DNA from: Allobacillus halotolerans
Lineage (GTDB): Bacteria; Bacillota; Bacilli; Bacillales; Alkalibacillaceae
Direction of reading: 5' to 3'
Assembly: GCF_018967645.1 (NCBI RefSeq)
Contig: NZ_JAHLZF010000007.1
Location: 14,933-78,932, forward strand
Length of the DNA stretch: 64,000 nt
Positions 1 through 64,000 of this stretch are shown piece by piece; the first letter of the stretch is position 1, and the number at the start of each line of letters is the position of its first letter. The notes beneath the pieces were generated by a model. It made no database searches and had not been told where the DNA came from. It was given only the letters and a program-made list of their open reading frames with translations. The position numbers and the translations under genes are program-made.

Positions 1-244
1 CCCAATCAGATCCCAGTGGAACCAATCTGGATGATGTAGGTATATGCGCCCAACCTCAGGAAATATGGGCCTATCCTGGCGTGTTATGCCCTCGTTTTCT
101 ACATATATGCGACCCAGGCGTCACCGCCGACGCTCCTCGCCTGACACCAACTAAGTGTTAGATGAGACAAAAAACACGCAAGCTCCTTATTTGTTATCCT
201 TGTTTTATACCACAAAAACAAAAAAAGAAAGGAACTGCGTGCAT
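1..244. other. Unassigned DNA at the window edge
   Basis: No convincing gene is seen here. Reading frames of about 50-66 codons exist on both strands but have no credible ribosome binding site or recognisable protein. The stretch from about 60 to 150 is richer in G and C than its surroundings and may be debris of the mobile DNA whose transposase scrap follows at 245. This is a guess from position and composition only. Confidence 0.3.
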
Positions 245-334
245 ATGCATCATAAGATGACCTTACCAGGATTGAAAATCTTTCGCGTGACTGAAACACG
301 AGAAGAGAATGGCTATTATCACATCCATGTCTAA
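245..334 (+). pseudogene. N-terminal scrap of an ISL3-type transposase
   Basis: A 29-codon frame starting at ATG 245 reads MHHKMTLPGLKIFRV and then a short acidic stretch ending in HIHV before a stop. The LPGL-plus-hydrophobic beginning followed by a beta-strand ending in H-x-H-V resembles the very start of ISL3-family transposases, which in full are about 400 residues. A run of A and AGAAAGGA precedes the ATG, as expected for a former gene start. Everything after residue 29 is missing, so nothing functional can be made. The assignment rests on a short motif; a chance resemblance is possible. Confidence 0.4.
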
Positions 335-509
335 CTTGTAAAAATTAACTCAAAAGGTTCATGATTATTGCTGGCAAAAAATCAAACATAATCGGGTATT
401 TAACTGTTCTAATGTCTCTGTTCCGGATTAAATTTTATCAAAGCAATCTTGCTGCGAATGACATTAGCATTCTGTACATATAATCCTCTAAACCAGATTC
501 ATCTCGACA

Positions 510-989
510 CTATTTTTTGAATAAAAAGAAGGCGCCAAGACCGATCAACAAGAAGGGCCAAAATTGTTCAATTTGCATAAAGAGGTAGTCAACCCAACCA
601 AACCATTTCGGTAGCGTGATGGAAGAAATGCCGATTAGTGAAATGATTACCAATATAAGGCCAATCATAACCCCTTGATTTGTTTTGTGTGCGCGGAGTA
701 AGAATGAAAAACCAACAATCAACGTATACATACCCCAGTGATCAATCCAATTATGCCAATGGTGTAAGGCATGAAAATGGATGCCGAGACCAGTAAGAAT
801 ACCTCCCGGCAAAATGGATTCCGGTTGTTTATTTAAATATCCTTGTGCTAAAAAAGCCATTCCCAAAATGATTAAAATGGTAGGCCATGTATCAAAACGG
901 GAAAGAATTGGTATAGAATACTGTTGTAAAACAAAAAATAGTCCAAATCCGATTAATAAGACTCCGATAAATGTTTTGGATTGTTTCAA
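510..989 (-). CDS. Small multi-pass membrane protein, LiaF/LiaI-like transmembrane region
   Basis: 159 residues, almost entirely hydrophobic, with about five or six membrane segments. The repeated pattern of a helix ending in LIGLG/LIIGFG followed by W-P-hydrophobic (TWPTILIILG, FWPFLLIGLG) is the signature of the LiaI/LiaF-like transmembrane region found in Firmicute envelope-stress proteins. No soluble C-terminal LiaF domain is present, so it is a stand-alone membrane part. The start is a TTG at 989, preceded on the minus strand by AGGGAGTGG, which is a usable ribosome binding site. The gene is transcribed away from hemA. Its substrate or partner is unknown; a role in sensing or buffering envelope stress is only family-based inference. 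Confidence 0.7.
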   Translation of the reverse strand: MKQSKTFIGVLLIGFGLFFVLQQYSIPILSRFDTWPTILIILGMAFLAQGYLNKQPESILPGGILTGLGIHFHALHHWHNWIDHWGMYTLIVGFSFLLRAHKTNQGVMIGLILVIISLIGISSITLPKWFGWVDYLFMQIEQFWPFLLIGLGAFFLFKK

Positions 990-1177
990 AAAACCACTCC
1001 CTAAACGGTTTTCTTGCTGTAACTCATCGGTTATGATAGGCTACTATATGGAATTAAAATCATTCTAATATAATATAAGTTTCATAATTCGTTCAAAGTA
1101 GTTAGCAAGTGAGCGATACTTTGTTTGTTATACTGAATTCATAGATGATTGTACGATAAATGAGGGGTGAAAGAAAG

Positions 1178-2542
1178 ATGCATTTTATTGTATTGAGCGT
1201 CAACTACCGAACAGCCCCGGTTGAAATCCGTGAAAAACTGGCTTTTTCAGATGAACATTTAAGTGAAACAATGCTCGAGTTAAACCAAGAAAAGAGTATT
1301 CTTGAGAACGTAATTGTTTCCACCTGTAATCGAACAGAGTTATACGTCGTAGCGGATCAATTACACACAGGGCGTTATTATGTAAAACGGTTCTTAGCTA
1401 ACCAATTCTCATTAGAACTCGATTATGTTAAAAAATATATTGAAATTAAAGAAGAGACCGATGCAGTACGTCATTTGATGAAGGTGACAGCAGGACTCGA
1501 TTCGATGGTCTTAGGAGAAACACAAATTCTCGGGCAAGTTCGAAAAGCTTTTCAGGTTGCTCAAGAAGTTGAGTCTTCAGGTTTGATCTTCAATCAACTA
1601 TTCAAACAAGCAGTTACGGTAGCGAAGCGAGCTCATCGCGAAACAGCGATCGGTGAAAATGCTGTTTCCATTAGTTACGCCGCAGTAGAATTAGGAAAAC
1701 AAATTTTTAGTGACCTAAAAGAACAGCATGTTGCCATATTAGGTGCAGGAAAAATGGGCGAGCTCGCAGTAAAGAATCTACATGGTTCTGGGATTCAACA
1801 AATTACCGTTATTAATAGAACTTATGAAAAGGCGAAAGAAGTCGCTGATAAGTTTGAAGGCTTTTCTAAGTCTATGGACGAACTTGATGATGTCCTGCAA
1901 GAAGCGGATATTCTTATTACATCCGCATCGACGGATTCCTTTATTATTACGCGAGAACAGTTAGCACCATTAGTTAGTCGTCGAAATGGAAAGCCATTAT
2001 TCTTAATAGACATTTCCGTACCACGAAACATCGATCCATCTGTAAATGATTTGGACGGTGTGATTGTTTATGACATCGACGATCTTCGAGGAGTCATTAA
2101 TAAAAACCTGGAAGAGAGACAGAGAGCTGCGAATGCAATTGAACAAATGATTGATACAGAGTTGGATGAATTCAACGAATGGATTCAAACACTAGGCGTC
2201 GTTCCGGTGATTTCAGCATTGCGCAATAAAGCTCTTTCCATTCAGGAGACGACCATGGCATCTATTGAACGGAAGATGCCTGACTTAACCGATCGAGAAA
2301 GAAAAGTATTGAATAAGCATACGAAAAGTATCATCAATCAAATGTTGAAAGAGCCTATTCTTCAAGCGAAAGAAATGGCTGGCGACGAAGAAGCCGAAGA
2401 GATGCTGAAATTATTTGTTAAGATCTTCGGGATCGAAGAAGAGGTCCAAGAAGAATTGGAATTCCAAAATAATAAACATCATAGTCATAAAACAGTTAGT
2501 CAATCCCTACCGATTGCTGGCTTGATCAAAGCAATTCAATAA
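1178..2542 (+). CDS. hemA: Glutamyl-tRNA reductase
   Basis: 454 residues. Reduces glutamyl-tRNA(Glu) with NADPH to glutamate-1-semialdehyde, the first committed step of tetrapyrrole synthesis. The catalytic cysteine is C50 in [10 protein letters not shown], the nucleotide-binding motif [10 protein letters not shown] lies near residue 190, and the C-terminal dimerisation helix follows. The start was placed at ATG 1178 because GAGGGGTGA lies at the right distance upstream; an in-frame ATG at 1160 overlaps that site and gives an unlikely 6-residue extension. Unlike in B. subtilis, hemX does not follow and a terminator separates hemA from hemCDBL, so hemA appears to be its own transcription unit. 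The two gene sets still supply one pathway. Confidence 0.97.
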
Positions 2543-2581
2543 ATCTAATGATATGTTTAGCGAATATAGACTAACGATGAC

Positions 2582-2622
2582 AAAACAACCAGGAGGCAGT
2601 CTTAGTCTTCTGGTTGTTTTAT
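2582..2622 (+). terminator. Terminator (or attenuator) after hemA
   Basis: AAAACAACCAG and CTGGTTGTTTT form an 11-bp perfect stem around a 17-base loop, and the last T residues serve as the U tract. It stands about 40 bases after the hemA stop and about 110 before hemC, so it would uncouple the two parts of the haem pathway. Confidence 0.8.
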
Positions 2623-2668
2623 CTATGCAAGCGTAAAGAATGCCAAGAGAACAAACATGGGATTATCT

Positions 2669-2697
2669 TTTACAAATAGATATAACTTTATTACTAT
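2669..2697 (+). promoter_or_regulatory. Likely vegetative promoter of hemCDBL
   Basis: TTTACA (2669) and TACTAT (2692) are 17 bases apart, placed after the hemA terminator and 35 bases before the hemC start. The -10 box is imperfect (4 of 6), so this is a moderate call supported mainly by the need for a start site downstream of the terminator. Confidence 0.45.
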
Positions 2698-2731
2698 TAA
2701 TGATAGATAGTAATTCTAGGAGGAGTTTGAC

Positions 2732-3664
2732 ATGCGAAATATTGTCGTTGGTACAAGAAGAAGTAATCTAGCCCTCACTCAAACGGAATGGGTTATTAAT
2801 GAATTGAAGAAAAAGACAAATGACTATACATTCGAAGTAAAGAAGATTGTGACTACAGGAGACCGTATTCAAAGCGTAACGCTTTCTAAAGTCGGTGGAA
2901 AAGGTCTTTTCGTAAAAGAAATCGAAAAAGCAATGTACGACCATGAGATTGATTTGGCTGTACATAGTATGAAAGATATTCCATCTGAGATGCCAGAAGG
3001 TTTGACGATTGGATGTATTCCTGAGCGTGAAGACCACCGGGATGCGTATATTGCAAAAGACCATGTGAAGCTAGATGACCTACCAGAAGGGGCAATTATC
3101 GGAACGAGTAGTTTACGACGAGGTGCACAATTACTTGCCTATCGACCTGACTTAGAAATTAAGTGGATTAGAGGGAACATTGAAACACGCCTCCGTAAGT
3201 TGGAAGAAGAAGATTACGATGCCATTCTGTTGGCTGCGGCTGGACTGAAACGCGTCGGCTGGGACCCTAGCATTGTCACTGAATTTTTAGAATCAGATGT
3301 CTGCTTACCGGCTATTGGTCAAGGTGCCCTAGCGTTAGAATGTCGTGAAGATGACACTGAACTACTTGAACTGATCCAGCAAATTAATGACGAATATACT
3401 GAAAAAACAGTGAAGGCAGAACGTAAGCTACTCAATATGCTGGAAGGTAGTTGCCAGGTTCCAATTGCAGGATATGCAACGCTTGAAGACGATGAAATTG
3501 AGATCCGTGGGTTAGTCGCTTCCTCTGATGGCAAAACGGTCATTCAATCAACAAGAAGAGCGAAAGATCCAATTGAAGCAGGTCGACTAGTTGCTGAAGA
3601 CTTAATCGAGCAAGGTGCTGAGAAATTAGTTGCGGAAGCAAAAGCGGAAATGGATGAATCCTAA
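2732..3664 (+). CDS. hemC: Porphobilinogen deaminase (hydroxymethylbilane synthase)
   Basis: 310 residues, the usual length. Joins four porphobilinogen molecules into hydroxymethylbilane. The N-terminal [15 protein letters not shown] and the HSMKDIP motif are diagnostic, and the cysteine in [13 protein letters not shown] carries the dipyrromethane cofactor. AGGAGG ends eight bases before ATG 2732. The stop codon overlaps the hemD ATG by one base, so the two are translationally coupled. First gene of the hemCDBL cluster. Confidence 0.97.
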
Positions 3665-4440
3665 TGAGTGCAACACCCAGAGAAGTACGGGTTTTTCTAT
3701 CCAGACACTCCTCACAGGCAGAAAAATTCACCGAACCGTTGAAAGATGCACCGTGTGATGTTTCCTGTGTACCTGTGATTGAAACGGAGATCTGGAAGAG
3801 AGAAGAAAATGTACAGTTTTTAAAGCGTTTCAATGAATTTGATTGGCTTTTCTTTACGAGCGCAAAAGGTGTCCGGTTTTTTTATGAAACAATCGCCTGG
3901 TTAGGTTATGACATGATCGATTTGTCTAATAAAAAAATAGCTGCAGTCGGTACAGGTACTGCAGCTGAAATTGAAAAAAAAGGCCTAACTGTTCACTTCA
4001 TACCGAGTACATTCGATGCTGAACATATGGGAGAAGAATTTCTCGAAATTGACAGACCTAAAAATGTATTATTAATAAAAGGGGAATTGTCGAAAACAAC
4101 GATTGATGAAAAGTTTGAACGGCAACAACTTTCTTTTGAGAATATGTATGTTTATCGAACGGTGATCAATTTCTCAGCACAGGAGCAATTAAACCAGCTA
4201 TATAAAGAGCGGCCGTTTGATTACTATGTTTTCACTTCACCATCATCTATTCATGCCTTTTTTACATTATTAGATCAGACGCCAGGAGAAATATACGAAA
4301 AGCCATGTTTTTGCATCGGTGCAACTACCCAAGAAGAGGCACTTCAGACAGGTTTTACAAAAACGTATGTACCAGAAGAGTATACACTTCACGGGTTGGC
4401 CGACCGTGTGAAGCAAGTGCTTGAGGAGGAATTAAAATGA
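3664..4440 (+). CDS. hemD: Uroporphyrinogen-III synthase
   Basis: 258 residues. Closes hydroxymethylbilane to uroporphyrinogen III with inversion of ring D. This family is poorly conserved; the assignment rests on size, the two-lobed pattern with [13 protein letters not shown] near residue 60 and [14 protein letters not shown] near 190, and its place between hemC and hemB with overlapping ends on both sides (1 base with hemC, an ATGA-type overlap with hemB). No other HemD candidate is in the window. Confidence 0.92.
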
Positions 4441-5414
4441 GTAATACATTTGACCGGCATAGACGGCTAAGAAGAACACCCGCTATGCGTGATTTAGTAA
4501 GAGAGACACAATTGCATAAAGAAGATCTTATTTATCCGTTGTTTGTTTTGGAAGAGAACGGACAACGAAATGAAGTATCATCCATGCCAGGAGTGTATCA
4601 AGTTTCACTGGATCGGTTAGCAGAAGAATTGAAAGAGATTAACGCGCTAGGAATCCAAGCTGTGCTTTTGTTTGGCATACCCAAAGAGAAGGATGAAGTT
4701 GGTTCACAGGCATATGACAGTGAAGGGATCATCCAGCAAGCAACCCGTTTAATCAAAAAAGAATACCCTGAAATGCTCGTCGTTGCGGATACTTGCTTGT
4801 GTGAATATACTTCACATGGACATTGCGGTGTCATTCACGATGAATATGTCGACAATGATGCCTCTCTACCATTACATGTACAGACTGCTGTATCTCAAGC
4901 TGAAGCAGGTGCTGACATTATTGCCCCGTCAAACATGATGGATGGTTTCGTTAAAGAAATTCGGAAAGGATTAGACGAAGCAGGATTTGAAAACATTCCG
5001 ATTATGTCTTATGCAGTAAAATATGCTTCTGCTTTTTACGGTCCGTTTCGCGATGCGGCCGATAGTACACCACAATTCGGCGATCGGAAAACGTATCAAA
5101 TGGACCCGGCTAACCGCATTGAAGCATTGCGTGAAGCAGATTCGGATGTTGAGGAAGGGGCAGATTTTCTCATCGTCAAACCGGCACTTAGTTACCTTGA
5201 CATTGTCAGAGAGGTAAGAGATCGGTATACATTGCCTGTTGTAGCTTATAATGTGAGTGGTGAATATTCATTGATCAAAGCAGCGGCACAAAATGGCTGG
5301 GTCGACGAAAAAGCCATTGTTATGGAAAAGATAACTTCCATGAAGCGGGCAGGTGCTGATTTGATTATCACTTATTTTGCAAAAGATGTCGCAAAATGGT
5401 TAAGTGAATCCTAA
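4437..5414 (+). CDS. hemB: Delta-aminolevulinic acid dehydratase (porphobilinogen synthase)
   Basis: 325 residues. Condenses two 5-aminolevulinate molecules to porphobilinogen. The cysteine-rich [16 protein letters not shown] is the zinc-binding type of active-site segment, and the two Schiff-base lysines are seen in [13 protein letters not shown] and [18 protein letters not shown] sits at the end of hemD just before ATG 4437. The order hemC-hemD-hemB-hemL is that of B. subtilis. Confidence 0.97.
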
Positions 5415-5428
5415 GGAGGTCTTTCAAT

Positions 5429-6718
5429 ATGAATCGTTATGAAAAATCCCAGAAATTATTTGAAGAAGCAAAAGATTTATTACCAGGGGGAGTCAACTCT
5501 CCGGTTCGTTCGTTCAAATCAGTCGATATGACACCTATTTATACGGAAAAAGGTAAGGGTTCGCGCATATTTGATGTGGATGGTAATGAGTATATTGATT
5601 ATGTGCTCAGTTGGGGACCTTTAATTGTTGGACACGCTCACGATGCGGTTGTCTCCAAGTTAAAAGAAGTGATGGAAAAAGGAACGAGTTTCGGTACAAA
5701 CGTCGAGTATGAAAATGAACTGGCGAAGATTGTGATCGATCGTGTACCTTCTATCGAAAAAGTCCGGATGGTTAACTCGGGTACAGAAGCTACAATGAGT
5801 GCACTTCGTTTAGCTCGGGGATATACAGGAAGAGATAAAATTTTAAAATTCGAAGGGAACTACCACGGTCACGGTGACTCGCTTTTAATCAAGGCTGGTT
5901 CCGGCGTCGCGACGTTAGGATTGCCGGATAGTCCCGGAGTACCTAAGTCAATTGCTCAAAATACCATTACTGTTCCATATAACGATATGGAAAGTGTGCG
6001 CTATGTTTTTGAACAATACGGCGATGAATTAGCAGCAGTCATTGTTGAACCGGTCTCTGGAAATATGGGTGTTGTACCACCAGTTAATGATTTCTTACAA
6101 AACTTACGCAAAATTACCGAAGATCACGGAACATTACTCATTTTTGATGAGGTCATGACAGGTTTCCGTGTTGGTTATAACTGTGCGCAAGGTCATTTCG
6201 GTGTCACACCAGATTTAACATGTCTCGGAAAAGTTATTGGTGGCGGACTTCCTGTAGGTGCCTACGGCGGTAAAAAAGAAATTATGCAACGAATCGCTCC
6301 AGAAGGCGATATTTATCAAGCAGGCACATTATCCGGTAACCCACTTGCTATGGCAGCAGGTATTGCAACCTTAAATCAATTGACAGAAGAGTCATATGAT
6401 GCGATTAATGAAAAAGCCGACCGCCTTGTTGAAGGACTTCAGGAAGCGGCTAAAGAATATGGTGTTCCATTACAAGTAAACCGTGCAGGCTCTATGCTTG
6501 GCTTCTTCTTTACTGATGAAGAAGTGATCAATTTCGAAAAAGCACAAACGTCTGATCTCAAATGGTTTGCTACGTATTATCGTTTAATGGCAGAGCAAGG
6601 AATTTTCCTTCCACCTTCACAGTTCGAGGGAATGTTCCTATCGACTGAACATACAATGGATGAAATTGAGCAGACCATTGAAGCTGCACGTAATGCATTT
6701 AAAAAATACAATAAGTAA
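5429..6718 (+). CDS. hemL: Glutamate-1-semialdehyde 2,1-aminomutase
   Basis: 429 residues, PLP enzyme of aminotransferase fold class I. Converts glutamate-1-semialdehyde made by HemA to 5-aminolevulinate, the substrate of Hem[14 protein letters not shown] at the N-terminus, [20 protein letters not shown] and the PLP lysine in [16 protein letters not shown] identify it. AAGGAGGT lies seven bases before ATG 5429. It ends the cluster and is followed by a strong terminator. HemL of this type exists in one or two copies in Bacillaceae (hemL and gsaB); the operon position makes this the biosynthetic copy. Confidence 0.96.
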
Positions 6719-6729
6719 GTAATGAAAGA

Positions 6730-6767
6730 CCGAACGATTTGGATAAATCAATCGTTCGGTTTTCTTT
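6730..6767 (+). terminator. Terminator of hemCDBL
   Basis: CCGAACGATT pairs perfectly with AATCGTTCGG across a 10-base loop and is followed by TTTTCTTTATTTT. It starts 11 bases after the hemL stop. Confidence 0.92.
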
Positions 6768-6799
6768 ATTTTACTGACACTTCGTAACACTTTGCCTCG

Positions 6800-6828
6800 A
6801 CCCACAGAACATAAGAAGACAACTGCGA
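6800..6828. repeat. Decayed core of the 25.9-kb MITE-like element
   Basis: ACCCACAGAACATAAG followed by GACAACTGCGA matches the core of the complete element at 25980-26009 at about 23 of 30 aligned positions (ACCCA.AG..CATAAG..GACA.CTGCGA). The terminal inverted repeats are not recognisable here. The rest of 6768-6938 shows no gene. It lies about 110 bp before a 21-bp tandem array, as does a third copy at 35.6 kb. Confidence 0.5.
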
Positions 6829-6938
6829 CCATAATAAAGTTTTCTATGGCTCGAGATGTGTGTTTGTTGATCCATTATGAAATTATATGACATTGGTGTC
6901 TGACAATTAATAGGCTAGCTCCAATTTGGCAGATCCAA

Positions 6939-7190
6939 CATCAACAGTCATCAGCCGCACTTCAGCAGTGAGGATCGAAACATCAGCAGTCATCAGCCAG
7001 ACTTCAGCAGTGAAGAGCGAAACATCAGCAGTTATCAGCCGGACTTCAGCAGTGAAGAGCGAAACTTCAGCAGTTATCAGCCGCACTTCAGCAGTGAAGA
7101 GCAAAACTTCAGCAGTTATCAGCCGGACTTCAGCAGATAAGAACAAAACTTCAGCAGTCAGACTCAACCATCAATAGTCGTCCGTTGCAT
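6939..7190. repeat. Tandem array, exact 21-bp period, 12 units
   Basis: Units begin at 6939 and every 21 bases after that to 7170. All start C(T/A)TCA(G/A)CAG or a close variant. Two unit types alternate for most of the array: one ends in T(T/C)ATCAGCC(G/A)(G/C)A, the other in TGA(A/G)GA(G/T)CGAAA, giving a 42-bp dimer. The last units (7128, 7149, 7170) are degraded. Because 21 is a multiple of 3, open frames cross the array on both strands, but none has a ribosome binding site. The rest of the gap, 7191-7469, contains only a possible sporulation promoter. Confidence 0.95.
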
Positions 7191-7363
7191 TTGCATTCAC
7201 TTGACTGCAAACGTCTGCATGTTTTGATTCCATCTTCGACAATGTTAATAAAACATTCCTCTTAGCATCAATTACTTTTGACCAAAAAGATCAATCAATC
7301 CCTTTTCTTAATTCTGAGCATAACTGAAAATTACTCCCGAAAGTGCTTTCTTTAATGAAGTTT

Positions 7364-7392
7364 TCATTTTATCGAATATGAATCATATAGAT
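7364..7392 (+). promoter_or_regulatory. Possible sigma-E (mother-cell) promoter of spoVID
   Basis: TCATTTT at 7364, 13 bases, then CATATAGAT at 7384 resembles the sigma-E pattern (ATA-rich -35, CATA...T -10). spoVID is a sigma-E gene in B. subtilis, which supports but does not prove the call. Confidence 0.4.
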
Positions 7393-7469
7393 TAGAGAAA
7401 GGTTCTGTTTTCTTTGATGCGAATATCAAATCACACAGGATTTGAAAAAAGGATATAGGGAGGATGCTT

Positions 7470-8588
7470 ATGACCAACAGTAAGGAACCATATGCATTTA
7501 AAATTTATGAAAAAATTAATTTTCGACAAGGAGAAGAGGTGGATGACCTTTACAGTATCTCAATCGATCCCGAGGTAGATGTCATCCAAGAATCGAATTA
7601 TATTCAGTTAAGAGGAGTACTGATTGTTTCGGGGGATTATCAAACTATGCCAAAAAAAGAACCCCTGTACATTGTTGATGACGAAGAGGAGAATGTTGTA
7701 CAGCAAGTACGAACGTTGGACAATGGATTTATGACTTTTCAGTATCCAATTCCAGTGGATATTACGGTTCCGACAGACCGTGTGCAAACGGATCATCGTG
7801 TTGAAGTAAAGGTAGATTTCTTTGATTATGAACTTCCAGAACCTCATACATTAAATATTCAATCAAGTATTCGAATCGATGGGATTTCGGAACGGGAAGC
7901 AGAAGACGTCTATCCTGAACAATCTGCACCTTCTGATTTTGAATTAAAAGAGTTCCCAACCTTTCAAGATCAACAAGAAGATTCCAACCAATCTGATGAG
8001 CAGGAAGTAAATGCGGAAGCAGAACAAACGGCAGAACAAGAAACAGCCCAGCAGGAAGAAGAGCCATTTGAAGAAGTCGCCAATACAACGGATTCTGAAG
8101 AAGAACAAAAAGGAAGAGAATTTTTCAAAAAAGATAAGTCACAAACATTTGCTGAGTTCTTCAATAAAAAGAAATCCAATGAAGATGAATTAGAAGAAAA
8201 ACATGAAGAAAAAGCAGAGGCTAAGAAAACTGACACAGATTTGTACAAAAAAGAACATGCGGAATCGACTGAAGTAGATCACGAGGACACTGACTTTGAT
8301 GATTATGAAGTGAGTGCGATTGATCCAGAAACAAAAGAAGAAACTGAAGTAGGTCAGAAAAAAGAAGCCAGTGGGTTAAGTTATTTATCCAAATTCTTTC
8401 GAAACGACGAGCCTACATCTTCACAATTGACAGTTCGTTTTGTTCAAAAAAATGAAACATTGGAATCGATAGCTGAATTCTATAACTTACCTTCTTCGAA
8501 ACTGGAACGAGTGAACAATTTAGATGATTCTACTGCGCTTGAGGAAGGCGATGTTATTTATGTTCCGAAAACTGCAAAAAAAAGTTAA
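7470..8588 (+). CDS. spoVID: Spore coat assembly protein SpoVID
   Basis: 372 residues. SpoVID encases the forespore and docks SafA during coat assembly. The N-terminal folded domain (about 1-130, FKIYEKINFRQGEEVDDLYS onward), a long acidic low-complexity linker rich in E, Q and K (about 135-310) and a C-terminal LysM domain (about 322-370, VRFVQKNETLESIAEFYNL ... GDVIYVPK) match the family. The position after hemL and before valS is that of B. subtilis; ysxE, normally between spoVID and valS, is absent. ATG 7470 is chosen because AGGGAGG stands six bases upstream; the ATG at 7464 directly abuts that site. Confidence 0.93.
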   Translation: MTNSKEPYAFKIYEKINFRQGEEVDDLYSISIDPEVDVIQESNYIQLRGVLIVSGDYQTMPKKEPLYIVDDEEENVVQQVRTLDNGFMTFQYPIPVDITVPTDRVQTDHRVEVKVDFFDYELPEPHTLNIQSSIRIDGISEREAEDVYPEQSAPSDFELKEFPTFQDQQEDSNQSDEQEVNAEAEQTAEQETAQQEEEPFEEVANTTDSEEEQKGREFFKKDKSQTFAEFFNKKKSNEDELEEKHEEKAEAKKTDTDLYKKEHAESTEVDHEDTDFDDYEVSAIDPETKEETEVGQKKEASGLSYLSKFFRNDEPTSSQLTVRFVQKNETLESIAEFYNLPSSKLERVNNLDDSTALEEGDVIYVPKTAKKS

Positions 8589-8773
8589 ATCCATTTGGAC
8601 CGAAACATAATGAAGATTCCTATAAAAATAATACACAAAAACATATCCAATGTCGTAGGTAAAAACAGTGTACGTAAAACCTGATAGCAGACGACTGGGA
8701 GAATAGAGTATTCCACAACGATAATGACTCGGCGAAACCCATGAGGGAACCGGTAGCGATGATATTTACCCAC
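8585..8773 (-). CDS. Small basic-headed membrane protein, unknown function
   Basis: 62 residues. It begins with GTG at 8773, preceded on the minus strand by AAAAGGAGGT seven bases upstream, one of the best ribosome binding sites in the window, which argues for a real gene. The N-terminus is basic and aromatic (GKYHRYRFPHGFRR), followed by two hydrophobic segments (about 17-36 and 41-57) and a short basic end RSKWI. Its stop overlaps the spoVID stop by three bases, tail to tail. It lies where ysxE would be expected but is on the other strand and unrelated in size. I do not recognise the family. Confidence 0.65.
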   Translation of the reverse strand: MGKYHRYRFPHGFRRVIIVVEYSILPVVCYQVLRTLFLPTTLDMFLCIIFIGIFIMFRSKWI

Positions 8774-8832
8774 TCGGATGACCTCCTTTTGTATAGAATA
8801 TGAAAAATGCGGTAACACTGTGTATTAATTCA

Positions 8833-8861
8833 TTGATTTTGATGCATTCGTTGTTTATAAT
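8833..8861 (+). promoter_or_regulatory. Promoter of the valS T-box leader
   Basis: TTGATT (8833) and TATAAT (8856) with a 17-base spacer, about 10 bases before the leader begins. Confidence 0.75.
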
Positions 8862-8867
8862 AATGAT

Positions 8868-9124
8868 AATCGAATAAACGTAAATGCCGTAGGAGAAGAG
8901 TACAGGTTGAACACCGACAGAGAGGGAAACAATTGCTGAAAGTTTCCTCGGATTGAAAACTTGGAAGGTCGCTCTGAATTGGCAGCTTCTTTGAAATGAT
9001 AGTAGAAGAAGACGGGAAAACCGTTAACAGGTGAGATGCACAGTGTAATTATGCTGTGAACAAAGGTGGTACCGCGAAATTTAAATCTTTTCGTCCTTTT
9101 TATAAGGATGGAAAGATTTTTTTA
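8868..9124 (+). ncRNA. T-box riboswitch, valine (valS leader)
   Basis: A tRNA-sensing leader. The T-box sequence AGGTGGTACCGCGAAA is at about 9064-9079 and overlaps the antiterminator. A terminator follows: AAATCTTT at 9083-9090 pairs with AAAGATTT, ending in a T run. Stem I runs from about 8890, with GGAAAC/GTTTCC as an internal helix. The probable specifier triplet is GTC at 8968-8970 (followed by a G), a valine codon, pairing with the tRNA(Val) anticodon. Uncharged tRNA(Val) should favour antitermination and valS expression. The specifier position was judged by eye. Confidence 0.92.
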
Positions 9125-9152
9125 TTTTCATAATATAAAAGGAGGAAATGAA

Positions 9153-11804
9153 ATGGGTGAACAAAGAGAAACCTCAATGGCACCAAAATACCATCCGGAA
9201 GAGGTAGAGAAAGGCCGCTACCAATTTTGGATGGAAGGAAAGTTTTTTGAAGCGGAAGAAAATGATCAAAAAGAACCGTATACAATTGTCATTCCACCGC
9301 CAAACGTTACGGGAAGACTACACTTAGGTCATGCGTGGGATACGACATTGCAAGACATTTTGACACGCTATAAGCGCATGCAAGGATATGACGTTTTATG
9401 GTTGCCTGGCATGGATCACGCAGGAATAGCAACTCAAGCAAAAGTCGAAGCGAAGCTCAAAGAAGAAGGCAAAAGCAGACATGACCTTGGACGAGAAAAA
9501 TTTCTTGAGCAAGCCTGGGATTGGAAAGAAGAGTATGCGAGCTTTATCCGAAGCCAATGGGAAAAACTTGGATTAGGTCTGGATTACTCAAAAGAACGAT
9601 TCACACTTGATGAAGGTCTATCCAATGCTGTCAAAGAAGTTTTCGTATCCCTTTATGAACAAGGACTGATTTATCGGGGACAATATATTATTAATTGGGA
9701 TCCAAGTACAAAAACAGCTTTGTCTGATATCGAAGTGATTCACCAAGAGGTCAAAGGTGCATTCTATCACATGAGATATCCACTAAAGGATGAAGATGGA
9801 TTTATTGAAATCGCGACAACTCGGCCAGAGACGATGCTTGGCGATACAGCGGTCGCTGTTCATCCAGAGGACGACCGGTATAACCATCTAATTGGTAAAA
9901 AAGTAATTCTACCAATTGTTGGCCGAGAAATTGAGATTATTGGTGATGATTATGTCGATATGGAATTCGGTTCTGGGGCGGTAAAAATTACACCCGCACA
10001 CGATCCGAATGACTTTGAAATTGGAAACCGTCATAACCTTGAAAGAGTCTTGGTTATGGATGAGGGTGGCCAGATGAATAAAAACGCGGGCAAGTATGAA
10101 GGCATGGATCGTTTCGAATGCCGAAAACAGCTCGTAAAAGATCTACAAGAGGAAGGTGTTCTTTTTCATATTGAAGAACATATGCACTCTGTAGGACATT
10201 CCGAACGTAGCGGAGCCGTCGTTGAACCTTATTTATCAACTCAATGGTTCGTCAAAATGGGTCCACTTGCTGAGGAAGCAATCAAATTACAACAGACTGA
10301 GGATAAAGTCAATTTTGTCCCAGAACGTTTTGAACAAACGTATCTCCATTGGATGGAAAACATCCGCGATTGGTGTATCTCGCGTCAATTATGGTGGGGA
10401 CATCGAATTCCAGCTTGGTACCATAAAGAAACAGGTGAGTTATATGTCGGTCGAGAAGCTCCAAAAGATCTGGAGAATTGGGAACAAGATGACGATGTCT
10501 TGGATACATGGTTCTCCTCTGCTTTATGGCCTTTCTCAACGATGGGCTGGCCAGATGAATCCAGTGAAGATTACAACCGGTATTTCCCAACGAGTGCACT
10601 TGTGACAGGTTATGACATCATCTTTTTCTGGGTATCCCGAATGATTTTCCAATCTAAGCATTTTACGGACCGTCGACCGTTTAAAGATGTGTTGATTCAT
10701 GGATTAGTTCGTGATGCAGAAGGTAGAAAAATGAGTAAATCACTAGGAAATGGTGTCGATCCGATGGATGTCATTGAAAAGTATGGTGCTGATTCATTAC
10801 GCTACTTTTTATCGACAGGTTCTTCACCAGGACAGGACTTGCGTTTCCACTGGGAAAAAGTTGAGTCGACTTGGAACTTTGCCAATAAAATTTGGAATGC
10901 TTCAAGATTCGTTATTATGAATTTAGAAGATTTCGCTTATGAGGATCTTGATCTTTCGGGCGAAAAATCAGTTGCCGACAAATGGATCTTGACTCGATTG
11001 AATGAGACAATCGAACAGGTAACAAGAAATATCGATAAATATGACTTTGGTGAAGCGGGAAGATATCTATATAACTTTATTTGGGACGATTTTTGTGATT
11101 GGTATATTGAGATGGCAAAACTTCCGTTGTATGGTGAGGATGAAGAACAAAAACGAACAACAAAATCTGTCCTCATTCATACATTGGATTCAATCATGAA
11201 ATTACTTCATCCATTTATGCCATTCATCACAGAAGAAATTTGGCAACACATTCCACACAAAGGAAAATCCATTACCGTAGCAGCATGGCCACAAGTGAAT
11301 GAAGCTTACACTGACCAAGAAAGCGCCAAACGGATGGAACGACTTGTTGCAATCATCCGTGCTGTACGGAATATTCGGGCAGAGGTCAATACGCCGATGT
11401 CGAAAGAGATTCGTATTTTAGTTAAAGCGAGTGACGAATCAATTGTGAATGAGTTGGAAGATAATCGTCATTATTTAGAAAAATTCTGTAATCCTGAAGA
11501 CTTACAGATTAGTACAGACATTCAAGCACCAGAACAGTCCAAGACAGCAGTCGTCAGTGGTGCTGAGTTATTCTTCCCTCTTGAAGGTTTGGTGAACTTA
11601 GAAGAAGAATTAAGTCGATTACAAAAAGAACTTAACAAATGGCAATCTGAAGTAGAATTGGTTCAGAAAAAATTATCAAATGAAAAATTCGTTCAAAAAG
11701 CCCCTGAAAAACTTGTGCAACAAGAAAGGGATAAAGAAAAAGATTACTTGGAAAAACGCAAGCTCGTCGAAGAACGTATTCAAGAACTCGAAAAACTCAA
11801 ATAA
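9153..11804 (+). CDS. valS: Valyl-tRNA synthetase
   Basis: 883 residues, class I aminoacyl-tRNA synthetase. [14 protein letters not shown] carries the HIGH motif (HLGH), an editing domain that removes mischarged threonine lies at about 190-330 ([13 protein letters not shown]), and KMSKSLGNG is the KMSKS loop. The C-terminal coiled-coil arm (about 815-883, [16 protein letters not shown]) is typical of ValRS. ATG 9153 follows AAAGGAGG; the longer frame upstream runs through the T-box terminator and is not used. Expression is set by the T-box leader. A terminator follows, so folC is likely read separately or by readthrough. Confidence 0.97.
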
Positions 11805-11814
11805 TTTTTGTTAT

Positions 11815-11858
11815 AACATAAACTGTCTGACACAATGTAGGCAGTTTATGTTATTTTA
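11815..11858 (+). terminator. Terminator after valS
   Basis: AACATAAACTG pairs perfectly with CAGTTTATGTT over a 16-base loop. The U tract is weak (ATTTTAAAT), so readthrough into folC is likely. Confidence 0.65.
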
Positions 11859-11877
11859 AATACATAAAAATAAAAGG

Positions 11878-13179
11878 ATGAATAATGTGAATGGAAATGA
11901 AGCAATTGAATGGATTCATCAACAATTAAAATTTGGTATTAAACCAGGTTTGGATCGAGTTCAACAGTTATTAGAATACTTAGGACATCCTGAAAAGGGA
12001 TTGAAGCTTATTCACATAGGAGGAACGAACGGAAAAGGTTCTACCGTGACTTATTTACGAAATCTACTTCAGCGTCATGGGTTTAAAACAGGAACATTTA
12101 CTTCTCCTTATATTGAGCGGTTCGAGGAACGCATTTCGATTAACGGCCATCCAATTGATCCACAAAGATTAGCAAGCTATGTGGAACAGGTTAAGCCAAT
12201 TTGTGAAAAAATCAGTCAAACAGAATTGGGTGCACCGACGGAATTTGAAGTCATTACGGTTATTTCATTGATGCATTTTCAAGAAGAACGTGTGGACTTT
12301 GGAATCATGGAAGTAGGACTTGGTGGTCGATTGGACTCTACGAATGTTATTACACCGATTCTTTCAATGATCACATCCATAGGTAAGGATCACACAAACA
12401 TCCTCGGCAATACAATCGAAGAGATTTCTTATGAAAAAGCAGGCATCATCAAGACAGGAATACCGGTTATTACAAATGTACATCAAAAAGAAGCACTTGG
12501 TGTAATCGAGTCAAAAGCTAAGCTGCACAATGCCTCACTCTATCAATTAAATATTGATTATAATTACCAAGTAAATAATTACATTGATTGGGGAGAGTCT
12601 TTTGACTTTTTGTCTAAAGATATGTGTTTGCATAATCTCGAACTTAGCATGAAAGGGAAGCATCAAATCGAAAATGCCACACTTGCTTTATATGGACTGA
12701 TTTTAATAAGTAAAAAAGAAAAGTTTAAGCTACTCGATGAGGAAATAAGAAAAGGGCTTCTTCAATCCCAATGGCCAGGACGTCTAGAGGTCATCCGTGA
12801 TCAGCCAAAAATCATATTAGATGGCGCACATAATGTAGAAGCAATGACTCAATTGGTTACCGCGATTAAGAGCCAATGGGAATCGAATCGGGTCACCGTT
12901 TTACTGTCTGTCGTAAAAAATAAACCAATCGACCAAATGCTAGATATCCTTGAACAAAACTTTCAAAAAATTTACTTAACGCCGTTTGACTTTTCAACAA
13001 GCTATGAGTACAATGAACTATATAAAAATTTCCAGAAAACTCACACATATGTCCAGGAAGACTGGGAAACTGTTATTGATCAGTTTATTGAAAAGGATTC
13101 AACCGAAAACATTCTTATCGTTACAGGATCGCTTTACTTTGTATCTCAAGTGAGAGCTTATGTCTTACAACATAAATAG
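11878..13179 (+). CDS. folC: Folylpolyglutamate synthase / dihydrofolate synthase
   Basis: 433 residues, Mur-ligase fold. Adds glutamate to dihydropteroate and folates using ATP. The P-loop IGGTNGKGSTVTYL, the MEVGLGGRLDSTN segment, ITSIGKDHTNILGNT and the C-terminal LDGAHN motif identify it. In B. subtilis folC also follows valS. Start choice is uncertain: ATG 11878 directly abuts AAAAGG, whereas GTG 11887, three codons on, is better spaced; the difference is three residues. Confidence 0.95.
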   Translation: MNNVNGNEAIEWIHQQLKFGIKPGLDRVQQLLEYLGHPEKGLKLIHIGGTNGKGSTVTYLRNLLQRHGFKTGTFTSPYIERFEERISINGHPIDPQRLASYVEQVKPICEKISQTELGAPTEFEVITVISLMHFQEERVDFGIMEVGLGGRLDSTNVITPILSMITSIGKDHTNILGNTIEEISYEKAGIIKTGIPVITNVHQKEALGVIESKAKLHNASLYQLNIDYNYQVNNYIDWGESFDFLSKDMCLHNLELSMKGKHQIENATLALYGLILISKKEKFKLLDEEIRKGLLQSQWPGRLEVIRDQPKIILDGAHNVEAMTQLVTAIKSQWESNRVTVLLSVVKNKPIDQMLDILEQNFQKIYLTPFDFSTSYEYNELYKNFQKTHTYVQEDWETVIDQFIEKDSTENILIVTGSLYFVSQVRAYVLQHK

Positions 13180-13196
13180 GGAGAAGGGAAGGCTCC

Positions 13197-14909
13197 ATGA
13201 CAAAGAAAAAACAGCTTTTAATATGGCTTATATGGTTGGTTGTTTTTCCAACTTCCATTTTTTATGTCTATACCACATTTGAGCCATCTTATACCGGGGA
13301 ATGGGCCGACCTAGTTTCGTTCGCCTTAATTATGTGTGCGGTTTCCTATTTCCCTATACAAATCGGACAGATTTCAATCTTTGTGGCTAACGGAATCAGT
13401 TTTGCTGCATTTCTTTATTTTGGATTATTCGCTGAGATTATTTTAACGCAGCTGGCTTTATTAACATTAATCTATAAACTCCGGATCAGCAAAGATGAAA
13501 TATTTCGGATTGCCAGCAATTCATTAATGATGTTAATTACATCGATTGGCTCAGCGGCTGTCTATTATTGGCTCGGTGGCGAACATGGAGTTCTTCAATT
13601 AAATACGTCCACTGAAAGTATTGCATTAGTCGGTTATATTGCAACTGGGTTGATTTTAAATCAAATTGTATTAGTTATTTTAAATGTATTTTTTTACGAC
13701 GAACGTCTCATGAAAATAGGAAAGTCTTTATTCGCCGATGTTTTTCTCACATTAATTGTCTTTCCATTAGGTTTAGTACTTTATTTACTCTATATCGATC
13801 TGAAAATTGCAGCAATCTATTTCGTAGGAATCCCATTTATCCTTCTATCAATCGCTATTAGCCTTTATTATAATGGGCGTCGAGTGAATCACTATTTACG
13901 TAAAACAAGTGATATCGGTCAAGAATTATCAAGAAGATTAAATGTTAAAAATGTGTTAGATACGTTTGTTGAAGAGGTTTGTAAATTAATTCCAGCAAGT
14001 TTCATTTATATCTACGATGTTTCAAATGCTAGTCAAACATTGACTTTAATTCGCTTTGTAAAGGATCGGCAAACGGTTAAACATCCGGAAGAGGTATTGT
14101 CGACAAACAGTGGATTGCTTGGGAAAATTTATGCTCAAAGAAAAGCAGTATTGTTCAATACTCGTGCTCCATTAGATCAGTATACTGAAAACAGTTTGCC
14201 AAGCGATGTGCAAAGTGTTTTAGGCATCCCTATTATTCGGAGTGAAAAAGTCGTTGGTGTGTTGGTCATTGGTGATCGAAGCAGGCGTGCTTATCAGGAC
14301 TATCACTTAATGCTTATGAGAATTCTAGCAAATTTCTTATCCATCGCAATGGAGAATGCTAGACACTATGAACAAGAAAGAAGGAAAAGTTTCCATGACC
14401 AATTGACGAATTTATACAATTATCGTTATTTGACGGATCATATTGAGCAGTATGCGCTTGATTTACAAGCGAAAGAGATTGATGAAAATCTTTCCATTAT
14501 CATTATCGATTTAGATTCGTTTAAATCTGTGAATGATACATATGGCCATGAAGCGGGAAATGAAGTGTTAGTCGAGCTTGCCAGGAGATTGGAAGATTTC
14601 ATCAGTGACAGAGGAATTGTTTCCAGGTATGGAGGAGAAGAATTCACCATTTTAGTCAAAGGGATGAATCACGAGGAAATTCGTGAATTGGCTGAAGAGG
14701 TTCGTAACCTGATTTCTTCCGAGCCTTTTGTATTGATGAAAAACATTGAGGATGGGCAGCCGGTAGCCATACCGATCACAGCAAGTTTAGGCATTGCTAC
14801 TTATCCAGACCATTGTGAATCACCGAACGAGTTAATTCGCCAGGCGGATCGGGCGATGTATGTAGGTGCAAAACGAAGCGGAAAAAACAAAGTTGCATCA
14901 ATTGTATAA
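13197..14909 (+). CDS. Membrane-anchored GAF-GGDEF diguanylate cyclase
   Basis: 570 residues. Likely makes cyclic di-GMP from two GTP. About eight membrane segments fill residues 8-222, a GAF sensor domain spans about 240-385 and a GGDEF domain about 400-570. The active-site loop is SRYGGEEFT, a catalytically competent form, and DLDSFKSVNDTYGHEAGN contains the metal site. No RxxD inhibitory site is seen at the usual place five residues before GGEEF (the residues there are SDRG), so product feedback may be absent. GAAGGGAAGG precedes ATG 13197, 17 bases after folC, suggesting co-transcription. In B. subtilis the prepilin peptidase gene comC stands here instead. The ligand of the GAF and membrane parts is unknown. 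Confidence 0.88.
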   Translation: MTKKKQLLIWLIWLVVFPTSIFYVYTTFEPSYTGEWADLVSFALIMCAVSYFPIQIGQISIFVANGISFAAFLYFGLFAEIILTQLALLTLIYKLRISKDEIFRIASNSLMMLITSIGSAAVYYWLGGEHGVLQLNTSTESIALVGYIATGLILNQIVLVILNVFFYDERLMKIGKSLFADVFLTLIVFPLGLVLYLLYIDLKIAAIYFVGIPFILLSIAISLYYNGRRVNHYLRKTSDIGQELSRRLNVKNVLDTFVEEVCKLIPASFIYIYDVSNASQTLTLIRFVKDRQTVKHPEEVLSTNSGLLGKIYAQRKAVLFNTRAPLDQYTENSLPSDVQSVLGIPIIRSEKVVGVLVIGDRSRRAYQDYHLMLMRILANFLSIAMENARHYEQERRKSFHDQLTNLYNYRYLTDHIEQYALDLQAKEIDENLSIIIIDLDSFKSVNDTYGHEAGNEVLVELARRLEDFISDRGIVSRYGGEEFTILVKGMNHEEIRELAEEVRNLISSEPFVLMKNIEDGQPVAIPITASLGIATYPDHCESPNELIRQADRAMYVGAKRSGKNKVASIV

Positions 14910-14928
14910 AAAGCTAATGAACGGAGTG

Positions 14929-14977
14929 AAAAATCCGTATGATGAGTAAGGAAGTCAGTCATCATACGGATTTTTTT
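14929..14977 (+). terminator. Terminator after the diguanylate cyclase gene
   Basis: AAATCCGTATGATGA pairs with TCATCATACGGATTT, a 15-bp stem followed by a T run, 22 bases after the stop codon. Strong intrinsic terminator. Confidence 0.93.
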
Positions 14978-15003
14978 ATGAGGTCAAAATAGCTCTAAAA
15001 TAT

Positions 15004-15044
15004 TTGTTAGGATAAGTACGCAACTTAACGTAAGATTCGCTGAC
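15004..15044. repeat. 41-bp shared piece preceding the 52-bp array
   Basis: TTGTTAGGATAAGTACGCAA, followed by CTTAACGTAAGATTCGCTGA, aligns base for base (one gap, roughly 75 percent identity) with 35558-35598, which stands before the 21-bp array at 35.7 kb. In both places it lies shortly after a gene terminator and before a tandem array. Confidence 0.45.
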
Positions 15045-15084
15045 TGCCGTAGTCGGAGATATCGTCCAAAAAGGACACGCATTA

Positions 15085-15396
15085 CCTTCCGTGCTCGAGA
15101 GGCGCTATCAACAACGGAAGCGCGAGAAATTGTAATCCTTCCGTACTCGAGAGACGCTATCAACGACGGAAGCGCGAGAAATCGGGAGCCTTCCGTACTC
15201 GAGAGACACTCTCAACAACGGAAGCGCAAGAAATCGGGTTCCTTCCGTGCTCGAGAGGCACTCTCAACGACGGAAGCGCGAGAAATCGGGTGTTTTCCGT
15301 ACTCGAGAGACACTCTCAACAACGGAAGCGCGAGAAATTGTAATCCTTCCGTACTCGAGAGACGCTGTCAACAACGGAAGCGTGAGAAATCGGGTG
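15085..15396. repeat. Tandem array, exact 52-bp period, 6 units
   Basis: Units start at 15085, 15137, 15189, 15241, 15293 and 15345 with no insertions or deletions. The consensus begins CCTTCCGTACTCGAGAGACG, continues CTATCAACAACGGAAGCGCG and ends AGAAATCGGGTG. Within each unit CTTCCGT is the reverse complement of ACGGAAG (21 bases between), and CTCGAG is self-complementary, so every unit can form a hairpin in single-stranded DNA or RNA. 52 is not a multiple of three, so it is not a coding repeat. The gap 14978-15567 holds no gene; a 96-codon frame that starts inside the array is an artefact. Confidence 0.95.
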
Positions 15397-15567
15397 CTTT
15401 GCTTTTTTTGTTGTCTAAAAAGAGAACCAGAAGGCGAAACAATCATGAACCAAAAGACAATGATAATTATGTCGAAAATCTTTGCTTTTCAACAGACAAA
15501 ATTCCACTTATTTTTTCATAGGCTTGTGCTAGGATGAGAATCACTAGAAACAAAGGTGGTAGAGAGC

Positions 15568-16368
15568 ATGGAAGAAGAAAGAAAAGTAAGAGTGGCCATT
15601 ACTAAATCTGACGACTACGATGACCAACAAAAAAAGCATGATCTTGAACATTTTCTCACCCCAAAACAAAAGAAAAGGCCCACTTTTCAGAAGATAGAAC
15701 TTACGAAGTGGTTAAAACCGATCCTATTTGCTATTGTACTTGGACTTGTATTTGGGGCGGGTTTAATGTATTTCTTCTCGGATTATACAGCTGATGACCC
15801 AACAGGATCAGAGGGACAACCTGTTTCGAACGTAACAAACGACGACGAGTCAAATGACGCGGAAGGCAAATCGAATTTCGCTATTGGCGAACAACAATTC
15901 CAACTCATTCAATATGGAATATTTTCTTCGACGGACAATGCTGAGGAGCATGTGACTTCCATTCAGCAAACTTATGATGTTCCGGCGATTTATGTAGAAA
16001 ACGAAGGTCAATATTTTGTTGTTGGTGGTTATATAACATCAAGTGAACAAGAGTCACAGTCAATCGAGTGGCTTGAAAATAGGGGGCTTGTTCGATTAGA
16101 AGATTTCTTAGTGAAGAATTGGCAATTACCGGCTGTTAAGATGCAAGTCTCTGAAAATGATCAATCCTGGTTAGAAGCGGGAGAAGCATTGATCGATAAT
16201 TTTTCAAAAGGAGATTTCCAACAGTGGGTACAAGAAATGCCTGGTAGATTTGAGAGTAACCCATATGCAGCCCGATTAACTCAGTTAATCAATGAGTCCG
16301 GTGATCGTTTTATGGATGAAAAAACAATGCAGCTAAGTTTAGCATTCTTTTTAGCAGAACTCTCTTAA
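15568..16368 (+). CDS. spoIIB: SpoIIB-like sporulation protein with SPOR domain
   Basis: 266 residues. SpoIIB helps septal peptidoglycan thinning and engulfment at the asymmetric sporulation septum. A charged cytoplasmic part (1-50), one membrane segment (about 53-72, ILFAIVLGLVFGAGLMYFF) and an outside SPOR-like domain that would bind denuded septal glycan (about 105-180, QFQLIQYGIFSSTDNAEEHV) match the family. AAAGGTGG precedes ATG 15568; the GTG at 15556 overlaps that site. Its place after folC and before radC-mreB is as in B. subtilis, but maf, normally between spoIIB and radC, is missing. Confidence 0.85.
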   Translation: MEEERKVRVAITKSDDYDDQQKKHDLEHFLTPKQKKRPTFQKIELTKWLKPILFAIVLGLVFGAGLMYFFSDYTADDPTGSEGQPVSNVTNDDESNDAEGKSNFAIGEQQFQLIQYGIFSSTDNAEEHVTSIQQTYDVPAIYVENEGQYFVVGGYITSSEQESQSIEWLENRGLVRLEDFLVKNWQLPAVKMQVSENDQSWLEAGEALIDNFSKGDFQQWVQEMPGRFESNPYAARLTQLINESGDRFMDEKTMQLSLAFFLAELS

Positions 16369-16517
16369 TGAAGTTATCTTCTTTATTTAGTATAGATTGA
16401 GTCAAAAGACAATAACAAATTGATGTTTTCCAGTGCGTTCGTTGCTTTTTCGCTTTTTGTCTTTTAATAAGGCACCAGATACAATAAAGAAGCGTAATCT
16501 TGAAAGGAGCGAATGTT

Positions 16518-17207
16518 TTGGAAACCGAATCGTTATTAATTAAGGATGTACCAAAGGATGACCGACCTCGAGAGCGTCTGATGAAGGCTGGGCCAGAAGC
16601 GTTGTCTAATCAGGAGTTAATGGCAATACTAATTGGTAGTGGGACACGGGGAAATTCAGCCCTGTCACTTGCTATTCGTGTATTAAAACATTTTGAAGGG
16701 ATTTATTTATTGAAGGATGCAACGATTAATGAATTAACCTCCATAAAGGGAATAGGAGAAGCGAAAGCGATTAATTTATTGGCTGCCTTAGAATTCGGGC
16801 GAAGAATTCATAACTTCAGAGTGACTGATCGGTATGTCATTCGGAGTCCAGAAGATGGAGCCAATTATATTATGGACGAGCTGAGACACCTAAAACAGGA
16901 ACACTTCGTTTGCTTATATTTGGATACTAAGAACACCGTCATACACAGACAAACGATCTTTATCGGAAGCTTGAATGCTTCGATTGTTCATCCACGTGAA
17001 GTTTTTCGGGAAGCGGTTCGTCGATCAGCCGCTTCAATTATCTGCGCCCATAACCACCCTTCCGGCAACCCTTCGCCATCTCAAGAAGATATTCAAGTAA
17101 CCAAACGATTATGTGAAGCCGGAAAATTAGTAGGCATTGAAATCCTGGATCACCTGGTGATTGGTGACCGTAAATATGTTTCTTTGAAAGAAAAAGGATA
17201 TGTCTGA
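16518..17207 (+). CDS. radC: RadC family protein with JAB1/MPN metallo-domain
   Basis: 229 residues. An N-terminal helix-hairpin-helix-like region (ELTSIKGIGEAKAINLLAAL) and a C-terminal JAMM domain with HNHPSGNPSPSQED, a zinc-binding H-x-H...D motif. Despite the name, its role in repair is not settled. TTG 16518 is chosen because AAAGGAG ends eight bases upstream and the resulting start, METESLLIKDVPKDDRPRER, matches the family; the frame from 16500 runs through the ribosome binding site. Stands directly before mreB as in B. subtilis. Confidence 0.93.
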   Translation: METESLLIKDVPKDDRPRERLMKAGPEALSNQELMAILIGSGTRGNSALSLAIRVLKHFEGIYLLKDATINELTSIKGIGEAKAINLLAALEFGRRIHNFRVTDRYVIRSPEDGANYIMDELRHLKQEHFVCLYLDTKNTVIHRQTIFIGSLNASIVHPREVFREAVRRSAASIICAHNHPSGNPSPSQEDIQVTKRLCEAGKLVGIEILDHLVIGDRKYVSLKEKGYV

Positions 17208-17399
17208 GTGTTCATACTTTATAAGCTGAAATGATTATACTAAAATCATATCAATCCACACAATTACCTTCCTTTCTATCAATTTCCTTTCTGTTCAAGA
17301 ACTTTCATTTATTGAATACAAAAAACAATGAATATGAGTCTCATTAACCTATCTATTTTCTCTGGAATTGCGTATAATATAAATACAAAATGGATAGCT

Positions 17400-17438
17400 A
17401 AGCGCCTACCAGCAAATGGTCATTTTGTTGGGGCGCTT
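17400..17438 (+). promoter_or_regulatory. Hairpin in the mreB leader
   Basis: AAGCGCC (17400) pairs with GGCGCTT (17432), and the inner CCAGCAAATG pairs imperfectly with CATTTTGTTGG, making a long stem with one bulge. There is no T run, so it is not a classical terminator. A TATAAT box at 17373 places it at the very start of a mreB transcript, where it could stabilise the mRNA or bind a protein. The rest of 17208-17499 has no gene. Confidence 0.5.
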
Positions 17439-17499
17439 ATTCATGTTTGATACGAACGGAACGTACCCTTTATTAAAAAGGGATGAAGAAAGGACGATC

Positions 17500-18543
17500 A
17501 TGATGGCAACATCGATTTTTACGAAAGACTTTGGCATTGACTTAGGGACGGCCAATACATTGGTTTATTCAAAAGGAAAAGGAATTATCTTGCGTGAATC
17601 CTCCATGATCGCTCAGGATAACAATACAAATGAGGTCATTGCAGTCGGTAATGAAGCAAAACAAATGATTGGCCGGACGCCGGGAAGATTATCGGTCATT
17701 CGCCCAATGAAAGATGGTGTGATTGCGGATTACGATACGACAGCAGAAATGATGAAATATTATATCGAAAAAGCACAAGGAAAACCTTCCTTGTTCTCCA
17801 GAAAGCCGAATGTTATCGTCTGTGTACCTTCGGGAATTACGATGGTTGAAGAGCGTGCAGTTTTGGATGCGACTAGGCAAGCAGGTGCAAAAAATGCTCT
17901 TCCAATCTCAGAGCCGTTTGCAGCTGCGATTGGGGCAGGTTTGCCTGTTTGGGAACCCACCGGCAGTTTAATTGTGGATATCGGTGGTGGTACGACAGAA
18001 GTAGCAATCATTTCTCTAGGTGGAACGGTGACGAGCACATCGATCCGAATAGCTGGCGATGAGATGGATGAGCAAATTATTCAATATATCCGGAAAAACT
18101 ATAGCTTATTGATTGGTGAGTCCACAGCTGAGATGTTAAAGACAGAACTTGCATCTGCAAAGAAATTAGATAATAATGAAGAAATGGATGTTCGAGGAAG
18201 AGATCTCGTTTCCGGTTTACCGAAAACAGTGACAATCGGCAATGACGAGGTCGTTTATGCCATCCAAGAAACTGTCTACGCAATTGTCGAATTAATAAAG
18301 CAAACGTTAGAAACTGCTCCTCCGGAATTAGCTGCTGATATTATGGACTTCGGAATTGTTTTGACCGGTGGTGGAGCGTTATTGAATAAGATTGACGAAG
18401 TGATCAGTGAAGAAACAAATATGCCTGTATTCATTGCTGAAAACCCATTGGATTCCGTTGTAATCGGTACTGGGAAAGCTTTGGAACACATTGAATTCTT
18501 TAAAAGATCTCCATATGTCGCAAAACGAAACACATTAAGTTAA
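17500..18543 (+). CDS. mreB: Rod-shape actin homologue MreB
   Basis: 347 residues. ATP-dependent actin-like filament protein that guides side-wall peptidoglycan synthesis beneath the membrane. [18 protein letters not shown] is the phosphate-1 motif, [14 protein letters not shown] and [17 protein letters not shown] the phosphate-2 region, and [14 protein letters not shown] the adenosine motif. The short N-terminal segment [11 protein letters not shown] fits a membrane-contact helix. GAAAGG stands before ATG 17500; the frame remains open to 17416, but the extra residues have no counterpart in the family. Forms a cluster with mreC and mreD. Confidence 0.96.
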
Positions 18544-18558
18544 GTAGGTGCTAGTGTT

Positions 18559-19422
18559 ATGCCTTCGTTTTTTCGAAGAAGAAAATTAATCGTTTTATTA
18601 ACTGGTTTAATCATTATTGTTGCATTGATTGGTTATTCCATGCGAACAGAATCCAATACAAACATCGTCAGTGAATTTGTATTGGATACAGTCGGTTTTT
18701 TTCAAAATATCATTTACACACCGATTAATCTGGTGATGGATGTGATTGAAGATATTGATGATGTACAAGACGTCTATGAGCAGAATGAGCTTTTAAAAAA
18801 TGAATTGCAACAATTTAAAACACAAGCTTTTCAATTAAATGATCTAAAAAGAGAAAATAAAGATTTACAAGCTTTGGCTGATATTGAAGAGTCATTAAGC
18901 GACTACAGTCAAGTGAAAGCAACAGTGATTGCGCGGAGCCCCGAAAGATGGTTTGACCATGTAACCATCAATAAGGGTGAGCAACACGGAATTAAACGAA
19001 ATATGGCCGTCACAAATGGTGAAGGCATGGTCGGAAAGGTTATTGAAGTGTCTCAGTTAACGTCCACTGTTCAATTATTGAGTGGTTTTGATGAACAAAA
19101 TCGGATCAGCGTTGAAGTCGATCAAGAAGAGCCGATATTTGGATTGATTGAAGGCTATGACGAAGAATCTGAATCTTTAATTTTCCGAGACTTAGAGAAT
19201 GAGGATGATATTGAGAAAGGCCAAACGATTGTCAGTTCTGGAATGGGAGGCGTTTTCCCAAAAGGGCTGTTGATTGGGACGGTCGAACGTGTTGAAATGG
19301 ATCAATACGGGCTGACTAAAATTGCGTATGTAAAACCAGCTGCGAATTTATATGATATCAATCACTTGATGGTTGTTGATCGGGATTTACATTCACCAGT
19401 AATCGATGAGGAGGAAGAATAG
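18559..19422 (+). CDS. mreC: Rod-shape-determining protein MreC
   Basis: 287 residues. Membrane-anchored scaffold that links MreB/MreD to penicillin-binding proteins. One N-terminal membrane segment (about 9-27), a coiled coil (about 68-112, YEQNELLKNELQQFKTQAF) and the extracytoplasmic beta domain with GVVG-like glycines (NGEGMVGKVIEVSQ, FPKGLLIGTVERV). Starts 15 bases after mreB, overlapping nothing, and the mreD start follows its stop by one base. Confidence 0.95.
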   Translation: MPSFFRRRKLIVLLTGLIIIVALIGYSMRTESNTNIVSEFVLDTVGFFQNIIYTPINLVMDVIEDIDDVQDVYEQNELLKNELQQFKTQAFQLNDLKRENKDLQALADIEESLSDYSQVKATVIARSPERWFDHVTINKGEQHGIKRNMAVTNGEGMVGKVIEVSQLTSTVQLLSGFDEQNRISVEVDQEEPIFGLIEGYDEESESLIFRDLENEDDIEKGQTIVSSGMGGVFPKGLLIGTVERVEMDQYGLTKIAYVKPAANLYDINHLMVVDRDLHSPVIDEEEE

Positions 19423-19423
19423 T

Positions 19424-19945
19424 ATGAAAGGTTTATTCCTTCCTCTGATTCTTTTTGCTTTATTGATCGCAGAAAGCATTGCAACGGAGCTTTTACCGAA
19501 TAATATTCTACTGGAATTATATTTTATCCCACATTGGATTCTTGTCTTTTCGGTCATGATTACTTTATATTATGATAAAGAACATAGTTATGCAGGGATT
19601 TATTACGGTGCCATATTTGCTTTTATTTCTGAGTTGGTTTATACAGATTTGTTAGGTGTTTATTTACTTGCTTATGGACTGTCTTTATATGGCGTTCACT
19701 TGTTTAAGAAGTTATTACATGTTAATTTTTTAGTTACTTTACTACTCGTGTTTTATGCTTTGATTGTTTGTGAGTTCTTAATTTATGGAACCTATCTTTT
19801 AATCGGTGTCATTGACTTACCGATCAAAGAATATTTGATGGAACGGTTAACACCGACTGTTCTGATGAACCTATTATTTTTCTTGTTGATATTTCCGTAT
19901 TTCTCAAAGAAATTAACAAAATGGAAAGAAGAGCCGAAACGATGA
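19424..19945 (+). CDS. mreD: Rod-shape-determining protein MreD
   Basis: 173 residues with five or six membrane segments. Third subunit of the Mre elongation complex. ATG 19424 is set by GAGGAGGAAG at the end of mreC; a frame from 19406 would include that site. The sequence is typical of MreD in being variable but uniformly hydrophobic with a basic end (KKLTKWKEEPKR). Position after mreC makes the assignment firm. Confidence 0.93.
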   Translation: MKGLFLPLILFALLIAESIATELLPNNILLELYFIPHWILVFSVMITLYYDKEHSYAGIYYGAIFAFISELVYTDLLGVYLLAYGLSLYGVHLFKKLLHVNFLVTLLLVFYALIVCEFLIYGTYLLIGVIDLPIKEYLMERLTPTVLMNLLFFLLIFPYFSKKLTKWKEEPKR

Positions 19946-19995
19946 TTTTTTGGTAAAATAGATTGAGAGAGATAAAAGATTGGAGGGTGACCTCT

Positions 19996-20676
19996 TTGAA
20001 TGATAGTATGCAAAGTGTTCTGATGAAAGGGACGCAGGAAGGCATAACGGTCTATTTAAATGACGAATGTTCATTTGAACAGCTGTTGAATGAGCTGAAA
20101 ACAAAGCTAGAAACAAGCAATAAAGAAGACCGGACCGAATTGATTTTACATAGTCAATATCGTTACTTGCGAACAGAACAGAAAAAGCAAATCCATGAGA
20201 TTATTGAAAAGAATAGCAGTTATCGAATTAAGCAATTTCAATCTTATGTATTGACAAGTGATGAAGTGACGAAACAAATCAATAATATGTCTGTCAGACC
20301 TGCGATTCGAAACGTTCGTTCTGGACAAGTTCATCAGGTAGAGGGTGACGCTCTAATTCTTGGAGATATCAATCCTGGTGGGATGGTCATGGCCACCGGA
20401 AATGTTTATGTTTTTGGTAAACTAAGAGGAATTGCTCATGCAGGTACCGATGGAAACAAGGAATGTGTCATCGTGGCTTCTTATATGAATCCGAGCCAAC
20501 TCAGGATTGCCAATAAAATCAGTCGGTCTCCAGACTATGATGTCGAAGGCTCTGACCGAGAGTTTGCTTATATTAATCTCGAAAATGATATGATAGAAGT
20601 AGAGAAAGTGAACTACTTGCCAAAGGTACGACCAAATCTCATCGATCGATTGGAAAGGGGTATCGAGAATGGGTGA
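19996..20676 (+). CDS. minC: Septum-site inhibitor MinC
   Basis: 226 residues, the same length as B. subtilis MinC. Blocks FtsZ polymerisation away from midcell. The N-terminal domain (about 1-100) is followed by the C-terminal beta-helix (about 105-226) with NVRSGQVHQVEGDALILGD and GGMVMATGNVYVFGKLRGIA, which binds MinD. The start is TTG 19996 because GGAGGGTGA lies five bases upstream; the 33 bases before it in the same frame would cover that site. Overlaps minD by eight bases. Confidence 0.95.
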   Translation: MNDSMQSVLMKGTQEGITVYLNDECSFEQLLNELKTKLETSNKEDRTELILHSQYRYLRTEQKKQIHEIIEKNSSYRIKQFQSYVLTSDEVTKQINNMSVRPAIRNVRSGQVHQVEGDALILGDINPGGMVMATGNVYVFGKLRGIAHAGTDGNKECVIVASYMNPSQLRIANKISRSPDYDVEGSDREFAYINLENDMIEVEKVNYLPKVRPNLIDRLERGIENG

Positions 20677-21469
20677 AGCAATCGTCATTACTTCCGGAAA
20701 AGGTGGTGTCGGAAAATCGACAACCACTGCAAATATTGGAACTGCATTAGCGTTGAAGGATCAAAAAGTATGTCTTGTTGATACTGATATTGGTTTGCGT
20801 AATTTGGATGTCGTATTGGGATTGGAAAATAGAATCATTTTCAATATCGTTGATGTGATTGACGGAAATTGCAAATTGCAAACAGCGTTGGTGAAAGATA
20901 AACGGTTCGATTGTCTACACTTATTGCCAGCTGCGCAAACCAATGATAAAAATGACATTACTGCTGAAGCGATGAAAGACCTAATTGCACAATTAAAGCC
21001 AGATTACGATTACATATTAATTGATTGTCCGGCAGGAATTGAACAAGGTTTTTCTAACGCTGTGGCAGGAGCCGATAAAGCAATCGTAGTAACAACACCA
21101 GAAAAATCGAGTGTTCGGGATGCGGATCGTATTGTTGGTTTGTTGGAAAAAGAAGGTTTACAAGATCCTCATTTAATTATAAACCGCATACGGAAGCACA
21201 TGATCGATAGTGGTGATATGTTAAGTGTCGATGACATTGTTTCAACGCTTTCCATCGATTTACTCGGTGTTATTTTAGACGATGAAGATGTGATCAAAGC
21301 ATCACATCACGGTGAGCCTGTAGCTTTCCAACCAGATACAAAAGCATCGATCAGCTATCGGAATATAGCTCGAAGAATCTTAGGTGAATCGGTTCCGTTG
21401 ATGTCTTTTGACGAAGAAAAAGGTTTTATGTCAAAAGTGAAAAAAATATTTGGAATGAAAGCAAAATAG
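20669..21469 (+). CDS. minD: Septum-site ATPase MinD
   Basis: 266 residues, ParA/MinD ATPase. Recruits MinC to the membrane. The deviant Walker A SGKGGVGKSTTTAN, the switch DTDIGLRNLDVVLG and IDCPAGIEQGF are present, and the last residues (FMSKVKKIFGMKAK) form the amphipathic membrane-targeting helix. Translationally coupled to minC. MinE is absent, as in other Bacillaceae that use DivIVA/MinJ. Confidence 0.97.
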   Translation: MGEAIVITSGKGGVGKSTTTANIGTALALKDQKVCLVDTDIGLRNLDVVLGLENRIIFNIVDVIDGNCKLQTALVKDKRFDCLHLLPAAQTNDKNDITAEAMKDLIAQLKPDYDYILIDCPAGIEQGFSNAVAGADKAIVVTTPEKSSVRDADRIVGLLEKEGLQDPHLIINRIRKHMIDSGDMLSVDDIVSTLSIDLLGVILDDEDVIKASHHGEPVAFQPDTKASISYRNIARRILGESVPLMSFDEEKGFMSKVKKIFGMKAK

Positions 21470-21478
21470 TATATGAGG

Positions 21479-21512
21479 CTCCTTCACGTCAATTACGTGA
21501 AGGAGTTTTTGT
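21479..21512 (+). terminator. Terminator of mreBCD-minCD
   Basis: CTCCTTCACGT and ACGTGAAGGAG form an 11-bp perfect stem with a 5-base loop, then TTTTTGTTTG. It begins 10 bases after the minD stop. Confidence 0.93.
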
Positions 21513-21653
21513 TTGTTCGGGAGCGGAGAGTCCCACTATTTTGGAGACAAGTCTCAATAATATAAATAATGCCTTAACCACTATTAAGTCGTTGGAGTCT
21601 CCTTCCTGTCAAAAAATTCTCGCTTTATAACCCCCTATCAAAATTGAACCTAT

Positions 21654-21682
21654 TCATAATCGAAAGCCCGTCCGAATATGCT
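21654..21682 (+). promoter_or_regulatory. Possible sigma-E promoter of spoIVFAB
   Basis: TCATAAT (21654), 14 bases, then AATATGCT (21675) loosely fits sigma-E. spoIVFA and spoIVFB are sigma-E genes in B. subtilis. The -10 box lacks the usual leading C, so confidence is low. Confidence 0.35.
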
Positions 21683-21710
21683 AGTACAAAAGAAAAAAGG
21701 ACGGATGATT

Positions 21711-22463
21711 ATGAGTAAAAAATTAGATGAAATTAGAAAAAATATCGTTAATCGAAAGAACATGAAAGCAGGTACAAAAGTCAGTATCAATCATTCCCCC
21801 TTGCTCAGTGATGACGAACGATATGGAAACCAGCCAACAGGGCTATCCAACTCGAACGATCGAGGAACCATTCGATTGAAGTCAACTTGGTTTCCGAAGT
21901 TTTTATTGTCTATTTTTATCTTCTTTCTCACTTTTTTAATCTACAATTCTGAACTGCCAGTGATTAAACAATCAAAAGAGACCGTTCATTACGCACTGAC
22001 AGAGGATTTACCGTTTGCCACAATGCACTCTTGGTATGAATCCCATTTTGGCGGTTCTTTCGTATCGTTAGGCTTTGACCAAGCTGAACCAAATGATTTA
22101 CCTGGTAATGTTTTATCCATCCCTGTATCTGGATTGGATGAGGACCGTATTACCGCAGAGGGCGAAGGCATACATATTGAAGTGACCGCAGAAGAAGCCG
22201 TTTATTCTTTAGATAAAGGGACAGTTTTATTCGCCGGTAATAAACCGGATACAGGACGGACCATCATTTTACAGCACGACGATGGACGAAAATCAATTTA
22301 TGGTCAATTGGATGAAATTGATGTATTTCATTACCAAACAATTCCGGCAAATCAAACGATCGGCTCTGTTCGTCCAGATGAATTAGGCACATCGGCATTG
22401 TATTTTGCGATTCAGGATGGGAGTAAATACCTGAATCCACTCCAGGAAATCTTAGGAGAATAG
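21711..22463 (+). CDS. spoIVFA: Stage IV sporulation protein FA
   Basis: 250 residues. Anchors and holds back the SpoIVFB protease in the outer forespore membrane. A cytoplasmic part (about 1-60, MSKKLDEIRKNIVNRKNM), one membrane segment (about 64-82) and a degenerate LytM/M23 domain (about 160-250, GTVLFAGNKPDTGRTIILQH). The metal ligands of active M23 peptidases are not complete, as is normal for this family. ATG 21711 has AAAAAAGG ten bases upstream; the ATG at 21705 is an alternative two codons longer. spoIVFB starts two bases after its stop. Confidence 0.92.
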   Translation: MSKKLDEIRKNIVNRKNMKAGTKVSINHSPLLSDDERYGNQPTGLSNSNDRGTIRLKSTWFPKFLLSIFIFFLTFLIYNSELPVIKQSKETVHYALTEDLPFATMHSWYESHFGGSFVSLGFDQAEPNDLPGNVLSIPVSGLDEDRITAEGEGIHIEVTAEEAVYSLDKGTVLFAGNKPDTGRTIILQHDDGRKSIYGQLDEIDVFHYQTIPANQTIGSVRPDELGTSALYFAIQDGSKYLNPLQEILGE

Positions 22464-22464
22464 A

Positions 22465-23295
22465 ATGATTATTCAATCGGTTCGAACGTTTAAATCCGTC
22501 ATTCAGATTCATCCATTGCTGATTATTTTACTATTGCTTAGTTACTTTTTTGGATTATTCATAGAAATGGCTGCATTGTTTTTGCTCATATTTATTCATG
22601 AATGTGGGCATTTGGCTGTTGCACGATATTTTAAATGGGAAGTGACTCGGTTAGTTATTTGGCCATTTGGTGGTGTCATGGAAACAAAGGATTTTTATAA
22701 TCGACCGACTTATGAAGAATTGTGGGTCACCATTGCTGGACCGATTCAACATATTTGGATTTTTGGTGTGATCCATCTTCTATCCTTTTCTTCAATCCCA
22801 GTTTTTTATATCGATCAATTCATGTGGATGAATACGATGCTTCTTGTTTTTAATTTATTGCCAATCCTCCCTCTTGATGGAGGAAGGTTCCTTTTCTTTT
22901 TAATCAGTCATTGGCTCCCTTTTCATCGTTCCATTCTTTTGGCCACAAGTTTCTCAATATTTATGATTATCGTTGCTAATGGTATACTGCTAGTAAATGG
23001 ATGGGTCAGTCCGCCATTAATTGTCTTATCATCGATTTTATGGTTAGATAACTGGTTTACGTATCGGCGACATCATCTTTACTTAATGAAACATATGCTT
23101 GCCAGATACATGTATCCAACCGTCAATCGCAACAAAATCCATAAGCTGGAGTTTCCAATCCAAACTTCACTTCAGGAAATGATGAAACGATTCAAAAAAA
23201 ATCACTATCATTTTATTCAGATTGAAAATCGAGCTTTGTTATCAGAAGATGATTATTTATCTCTTTTATTTTCGGCGGTCCCTCCTAAATCATGA
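22465..23295 (+). CDS. spoIVFB: Intramembrane site-2 protease SpoIVFB
   Basis: 276 residues. Cleaves pro-sigma-K inside the mother-cell membrane. The zinc motif IHECGH is H45-E46-x-x-H49 within a membrane helix, and the third ligand lies in NLLPILPLDGGR near residue 137. A C-terminal CBS-like segment (about 205-276) would sense nucleotide. It follows spoIVFA immediately, and the pair forms one unit with its inhibitor upstream. Confidence 0.95.
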   Translation: MIIQSVRTFKSVIQIHPLLIILLLLSYFFGLFIEMAALFLLIFIHECGHLAVARYFKWEVTRLVIWPFGGVMETKDFYNRPTYEELWVTIAGPIQHIWIFGVIHLLSFSSIPVFYIDQFMWMNTMLLVFNLLPILPLDGGRFLFFLISHWLPFHRSILLATSFSIFMIIVANGILLVNGWVSPPLIVLSSILWLDNWFTYRRHHLYLMKHMLARYMYPTVNRNKIHKLEFPIQTSLQEMMKRFKKNHYHFIQIENRALLSEDDYLSLLFSAVPPKS

Positions 23296-23310
23296 TTGGT
23301 GGACAAGTAG

Positions 23311-24720
23311 ATGCGAACGTTTTATTTTCAAGTTCAGTCAGATAAACAATATTGTCTAGAGCTGACGAATGGAAATGCGACACAGTTTTTCTTCCAAACA
23401 GCATCCGCCTACCGTGTAGGTGATTTGGTCAGTGGTGTTGTTCAAGATATCGATCCTCGTATTCAAGCTGCATTTATCGACCTTGGAAACGAGATCGCTT
23501 ATTTGCCATTAAAAAAACAAGCCCAGTCTATTTATAAAGGTAGACGCCTTGTGGTGAAAGTTGAGAAGACTGCCACCACTTCTAAACGAATGACAGTCAG
23601 CGATCAACTCGAACTTTCAAATGACTATATTGTATTTTTTCCGACTGAATCGGTATTAAAAATCTCTTCAAAAATTCCAAAGCAAAAAGCTGGTTATATT
23701 AACACATTACTCAATGAGCAATTAAACGACTGTGAAGGCGTGCTCGTCCGAACAGTAGCCCAGCATATGACTGATGAACTGCTCATTGAATCGGTTCGTG
23801 GATTGCGAAAAAAATGGGGACAGTTTCAGAAAGAAGCGAAACAAAAAACGGGCACCGTCTTACGTCAAAAAGATTCATGGGATGAATATGTACGAAAAGA
23901 AATTGAATCGATCGATAAAATCATTTGCGATGACGTCAATTATGCCAGATTCTTGAGAGAAAAGTTTCCAAACGTAAGCGAGCGTATCCAGTTTGATGAA
24001 CGCTTTTACAGTCATCGGCCATTCACATTGACTCAATTAGGCGAAAGGTTTACCGCTAGAAAAATTAAGTTGGATAGTGGGGCGGAACTCGTGATTGATC
24101 GAACAGAAGCTATGACGATCATCGACGTTAATTCAGCTCGTTCACGGAGCCATCAAGTACGTGAACGGCTTTTTCATCATGTCAATAAAGAGGCAGCGAC
24201 AAGAGCTTTAAAAGAAGTGCAATTCCGAAAAATTTCCGGGATTATTTTAATTGACTTTATCAACTTAGAACAAAAAGAGAACCGTAAGTCTATTGAGGAG
24301 CTGTTAAGAAAAACGATCCAACAAAGGAACTTACCGGTTCAAGTGGTCGGCATGACGAAGCTAGGACTGATGGAATTGACGGCAAAACGAACAAGTGAAA
24401 GCATTTATGATTTTTTCCAAATCGAGGATCCGACAATTCAACATTCAAAAGAATTTTTGGTCCATCAGTTGGAAGATGAGTTGTTGGCCTATCAGAGTGA
24501 AAGAGTAGAGTGTGTAGAAGTTGCTGTTGAACCGAATAACCTAGTATATGTAAAAGAAGCTATTCAGAAATTGCATCGTCATCATCAATTTACATTTTCT
24601 TTAGTCATTCATGCAGATTCTTCTTTACAAAGTCCCTTCAAATTATATAAAATAGGGAATGTTGATTGGTTGCTAGAAAAACTTCAAACAGAAGGAACAC
24701 CGATTGACAAATTGTTTTAA
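23311..24720 (+). CDS. rng: RNase E/G family ribonuclease
   Basis: 469 residues. Endoribonuclease of the RNase G type. An N-terminal S1-like region (about 35-120, [24 protein letters not shown]) leads into the DNase-I-like catalytic part with the two acidic metal ligands in [13 protein letters not shown] and [16 protein letters not shown]. The CPxCxG zinc-link that normally follows [13 protein letters not shown] and holds the dimer together is missing; the sequence there reads [16 protein letters not shown]. subtilis has no RNase E/G, but many other Bacillaceae carry one at this place before rplU. The ribosome binding site is weak (GGTGG). Confidence 0.9.
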
Positions 24721-24721
24721 T

Positions 24722-24838
24722 CTATGGTAATGTTTTATTGTTATGCAAATTGTCGCACCAATTTGCTGCAACCGCGCAGAAAAGGTTACTAAACTCATCA
24801 CCGATGAGTACCTTTATGGCGAGTCTAAGTAAACGAGG
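24722..24838 (+). ncRNA. Ribosomal protein L21 leader
   Basis: The gap before rplU contains a structured leader: GCAAATTGTCGCACCAATTTGC is an inverted repeat (GCAAATTG/CAATTTGC), followed by the CAACCGCGCAGAAAAGGT segment and a second hairpin ACTCATCACCGATGAGT. Position and this layout match the L21 autoregulatory leader of Bacilli, where L21 is thought to bind its own mRNA. A possible promoter starts with TTGACA at 24706, inside the end of rng, but its -10 box is poor. Confidence 0.75.
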
Positions 24839-24848
24839 AGGTGCAAGA

Positions 24849-25157
24849 ATGTACGCAATTATCGAAACTGGTGGTAAACAGGTTAAAGTTGAAGAAGGCC
24901 AAGCAGTCTACTTGGAAAAAGTAGTCGGTGAAGCTGGAGACGAAGTGACTTTTGACAAAGTACTTTTCGTTGGTGGAGATGAAACAAAAGTGGGTGCTCC
25001 ATTTGTAGATGGCGCTAGCGTTACTGGAACTGTTGAGAAACAGGGTAAAGGACGTAAAATCACTGTTTTCAAATATAAGCCAAAGAAAAACTACAAGCGT
25101 AAACAAGGTCATCGTCAACCTTACACAAAAGTTACCATCAACAAAATCAGTCTGTAA
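24849..25157 (+). CDS. rplU: 50S ribosomal protein L21
   Basis: 102 residues. [18 protein letters not shown] at the start and [17 protein letters not shown] near the end are characteristic. Binds 23S rRNA in the large subunit. GAGGAGGTG precedes ATG 24849. The longer frame from 24738 runs through the L21 leader and is not translated. First gene of rplU-prp-rpmA. Confidence 0.97.
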
Positions 25158-25168
25158 GGAAGAAATCG

Positions 25169-25806
<638 letters not shown>

Positions 25807-25820
25807 TCATACACATAAAG

Positions 25821-25858
25821 AACTGGTTCAAAAGATAACCTTTTGGACCAGTTTTTTT
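25821..25858 (+). terminator. Terminator of rplU-prp-rpmA
   Basis: AACTGGTTCAAAAG pairs with CTTTTGGACCAGTT (one mismatch), a 5-base loop lies between, and a run of seven T follows. Confidence 0.92.
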
Positions 25859-25925
25859 GGTCTAAAAGAATTGTTGTTGTTACAGCCACTTGAATCAAAT
25901 TCATTTTTGCGCTTTTTATTATTTA

Positions 25926-26207
25926 GGCTTTGTTAAAGTCCGTTGTTGATATTGTGATCCGCTATCGGTGGACGCTTTTACCCAAAGGGCATAAGGGCGA
26001 CATCTGCGATAAATCGCAGTGTCTTCTTTACCGCGGGCACGGCTCGAGCTTATCCCGTGACGACCCGGACGGTCTAATGTCGACGTTGGTCACAGGACGT
26101 GACCGCTTTTAGTCGACCAGGAGTCGCCACCTTCGCTTCTCACAATTCAACAACTCCATGCTCTATGCTGTATCATAAGAAAATCAACACTAAGTTTTAA
26201 CAAAGCC
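25926..26207. mobile_element. Complete 282-bp MITE-like palindromic element
   Basis: The ends are perfect 12-bp inverted repeats, GGCTTTGTTAAA at 25926 and TTTAACAAAGCC ending at 26207. They are flanked by a perfect direct 8-bp duplication ATTATTTA (25918-25925 and 26208-26215), the mark of transposition. Inside, 25942-25973 (GTTGTTGATATTGTGATCC...) is inverted-repeated imperfectly at 26123-26154, so the element can fold into a long hairpin. No protein is encoded; the 60-codon frame within it is a chance reading. It interrupts the rpmA-spo0B gap. It must be moved by a transposase from elsewhere; 8-bp duplications occur in ISL3, IS256 and IS1595-type families, so the donor family cannot be named. 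Confidence 0.88.
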
Positions 26208-26382
26208 ATTATTTAAAAGCTTTGACGCTCTTGCGATTTGATGTATGAATTGATTCATTCATAGGTGAATAATTGTGACAAACGGTGGATTATCTGAAAA
26301 TACTTCGACGAACGACAAGGTGAATGCCTTGGTTTATGGTAATATGGTAAAATAGAGAAAAATGGCACGTTAGGTGGTCTCT

Positions 26383-28166
<1,784 letters not shown>

Positions 28167-28177
28167 GAATAGAAAAC

Positions 28178-28215
28178 ACTGCACGTTCCTGTATGAAGGA
28201 TGTGCAGTTTTTTTA
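28178..28215 (+). terminator. Terminator of spo0B-obg
   Basis: ACTGCAC...TTC pairs with GAAGGATGTGCAGT around a short loop and is followed by seven T residues, 12 bases after the obg stop. Confidence 0.88.
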
Positions 28216-28252
28216 TTGCCTGAACCAGACATATGAATTATAGGCTACTGAC

Positions 28253-28280
28253 TCAATTTTTTCGTCTTCTTGCATAAACT
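28253..28280 (+). promoter_or_regulatory. Possible sigma-E promoter of safA
   Basis: TCAATTT (28253), 13 bases, CATAAACT (28273). The -10 box fits CATA...T of sigma-E promoters, and safA is a mother-cell gene in B. subtilis. Confidence 0.45.
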
Positions 28281-28313
28281 AAGTGTAGATTGAAATGAAA
28301 GGAGTCATTGAAT

Positions 28314-28868
28314 TTGAGAATTCATATTGTTCGAAGAGGTGAAACAATTAAGTCGATTGCCGAGAAATATGGTCTTTCCTTTCAAGAAGTTGCTCGTATG
28401 AATAAACAAATTGCCGACCCGTTTGAACTCATGCAAGGGATGAAATTGCGCGTTCCCATTGAGCGCGAAAAGCAAGTAGAAAAGCAAGTAGAAAAGCAAG
28501 TAAAAAAGCAAGTGAGTTCTAGTTCAGCAAATCAGAGTGATGACGCAAATCATACGGATACCTCTATTGAGCAAAGAGAGCAAAAAGAGCATAAAGAGTT
28601 ATCCAATGACCAACTGACTCGGATGGAACCACCTGAAAGAACAGCAGACTATCTTCCTGAAATTCAAGAGGATGAGCGTGTGTGGCAGATCCCTTCCCCA
28701 TTAGTGAAAAGCCAAAATCACGCATATTCCTATCCAGACGGATATGCACCTATGACACAACCCCTGTACACAGACATGACTTTTGTTCAGGGATGGGGTT
28801 CACTTGAACAACAGCAGCAGCCATTTATTTACTACAATCCGTGTATGGGTTATGTCTATTCTTACTAA
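28314..28868 (+). CDS. safA: SafA-like spore coat morphogenetic protein, short form
   Basis: 184 residues, about half the length of B. subtilis SafA. A LysM domain (2-49, RIHIVRRGETIKSIAEKYGL ... GMKLRVPI) would bind the spore cortex surface; a KQVE repeat (about 54-68), an acidic linker and a tyrosine-rich tail (FIYYNPCMGYVYSY) follow. SafA directs inner coat assembly and docks on SpoVID, encoded at 7.5 kb. TTG 28314 is chosen: AAAGGAG lies nine bases upstream, versus three for the TTG at 28308. coxA follows as in B. subtilis. Confidence 0.82.
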   Translation: MRIHIVRRGETIKSIAEKYGLSFQEVARMNKQIADPFELMQGMKLRVPIEREKQVEKQVEKQVKKQVSSSSANQSDDANHTDTSIEQREQKEHKELSNDQLTRMEPPERTADYLPEIQEDERVWQIPSPLVKSQNHAYSYPDGYAPMTQPLYTDMTFVQGWGSLEQQQQPFIYYNPCMGYVYSY

Positions 28869-28945
28869 CCAGTTATTACAAATAAATTCAATCAAATAAA
28901 TGTGTGGTTTTCCATCAATTTTCACCACGTTAAATGTATGGTTAG

Positions 28946-28977
28946 CACCTCCTTTCTCAAACTAATGAAAGGAGGTG
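28946..28977 (+). promoter_or_regulatory. Hairpin hiding the coxA ribosome binding site
   Basis: CACCTCCTTTC (28946-28956) and GAAAGGAGGTG (28967-28977) form a perfect 11-bp stem with loop TCAAACTAAT. The 3' arm is the coxA Shine-Dalgarno sequence; with the next bases, GAAAGGAGGTGAT is complementary to the entire 3' tail of 16S rRNA. The 5' arm equals that rRNA tail. Folded, the site is closed to ribosomes. There is no T run, so it is a translational rather than a transcriptional device. Confidence 0.8.
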
Positions 28978-28982
28978 ATTTT

Positions 28983-29462
28983 ATGATTAAAAAAACGATA
29001 TTCCTTACACTAATAGCGATCATTATGACCGGATGCACTTGGGTCAATCCAGAAAAGGATAAACAAAGAACAGATGGTGGGCAAACGGCAGAGATGCAAA
29101 AGGACCAAAAGGTGACAGATGAGGAGTTAATCCGTTATAATTTATATTCGAACCCAACCGAATATTATGAGCAAAAAAATTTAGAGCGATCCATGAATAA
29201 TTCAAGTGAGAACACTAACGATGAAGAAGGGCCTGGAAACAAAACCGAACGGCATATTTATTATGAGTTGATGCAATTGGAAGAAGTACGGCAAGTTGGA
29301 CTGGCTATCAGAGAAGACAAAATCTTTGTTGCGATTAATTTAGAAAGTCGCTCGGATCCGAAAGAAACCGTCCAACGCGTTAAAGAAATTGTTGAAGACA
29401 TCACCGATCGCTCTGATATAATTGTGGATGTAAACCCTGATTTTGATTCACGGATAGAATAA
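28983..29462 (+). CDS. coxA: Sporulation lipoprotein of the YhcN/YlaJ family, CoxA-like
   Basis: 159 residues. The signal peptide MIKKTIFLTLIAIIMTGCTW has a lipobox ending at C19, so it is a lipoprotein. The C-terminal part (about 88-155, HIYYELMQLEEVRQVGLAIR ... EDITDRSDIIVDVNPDF) is the YhcN/YlaJ domain of spore cortex proteins. Position after safA and before yebC matches coxA (yrbB), which encodes a cortex protein in B. subtilis. ATG 28983 follows the very strong ribosome binding site that is sequestered in the hairpin at 28946-28977. Confidence 0.85.
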   Translation: MIKKTIFLTLIAIIMTGCTWVNPEKDKQRTDGGQTAEMQKDQKVTDEELIRYNLYSNPTEYYEQKNLERSMNNSSENTNDEEGPGNKTERHIYYELMQLEEVRQVGLAIREDKIFVAINLESRSDPKETVQRVKEIVEDITDRSDIIVDVNPDFDSRIE

Positions 29463-29536
29463 CCGATTTAACAACCAATTCAACATCATTCTTTTGAAAT
29501 GAATACCAAAAGATTCAAAAAGGGAGGAGAAACCAA

Positions 29537-30295
29537 ATGAAATACGCCATTGTTACAGGTGCTTCTAGGGGATTGGGAAAAGAAAGTGCTATGTTAGCGC
29601 TAAAAGAGGGATATCAGCTCATTACGCTTGCGAGAAAGGCTGAGTTACCTACAGTACATGAAGAAGCTTCAGCACACCAACTAACGCATACGCATTTGCC
29701 AACGGATTTGAGTGATCCTGAATCCACAATTTCTGTTGGGAAAAAAATTAGCCAAATTCTTGAAGCAGAGTCACCGGAAGAGGTCTTGCTGATCAATAAT
29801 GCCGGTATGGTTTCGCCGATTGGTCCCGTCGGTAGTATAGATAGTGATGACATTTCGAAGCATGTCGCTTTGAATACAACAGCACCGATGATTCTTCTCA
29901 ATGAGTTGAAGAAGAGTTCAATCGATGTACCGCTTACCGTTGTAAATATCACTTCGGGAGCTGCAGAACGAAGTACTTATGGATGGAGTGCTTACGGATC
30001 GACAAAGGCGGCGATCAACTTATTTACACAAACGGCGGCTATGGAAGCTAAGGAAATCGGACGAGATGAAGTACATGTTGCCTTTAGTCCGGGGATTATG
30101 GATACTGACATGCAATCTGAGATTCGTGAATCAACTAGTGAAAGCTTTAAAGACGTTGAGAAGTTTAAGCAATTTAAACAAGAAGGACAGCTACGAAGTC
30201 CGGGTGAAGTTGCTGAATTGTTGTTCCAATTAATTCATAAACGAGAGACCATCGAAAGTGGTCGTGTATATCGTGTATATGATTTAGTCGATTAA
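29537..30295 (+). CDS. Short-chain dehydrogenase/reductase, YueD/benzil-reductase-like
   Basis: 252 residues, Rossmann-fold NAD(P)-dependent oxidoreductase. TGASRGLGKES is the cofactor motif, LINNAGMV the NNAG motif, and the active site is S in VNITSGAAERSTYGWSAYGS with Y and K in YGSTKAA. The ending GRVYRVYDLVD and overall shape resemble the benzil/sepiapterin-reductase subgroup; the true substrate is not known. GGGAGGAG precedes ATG 29537. It is inserted between coxA and yebC, which are adjacent in B. subtilis. Confidence 0.85.
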   Translation: MKYAIVTGASRGLGKESAMLALKEGYQLITLARKAELPTVHEEASAHQLTHTHLPTDLSDPESTISVGKKISQILEAESPEEVLLINNAGMVSPIGPVGSIDSDDISKHVALNTTAPMILLNELKKSSIDVPLTVVNITSGAAERSTYGWSAYGSTKAAINLFTQTAAMEAKEIGRDEVHVAFSPGIMDTDMQSEIRESTSESFKDVEKFKQFKQEGQLRSPGEVAELLFQLIHKRETIESGRVYRVYDLVD

Positions 30296-30316
30296 TCAAG
30301 AAGGGAAGAGGAGTTT

Positions 30317-31036
30317 ATGGCAGGACATTCAAAATGGCATAATATTAGACACAAAAAGAATGCCAAAGATGCAAAACGAGGAAAAATATTCATGAAATTG
30401 GCGAAGGAGATTTATGTCGCTGCAAAACAAGGCGGAACAGATATTGAAACAAATGCCGCTCTCCGTTTGGCGATTGATAAGGCACGTTCCAATAACATGC
30501 CAAAAGATAATATCGATCGGGCAGTACAGAAAGCAGCCGGAAACGTGGATGGCGAAAATTATGAAGAGACGACATACGAAGGCTATGGCCCTGGAGGGGT
30601 TGCCGTTATGGTTGATGTGTTGACGGATAATAGAAACCGAACAGCTTCAGAAGTCAGACATGCTTTTTCCAAAAATGACGGCAACTTAGGGGAAAATGGC
30701 TGCGTCTCTTTTATGTTTCAACGAAAAGGGTACATCGTCATAGCGAGGGAAAATGTTTCGATGGATGAAGATGAATTTATGCTCGAAGCCATCGAAGCTG
30801 GTTGCGAAGAGATTGAATCTAATGAAGAAGTGTTTGAGCTTTACACAACAGTGGAAGATTTCGAGTCCTGTAAGAAGACATTAGAAGAGAATTATCCGTT
30901 GGAAGCAGCTGAACTGACGATGATTCCTGATACTGATGCAGAAGTGGCAGAAGATCATCAAGAGAAGATGAACAAACTGATTGATATGCTCGAAGACCTT
31001 GATGACGTTCAAGATGTCCATCACAATATGAAATAA
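30317..31036 (+). CDS. yebC: YebC/PmpR family translation or transcription regulator
   Basis: 239 residues. [20 protein letters not shown] is the family signature at the N-terminus, followed by [20 protein letters not shown] and the acidic end [20 protein letters not shown]. Recent work on the family links some members to translation of proline stretches, others to transcription; the role here is open. GGGAAGAGGAG lies upstream, 21 bases after the reductase gene. A terminator follows. Confidence 0.95.
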
Positions 31037-31045
31037 AACAGTAGC

Positions 31046-31082
31046 ACCAGTTATGGTTCTGGGTAATCATGACTGGTTTTTC
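31046..31082 (+). terminator. Terminator after yebC
   Basis: ACCAGTTATG pairs with CATGACTGGT (one G-U), 12-base loop, then TTTTTC. It starts nine bases after the yebC stop. Confidence 0.82.
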
Positions 31083-31164
31083 TATCGTTCATATAAGACC
31101 ACAAGGATTGGTTTCCATGTTAAACTAATGAGAGAACATTTGTTCAAGAATAGGAGAGAAGTTC

Positions 31165-31776
31165 ATGTTTGCTTATGTTCGTGGGAAATTAGAGGAGATT
31201 GAAGACGATATATTGGTCGTTGAAACGGCAGGAATCGGCTATGAAATATATTGTGCCAATCCTTATCAATTTCAAGAATCCTTAGGACAAGAAGTGAAAG
31301 TTTATACATATCAGTATGTTCGTGAAGACCTACACATGTTATATGGATTTAAAAGGGAAGAAGAGAAATCATTATTTAAAAAATTAATACAAGTATCCGG
31401 AATCGGACCTAAAAGTGCTAGTGCAATTATCGGACAGGTACCTGTCCGAGACTTTGCCCAAGCGATTGAGCAAGAGGATGAGAAATTCTTGACCAAGTTT
31501 CCGGGTGTCGGAAAGAAAACAGCACGTCAAATGATCTTGGATTTAAAAGGGAAAGTGACAGAGTGGCTGACTTTTCATGATGAAGAATCCAAAACAACAG
31601 AAACAATTCATATGATCCACGCAACCAGTCCTTATGTTGATGAAGCGATTGAAGCATTAAGAGCTCTCGGTTATTCCAATCGGGAAATTAAGTCGATTGA
31701 AGGCAAGCTAAAAGCTGAAAATCTTGAATCAACGGATGACGTAGTGAAAAAAGGGTTGCAACTATTAATACGGTAA
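31165..31776 (+). CDS. ruvA: Holliday junction DNA-binding protein RuvA
   Basis: 203 residues. Tetramer that holds the four-way junction for RuvB. The N-terminal OB domain (MFAYVRGKLEEIEDDILVVE), helix-hairpin-helix segments (LIQVSGIGPKSASAI, LTKFPGVGKKTARQMI) and the C-terminal RuvB-binding domain (about 155-203) are present. AGGAGAG precedes ATG 31165. ruvB follows directly. bofC, which stands before ruvA in B. subtilis, is missing here. Confidence 0.96.
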   Translation: MFAYVRGKLEEIEDDILVVETAGIGYEIYCANPYQFQESLGQEVKVYTYQYVREDLHMLYGFKREEEKSLFKKLIQVSGIGPKSASAIIGQVPVRDFAQAIEQEDEKFLTKFPGVGKKTARQMILDLKGKVTEWLTFHDEESKTTETIHMIHATSPYVDEAIEALRALGYSNREIKSIEGKLKAENLESTDDVVKKGLQLLIR

Positions 31777-31788
31777 GTGGGTGGAATG

Positions 31789-32787
31789 ATGGATGATCGA
31801 ATGATCTCTGGAGATCTTCAAGGAGAAGATCTTCAGGTGGAACAAAGTTTAAGACCTCAAATATTGAGGCAATATATAGGACAAGAGAAAACAAAGCGAA
31901 ACTTGAGCATATTTATTGAAGCGGCAAAAATGCGCGAAGAACCATTGGATCACGTCTTGTTATATGGTCCTCCAGGTTTAGGGAAAACGACACTGGCATC
32001 GATTATTGCCAATGAAATGGGTGTACAGTTTCGAACGACATCCGGGCCAGCAATCGAAAGAGCTGGAGATCTCGCAGCGATTTTATCTTCCCTTGAAACA
32101 GGAGACGTCTTGTTTATTGATGAGATTCATCGCTTGCCTAGAGCGGTTGAGGAAATACTCTATCCAGCGATGGAAGATTTCTTTTTGGATATTGTAATCG
32201 GTCAAGGGGATAGCGCTCGATCCGTACGATTAGATTTGCCGCCATTTACACTTGTAGGTGCGACAACTCGTGCTGGGTTGCTTTCTGCTCCTCTTCGTGA
32301 TCGGTTTGGTGTATTAAGTCGACTGGAGTTTTATGAAGAGAAAGATCTAAGTCATATCATTAAACGTACAGCTGACATATTTGAAATGGAAATTGAAGAG
32401 GATGCAGCAAAGGAAATCGCCTCCCGTTCACGCGGTACACCTCGTATTGCCAATCGGTTGCTCAAACGCGTGCGAGACATTGCCCAAGTAAGTGAAATGG
32501 ACACCATTACAGTGGATATCACAAAAGAAGCATTGAACATGTTACAGGTGGATGCGGCTGGATTAGATCATATCGACCATAAATATTTATTAGGGGTTAT
32601 CGATAAGTTTCAAGGCGGACCAGTTGGATTGGAAACATTGGCAGCAACCATTGGCGAAGAATCTCAAACCATTGAAGACGTGTATGAACCTTTTTTATTG
32701 CAAAAGGGATATATTCAACGCACGCCACGTGGAAGGATTGCAACGTATGAAGCATATCGCCACTTCAATAGGGAGGTTAACGATTAA
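31789..32787 (+). CDS. ruvB: Holliday junction branch-migration ATPase RuvB
   Basis: 332 residues, AAA+ motor. Walker [13 protein letters not shown], Walker [10 protein letters not shown], sensor GATTRAG, and the C-terminal winged helix. [17 protein letters not shown] is the typical entry. ATG 31789 is preferred over ATG 31786 (too close to GGGTGG) and GTG 31777 (overlaps it); the difference is at most four residues. The next gene begins directly after its stop, with the ribosome binding site inside ruvB. Confidence 0.96.
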
Positions 32788-32988
32788 ATGGATGGGCTAG
32801 GAAAAATTCTAATCCTCATAGGTATTGTATTAGTGATTGTTGGAATCCTTTGGACAGTGATTGGAAGGCTTCCTGGTGACTTCGTTTTCAAAAAAGGGAA
32901 TACGACAGTATATTTTCCGGTCATGACCTCTATTGTCATTAGTATTATTTTATCGCTTGTATTTTTTATTTTAGGAAAATTTAAGTAA
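32788..32988 (+). CDS. DUF2905 small membrane protein
   Basis: 66 residues, two membrane segments (about 5-25 and 43-62) separated by the conserved loop [20 protein letters not shown], the DUF2905 signature. Function unknown. ATG 32788 touches the ruvB stop and uses GGGAGG within ruvB, so it is translated with ruvAB. The ruvB-DUF2905-queA order is widespread in Firmicutes. Confidence 0.9.
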
Positions 32989-33016
32989 TCGGCAATCAAT
33001 AGAAAGTAGGAACAAC

Positions 33017-34045
33017 ATGGATATTAATGAGTTTGACTTTGACTTACCAGAACAATTAATTGCACAAACACCGCTAAAGGATCGGTCAGCATCACGATTG
33101 CTCACAATCGATCGAGCGAAAGATCAATTTTACCATCAGCAATTTACGGATATCATTGATTATTTGAATCCTGGTGATTGCCTTGTGTTAAACAATACAA
33201 AAGTGCTCCCAGCACGTTTGATGGGTTACAAGGCAGACACATATGGTAAGGTTGAATTATTGTTACTTCACCAAGTTAATGGAGATGATTGGGAAGTACT
33301 CGTAAAGCCTGCCAAGAAAGTAAAAGTGGGTACATGGATTCACTTTGGTGATGGCTTATTGAAAGCCGAATGCCTTGATGAAAAAGAACATGGCGGCCGA
33401 GTCGTTCGCTTTCATTATGAAGGCATCTTTATGGAAATTCTTGACCAGCTAGGTGAAATGCCATTACCACCGTATATTAAAGAACAACTAGAAGACCAAG
33501 ACCGTTATCAAACGGTTTATGCAAAAGAAGTTGGGTCAGCAGCAGCACCAACTGCAGGGCTTCATTTTACTGAGGATTTATTGGAACAAATTAAGCAAAA
33601 AGGAGTTCACATCGCTTATGTTACGTTGCATGTCGGTTTAGGTACCTTCCGACCTGTCCAGACGGATGATATTGAAAATCATGAAATGCACGCAGAATTC
33701 TACCGATTGGACGAACAAACTGCATCATCCCTTAATGAGATCAAAGCGAAAGGGAATCGAATCATTGCTGTCGGAACTACTTCCATCAGAACATTAGAAA
33801 CAATTGCCCGCGATACAAATGGCACCTTTGAAGCCAGAAGCGGATGGACGGATATATTTATATATCCTCCGTACACATTCCAAGCGATTGACGCAATGAT
33901 TACGAATTTTCACTTACCAAAGTCGACACTAATCATGTTAGTCAGCGCTTTCGCTGGTAAAGAACGAACATTGAGAGCGTATAAAGAAGCGGTAGAAAAA
34001 TCCTATCGGTTCTTTAGCTTCGGCGATGCAATGTTTATTTATTAA
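33017..34045 (+). CDS. queA: tRNA preQ1(34) S-adenosylmethionine ribosyltransferase-isomerase
   Basis: 342 residues. Adds the ribosyl part of S-adenosylmethionine to preQ1 in tRNA, making epoxyqueuosine. [33 protein letters not shown] and the [16 protein letters not shown] and [10 protein letters not shown] motifs identify it. Followed by tgt, the enzyme of the preceding step, so the pair forms a queuosine unit. Confidence 0.97.
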
Positions 34046-34054
34046 CGAATATGA

Positions 34055-35215
<1,161 letters not shown>

Positions 35216-35230
35216 GGAGGAGGAATATAG

Positions 35231-35497
35231 ATGGAAGCATTGACAGGATTATTACCGATTGTATTGTTTATTGTGTTGTTTTGGTTTATCTTGATTCGTC
35301 CACAACAAAAGAGACAGAAGCAAGTGCGAGAAATGCAAAACAATCTTCAAAAAGGTGATGAAATCGTCACTATCGGTGGTATGCATGGACGCATTCATGC
35401 ATTAGACGAAGGAACGATCGTACTTGAAGTGAATGATGGAAACAAGCTTACATACGATCGCACGTCGGTTCGTGAAGTGAAGAACAATAATCAATAA
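35231..35497 (+). CDS. yajC: Preprotein translocase accessory subunit YajC
   Basis: 88 residues. One N-terminal membrane helix (about 5-25, LLPIVLFIVLFWFILIRPQQ) with the family motif IRPQQKRQKQ, then a small cytoplasmic domain (GDEIVTIGGMHGRI). Partners SecDF, encoded at 40.6 kb, in the Sec pathway. GGGAGGAGG lies before ATG 35231. Confidence 0.95.
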   Translation: MEALTGLLPIVLFIVLFWFILIRPQQKRQKQVREMQNNLQKGDEIVTIGGMHGRIHALDEGTIVLEVNDGNKLTYDRTSVREVKNNNQ

Positions 35498-35503
35498 CGT
35501 AGA

Positions 35504-35547
35504 AAACTGACCAACAGGCAATTTTTGCTGATTGGTCAGTTTTTTTG
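35504..35547 (+). terminator. Terminator of queA-tgt-yajC
   Basis: AAACTGACCAA pairs with TTGGTCAGTTT, then a T run. It starts about seven bases after the yajC stop. Confidence 0.92.
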
Positions 35548-35557
35548 GTTAAAGAAG

Positions 35558-35683
35558 TTGTTCGGGTAATACACAACTTAGCGTGATTTTCGGTGATGAA
35601 CGTTGGTGTTAGGCGATCCGCTTACGGGGGTGCTTGTACCCAAATGGCATAAGGTGACATCTGTGATCGATCACAAAGTGTTT
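35558..35683. repeat. Decayed mosaic copy of the MITE-like element
   Basis: Two parts. 35558-35598 is the 41-bp piece also found at 15004. 35613-35683 aligns with 25957-26026 of the complete element: GATCCGCT then ACCCAAATGGCATAAGG and TGACATCTGTGA at 35638-35666 against ACCCAAAGGGCATAAGG and CGACATCTGCGA. Terminal repeats and target duplication are not seen, so it is an old or partial copy. It ends about 30 bp before a 21-bp array. Confidence 0.6.
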
Positions 35684-35714
35684 TGGGGATCGTTTTTAGT
35701 GCTTGGTTTTAGAA

Positions 35715-36049
35715 CTTCAGTGTTAATCTGCGGGCCTTCAGTGTTAATTTGTGGAGCTTCAGTGTTAAATTGTGGATCTCAGTGTTAATCTGCGGGCCTT
35801 CAGTGTTAATTTGTGGGGCTTCAGTGTTAATTTGCAGGGCTTCAGTGTTAAATTGTGGATCTTCAGTGTTAATCTGCGGGACTTCAGTGTTAATTTGTGG
35901 GGCTTCAGTGTTAATTTGCAGGGCTTCAGTGTTAAATTGTGGATCTTCAGGGTTAAATCGCAAGGCTTCAGTGTTAATTAGCGAATCTTCAGTGTTAATT
36001 AGCGGAGCTTCAGCGTTAATTCGCAAACCTTCAGTGTTAATCCGCAAAT
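35715..36049. repeat. Tandem array, 21-bp period, 16 units
   Basis: Units begin at 35715, 35736, 35757, 35778 (20 bp, one T lost), 35798 and then every 21 bases to 36029. All start with CTTCAGTGTTAA or a one-base variant; the last nine bases differ. Calling the types A (TCTGCGGGC), B (TTTGTGGGG), C (ATTGTGGAT) and D (TTTGCAGGG), the order is A B C, A B D C, A B D C, then five diverged units. This shows growth by duplication of blocks of three or four units. Open frames cross the array on both strands, but without ribosome binding sites. The gaps 35548-35557 and 36050-36081 hold nothing recognisable. Confidence 0.95.
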
Positions 36050-36081
36050 ATGCCTGCCATCATCCGTTTCTTGTCTTACAT

Positions 36082-36133
36082 AAAAAAACCGGCACCAACC
36101 GAATTGAAAAGTCTACTCGGTTAGTGCTCTTTT
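36082..36133. terminator. Bidirectional terminator
   Basis: GCACCAACCGA (36092) pairs with TCGGTTAGTGC (36117) with one mismatch pair; A residues precede and T residues follow, so it can act in both directions. On the minus strand it lies about 200 bases after yrzE; on the plus strand it ends any readthrough from yajC through the array. 36137-36329 shows no gene. Confidence 0.75.
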
Positions 36134-36329
36134 TTACATGCATTCTCTAACTCATTCGAAAGCCAATCTTTCCAAAGGCCTTACTTTGCTCTGAGTAATT
36201 GAATGCGGCAGTATGTTTCCGAAGCAAGTATTTTTTGACAAAATGTTTCAATCTGACTCAACTTTAAAGATTCTTCCCAGCCTCCAACTTATGATTAAGT
36301 ACCGCTTTTTAGGAAAGTCAGTAGAACAT

Positions 36330-36704
36330 TTAACTTTCATTTTTAGAGAAATTCACACCAAACATACTCCCCGTAATGGCAGCGATGAGGAAAATAAGAA
36401 AATAGGTTGCTTGACGATCAGCAAGCCAGTAATCGTAAGCTAGAAATTGATAAAACATGACCCCAAACACATAGATAGCCCCGGTTAAAAGGCCTGTTAG
36501 CCATCCTTTATGAAACGTTTTTCTACCAGCGATAAATCCACCAATCATCAAAACGAGAATACTCGCGATAAAGGTTGTCCATGTTAACGTCGTGCTTGAT
36601 AAATCTGTAAATTTCACAAACATAGCAATGATCAAACTGCAGAAAAACATAAGAACTAGAATAGATGCAATTCCATATAAGATACCACGTAATCGATTAT
36701 TCAT
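36330..36704 (-). CDS. yrzE: YrzE-like membrane protein (TIGR04086 type)
   Basis: 124 residues with four membrane segments. NNRLRGILYGIASILVLMFF and the glycine-rich ILVLMIGGFIAGRKTFHKGWLTGLLTG pattern (second and third helices) match the YrzE/TIGR04086 family found near spoVB in Bacillaceae. Function unknown. GGGGG lies upstream of ATG 36704 on the minus strand. Divergent from the transporter gene that follows. Confidence 0.8.
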   Translation of the reverse strand: MNNRLRGILYGIASILVLMFFCSLIIAMFVKFTDLSSTTLTWTTFIASILVLMIGGFIAGRKTFHKGWLTGLLTGAIYVFGVMFYQFLAYDYWLADRQATYFLIFLIAAITGSMFGVNFSKNES

Positions 36705-36808
36705 TATGCTTTGTCCCCCTTTGTATTAAGACTATTGCTATAAATTATGCATGTTTCCTTATAAAAAGACGTACTTATTTGATAAGAGAGACTAAAGGGG
36801 ACAAGGAT

Positions 36809-38083
36809 ATGGAACTAGTGATCACGTTAGTTGTATTCATTATCAGTTATATTTTTTTGCTTTGGGATCAAATCAACCGCGCACTCGTCGCTTTGAGTGG
36901 AGCTGCAATCCTTATTTTGTTCAATATTTTCAGTGTAGACGAAGCGTTATCGACTTATGTTGATTGGAGTACAATTGTCTTATTATTTTCCATGATGGTA
37001 TTGATATCAATTACACAGAAAACAGGTGTGTTTGAGTTTATATCGATTTGGATGATTCAAAAGGTCAATGGAAAACCGGTTCCTCTGTTTTTGTGGATCG
37101 GAGTGATGACAGCAATCGGTTCCGCGTTGTTGGACAATGTCACGACCGTCTTGCTACTTGTACCTGTCATCATCAATATGACGAAGCAATTAAATCTACC
37201 TGCTGTACCCTACTTGATCATGGTGATTATCCTCTCAAATGTTGGTGGGACAGCAACCATGATTGGTGATCCACCGAATATTATGATCGGACAAGCGGTT
37301 GAACGATTTACCTTTATTTCATTTATTGTTCATCTAGGGCCCATTATTCTCATCATCTTCACTGTTGTCATGGCACTATTATTATTTTTGTTTCGTAAAC
37401 AATTGCGGCCACAAACTGCCCCAGCCTCTATGGAAAAGATCAAACCGACAGATGTACTGAAAAAATCACCCTTATTGTATCAATCACTTATTATATTAGG
37501 TTTAACAATCGTTGGTTTTACCTTCCATGGGTATTTACATATTGAACTGACGACGATTGCATTTTGTTCAGCCTTATTATTATTACTCTTATCGGAAAAA
37601 GATAAAATGACTGAAACGGTTTTTGAAAAAATGGAATGGACAACATTGTTTTTTTTCATTGGGCTGTTTGTGCTCGTCGGTGGTTTGGAAGAGGTCGGCT
37701 TGATTGATCGGATGGCAGAGAGCTTTTTGGACATTACAGGTGGCGAACCGATGACATCGTCCATGTATATTTTATGGTCAGCTGGTTTGCTATCTGGATT
37801 CTTAGACAACATTCCCTATGTCGCTGCGATGATCCCGGTTTTGTTTGAATTTGAACAGTATGGAGTGGTCGCAACAGATTCGATGTGGTGGGCATTGGCA
37901 CTTGGCGCATGCCTCGGCGGGAATGGATCATTATTAGGAGCATCCGCCAATGTCGTCGTTGCCGGAATAGCTAGCACACACCAGATAAAGATTCGTTTTA
38001 TAACGTTTATGGCTTACGGAATGCTAGTCGTATTGATATCGATGATTTTATCATCCATTTATCTATACGTAAGATATTTTTAG
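36809..38083 (+). CDS. ArsB/NhaD-type ion transporter
   Basis: 424 residues, about 11-12 membrane segments, ion-transporter superfamily. LLDNVTTVLLLVPVI and GGTATMIGDPPNIMIG in the first half and SGFLDNIPYVAAMIPV and LGGNGSLLGASANVV in the second are the two inverted-repeat transport motifs of this family. It probably moves sodium/protons or an anion; the sequence alone does not decide the substrate, and no arsR/arsC genes are nearby. ATG 36809 follows AAAGGGG; the frame upstream to 36665 overlaps yrzE antisense and is not used. Own terminator. Confidence 0.85.
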   Translation: MELVITLVVFIISYIFLLWDQINRALVALSGAAILILFNIFSVDEALSTYVDWSTIVLLFSMMVLISITQKTGVFEFISIWMIQKVNGKPVPLFLWIGVMTAIGSALLDNVTTVLLLVPVIINMTKQLNLPAVPYLIMVIILSNVGGTATMIGDPPNIMIGQAVERFTFISFIVHLGPIILIIFTVVMALLLFLFRKQLRPQTAPASMEKIKPTDVLKKSPLLYQSLIILGLTIVGFTFHGYLHIELTTIAFCSALLLLLLSEKDKMTETVFEKMEWTTLFFFIGLFVLVGGLEEVGLIDRMAESFLDITGGEPMTSSMYILWSAGLLSGFLDNIPYVAAMIPVLFEFEQYGVVATDSMWWALALGACLGGNGSLLGASANVVVAGIASTHQIKIRFITFMAYGMLVVLISMILSSIYLYVRYF

Positions 38084-38145
38084 GTGATGGAATTTCTGCA
38101 ATCGGTTATTTACTTCAAAACAAAATGGCTAGACGAATGGAGAGG

Positions 38146-38170
38146 CACTGACTTCGGTCGGTGTTTTTTT
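38146..38170 (+). terminator. Terminator after the transporter gene
   Basis: CACTGAC TTCG GTCGGTG, a stem closed by a UUCG tetraloop, followed by seven T residues. Confidence 0.88.
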
Positions 38171-38321
38171 GTGTGATAAACGTTGATATTGAATAGTCAG
38201 CGCTTAAGACATTCTTAATTTGTTAAGAAGCAGAGGCAATTAATACGGTAGTAGGAAGGCAAACAGCTACCTAAAAACACCAACGTTTATTACTGAAGCT
38301 AGCTTGGTAAACTTCTACAAA

Positions 38322-38431
38322 AGAAGCACGCTAATCACAGATAAAGTGTCCATCCTTCGTGCCATCTTTGAATAGAAGCGCTCTAATCGCAGATAGAGCA
38401 CCCTAGAGCGCTATCTTCAATCAGAAACACC
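38322..38431. repeat. Decayed 52-bp repeat, two units and a fragment
   Basis: AGAAGCACGCTAATCACAGA at 38322 recurs as AGAAGCGCTCTAATCGCAGA at 38374, exactly 52 bases later, and a fragment AGAAACACC follows at 38423. Each unit contains a small dyad (GATAGAGC...GCGCTATC in the second). CCTTCGTGC...AGAAGCGCT in it recalls CCTTCCGTGC...GGAAGCGCG of the 15-kb array, which has the same period. The surrounding 38171-38321 has no gene. Confidence 0.6.
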
Positions 38432-38463
38432 AAAAGGGTAGAGCTCAAAATTGAGCTCCACCC
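38432..38463 (-). terminator. Terminator of spoVB
   Basis: On the minus strand, GGGTGGAGCTCAA pairs with TTGAGCTCTACCC (one mismatch) and is followed by TTTTGG. It lies about 60 bases after the spoVB stop. Confidence 0.7.
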
Positions 38464-38522
38464 CCGATTAGCAGCATTCAAAACAGTTCCTAGTCTCTTA
38501 ACTGCAACTAGTCAACGATCAT

Positions 38523-40067
38523 TTACTTTGAGTTTCTTTGAAAGAGTTGTCTCCACTCCTCTATGGTCACTAACTTCATAATTAGTAAACCAATCAGATA
38601 CATGATTCCCAAACTAACCGAGACAACTAAAATTAATTGAAAGTCAGATGTAAAAGAATGGTTTGTGATGATCCAATTCCCAACGATATACAAGAGGGTA
38701 AGTAGAAAACCCATTCGAATGATCAATGAAACAGGTAATTTGAATCGAATCAGACGATATAAAGCAGCAAAGTGCAACAACGTAACCACCAATATCCCTA
38801 CAACGACCGAAAGAATGACACCATCGATACCAAAATTCGGATTGGTCGCGAGTAACCATAAAACAGATAATTTAACCATTGCACCAATCAGGCTATTAAT
38901 CATCGCATGTTTGGCATAATTCAACGCTTGAAGAGCAGCTTGGAGTGGCGCTTGAAAATACAACAGTATAAAAAACGGAGCCATAAACTTCAAAAATTCG
39001 GCACCATTATTCGTTCCATAGATCAGTTGAAGTAAACTTGCAGACAATAACATAAATAAGATGGTCGCCAGTCCGCCAGATACAAAGGATAGCCGTAATG
39101 CTTGAGTAATTCGAAAATGAACGGTTCGATGATGCTTTAAGGCGTTTGATTCACTAACCGATGGAATTAAAGCGACAGATAATGAGTGGGTGATAAAAGT
39201 CGGTAATAATAGAAGCGGCATGACAAAGCCGGTTAGTTGCCCATAAAGAGAAGTGCTTTGTGAGACGGTATATCCTGCGATAAATAAACTCTGTGACACA
39301 AGAATGGGTTCAAAGAAATAAGTAATTGAGCCAATCATCCGGCTCCCTGCTGTCGGTAAAGCAATCTGAAATATATTTACATATGTATTTTTCAATGAGC
39401 GGAACGGATAGCGTGAAACGGTTAATTGTCTTCTTTTCTGCGATCGTTTAAAACAGTAAAAAATATAAGCTAATGAAGCGAGTTCACCAAGAACAGCGGA
39501 CCCCATAGCACCGGCTGCTGCATAAGCCAATCCAAAAGGTAACAGTAATTTAATCATGATGACGACGAGTACAATTCGAATGACTTGTTCGATGACTTGT
39601 GCAAAGGCTTGTGGCTTCATGTTCTGTAACCCTTGAAAATATCCCCGTAATACAGATGAAATTGCAATGATAATAATAATCGGACTCATCACAAGCATCG
39701 GTAACAATGTCCGTTCATCTAATAATAGCCTCTCTGCAATAACTGGAATGAATAAGGCGAAAAATATAGTTAATACAATGCTCAAACTGACTGTGATGGT
39801 AAACGAACTATAAAGAATTTTTTTGATTCGTTTTCTGTCATTGATTGCAACAGCTTCAGAGACTAATTTAGAAACGGCCACTGGAATCCCTACTTGAGAT
39901 AATGTAATCATCAACAATAACGCCGGAACTGTCAGCATATAGATTCCGACGCCTTCTTCCCCTAATAATCTGGCCATGACCATGCGATTGACAAAGCCAA
40001 GTAAGCGGCTGATCATACCCGCGACAATTAAAATTAATGCACCTTTAATAAAAGTTTGTTTGGACAT
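38523..40067 (-). CDS. spoVB: Stage V sporulation protein B, MOP-family lipid flippase
   Basis: 514 residues, about 14 membrane segments, of the MurJ/MATE-like polysaccharide exporter group. Needed for spore cortex peptidoglycan, probably by moving a lipid-linked precursor. FIKGALILIVAGMISRLLGF and MARLLGEEGVGIYMLTVPAL at the N-terminus and LRGYFQGLQNMKPQAFAQVI are typical of SpoVB. The neighbourhood (yrzE, comN, secDF) is that of spoVB in B. subtilis. Divergent from comN. Confidence 0.92.
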   Translation of the reverse strand: MSKQTFIKGALILIVAGMISRLLGFVNRMVMARLLGEEGVGIYMLTVPALLLMITLSQVGIPVAVSKLVSEAVAINDRKRIKKILYSSFTITVSLSIVLTIFFALFIPVIAERLLLDERTLLPMLVMSPIIIIIAISSVLRGYFQGLQNMKPQAFAQVIEQVIRIVLVVIMIKLLLPFGLAYAAAGAMGSAVLGELASLAYIFYCFKRSQKRRQLTVSRYPFRSLKNTYVNIFQIALPTAGSRMIGSITYFFEPILVSQSLFIAGYTVSQSTSLYGQLTGFVMPLLLLPTFITHSLSVALIPSVSESNALKHHRTVHFRITQALRLSFVSGGLATILFMLLSASLLQLIYGTNNGAEFLKFMAPFFILLYFQAPLQAALQALNYAKHAMINSLIGAMVKLSVLWLLATNPNFGIDGVILSVVVGILVVTLLHFAALYRLIRFKLPVSLIIRMGFLLTLLYIVGNWIITNHSFTSDFQLILVVSVSLGIMYLIGLLIMKLVTIEEWRQLFQRNSK

Positions 40068-40219
40068 CTCGTAGGCCCTGCCTTCTCAAATGAATAATTT
40101 TTAGGTACAATAATTTATATGCTTCAATAGGTACAAGTCATGACAAGTCTTTATGATGTCAATTACTTAAGCCTTTATTAATTGGACTGTAATTCAAAAT
40201 AGACAGGGGCGTCGAACGA

Positions 40220-40534
40220 TTGGATCACTATACTCGACATGTTGATGAATGGCGAAATGAAACGTATGAAGTTTTACAAAGTAAAGTAGATGAACTAAAA
40301 TTGTTAGGCTATGATGGAGTCAATGCGGAAGAAATCTGGACGTGCCTCTTAGCGAAGGTATGGAAAAAAGAAAAACGGTTAAGGCTTCATCAAGTTATAC
40401 AGGATATATTGCATTTGAGCGGCAGTACATACATGAGTTATTTGACTGTCGAAGCGCAAAAGCAAGCAAATAATGATGATTTGTTCCAACAGATTGGGGC
40501 ATTAGAAGTTGCAACTGAGGAAGGTCAAAAATAA
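40220..40534 (+). CDS. comN: Post-transcriptional regulator ComN-like
   Basis: 104 residues. In B. subtilis ComN promotes accumulation of comE mRNA and is located at poles and septa through DivIVA. The core VDEWRNETYEVLQSKVDELKL ... EEIWTCLLAKVWKKEKR ... LHQVIQDILHLSGSTYMSYL matches the family. The start is TTG 40220, with AGGGGC nine bases upstream; no ATG is available nearby. Its place between spoVB and secDF agrees with B. subtilis. The comE target was not in this window. Confidence 0.82.
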   Translation: MDHYTRHVDEWRNETYEVLQSKVDELKLLGYDGVNAEEIWTCLLAKVWKKEKRLRLHQVIQDILHLSGSTYMSYLTVEAQKQANNDDLFQQIGALEVATEEGQK

Positions 40535-40586
40535 ATCGGTTAAATGAACGAACAGAAGCAACGTTAACAAGGAAGGAGTCTTACAT

Positions 40587-42881
40587 ATGAAAAGAAAAGG
40601 CAGAATTATTGCCTTCTTTCTAATTGTTCTACTTTTAGGAGGAATAATCGGAACGACAACCCAAGGAATTACAAAAGATATTCCACTTGGTCTCGACCTA
40701 CAAGGCGGGTTTGAAATTCTTTATGAAGTTGAACCGATTGATGACGATCAAGAAGTAAATAACCAAATGATGGAAGCTGTTGTACAAAGCCTGTATAAGC
40801 GGGTGGATATACTAGGTGTCAATGAACCAGTTATTGATATCGAAGGTGAAAATCGGATACGCGTTCAACTGGCTGGTGTGAGTGACCAAAATGAGGCAAG
40901 AGAAATACTTTCGACAACGGCTAGTTTGTCTTTTCGAAGTGTAGAAGATGAGTTTTATTTTGGTGGCTCAGAACTGGTTGAGGGTAGTGCACAGCAAAAC
41001 TTTAACGAATTTAACCAACCAATTGTCACATTAGAAACGAAAAGAAACTTTTCAAATAGTGAATACGAAAACTTTGAAGAGTTAACGCGTGAGGTTTCTC
41101 AATTACCGAGTAGACCAACCGCCGAGGTTCCTTATCCACAAAATTTAATTGTTATTTGGCTGGACTATCAAGAAGGGGACTCCTTTGCTGAAGAATACGG
41201 GAAAGAAGACCCGAAATTTATTTCAGCACCTAGTGTAAGTAAGCCAATTCCTGGAACAAATGTTCAAATTGATGGATCGTTTACCGTTGAAGAAGCCAAG
41301 AATTTAGCAGATATGCTCAATGCTGGTTCATTACCAGCGGAATTAACAGAAGTTTATTCTGTCGCTGTCGGGGCTCAATTTGGTGAGCAAGCTTTCGACA
41401 AAACCGTTTATGCGGGAATTCTAGGGATTATTCTAATATTTGTTTTTATGATCATTGTTTATCGTTTCCTAGGTGTCATCGCTGTTATCTCACTTAGTGC
41501 ATATATTTATTTGATTTTGCTCGTCTTTAATCTAATCAATGGTGTATTGACGCTACCAGGTATTGCGGCTCTCGTTTTAGGTGTTGGAATGGCTGTCGAT
41601 GCGAATATCATCACGTATGAACGTCTGAAGGAAGAATTGCGGGCAGGAAAAACCGTTGCTTCAGCAGCAAAAGCTGGTAATAAACGTTCGTTTACTACGA
41701 TTTTGGATGCGAATATTACAACAATTTTAGCAGCAATTGTTTTATTTATCTTTGGTACAAGCTCTGTCAAAGGCTTTGCTACGATGTTAATCATCAGTAT
41801 ATTACTAAGTTTCATCACTGCTGTTTATGGTACAAGGTTACTGATGAATCTGTGGATTAAAAGTAAAGCCTTGAACAATAAGCCAAAATGGTTAGGTGTC
41901 AATCCGAATGAAATTATGGATATCAGTAAAGGAGAGGAAGTTAAACCGACTTTCTTAGGTAAGACATTTGATTTTGTGAAACACCGTAAAATTTATTTTA
42001 GCACGTCAATTCTGTTGATTATTGTTGGAGCCATATTTTTAGCAACGATGCGATTGAACTTAGGAGTCGATTTTGAAAGTGGTTCCAGAGTTCAAGTCAT
42101 GGCTGAGAACCAATTGACAGTCGAAGAGGTGCGTACAGAGTTTGAAGAACTCGGACATGATCCAAAACAGCTAGTACTTGCTGGGGATAACGAAGAAATG
42201 GCGATGGTTCGCTTTGACAAAGTACTTTCGCAAGATGAGATTGCTGAAGTCAACAATCATTTTCAAGAACTATACGGAAACCAACCGAGTGTCAGCACCG
42301 TTTCACCTCAGGTGGGACAAGAGCTGGCTAAAAACGCAGTTTATGCCGTATTGATTGCTTCAATTGGTATTGTGATCTATGTCGCCATCCGATTTGAATT
42401 GATTTTTGCGATAACGGCGATTATCGCATTACTGCATGATGCATTCTTTATCTTGGCGTTATTCAGTATTTTCCAGTTTGAGTTTGATATTACGATTATT
42501 GCAGCGATCTTAACCATTGTCGGTTATTCGATCAATGATACGATTGTTACGTTTGATCGGATCAGGGAGAATCTGAGTCTTGAAAAACGAGTCAAGTCAT
42601 TCAAGCAGTTAGCTCACGTCGTTAACAAAAGCTTGATGCAGACGTTGACGCGTAGCTTTAACACAGTGATTACTGTTGTGTTTGCAGCGGTCATGCTGTT
42701 TGTCTTTGGTGCTCAAGCCATCACTTACTTCTCCTTTGCCTTAATCGTTGGTTTGATTGCAGGAACGTATTCATCCTTGTTCTTGGCGGCTCAGCTATGG
42801 TTAGTATGGAGAGGAAGAAATATTGAGTCCAATCCAATTGTTCAAAAGAAGAAAAAACCATCCGGTGGGCCTCAAGTTTAA
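40587..42881 (+). CDS. secDF: Fused protein-export membrane protein SecDF
   Basis: 764 residues, SecD and SecF joined in one chain as in other Bacilli. Uses the proton-motive force to help proteins leave the Sec channel. SecD half: GLDLQGGFEILYEV, large extracytoplasmic domain (about 60-265), six helices with LVLGVGMAVDANIITYERLK. SecF half from about 455: LNLGVDFESGSRVQV and VGYSINDTIVTFDRIREN. AAGGAAGGAG precedes ATG 40587. Terminator follows. Confidence 0.96.
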   Translation: MKRKGRIIAFFLIVLLLGGIIGTTTQGITKDIPLGLDLQGGFEILYEVEPIDDDQEVNNQMMEAVVQSLYKRVDILGVNEPVIDIEGENRIRVQLAGVSDQNEAREILSTTASLSFRSVEDEFYFGGSELVEGSAQQNFNEFNQPIVTLETKRNFSNSEYENFEELTREVSQLPSRPTAEVPYPQNLIVIWLDYQEGDSFAEEYGKEDPKFISAPSVSKPIPGTNVQIDGSFTVEEAKNLADMLNAGSLPAELTEVYSVAVGAQFGEQAFDKTVYAGILGIILIFVFMIIVYRFLGVIAVISLSAYIYLILLVFNLINGVLTLPGIAALVLGVGMAVDANIITYERLKEELRAGKTVASAAKAGNKRSFTTILDANITTILAAIVLFIFGTSSVKGFATMLIISILLSFITAVYGTRLLMNLWIKSKALNNKPKWLGVNPNEIMDISKGEEVKPTFLGKTFDFVKHRKIYFSTSILLIIVGAIFLATMRLNLGVDFESGSRVQVMAENQLTVEEVRTEFEELGHDPKQLVLAGDNEEMAMVRFDKVLSQDEIAEVNNHFQELYGNQPSVSTVSPQVGQELAKNAVYAVLIASIGIVIYVAIRFELIFAITAIIALLHDAFFILALFSIFQFEFDITIIAAILTIVGYSINDTIVTFDRIRENLSLEKRVKSFKQLAHVVNKSLMQTLTRSFNTVITVVFAAVMLFVFGAQAITYFSFALIVGLIAGTYSSLFLAAQLWLVWRGRNIESNPIVQKKKKPSGGPQV

Positions 42882-42900
42882 AACAAAAATAGCAAGTCTT

Positions 42901-42940
42901 AGACCCGAACGAGCTTCTATCATCCGTTCGGGTCTTTTTG
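42901..42940 (+). terminator. Terminator of secDF
   Basis: AGACCCGAACG pairs perfectly with CGTTCGGGTCT around a 13-base loop, followed by TTTTTG. Confidence 0.92.
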
Positions 42941-43078
42941 TAACTTTTTACGGAATAAAGTGAGCATCATATAGAAGTGGTTGGTGGTTAGTCGAGTAAT
43001 CATAAAACCAAAAGAATAACACACGTACTTACCGGGTAAATAAAGAACAATGCACAAAAGTGATGAGGAGGGACTTTG

Positions 43079-43444
43079 ATGAAGCAACAAACATGGATTA
43101 TATTAACTTTATTATTTGCCCTAATTATTGCGGTCTTTGCAGTGATTAATGTTGAACCGGTGCAGGTGGATTTCTTGTTTGTGCAGACGGATGCACCCTT
43201 AATACTTGTTATATTATTATCTGCCTTACTCGGTTGCTTAGCTGTTGCAAGCGTGACGTATGCTAAATTTTATCAATTAAAAAAAGAAATCAGACAGCTG
43301 AAAAAAGAAAATGAATCTTTCTTGGAACAAGAAGAAACATCAACAATTGAAGAAAATCATGGTACCAGTTACGAAGGTGACCAAGAAATAGATCAACAAC
43401 AAGGTGAAGATTCGGAAAATGAACAGAAGAATGAATGGAATTAA
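43079..43444 (+). CDS. LapA-domain membrane protein (YrvD-like)
   Basis: 121 residues. Two membrane helices (about 6-23 and 38-60) joined by the LapA motif VINVEPVQVDFLF, then a coiled coil (about 62-82) and a very acidic tail rich in E, Q and D. Resembles YrvD of B. subtilis, located between secDF and recJ. Function unknown. GAGGAGGGAC is six bases before ATG 43079; the TTG three bases earlier is an alternative. Confidence 0.82.
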   Translation: MKQQTWIILTLLFALIIAVFAVINVEPVQVDFLFVQTDAPLILVILLSALLGCLAVASVTYAKFYQLKKEIRQLKKENESFLEQEETSTIEENHGTSYEGDQEIDQQQGEDSENEQKNEWN

Positions 43445-43450
43445 TCTTTA

Positions 43451-43500
43451 TTGCTACCCCTAATGACCTCTAGTATAATAGATTCGTTAGGGGTGTTTTT
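43451..43500 (+). promoter_or_regulatory. recJ promoter embedded in the preceding terminator
   Basis: TTGCTA (43451) and a perfect TATAAT (43474) are 17 bases apart. The same segment is a terminator: ACCCCTAA (43456) pairs with TTAGGGGT (43487), then GTTTTT. The -10 box is in the loop and the predicted start (about 43486) falls at the second arm, so recJ transcripts should lack the full hairpin while upstream transcripts end here. Confidence 0.7.
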
Positions 43501-43503
43501 ATT

Positions 43504-45822
43504 ATGCTTGAGAGCAAAATGAATTGGTTGGTGAACGATCAGCTGATTGATGAACCAACACAGATTCATCCATCTCCGATTGTCAACCGCATGTTGGCGA
43601 AGAGAAAGATACATAGTAAAGAAGAGGCAGAAACTTTTCTTTATCCAACAAAAAAACAAATGCATGATCCATTTTTGTTTGAAGAGATGGATACTGCAGT
43701 GAAACGAATTCATAAAGCAATTCAAACAAACGAAAAAGTCATGATCTACGGAGACTATGATGCAGATGGTGTGACTTCTACTGCTATTCTAGTTTCAGTT
43801 TTAAGAAATATGGGAGCTGATGTAGACTACTACATCCCGAACCGCTTTACAGAAGGATATGGACCGAATGAACTAGCCTTCCAAGCAATCAAAGCGCATG
43901 GCGTCAGTTTGATTATTACGGTCGATAACGGTATTGCTGCTCCTGAAGAAGCGAAACTAGCAATTGAACTAGGGATGGATTTAATCATCACAGACCACCA
44001 CGAAGAGCAAGATGAGTTACCTGAATCTGTCGCAATGATCCATCCAAAATTATCGAACCAATACCCATTTAATGATTTGGCGGGAGCAGGTGTAGCCTTA
44101 AAATTGGCACACGCATTGACTGGAAAATTGGACGATGATTATCTAGCTCTGGCTTCAATTGGTACGGTAGCAGACTTGGTACCGATGATTGGCGAAAATC
44201 GGGTGATTGTGAGGGAAGGATTAAAAGCATTGACTCACACGAAGTTACCCGGATTGATGGCCTTGAAAAATATTGGTAAATTAACTGGTGCGATGACAAC
44301 TGAAAACATTGGATTTGTCATTGGTCCGCGGTTAAATGCTGTCGGTCGATTACAAGACGCAGGATTGGCTGTCGATCTGTTATTGGAGAAAGATGCCGTG
44401 TTGGCCGCTGAAATGGCGCTAGAGATCGATCAAATTAATAAGGAAAGACAGAAGCTTGTTCAGCAGATTTTTGAAGAAGCAGATGAAATGATTGAGACAA
44501 ATTATTCAGATGACCAGATTTTGGTCATTGCAAAAGAGGACTGGAATCCTGGAGTGCTAGGTATTGTTGCTTCTCGAATCATCAATAAATACCATCGTCC
44601 GACACTGATGTTAAGCATCGATAATACACAACAAGTAGCTAAAGGAAGCGCCAGAAGCATTCCTGCTTTTGATATTTTCAAACATGGCATGGAACTGAAG
44701 CATTTATTTGTTCATTTTGGAGGTCACCCGCAAGCGGCAGGCATGACCGTACGTACAGAAGACATTGATGAATTGAGACGAGAACTTAATCAGCAAGCTG
44801 AGAGTGAGTTAACACCCGCTGATTTCCACCCGACACTTCAAATAGAAGAAGTGATCGATTGGGAAGAAGTTGACATGGATTTTCCGGAATTAGTTGAAAT
44901 GCTAGCACCGTTTGGCATGAATAATAATCGGCCAGTGTTTCAAATCAATGATGTGGAAATTAAAGAGTTACGTAAAATCGGTGCGAAGAGTAATCATTTG
45001 AAGCTATCTGGGAACGCTGGTGGTAAGCGGATTGAAGCTGTAGGTTTTCAGATTGGAGATGTCGTTGATCGGTTAAGTACTGGAAGTAAGATTGATTTAG
45101 CTGGTGAAGTACAGATCAATGAGTGGAATGGTAATCGGAAATTACAGGTATTGTTAAAAGATGTACGATGCAAAGAATGGCAGCTCTTTGACTTCCGTGG
45201 AAAAAAGTTTAACTTACCCTCTTCGGTTTCACCGGATGAGCTGGCGGTTATCTATTTTCAACCTGAAAACAAACCAAAAGAAATGAATTTTTCAGCATTT
45301 CACGTTGAAAACACGACTGATCTGCACTACTTAGAAGAACATAAGCATCTACTGATTCATGATTTACCAAATACACTAGAAGAATTGGAAAACGTATTAG
45401 GGCGTCTTTCATTTCACACACTGTACGTATGCTATCAAATCGAACGGTCATCATACTTTGAACGATTTCCATCAAGAGAAGCATTCAAAGACCTATTTAT
45501 CACTATTAAAGAACATCAAATTATTGAATATCAACAACGTCAATTGCTGGCAGAAGCAAAAAAAGTCAGTGAAGACGAATTGGATTTTATGCTCCAAGTG
45601 TTTTTTGATCTAGATTTTGTTAATATAGTAGATGGTGACATTTATTATCTCGATCAAACAAAACCTAAACAATTAAGTGAATCAGTTACTTATCAACAAC
45701 GGTTAAACCGAATAAAAATGGAAAAAACGCTATATTACTCAAACTACAAAGAATTGAAAGAGTGGATTTCCATGAGACGCGGTCGCCAAGGGAAGGAAGG
45801 AGTAGTCTTACATGGATTATAA
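43504..45822 (+). CDS. recJ: Single-strand 5'-3' exonuclease RecJ
   Basis: 772 residues, DHH phosphoesterase. Trims 5' ends in recombination and mismatch repair. [17 protein letters not shown] (DHH motif I), [20 protein letters not shown] (DHH) and the DHHA1 motif [12 protein letters not shown] are present, then an OB domain and a C-terminal part (about 570-772) typical of Firmicute RecJ. AGGGGTG precedes ATG 43504. apt starts inside its last codons. Confidence 0.96.
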
Positions 45823-46327
45823 AAAACATATAACAATCGTTGAAGACTGGCCAAAAGAAGGAATTCAATTTAAAGATATCACCACATTGATGGATGATGG
45901 GAAAGCATTTAAATCAGCAGTGGACGAGATTGTCGAGTATGCCAAAAAAGTAGGAGCCGAACTTGTAGTAGGTCCTGAAGCTAGAGGATTCATTGTTGGA
46001 TGCCCAGTCTCTTACGCACTTGAAATTGGGTTTGCACCCGTGAGAAAAGAAGGAAAACTTCCAAGAGAGACTGTTAAGGTAGACTATGGATTGGAATATG
46101 GAAAAGACGTTTTGACAATTCATAAGGATGCCATTAAGCCAGGGCAAAAAGTCTTAGTAGTAGATGATTTATTGGCCACTGGAGGGACAGTCGAGGCGAC
46201 GATTCAATTAGTGGAAGAGTTAGGTGGAGAAGTTGTAGGGTGTGCCTTTTTGATTGAGTTAGCCTATTTAAATGGCCGTGACAAGTTGAAAGGCTATGAC
46301 ATTTTACCGTTAATGACATATGAATAA
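45812..46327 (+). CDS. apt: Adenine phosphoribosyltransferase
   Basis: 171 residues. Salvages adenine with PRPP to AMP. The PRPP loop [17 protein letters not shown] and [19 protein letters not shown] are diagnostic. Overlaps the recJ end by 11 bases, and GAAGGAAGGAG inside recJ serves as the ribosome binding site. recJ-apt-relA is the B. subtilis order. Confidence 0.97.
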
Positions 46328-46334
46328 GCTGATC

Positions 46335-46371
46335 GGCTGACTCTTCGAAAGGGTCAGCCAACTCTTTTTTA
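46335..46371 (+). terminator. Terminator of recJ-apt
   Basis: GGCTGAC pairs with GTCAGCC around a short loop containing TTCG, and AACTCTTTTTT follows. It lies eight bases after the apt stop. Confidence 0.85.
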
Positions 46372-46532
46372 ATTATATCCACTCAATTGAGTGAACGAAC
46401 AGAGCAATTAATAATTGCGAAAAATCTACAACGGGGCGTGTGAAACGCACAAAAAGAAGTGTTTCTCTTTACATATGCCATTTATTTATGAATAATGGAA
46501 AAAAAGAAAAGGAAGCAGCTAGGTGGTTGTAT

Positions 46533-48728
46533 ATGTCTAAACACAGTATACGAACAATCGATCAAGTGATAGAAAGAGCCAGTCATTATATGAATGAAGA
46601 ACACGTGGCTTTTCTTCAGCGTGCCTATGAATATGCAGCCAAAGCCCATGAAGGTCAAATTAGAAAGTCCGGTCAAGAATATATTTTACATCCAATTCAA
46701 GTGGCAGATATTTTAATTGATCTAAAGATGGATCCGGCAACAATAGCAGGCGGATTTCTTCATGATGTAATCGAAGATACCGAAATCACTTATAATGATT
46801 TAAAAGAAGCTTTCAGTGAAGAAGTGGCTCAATTGGTTGATGGAGTTACGAAACTAGGGAAAATCAAATATAAATCTAAGCAAGAACAACAAGCAGAAAA
46901 TCACCGGAAAATGTTTATCGCGATGGCGAAAGATATTCGCGTGATTTTAATTAAGCTTGCCGACCGACTACATAATATGCGCACATTATCATTTTTACCG
47001 GAGGAAAAACAGCGGAGAATCGCAAATGAAACCTTAGAAATCTTCGCGCCATTGGCTCACCGACTCGGAATTTCAACCATAAAATGGGAACTTGAGGATA
47101 CGGCGCTTCGCTACATGAATCCGCAACAATATTACCGAATTGTTCAACTGATGAAGCAAAAAAGAAGTGAACGTGAACAATACATTGATACGGTTATTGG
47201 AGAAATTAATGAGCAATTAGGCGAAATTAACATAGAGGCAGAAATATCCGGTAGACCAAAACACTTGTATAGCATTTACCGGAAAATGGCCATTCAAAAG
47301 AAAGATTTTAACGAAATCTATGATTTGCTGGCTGTGCGAATTATCGTGAGAAATATTAAAGAATGCTATGCCGTATTAGGGGTTATTCACACGCTTTGGA
47401 AACCAATGCCTGGACGATTTAAAGATTATATTGCCATGCCGAAACCAAATCTTTATCAATCACTTCATACAACGGTAATCGGTCCGGAAGGTGATCCGTT
47501 AGAAGTCCAAATCAGAACTTCTGAAATGCACGAGATTGCTGAATATGGAATTGCGGCACATTGGGCTTACAAAGAAGGAAAAGCAGAGAACGATGCCCCA
47601 AAAGATATGTCAAAACAACTAGCATGGTTCCGAGAAATCCTGGAATGGCAAAATGAAACGAGAGATGCAGAGGAATTCATGGAATCACTCAAGTTCGATT
47701 TCTTCTCAGACATGGTCTATATTTTTACACCAAAAGGAGATGTCATCGAATTGCCGAGTGGCTCCGTACCGTTGGATTTTGCTTATCGAATCCATACTGA
47801 GGTTGGGAACAAAACGGTTGGTGCCAAAGTAAATGGGAAAATCGTACCGCTTGATTATCAATTGAAAACGGGCGACATTATTGAGATCATGACTTCCAAG
47901 CATTCGTATGGGCCTTCTGAAGATTGGTTGAAAATAACGAAGACAACTCAAGCTAAAAATAAAATTAAACAATTTTTCAAAAGACAACGGAAAGAAGAAA
48001 ATGTTCAACGTGGACGTGAGTTGGTAGAAAAAGAGATTAAGAATATGGATCTCCAACCAAAAGAAGTATTGACGGAAGAAAATATTCAGTTGGCATTAGA
48101 TCGGTTTCATTTTCAACATGAGAATGACTTGTATGCAGCAGTGGGTTACCAAGGTGTAACGGCTCTTCAAGTTACCAATCGAATAACTGAAAAAATTCGT
48201 CAAAAAGAAAAAGAAGTCAATTTGGAACAGACGCTTGAAAATCTTCAAAATGAAGTCTCTCCACAAAAACGGAAAGCCTCTACATCTGGTGTCATTGTGC
48301 GCGGACTCGATAATTTGCTTATCCGTCTATCGAAATGTTGCAACCCTGTTCCAGGGGATGAAATTGTCGGCTATATTACAAAAGGAAGAGGAGTCTCCGT
48401 GCACCGTGCCGATTGTCCAAACATTTCCAATGAAGATGAAACACGTTTGATCGATGTGGAATGGGAACGAAACAGCCAGCGTCAACAAAGTTATCATGTA
48501 GACTTGGAAATTACCGGTTATGATCGTAGTGGCTTCTTAAATGAAATTTTACAAGCTGTCAATGAGACGAATACTTCCATTACGCATGTGAATGGAAAAT
48601 CAGACAAGAATAAGATTGCAACGATTAACTTAACCATTTTAATTCACAATTTAGAGCATTTACGACGAATCGTCGAACGTATTAAAAAGATCCGAGATGT
48701 TTTTGCCGTTCAGCGACTGATTCACTAA
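46533..48728 (+). CDS. relA: Bifunctional (p)ppGpp synthetase/hydrolase, Rel
   Basis: 731 residues, close to the 734 of B. subtilis. Makes and degrades the stringent alarmone. HD hydrolase domain (about 25-180: [22 protein letters not shown]), synthetase domain (about 220-350: [20 protein letters not shown]), TGS domain (about 390-450), zinc-finger region ([13 protein letters not shown]) and ACT domain (about 655-731). The conserved RFKDY means synthesis is intact. ATG 46533 follows TAGGTGG and aligns with known starts; the frame to 46440 adds residues not found in the family. Confidence 0.96.
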
Positions 48729-48758
48729 TGGATTTTGATGGATAAAGGGGTAAAAGTA

Positions 48759-49202
48759 ATGCGAGCTATAATTCAACGTGTGACGAGTGGTGCTGTCGAT
48801 GTCAACGGAGAACGGACAGGCGAGATCCAAGATGGACTAGTCGTTCTACTTGGAGTATCGACAAAAGACACCGAAACAGATGTGAACTATTTAGCAGAGA
48901 AAATCATTAACCTGCGAGTATTTGAAGATGATCAGGAGAAAATGAACCTTTCACTTAAAGATGTCCATGGTAAAATTTTATCCATCTCTCAATTTACATT
49001 ATATGGAGATACAAGGAAAGGCAGACGGCCTAACTTTATGCAAGCGGCTAAGCCAGACCAAGCACTTGAATTATACCAGCAATTTAATGATCGGATTAGA
49101 CAGTTAGGTATAGAAGTAGAAGAAGGGAAATTTGGTGAACACATGGAAGTGTCACTGATCAATGATGGCCCTGTCACCTTAATATTGGATACAGATGATT
49201 AG
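48759..49202 (+). CDS. dtd: D-aminoacyl-tRNA deacylase
   Basis: 147 residues. Removes D-amino acids (and glycine on tRNA(Ala)) from mischarged t[40 protein letters not shown] and the Gly-Pro motif in [12 protein letters not shown] are characteristic. AAAGGGG precedes ATG 48759; upstream in-frame starts overlap it. Follows relA as in B. subtilis. Confidence 0.95.
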
Positions 49203-49204
49203 TC

Positions 49205-49233
49205 TTGACAAGCTATTGAAATATAGCTATGAT
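49205..49233 (+). promoter_or_regulatory. Promoter of the hisS-aspS T-box leader
   Basis: Consensus TTGACA at 49205 and TATGAT at 49228 with a 17-base spacer, beginning three bases after the dtd stop. Confidence 0.85.
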
Positions 49234-49239
49234 AATTGA

Positions 49240-49512
49240 AATTAATTGAATAGTGATCAATACCAATGAGGGAAAAAGTAGCAAAGAAACACATATGACA
49301 GAGAGGGTTTGCCATGGCTGGAAGCAAACTCATATGTCCTTTGTGAAAGACATTCCGGAGGTGCCTTGCCGAATGTAAAAGTAGGTATAGGCCGCGAGAA
49401 GCGTTAATGAAATGAAGTGAAAGCAACTCTCTTAGGTTGCTTTAATCAGGGTGGCAACACGGGGTAAACTCGTCCCTATCAATTGGAATGCGGATTGATA
49501 GGGATTTTTTTA
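49240..49512 (+). ncRNA. T-box riboswitch, hisS-aspS leader
   Basis: The T-box proper reads AGGGTGGCAACACGGGG at about 49448, followed by a strong terminator TCCCTATCAAT...ATTGATAGGGA and a T run. In Stem I, ACATATGA pairs with TCATATGT and GTTTGC with GCAAAC. The candidate specifier is in GAAAGACATTCC (49345-49356): GAC (Asp) at 49349 is followed by A, while CAT (His) at 49351 is followed by T. T-box specifiers are usually followed by a purine, favouring GAC. Charged tRNA should close, uncharged open, the operon. Confidence 0.9.
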
Positions 49513-49551
49513 TTTTCAAAAGAATTACATAAAACGAAGGAGGAACTGACG

Positions 49552-50814
49552 TTGATTCATATACCTAGAGGTACGGAAGATCTATTGCCAGAAGCAACAG
49601 AGAAATGGCAAGTCATTGAAAATACGTTAAGAAAATTATCGGAAAAATATCATTATAGAGAGATACGTACGCCTATGTTTGAGCGAACAGAATTATTTCA
49701 GCGAGGTGTCGGTGATACAACAGACATCGTTCAAAAAGAGATGTACACATTTGAAGACAGAGGTGGGAGAAGCTTAACATTACGCCCTGAAGGCACAGCT
49801 TCTGTAGCAAGATCATATGTACAACATAAAATGCACGGACTACCAGAGCAGCCTACTAAATTGTATTATATCGGGCCGATGTTCAGGTATGAACGACCAC
49901 AACAAGGACGCACGCGGCAATTTACTCAGTTTGGCATTGAAGCGATTGGTAGTGACAATCCGGCAATTGACGCGGAAGTATTAGCATTTGCGATGGAGTG
50001 CTATGAAGCATTTGGATTAAAGTCGCTTAAGTTAGTCATCAATAGTCTAGGCGACCGAGAAAGCCGTCAAAGCCACCGGGAAGCATTGATCAACCATTTT
50101 CAGCCACATCAAGAAGAGCTATGCCAAGATTGTCAAGTTAGACTGGAAAAGAATCCACTCCGTTTACTGGACTGTAAGGTCGATCAAGATCATCCAGCGA
50201 TGAAAACAGCACCGTCTATATTGGATTACCTCAATGAGTATTCAAGCAACTACTTTGAATCTGTCAAAAAACATTTGGATGCGATGGGGATTTCCTATAC
50301 TGTAGATGAAAATCTTGTTCGGGGATTGGACTATTATACACAAACTGCTTTTGAAATCATGAGTGAAGCAGAAGGGTTTGGTTCCATTACTACACTGTCC
50401 GGTGGTGGCCGATACAACGGATTAATTGAAGATCTTGGTGGCCCTGAAACATCAGGAATCGGTTTTGCTTTGAGTATTGAACGATTGTTGATGGCACTTG
50501 ATGCCGAAAAGCTATCGCTTGAAACGAACGCAGGAATTGATTGTTATATCGTTTCGATTGGCGATGAAGTGACATTCAAAGCAACCGAACTCATTCATCA
50601 ACTACGCCAACAAGGAATTCGAGCTGACCGGGATTATTTGAATAAAAAAATGAAGGCTCAGTTTAAGGCAGCTGAACGGGCGAAAGCTAAATTTGTCGTC
50701 ATCCTTGGAGAAGAGGAAATGAATGAAGGTAAAGCAAAAGTAAAAGAATTAGCAACCGGGGAACAAACGACCGTTCCACTCAACGAGATTGCAACTTATA
50801 TTGGAGGGAAATAA
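49552..50814 (+). CDS. hisS: Histidyl-tRNA synthetase
   Basis: 420 residues, class [21 protein letters not shown], motif 2 [19 protein letters not shown], the histidine-A loop [15 protein letters not shown] and [14 protein letters not shown] are diagnostic, and the C-terminal anticodon domain follows. The start is TTG 49552, with AAGGAGG eight bases upstream. The frame reaching back to 49483 passes through the T-box terminator. aspS begins two bases after the stop. Confidence 0.96.
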
Positions 50815-50815
50815 G

Positions 50816-52588
50816 ATGCTCGAACGTTCATACTGCGGGATGCTTACTCTTGATCAAGAGGAGCAGACTGTATTATTAAAAGGATGGGTACAACGACGCC
50901 GGGACCTTGGCGGACTGATCTTTATTGATTTACGCGATCGCTCAGGGGTTGTGCAAGTTGTATTCAGTCCAGAATCGAAAGAAGCATTGGAGCAAGCAGA
51001 AAGGATTCGAAGTGAATATGTCATCGAGGTTACTGGTGTTGTGAAACAAAGAGATGAAGGTACCATCAATCCATCGATGAAAACAGGTGAACTTGAAATC
51101 GTAGCCAACAAGCTGACGATTATCAGTAAATCGAAGGCATTGCCGATCCAGATTGAGGATAAAATAGATGTTTCAGAAGAAATTCGTTTGAAATATCGTT
51201 ATTTAGATTTACGACGGAATACGATGCAAGAAACATTTATTTTACGGCATGAAATTGCCCAAGCCATTCGCCAGTATTTGAATCGACAAAACTTTTTGGA
51301 AATGGAAACGCCAGTGTTGACGAAAAGCACACCTGAAGGAGCGCGGGATTATTTAGTCCCTAGTCGTGTTCATGAAGGAGAGTTCTATGCGTTACCACAG
51401 TCGCCGCAACTCTTTAAGCAGTTGCTGATGGTCTCAGGATTCGAAAAATATTATCAGATTACTCGTTGTTTCCGTGATGAAGATTTACGTGCCGATCGCC
51501 AGCCTGAGTTTACACAAATTGATATTGAAACGTCTTTCATGAACCAAGAAGAAATCATGAACATGACGGAAGAGATGCTTCGATTTGTCGTAAAAGAGGT
51601 TAAAGGAAAAGACATAGCCGATCCATTTCCTCGAATGACCTATCAAGAAGCAATGGAGCGATATGGGTCAGACAAACCGGATACACGCTTCGGTATGGAG
51701 CTAAAACAAATCAATGAGTTCGCTGCAACCTCAAACTTTAATGTGTTTAAACAAACCGTGGAAAACGGCGGTCAAGTGAGTGCATTAAATGTTGAAAATC
51801 AGGCTGACCAATTTTCACGAAAAGACATCGATCAATTAACGGATTTTGTGAAAATCTATGGAGCAAAAGGGTTAGCATGGATTAAAATTGACGAGAATGG
51901 TGCATTGACAGGTCCGATCGCCAAATTTTTCGATGAAGATGATGCTAAATCATTACGTGATCAGCTAGATGCAAAAGCAAATGACTTGCTTCTATTCGTC
52001 GCTGATCAAAAACAAATTGTTTACGACAGCTTAGGTGCACTTCGATTAAAATTAGGAAAAGAGCTTGGCTTAATCAATGAAGAGCAACTAAACTTCTTAT
52101 GGGTTACTGACTGGCCATTGTTTGAATATGATTCCGAAGATGGACGATATCACGCAGCTCACCATCCATTTACAATGCCAAAGCCTGAGCATATCGATCA
52201 ATTGACAGATTCACCAGAAAATGTTCAAGCACAAGCTTATGATGTTGTGTTAAATGGCTTTGAACTCGGTGGTGGATCATTGCGTATCTACGAAAAAGAC
52301 TTGCAATATAAAATGTTTGAAGCCCTCGGTTTCACAAAAGAATCCGCAGAAGAACAATTTGGATTCTTGTTGGAAGCATTAGAATTTGGAGCACCTCCAC
52401 ACGGTGGAATTGCCCTTGGCTTTGATCGCTTGGTGATGCTTTTGGCCGGCAAAACGAATCTTCGCGACACAATTTTATTTCCGAAGACAGCATCAGCATC
52501 AGATCCATTGACCGAGGCGCCGTCTAAGGTGTCGGATGAGCAACTAGCTGAATTACACTTAGAATTGAAAGATAATGAAAACCAGTAA
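50816..52588 (+). CDS. aspS: Aspartyl-tRNA synthetase
   Basis: 590 residues, bacterial-type class II. OB anticodon domain (about 1-110: [20 protein letters not shown]), catalytic domain with [20 protein letters not shown] and [20 protein letters not shown], an inserted GAD domain (about 285-410) and motif 3 [19 protein letters not shown] within hisS precedes ATG 50816. Expressed with hisS under the T-box leader. Confidence 0.97.
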
Positions 52589-52642
52589 GCTGAATATTCT
52601 AAAAAAAGATTAAGAAAACCAAAAATTGGGCGCTTGTATCTC

Positions 52643-52671
52643 TTGATATTGGATAATGTATGTGATATTAT
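52643..52671 (+). promoter_or_regulatory. Promoter of 6S RNA
   Basis: TTGATA (52643) and TATTAT (52666) with exactly 17 bases between, about 10 bases before the RNA begins. Confidence 0.75.
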
Positions 52672-52677
52672 TTGATT

Positions 52678-52870
52678 ACAAAGTTGAAACAGAGCAATCC
52701 TAATGTGTTCGTCTTCTCCGTCGTACGTTTTGACCGAACACTTTTATGTAAGGGAGTCCGGCGTTTCTGTGTGGCGTATATGCCTTTTATAGGACATACA
52801 AAGCACAGAACAGGACACCCACCTGCCTGGAGCGGGTTCAAAACATTAAGGAGGAACGGCACAATTGGGA
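52678..52870 (+). ncRNA. bsrA: 6S RNA (6S-1/BsrA type)
   Basis: Binds the sigma-A RNA polymerase holoenzyme and mimics an open promoter. The 5' TCCTAATGTG and 3' ACATTAAGGA segments pair to close the molecule; GTTTTGACCGAACAC and GAGCGGGTTCAAAAC form the inner closing stem, with the open bubble between, and the CACCCACCTGCCTGGAGCG stretch is the familiar 3' strand. GAGTCCGGCGTTTC and GGCGTATATGCC lie in the apical arm. About 190 nt, the expected size, and found directly after aspS as in B. subtilis. Exact ends are estimated. The 80-codon frame across it is an artefact. Confidence 0.88.
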
Positions 52871-52882
52871 TTGTGTACATAC

Positions 52883-52922
52883 AAAAAAGCTATTTTAAGC
52901 AAACCTTAAAATAGCTTTTTTT
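52883..52922. terminator. Bidirectional terminator between 6S RNA and rsfA
   Basis: AAAAAAGCTATTTTAAG pairs perfectly with CTTAAAATAGCTTTTTT across a 5-base loop. T runs exist on both strands, so it can end both the 6S transcript and rsfA, which converge here. Confidence 0.93.
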
Positions 52923-52990
52923 ATATGTTTATATTGGAAGAAATCAATTATTGAGAGATCTTAATGAACATGCTTTGTGTCCTGCTTTTT

Positions 52991-53602
52991 TCATTTCGCA
53001 ATTTGCTCTAAATTGCCATTTTTCGCCATCTTAAAAGCAGGTGAGGATAGGGACGAATCTTCATCCAATACGACCATTTTCCTTGCACGGTCCATGATGT
53101 TCACAAATGTCTGGTAATCTTCTTTTAAGGTATCGTAATCTTTTTGCAGTTGTTCGTATTTTGCTTTCCATTCTTCATTTTCATTGGTTAACTGTTGATT
53201 ATATTCCTTCATTTGCTCGAATTCAGCTTCATCATTGATTGAAGTAGATTCTTTTAGTTGTTCTAGTAAATGAATAATTTCATCAATGGTGGTAGGTTGT
53301 TGATTCGTTTTCGTTATTTCTTTCGCTTCGGAGATGTTTGTGACTCCATTCGTTGCTTGTTGCTTCATTGCTTTTTTACGTTCTTTCCGTTGCCTTTTGG
53401 CCAAGTCTACTGCTTTTTCATAGTTTTTACGGACTTCAGCGTTCCACCGAAAACCACATGCAGCAGCCGTTCGATTCAGTTTGTCACCGACTTCCTCGAA
53501 AGCCACTAATTGTGTACTTCCTTCACGTATATGTCTAAGCACAGTTTCTGCCAGTAATAAATCATCTTCATGAGACCAAGCGTCTTGCCTCACTTTAACC
53601 AT
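52991..53602 (-). CDS. rsfA: RsfA family prespore regulator
   Basis: 203 residues. In B. subtilis RsfA tunes sigma-F genes in the forespore. The N-terminal Myb/SANT-like DNA-binding domain (about 5-60: [39 protein letters not shown]) and a C-terminal coiled coil (about 110-180) define it. AAAAGGAG stands upstream of ATG 53602 on the minus strand; the frame beyond to 53830 crosses the rarA start. RsfA paralogues (such as YlbO) share this layout, so the exact member is uncertain. Divergent from rarA. yrvM, found after aspS in B. subtilis, is absent. Confidence 0.82.
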
Positions 53603-53758
53603 ATTCCCAACTCCTTTTATCTCGAATGATAGTTTCCTATTTCTATCATGTGCAAGTTGTGAGGATAATATACATAGAAATCCAGGCTCAAACTCAGAAA
53701 AAACTGGACATCTATAGTAAAATAGAAAAAGATTGAGCATGAATTGAAGGAGAACGAT

Positions 53759-55057
53759 ATGTTTAATAATGAACCACTTGCATTCCGTATGCGACCTGAG
53801 AAAATTGAAGAAGTTGTCGGTCAAAAACATGTGATCGGTGAGAACACTTCTTTATATAAAATGATTAAAAATGGATATGTACCATCAATGCTTCTGTATG
53901 GACCACCCGGAACTGGGAAGACTTCTTTAGCTTATGCCATTGCAGGTTCTTCCAATATGGAATTCTTTGCGATTAATGCGACAAGCGCCAGCAAAAAAGA
54001 GGTTGAACAGATTATCCAAGAAGCAAAATTAACTAGAAATGTGCTTTTGTTCATCGATGAGATTCATCGCTTTCACAAAGGACAGCAGGATACATTGCTA
54101 AATGCGATGGAGGAAGGAATTATAACATTCATCGGTGCGACAACTGAAAATCCTTATCATAGTGTAAATAATGCAATTCGATCACGCTGTGGGCAGATCA
54201 AGCAATTACATCCGTTGAATCAAGACGATATATTAGGACTTCTTCATCGAGCGTTAAAAGACCCAAGAGGATTATCCCACATGACGATTGATATTTCGGA
54301 TGATCATCTGAAGCTGATCGCTGAAACGACAGGTGATGGGCGTACAGCTTTAACGATTTTAGAAGAAGTTGTTTACGCTTCGGATATGACGGATGAAGGT
54401 ACCTACCAAGTAGAACTCGAAACGGTTCAGTCAAGCATTCAAAATAAAGGTTTTGTGCATGATAATAAAGGAGACATTTATTACGATCTGCTATCGGGGT
54501 TTCAAAAAAGTATTCGTGGCAGTGATGCGGATGCCGCCTTATATTATTTAGCTAGACTGTTAGAAGGCGGCGATTTGGAAGCCATCATGCGTCGATTGTT
54601 GGTGATTGCATACGAGGATATTGGTTTGGCTAGTCCAGCCGTAGCTGCACGTGTGTTGCCTGCCATTCAATCCGTCGAACGATTAGGCTTGCCTGAGGCG
54701 AGGATTCCTCTAAGTGTGATCACCATTGAGTTATGTTTATCACCGAAGTCGAATACCGCTTATAAAGCACTGGATAAAGCGATTAAGCATGTCAAAAAAG
54801 GTGTGACGGCGGATATACCAGATCATATAAAGGATTCGCATTATGCAGGTGCATCCAACCTGGGACATGGAGTTGAATATAAATACCCGCATCATTCTTC
54901 TACTGGATGGGTTTACCAAGAATATTTACCTGAGTCCCTCCGTGGTATGTCATATTATCAGCCTAAAATGTTAGGTGAAGAAAAAAGATATGCGCAAACA
55001 TACGAGAAGTTGAAAAAGTTATCGAACGAATCGCGACAGGATGAAAAGAAGCGCTAG
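53759..55057 (+). CDS. rarA: Replication-associated recombination ATPase RarA
   Basis: 432 residues, AAA+ clamp-loader-like (MgsA/YrvN). Acts at stalled replication forks. [19 protein letters not shown], Walker [15 protein letters not shown], Walker [35 protein letters not shown] and the C-terminal tetramer domain with [20 protein letters not shown] are typical. ATG 53759 has AAGGAG upstream. Confidence 0.96.
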
Positions 55058-55066
55058 TTCATTAAA

Positions 55067-55095
55067 TTCCACAATGTATTAAAACATGCTATAAT
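55067..55095 (+). promoter_or_regulatory. Likely promoter of cymR-iscS
   Basis: A perfect TATAAT at 55090 with a weak -35 (TTCCAC at 55067, 17 bases apart), about 70 bases before cymR. Confidence 0.55.
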
Positions 55096-55163
55096 GTCAG
55101 ATGGTTTTCGCAAAAGGTGCCAATCCATCTGTTAGATTTGGTTATTGATGAGGGGGATATTGG

Positions 55164-55586
55164 ATGAAGATCTCTACGAAAGGGAGATACGGACTAACGA
55201 TCATGATTGCATTGGCAAAAGGACATCCGAGTAAAAATCCGATTTCGCTAAAAGTAATTGCACAAGAATATCATTTATCTGAACATTATCTTGAACAATT
55301 AATCGCACCACTTCGCAATGTTGGTTTGGTCAGAAGTGTTCGCGGAGCTAAAGGTGGTTATTTATTGGCTGAAGAGCCGAAAAATATAACGGCAGCAGAC
55401 ATCATAAAACCACTTGAAGGACCGATTCGCCCCGTTGAAGAGATGGAGGATGAACAACCTGCTCAGCAAGAATTGTGGCGACGAATTCGTGACGCCGTAA
55501 AGGATGTACTCGATTCAACAACGTTGGCTGATTTAGCAGAGCACGATGGCTCCATTTATCAAGAAGAAGATATGTTTTATATTTAA
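55164..55586 (+). CDS. cymR: Rrf2-family cysteine metabolism repressor CymR
   Basis: 140 residues. Winged-helix repressor of sulphur-uptake and cysteine genes, which works with CysK in B. subtilis. MKISTKGRYGLTIMIALAKG and the LRNVGLVRSVRGAKGGYLLA wing are the Rrf2 signature. The protein contains no cysteine at all, which rules out an iron-sulphur IscR or NsrR and fits CymR. GAGGGGGAT precedes ATG 55164. Followed by the cysteine desulfurase gene, as in B. subtilis. Confidence 0.92.
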   Translation: MKISTKGRYGLTIMIALAKGHPSKNPISLKVIAQEYHLSEHYLEQLIAPLRNVGLVRSVRGAKGGYLLAEEPKNITAADIIKPLEGPIRPVEEMEDEQPAQQELWRRIRDAVKDVLDSTTLADLAEHDGSIYQEEDMFYI

Positions 55587-55607
55587 TAGAAAAAGTAGGT
55601 GACTTCT

Positions 55608-57891
<2,284 letters not shown>

Positions 57892-57892
<1 letters not shown>

Positions 57893-57925
57893 AAGTCAGC
57901 ACATTTATTGTGGTGGCTTTTTTGC
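57892..57925 (+). terminator. Imperfect terminator after mnmA
   Basis: AAAGTCAGCAC and GTGGTGGCTTT pair with two mismatches, then TTTTTT and GCC. The stem is imperfect but the U tract and position are right. Confidence 0.55.
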
Positions 57926-57995
57926 CAGATAAACGATTGATTCAATAGAAGGATATTGATAAGAAAATACATACTTTTATAACGAAAATATTTTC

Positions 57996-58024
57996 TTCGC
58001 ATTACTTCTACGATACGATAGAAT
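57996..58024 (+). promoter_or_regulatory. Possible promoter of the TPR gene and recD2
   Basis: TTCGCA (57996) and TAGAAT (58019) with 17 bases between, about 40 bases before the TPR gene. Confidence 0.5.
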
Positions 58025-58064
58025 AAAAAGACGATCAACGAATTAACCGAAAGGAGTCAACCTG

Positions 58065-58727
58065 ATGAACTTAATTGAAAAAGGAATCGAACATATGCAA
58101 GCGAATGAGCTAGAAGAAGCCGCTAATACATTCAATCAATACATCGAAGAAAATCCAACAGATCCAGTAGGCTTTATCAATTTCGGAAATCTATTAAACC
58201 ATGTAGGTGAATATGATAAAGCACAAAATTTCTTTAATCGTGCGATCGAAATTGATTCTAAATCAGGAACCGCTTATTACGGCCTAGGTGTGCTCCATTT
58301 CGAACAGAAAAATTACCAACAAGCCGCAAAAGAATTTCAAAACGCGGTTCGATTTGGATTAGATGATGCAGATGCTTATTATATGCTCGCTGTTTCTTTG
58401 AGAAATCAGCAAAACGAAAAGCTGGCGCTTCCATTCTTTCAACGAGCAAGTGAGTTGAAAAAGTCAGACACAGAAATTCAGTTCCAGTATGGCTTAAGCT
58501 TAGCTTATAATGAGCAGATCGACCATGCACTGAATCAGTTGTTGTATGTCACGGAATTGGATGACCAACATGCAGATGCACTTTATAATACGGCTGTATG
58601 TTATTTGCATAAGGAGCAGCCGAAGAAAGCTTTAACTTTTTTCAAAAAAACTCTCGATGCACAGCCAGACCACATGCTTGCGGCAGATGGTAAAATTAAA
58701 GTCGAAGAATATTTGAGTGAAGGGTAA
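58065..58727 (+). CDS. Tetratricopeptide repeat protein, YrrB-like
   Basis: 220 residues made of about six TPR units of 34 residues, for example PVGFINFGNLLNHVGEYDKA, GTAYYGLGVLHFEQKNYQQA and ADALYNTAVCYLHKEQPKKA. No signal peptide or membrane helix, so a cytoplasmic scaffold. Matches YrrB, found between trmU/mnmA and recD2 in B. subtilis; partner unknown. GAAAGGAG precedes ATG 58065. recD2 starts 31 bases after its stop. Confidence 0.88.
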   Translation: MNLIEKGIEHMQANELEEAANTFNQYIEENPTDPVGFINFGNLLNHVGEYDKAQNFFNRAIEIDSKSGTAYYGLGVLHFEQKNYQQAAKEFQNAVRFGLDDADAYYMLAVSLRNQQNEKLALPFFQRASELKKSDTEIQFQYGLSLAYNEQIDHALNQLLYVTELDDQHADALYNTAVCYLHKEQPKKALTFFKKTLDAQPDHMLAADGKIKVEEYLSEG

Positions 58728-58758
58728 CTCAACTGGATCGTTGAAGGAGATAGATGGA

Positions 58759-61191
58759 ATGACTGATCAACTTTATATCAAAGGCCAATTGAATCATATG
58801 ATTTTTCATAATGCCGAAAAACAATTTTCCATCGCATCGATCAAACTGGATGAAACGAATATAGACTTAAAAGAAGATGAATTTGTTGTTAAAGGTCATT
58901 TTCCGAAACTTACGTATGGAAACGATTATATATTTTACGGCAAAATGGAAAGTCATCCTCGATTTGGTGATCAATTTCATGCCTTCACGTATGAGAAAGA
59001 GTTGCCGAAAACAGAGGAAAGCTTAATCCGCTATCTCTCAAGCGATTTATTTTATGGGATCGGATTGAAAACAGCACAAAAAATTGTTGGTAAGTTGGGA
59101 ATCGATACCGTCGAAAAAGTGCTCAGGGATGAAACAGTTTTAGATGGCATTGTGTCGTTGAAAACAGAAACAAAGCAGCAGTTTATTCAAGACTTACGAC
59201 TTCATCAAGGTTTCGATCGTGTCACCGTTGAATTATCCAAATACGGAATAGGACTGCAGCTTGCGCAAAAAATTTATGCGTTACATCAAGAAAAAACCTT
59301 GGACGTATTAACAGAAAATCCCTACCAACTTGTATTCCAAATTGAAGGGTTCGGTTTTCAGCGTGCAGATGAAATTGCCCAGCAGATTGGAATCCGCAAT
59401 GATCATCCAACACGAATTCAAGCAGGTATTTTGCATGTGTTGGAAGAAGAGTCACTCAACGGTCATGTTTTCGTCTACGAAAATTACTTGATTCGTCAGG
59501 CAACGGAATTATTATTTTCGCGTGGAGCACAAGTTGGTTTTTCATTTCAAACCTTTTTTCAATCACTAATCGAAGAATCTTTACTTGTGAAAGAAGATGA
59601 TCGGATATATCTCCCTCAGCTTTACTTTGCAGAAGAAGGAATTGCGTCTCAATTAGCTCGAATCCAAGAGGTAAAAGAGGATACATCCTATGAAGAAAGC
59701 GAACTGTTGAAATTCATTGGTGATTTAGAAGAGCGAGAAGGTATTTCATACGGTGAAGAACAATATGAAGCGATCAAGATGGCTTTGGATGAAAAAGTCA
59801 TGATATTGACTGGCGGTCCAGGCACTGGTAAGACGACCGTTGTAAAAGGTATCTTGGAGAGCTACCAAAAACTGTGTGATAAAGAGAAAACAATCAAAGA
59901 TTCCGATTACTTGCTATGTGCACCGACAGGCCGAGCTGCCAAGCGATTGAGTGAATCGACAGGGATGAAGGCGAAAACCATCCACAGTTTGCTCGGTTGG
60001 AGCGGAGAGAGTGAGTTCGAGTATGATGCTGGTAACCAACTGGATGGAAAGTTAATCATCATCGATGAATTTTCGATGGTCGATGTTTGGCTTGCCAATC
60101 GGTTGGTCAAAGCTATACCTTCTTCGATGAAAGTCATCCTTGTAGGGGATGAAGATCAATTGCCCTCCGTCGGACCAGGTGAAGTACTGTCTGATTTATT
60201 GAAGTCGGATTGCATTAAAGTGGCCAGATTGGAAGAAATCTATCGACAAAAAGAAGATTCATCGATTATTAAGTTAGCACATGCGATTAAAAATGACCGT
60301 TTAGAAGAACTCGATTTATCGAAGTCCAGTGACTTTAATTTTTTCCCGACATCAACTGAAAACACAGGAATCGTCATTGAAAAAATAGTCGAGCGTGCAT
60401 TGGCAAAAGGATATACGCAACGGGATATACAAGTATTGGCCCCTATGTACCGATCGAAAGCGGGTATTCATGCATTAAATGAAACGTTGCAGCAGCTGTT
60501 TAATCCGCCTTCTCAGCAAAAACGAGAAATCAAGCACTTCGATTCGGTCTATCGATCCGGGGACAAAGTGATTCAACTCGTTAATCAACCAGAAAAGAAA
60601 GTGTTTAACGGAGATATCGGAGAAATCAGAGCCATTAAAAAACCAACGGAAACGGAAACGAAAAAAGAAGAAATGATTGTGGACTTTGAAGGATTAGAAG
60701 TTTCATATACACGGCAAGATTTCAATCAGTTGATGCTCGCTTACGCCATTTCGATCCATAAATCACAAGGCTCGGAATTTCCAATTGTGATCATTCCAAT
60801 TGTTCGCTCTTTCAGAAGAATGCTCGTCAAAAATTTAATTTACACAGCGATCACCCGAGGAAAGTCATCACTCATTATTTGTGGTGAATATAATCAATTC
60901 ATGGATGGGTTGAAGCAGAAGAACTTTTTTAACCGTAATACGACGTTAGTCGAACGGCTTAAGTATGTTTGGGGAATGAGTGTAGAAGAAATCGATCGTA
61001 ATGACGCGACGGAAGTCAATCACTCATCAAAAGAACTGGGTAGGACGCAAGAAAAAGCACAACCTACTAAAACGACCGAAGCAAATGATGTGAAAACGGA
61101 GAACAATACAGAAGATGATTTTGAAGGCCTTCCGTTAGAAGATGCCGAAAAACATGATGATGATTTATCACCCTATGATTTTATGGAATAA
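58759..61191 (+). CDS. recD2: RecD2-type 5'-3' DNA helicase
   Basis: 810 residues. SF1 helicase of the stand-alone RecD2 (YrrC) class, linked to fork restart and mismatch repair. N-terminal OB-like and helix-hairpin-helix region (about 1-200: LSSDLFYGIGLKTAQKIVGK), Walker A MILTGGPGTGKTTVVKGI, Walker B IIIDEFSMVDVWL, VGDEDQLPSVGPGEVL and the C-terminal motif LMLAYAISIHKSQGSEFPIV. The last 90 residues are acidic and unordered. ATG 58759 follows GAAGGAG. No recB or recC are nearby. Confidence 0.95.
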   Translation: MTDQLYIKGQLNHMIFHNAEKQFSIASIKLDETNIDLKEDEFVVKGHFPKLTYGNDYIFYGKMESHPRFGDQFHAFTYEKELPKTEESLIRYLSSDLFYGIGLKTAQKIVGKLGIDTVEKVLRDETVLDGIVSLKTETKQQFIQDLRLHQGFDRVTVELSKYGIGLQLAQKIYALHQEKTLDVLTENPYQLVFQIEGFGFQRADEIAQQIGIRNDHPTRIQAGILHVLEEESLNGHVFVYENYLIRQATELLFSRGAQVGFSFQTFFQSLIEESLLVKEDDRIYLPQLYFAEEGIASQLARIQEVKEDTSYEESELLKFIGDLEEREGISYGEEQYEAIKMALDEKVMILTGGPGTGKTTVVKGILESYQKLCDKEKTIKDSDYLLCAPTGRAAKRLSESTGMKAKTIHSLLGWSGESEFEYDAGNQLDGKLIIIDEFSMVDVWLANRLVKAIPSSMKVILVGDEDQLPSVGPGEVLSDLLKSDCIKVARLEEIYRQKEDSSIIKLAHAIKNDRLEELDLSKSSDFNFFPTSTENTGIVIEKIVERALAKGYTQRDIQVLAPMYRSKAGIHALNETLQQLFNPPSQQKREIKHFDSVYRSGDKVIQLVNQPEKKVFNGDIGEIRAIKKPTETETKKEEMIVDFEGLEVSYTRQDFNQLMLAYAISIHKSQGSEFPIVIIPIVRSFRRMLVKNLIYTAITRGKSSLIICGEYNQFMDGLKQKNFFNRNTTLVERLKYVWGMSVEEIDRNDATEVNHSSKELGRTQEKAQPTKTTEANDVKTENNTEDDFEGLPLEDAEKHDDDLSPYDFME

Positions 61192-61314
61192 TATGATACA
61201 AACGTTGTGTCATAATGAAGTTGAGTATTGAAGCGGCAAACGATTGAATTTAAAATGCATAAATTGGGCGCTCATAACAAAAAATGAGAGGAAAATACAA
61301 AGGAGTTATTTTCC

Positions 61315-61482
61315 ATGAAATGCCCAAATTGTCACACACCCAACATAGGACTGATCAATGAAGGACGATTTTATTGCTGGAATTGCCTCGTAGAAGTCAA
61401 TCAGAACCAACAATCAAGAGAAATGGTCAGCCAATTGCACCAACCTGAGTATTTTTTAGAAGATTTATTTTCTGATGAATGA
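61315..61482 (+). CDS. 55-residue zinc-ribbon protein
   Basis: MKCPNCHTPNIGLINEGRFY, then CWNCLVEVNQ and an acidic end FLEDLFSDE. Two CxxC pairs 15 residues apart (C3/C6 and C21/C24) form a rubredoxin-like zinc knuckle. CAAAGGAG lies ten bases before ATG 61315, a strong site, so translation is likely even though the frame is short. It resembles small zinc-ribbon proteins seen near alaS in Bacillaceae, but I cannot name a function. Lies between recD2 and the alaS T-box; the alaS promoter starts ten bases after its stop. Confidence 0.75.
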   Translation: MKCPNCHTPNIGLINEGRFYCWNCLVEVNQNQQSREMVSQLHQPEYFLEDLFSDE

Positions 61483-61491
61483 TAGTAGAAA

Positions 61492-61520
61492 TTGACAGCC
61501 TTATAGAGATTCAATATAAT
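61492..61520 (+). promoter_or_regulatory. Consensus promoter of the alaS T-box leader
   Basis: TTGACA (61492) and TATAAT (61515) with a 17-base spacer: perfect at all 12 consensus positions. Confidence 0.9.
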
Positions 61521-61526
61521 AACGAC

Positions 61527-61803
61527 AGAAGCAAAAATTCACGAAATCGATGAAGGAAACGAGTAAATGACAGAATCACTTCAAGAGAGGCGTCTTCCTG
61601 GCTGTAAAAGACGCTAAGTGAATGTCATTGAACGCTATTCCAGAGAGCGGCTAATCCCCGCCGGTCCACTCCGTTACGGTGTTTGAGCTGATAGGCTTTA
61701 TTTGGTTATCATTCTGAATGGGAAGAATTGACCAAGGCAAAGTCTATAATCAGGGTGGCACCGCGGATAACCGTCCCTACATCATACTGTAGGGGCTTTT
61801 TTG
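61527..61803 (+). ncRNA. T-box riboswitch, alanine (alaS leader)
   Basis: The T-box AGGGTGGCACCGCGGAT is at 61752-61768, followed by the terminator CCCTACA...TGTAGGG and a T run ending about 61802. Stem I includes the GCGTCTT...AAGACGC hairpin near 61590. The probable specifier is GCT at 61634, in GAACGCTATTCC, an alanine codon followed by A. Uncharged tRNA(Ala) should allow readthrough into alaS. Confidence 0.93.
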
Positions 61804-61848
61804 TATTTGGCTCAGTTAAACGTACGTATTAAATTCTTAATATCGAAT

Positions 61849-62100
61849 GAAGCCGCTGAAAAGTCGAGTGAAGCCGCTGAAAAGTCGAGTGAAGCCGCTG
61901 AAAAGTCGAGCGAAGCCGCCGAAAAGTCGAACGAAGCCACCGATAAATCGAGCGAAGCCGTCGAAAAAACGAGCGGAGCCGTCGAAAAAACGAGCGGAGC
62001 CGCTGAAAAATCGAGTGAAGCCGTCGAAAAGTCGAGCGAAGCCGTCGAAAAGCCGAGCGAAGCCGTCGAAAAATCGAGCAAAGCTGCCAAAGAGCAACCA
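61849..62100. repeat. Tandem array, exact 21-bp period, 12 units, inside the alaS leader
   Basis: Units start at 61849 and every 21 bases to 62080. The consensus is GAAGCCG(C/T)(T/C)GAAAAGTCGAG plus one base; the last unit is degraded. Several units are identical over long runs at the start and drift toward the end. The array lies after the T-box terminator and before the alaS ribosome binding site, so it is part of the 5' untranslated mRNA. All frames on both strands are nearly open, but no ribosome binding site is seen. 62101-62140 is plain AT-rich DNA. Confidence 0.95.
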
Positions 62101-62154
62101 CAGACGTTAACAATGCTTTATATTTTAAATGAGAATTTTTAAGGAGGAAAAACG

Positions 62155-64000
62155 ATGAAAATACTGACATCAAGTGAAGTACGACAAATGTTTTTGGACT
62201 TTTTTCAAGAGAAAAAACACTCGGTGGAACCTAGTCAATCATTGGTTCCCCATGAAGACCCGACTTTATTATGGATTAATAGTGGGGTTGCAACGTTAAA
62301 AAAGTATTTTGATGGACGAGTCATTCCGGATAATCCAAGAATCGTCAATGCTCAAAAGGCTATCCGAACAAATGATATTGAAAACGTTGGATTTACTGCT
62401 CGTCACCACACATTTTTTGAAATGCTCGGCAACTTTTCCATTGGTGAGTATTTTAAAGAAGAAGCGATTGAGTGGGCATGGGAATTTTTGACGAGCAAGG
62501 ATTGGGTTGGATTTGATCCGGAAAAATTATCGGTAACAGTTCACCCAGAGGATGAGGAAGCATATAAGATCTGGGCAGAAAGAATTGGCCTGCCTGTAGA
62601 GAGAATTATTCGTATTGAAGAAAACTTTTGGGATATCGGTGAAGGTCCAAGTGGTCCAAACTCAGAAATCTTTTATGATCGTGGCGAAAAATATGGAAAC
62701 GATCCAAAAAATCCAGAGTTATATCCAGGCGGTGAAAATGAACGATATTTGGAAATTTGGAATTTAGTCTTTTCTCAGTTTAACCATAATCCAGACCATA
62801 CGTATACACCATTACCGAACAAAAACATTGATACAGGTATGGGCTTGGAACGGATTGTTTCTGTCATACAAGATACACCTACGAATTTTGAAACGGATCT
62901 ATTTAAACCGATCCTTGAAAAAATTGAAGAAATCAGTGGGAAAACATATGGTAAAGCAAAAGAAGTCGATACAGCATTTAAAGTCGTCGCCGATCATGTA
63001 AGAACCGTAGCATTTGCGATTGGAGATGGAGCGTTGCCTTCAAATGAAGGAAGAGGTTACGTTTTAAGAAGACTATTAAGAAGAGCGGTACGTTTTTCGA
63101 AAGAACTGGGTATGAACCAACCGTTCATTTATCAGTTGGTCGAAGTCGTTGCAGATATTATGAAGGACTTCTATCCAGAAGTCAGTGAGAAAAGTGACTT
63201 CATCCAGAATGTCATCCGGAAGGAAGAAGAACGTTTTCATGAAACGCTTCAAGAGGGACTTGCGATTTTAGAAAAAATAATGAAACAAGAAAAAGAAAAA
63301 GGAAGTTATATCTTCCCTGGTAATGAAGTGTTTGTTCTTTATGACACGTATGGATTTCCGAAAGAACTGACTGAAGAATATATCCAAGATGAAGGCTTTC
63401 AAATAGACGAAGCAGGATTTGAAAAAGAAATGGCAGCACAGCGTCAACGTGCGCGGGCAGCTCGACAAAACGTTGACTCCATGCAGGTTCAAGACCAAGT
63501 ACTAAGAGAAATCCATGTAGAAAGTCAATTTACAGGCTATGAACAATTAACTATTCAATCTACCGTCGCAGCATTAATTAAGGACAGACAAGAAGTTCAA
63601 GAAGTAAACCAAGGTGATGAAGCCTATTTATTTTTGAAGGAGACACCTTTTTATGCAGAGAGTGGCGGTCAGGTTGCGGATGAAGGAATCATCCAATCAG
63701 AAAACGGAAAAGCTTCTGTATTGGACGTTCAAAAAGCGCCAAATGGACAACATCTACATCGCATTAAAGTAGAGGAAGGTAGATTGAGTAATCAGGAATC
63801 TGTAAAAGCGACAGTCGACCAGCAGAAACGGAAGAAAGTGATCAAAAATCATACAGCTACGCACCTATTGCATCAAGCGCTAAAAGATGTACTAGGCGAT
63901 CACGTCAATCAATCAGGGTCACTTGTTGCGCCCGGTCGTCTACGATTCGACTTCTCTCATTTCAATGCTGTTACGGAAGAGGAATTGAGTGAAATCGAGA
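62155..64000 (+). CDS. alaS: Alanyl-tRNA synthetase, 3' end outside the window
   Basis: The first 615 residues are present; about 260 more are expected. Class II catalytic domain with [40 protein letters not shown] and [11 protein letters not shown], then the editing domain with [20 protein letters not shown], whose histidines bind zinc and clear serine and glycine. AAGGAGG precedes ATG 62155 after the 21-bp array. Controlled by the alanine T-box. No frameshift is seen up to the edge. Confidence 0.97.

Follow-up and report, generated by a model that had tools for sequence, protein, structure and literature searches.

In Allobacillus halotolerans, the Shine-Dalgarno (SD) sequence of a coxA-like spore lipoprotein gene is buried in a perfect 11-bp hairpin, which is likely to be an insulator against read-through, one with a forespore promoter inside it. 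The hairpin lies in a stretch of 64,000 nucleotides (the window), to which all coordinates below refer unless another source is named. In the arrangement we propose, the coxA promoter would straddle the 5' half of the hairpin, with its -35 element just upstream, the anti-SD sequence in the spacer and the -10 element in the loop. Transcription entering from the gene before coxA (SafA-like here, nadE in relatives) would yield a long RNA whose anti-SD is paired to the SD, and from this read-through RNA we infer a translational block that would leave coxA untranslated outside the forespore. Where sigma-G is active, in the forespore, transcription would start just 3' of the loop, giving an RNA in which the anti-SD is absent and a very strong SD is free. 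As such a hairpin would act solely on read-through RNA, it would need no ligand, small RNA or heat to open it and, as its effect would be to silence that RNA, it should count only at forespore genes that another gene reads into. The elements concerned are as follows:

28308-28868, + strand: LysM/SafA-like gene, co-directional with coxA, with a Pfam LysM match and a weak SafA match under the cut-off; predicted source of read-through.
28936-28940, + strand: predicted sigma-G-type -35 element, GTATG (GHATR); most leaders of the family have GNATG, with a spacer of 17 or 18.
28946-28956, + strand: hairpin 5' arm (anti-SD), CACCTCCTTTC, within the spacer separating -35 from -10; read directly from the sequence and from folds.
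28957-28966, + strand: hairpin loop, TCAAACTAAT, read directly from the sequence; columns CA.A.TA(A) invariant in 22 aligned relatives.
28958-28964, + strand: predicted sigma-G-type -10 element, CAAACTA, inside the loop at spacer 17; CANANTA invariant in relatives.
28967-28977, + strand: hairpin 3' arm, GAAAGGAGGTG, containing the SD; the extended SD occupies 28967-28979.
~28971 (about 28969-28972), + strand: predicted forespore mRNA start, inside the 3' arm, placed 7 nt past the -10.
28979-28982, + strand: T run (T4) 3' of the stem; some relatives have a longer run, which may act in termination.
28983-29462, + strand: coxA-like gene, the putatively controlled gene, encoding a Spore_YhcN_YlaJ lipoprotein of 159 aa (Pfam PF09580, E 3.4e-9, over the gathering score).

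The original prediction of a perfect hairpin over an exceptional ribosome binding site was borne out by sequence and folds alike. CACCTCCTTTC is fully complementary to GAAAGGAGGTG over 11 bp, the stem ends five bases 5' of the coxA ATG (28983), and it is present in both the minimum free energy and the centroid folds; the global fold of the 141-nt stretch scores only z = -1.59 because the stem makes up a small share of it. Pairing of the coxA SD to the GGAUCACCUCCUUUCU tail of 16S rRNA yields -23.8 kcal/mol over 14 bp, the strongest value among 247 sampled genes of the same genome (median -10.8). The rRNA tail of the source genome itself was not found in its draft assembly, but two relatives, G016 and G008, have the identical tail, GGCTGGATCACCTCCTTTCT. 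Pairing of the SD region with the preceding 45 nt was scored against dinucleotide shuffles (a hairpin being called at p < 0.05); coxA in the source genome reached z = -4.4, and 149 control genes averaged -0.09. The strict pattern CACCTCCTT..AAGGAGGTG is present at one place in the source genome (reversed control: 0) and at 9 places over 41 genomes, compared with 0 control matches. The computed cost of opening the SD is 16.9 kcal/mol in read-through RNA vs ~3.6 kcal/mol in RNA from the internal start, and the modelled probability that the SD is unpaired rises only from 0.0006 at 37 C to 0.0043 at 65 C. In RNA arriving from upstream, the coxA SD is thus predicted by the folding model to be occluded, as in a hairpin that blocks read-through. 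No Rfam family matched the coxA leader stretch at the gathering threshold; the nearest matches to coxA are in Allobacillus saliphilus and A. salarius (78%).

What sets this hairpin apart from a simple lock is the content of its 5' half. The sigma-G consensus comprises GHATR, a spacer of 17 or 18 and CATNHTA; GTATG-17-CAAACTA fits it with one mismatch, in the -10 (CAAACTA vs CATNHTA), and the -35/-10 motif pair has a frequency of 1.4e-5 per position over 400 kb of the source genome. SASP and YhcN promoters of the family share these -10 variants (CAAACTA, CACAATA and CATACTA), and in SASP promoters from the family and the order CAAACTA and CACAATA hold the same position relative to the SD. The conserved CANANTA, with GNATG 17-18 nt upstream in most leaders, reads as a sigma-G-like forespore promoter, from which both the sigma factor and the start of transcription are deduced. 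A start near 28971 would probably leave coxA's own mRNA without the 5' arm, and the hairpin could not form in an RNA begun there, as that arm would be missing. The original prediction had named a start that removes the 5' arm as evidence against a regulatory lock, and the conserved promoter, with its predicted start at ~28971, makes such a start probable. Two points count against this reading: the one-base departure of the -10 from consensus, and a predicted leader that, at ~12 nt, is unusually short and begins at the edge of the SD. A sigma-G reading of the bases GAATAAA further upstream was dropped, as in relatives these bases are the end of nadE. In the B. subtilis forespore, high expression is reported for CoxA, YhcN and YlaJ (PMC11841064), and the late mother-cell timing that had been suggested for this lipoprotein is unlikely.

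Read-through into coxA requires a source, and the co-directional LysM/SafA-like gene is a candidate. Its stop codon lies 77 nt from the hairpin, and a terminator scan found none between that gene and coxA and none at the hairpin itself; coxA therefore has a co-directional upstream gene with no intervening terminator. In most relatives the upstream place is held by nadE, and a SafA-like gene is found there only in the source genus; since the hairpin is retained despite the different neighbour, it belongs to coxA and not to the gene before it. Positions 28885-28945 resemble a decayed nadE end (TTTCCATCA.TTTCAC..), which suggests that nadE was exchanged for the SafA-like gene in the source genus and that the hairpin survived the exchange.

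A protein search over 101 genomes, together with pattern and family searches, placed the coxA locus in 23 family genomes, and the SD/anti-SD hairpin is present 5' of the coxA start codon in all 23, spread over 12 genera. Loss of the upstream arm from relatives that keep the SD had been named as grounds for rejecting the lock, and the opposite was found, both being kept in every family genome. The proposed check on co-variation of the arms was likewise positive. In an alignment of 22 coxA leaders (A1), 96.8% of cells are paired (50-73% when the partner is slid), and 4/9 pairs carry double-sided, compensatory changes, a result matched by 0/500 shuffles. The loop sequence CA-A-TAA is invariant and, apart from the SD, is the best-conserved part of the leader. 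In relatives the 5' arm tracks the local SD: CACCTCTTATTTC accompanies GAAACGGAGGTG in most genera, and ATCCCC accompanies GGGGGTG in locus L215. On these comparisons, the arm is evidently matched to each species' own SD, not to the rRNA tail; of the idea that it mimics the 16S tail there survives a complementary arm, whose resemblance to the tail is a by-product of complementarity to a strong SD.

The same layout recurs at other forespore genes. The coxA genes have a mean pairing z of -4.90, alpha/beta SASP genes one of -2.50 and YhcN/YlaJ paralogues one of -1.73 (P = 2e-12, 5e-13 and 4e-6, respectively), set against the -0.09 of the 149 source-genome controls. A source-genome census, covering 400 kb plus pattern searches, found nine CCTCCT..AGGAGG places; five belong to YhcN/YlaJ or SASP genes, and in these the loop holds a sigma-G-like -10. 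In that genome the three YhcN/YlaJ genes all carry an SD/anti-SD stem enclosing a sigma-G-like -10, as do the two alpha/beta SASP genes examined and one gamma-SASP gene, and in relatives the SspP and CwlD genes show the same layout of hairpin and promoter. In typical cases the 5' arm ends where the -10 begins, that is, in the promoter spacer. Loose patterns (CACCTC..GAGGTG) searched genome-wide were near chance in many genomes, and only strict or scored tests were used; two pattern matches inside coding sequence (C84 and L189) were discarded as chance.

Whether a forespore gene carries the hairpin is associated with the orientation of the gene before it. Among the scored SASP, YhcN and coxA genes, it is found at 53/68 whose upstream neighbour is co-directional and at 0/14 whose neighbour is divergent (Fisher 3.5e-8), and among YhcN paralogues alone at 14/19 vs 0/14 (P = 1.4e-5), with the proviso that both P values are overstated, the scored genes and species being related and the divergent ones amounting to a few paralogue groups. 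Neighbours were classed by their longest open frame only; the coxA and YhcN sets were found via the window gene and so form a biased sample of the regulon. Some SASP genes with a co-directional neighbour are without the hairpin. Outside the family, 28 SASP and YhcN leaders had a mean z of +0.27 and showed the effect in a single case (L089); spoIIIG apart, wide use of the layout seems limited to the family that contains Allobacillus. It is an evenly balanced proposition that the family as a whole places anti-SD sequences in sigma-G promoter spacers wherever the upstream gene is co-directional, a regulon-wide and orientation-dependent insulation that would prevent synthesis of spore DNA-binding proteins and lipoproteins in the wrong cell.

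Amongst the other explanations, the best placed, though unlikely, is that the stem is the intrinsic terminator of the upstream gene and overlaps the ribosome site and promoter of coxA by happenstance. In relatives the stem follows close behind the nadE stop codon and is flanked by runs of A and T (AAAACACCTCC..GGAGGTGTTTT in L016, for example), and the hairpin may well provide additional termination in those with T runs. Against this, there is no terminator call at this hairpin, where the stem is followed by one A and only T4, and the SD is always part of the pairing. Termination is not a property shared by the group, as most SASP and YhcN hairpins of the same layout are without a T run, and it was rejected as the common function on these grounds.

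A signal-opened switch, in which the main coxA mRNA carries the whole hairpin until a protein, small RNA, ribosome or temperature opens it, was the original prediction and is now quite improbable. The lock that it described does exist, has high stability and is conserved, compensatory changes included, and a very strong SD beneath a perfect, conserved pairing is what such a switch would call for; the design as a switch that responds to a signal is the part that found no support. A conserved promoter-like element lies within the loop, and the -10 explains why the loop is as it is, whereas a sensor would not predict the same lock at unrelated forespore genes, tracking the orientation of their neighbours. 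In the model the stem stays shut up to 65 C, and an RNA thermometer was rejected on that account.

Very unlikely is a DNA site for a dimeric regulator of forespore genes (SpoVT-like, for instance) placed over the promoter; a perfect inverted repeat over the promoter, recurring at several forespore genes, would suit it, but the arms vary by gene and match each gene's own SD and flanks, unlike a shared operator, and no repeat is seen where the upstream gene is divergent, and this reading too was rejected. Chance, or a neutral by-product of a strong SD, is scarcely credible: SD-rich genomes do yield some complementary matches, as the counts in the pattern control indicate, but the control genes centre on z = 0, and retention in 23/23 genomes with compensatory changes contradicts it already.

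The proposed insulating hairpin of coxA is of a known kind, represented by spoIIIG and T4 gene e; its deployment at many forespore genes within a single family appears to be undescribed. A literature search (subscription papers lay outside its scope) returned nothing on point for coxA/safA with sigma G, for yrbA/yrbB or for hairpins of SASP genes generally. In B. subtilis, spoIIIG is described as having a hairpin of more than 20 bp that blocks read-through translation and cannot form in the RNA from its own promoter (PMC5942855). As with coxA, this forespore gene (sigG) lies behind a co-directional gene or operon and, as is proposed for coxA, its ribosome site is hidden in read-through RNA alone (PMC5942855); the spoIIIG stem, however, is longer and takes in bases of the -10, the promoter is of the sigma-F type and the product is a sigma factor, whereas coxA combines a compact 11-bp stem, a predicted -10 in a 10-nt loop and a predicted start at the SD with a structural lipoprotein as its product. 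In relatives, the 5' arm at spoIIIG lies just upstream of, and extends into, the sigma-F-type -10. When spoIIIG leaders were scored likewise as a positive control, the hairpin was called in 25/29 genomes across the order (p < 0.05), and the method therefore recovers the known case. In phage T4, the SDs of gene e (lysozyme), soc, 49 and I-TevI are hidden by hairpins in long early RNAs, and late promoters within the region of the 5' strand of the stem give late RNAs that are free of the hairpin and well translated (PMC3014915). The principle, a promoter in the 5' strand of the stem, is the same as that proposed for coxA, but the T4 switch is temporal where that of coxA would be one of cell compartment, the sigma factor is another and there is no known homology. 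RNA thermometers and sequestration of the riboswitch type share with coxA the occlusion of the SD by pairing; coxA differs in its stable, perfect stem and in the predicted promoter within the structure, and opening by a signal is unsupported.

Were the insulator reading correct, compartment specificity in spore formers would have two safeguards, the sigma factor that begins transcription and a hairpin that keeps RNA begun by any other sigma factor silent. SASPs bind and reshape DNA, and stray read-through in a growing cell could therefore be harmful. The orientation rule would offer a simple and testable reason why only some forespore genes carry the lock. The insulator reading would also make, of a rule known from individual examples (spoIIIG, T4 lysozyme), a compact sequence signature with which further genomes can be searched.

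The searches also turned up several loci beyond the SASP and coxA-type genes. An FMN-reductase gene (L184 1000-1037; G000:C9:49399-49436) has a CCTCCTATCT..AGATAGGAGG hairpin enclosing a sigma-B-like promoter, GTTTAA-N14-GGGAAA, with a co-directional gene upstream and a stem that is kept in two relatives. The same layout for a general stress factor, in this C9 case, is a hint that the principle may extend beyond sigma-G. SD/anti-SD stems also precede a DUF2619 (YqhV-like) gene (L186 1052-1095; G000:C45:143651), with a similar stem in the relative G001, and the gene of a small acidic repeat lipoprotein (L185 1034-1075; G000:C17:25933), with a possible AATACTA -10. A small conserved protein of ~95 aa with the pattern EVQ..Y..PEEFPEG.YG is encoded at L255, L256, L257, L258, L259, L265 and L267, and its gene has the sigma-G-like hairpin layout in several genera; two members scanned against Pfam and NCBIfam had no match, and from its leader this is probably an undescribed forespore protein. 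Elsewhere in the window there are ordinary RNA features, namely a 6S RNA, three T-box leaders, an L21 leader and a Bacillaceae-1 small RNA (positions, listed together: 52694-52875; 8878-9101; 49257-49480; 61541-61781; 24760-24836; 26061-26128).
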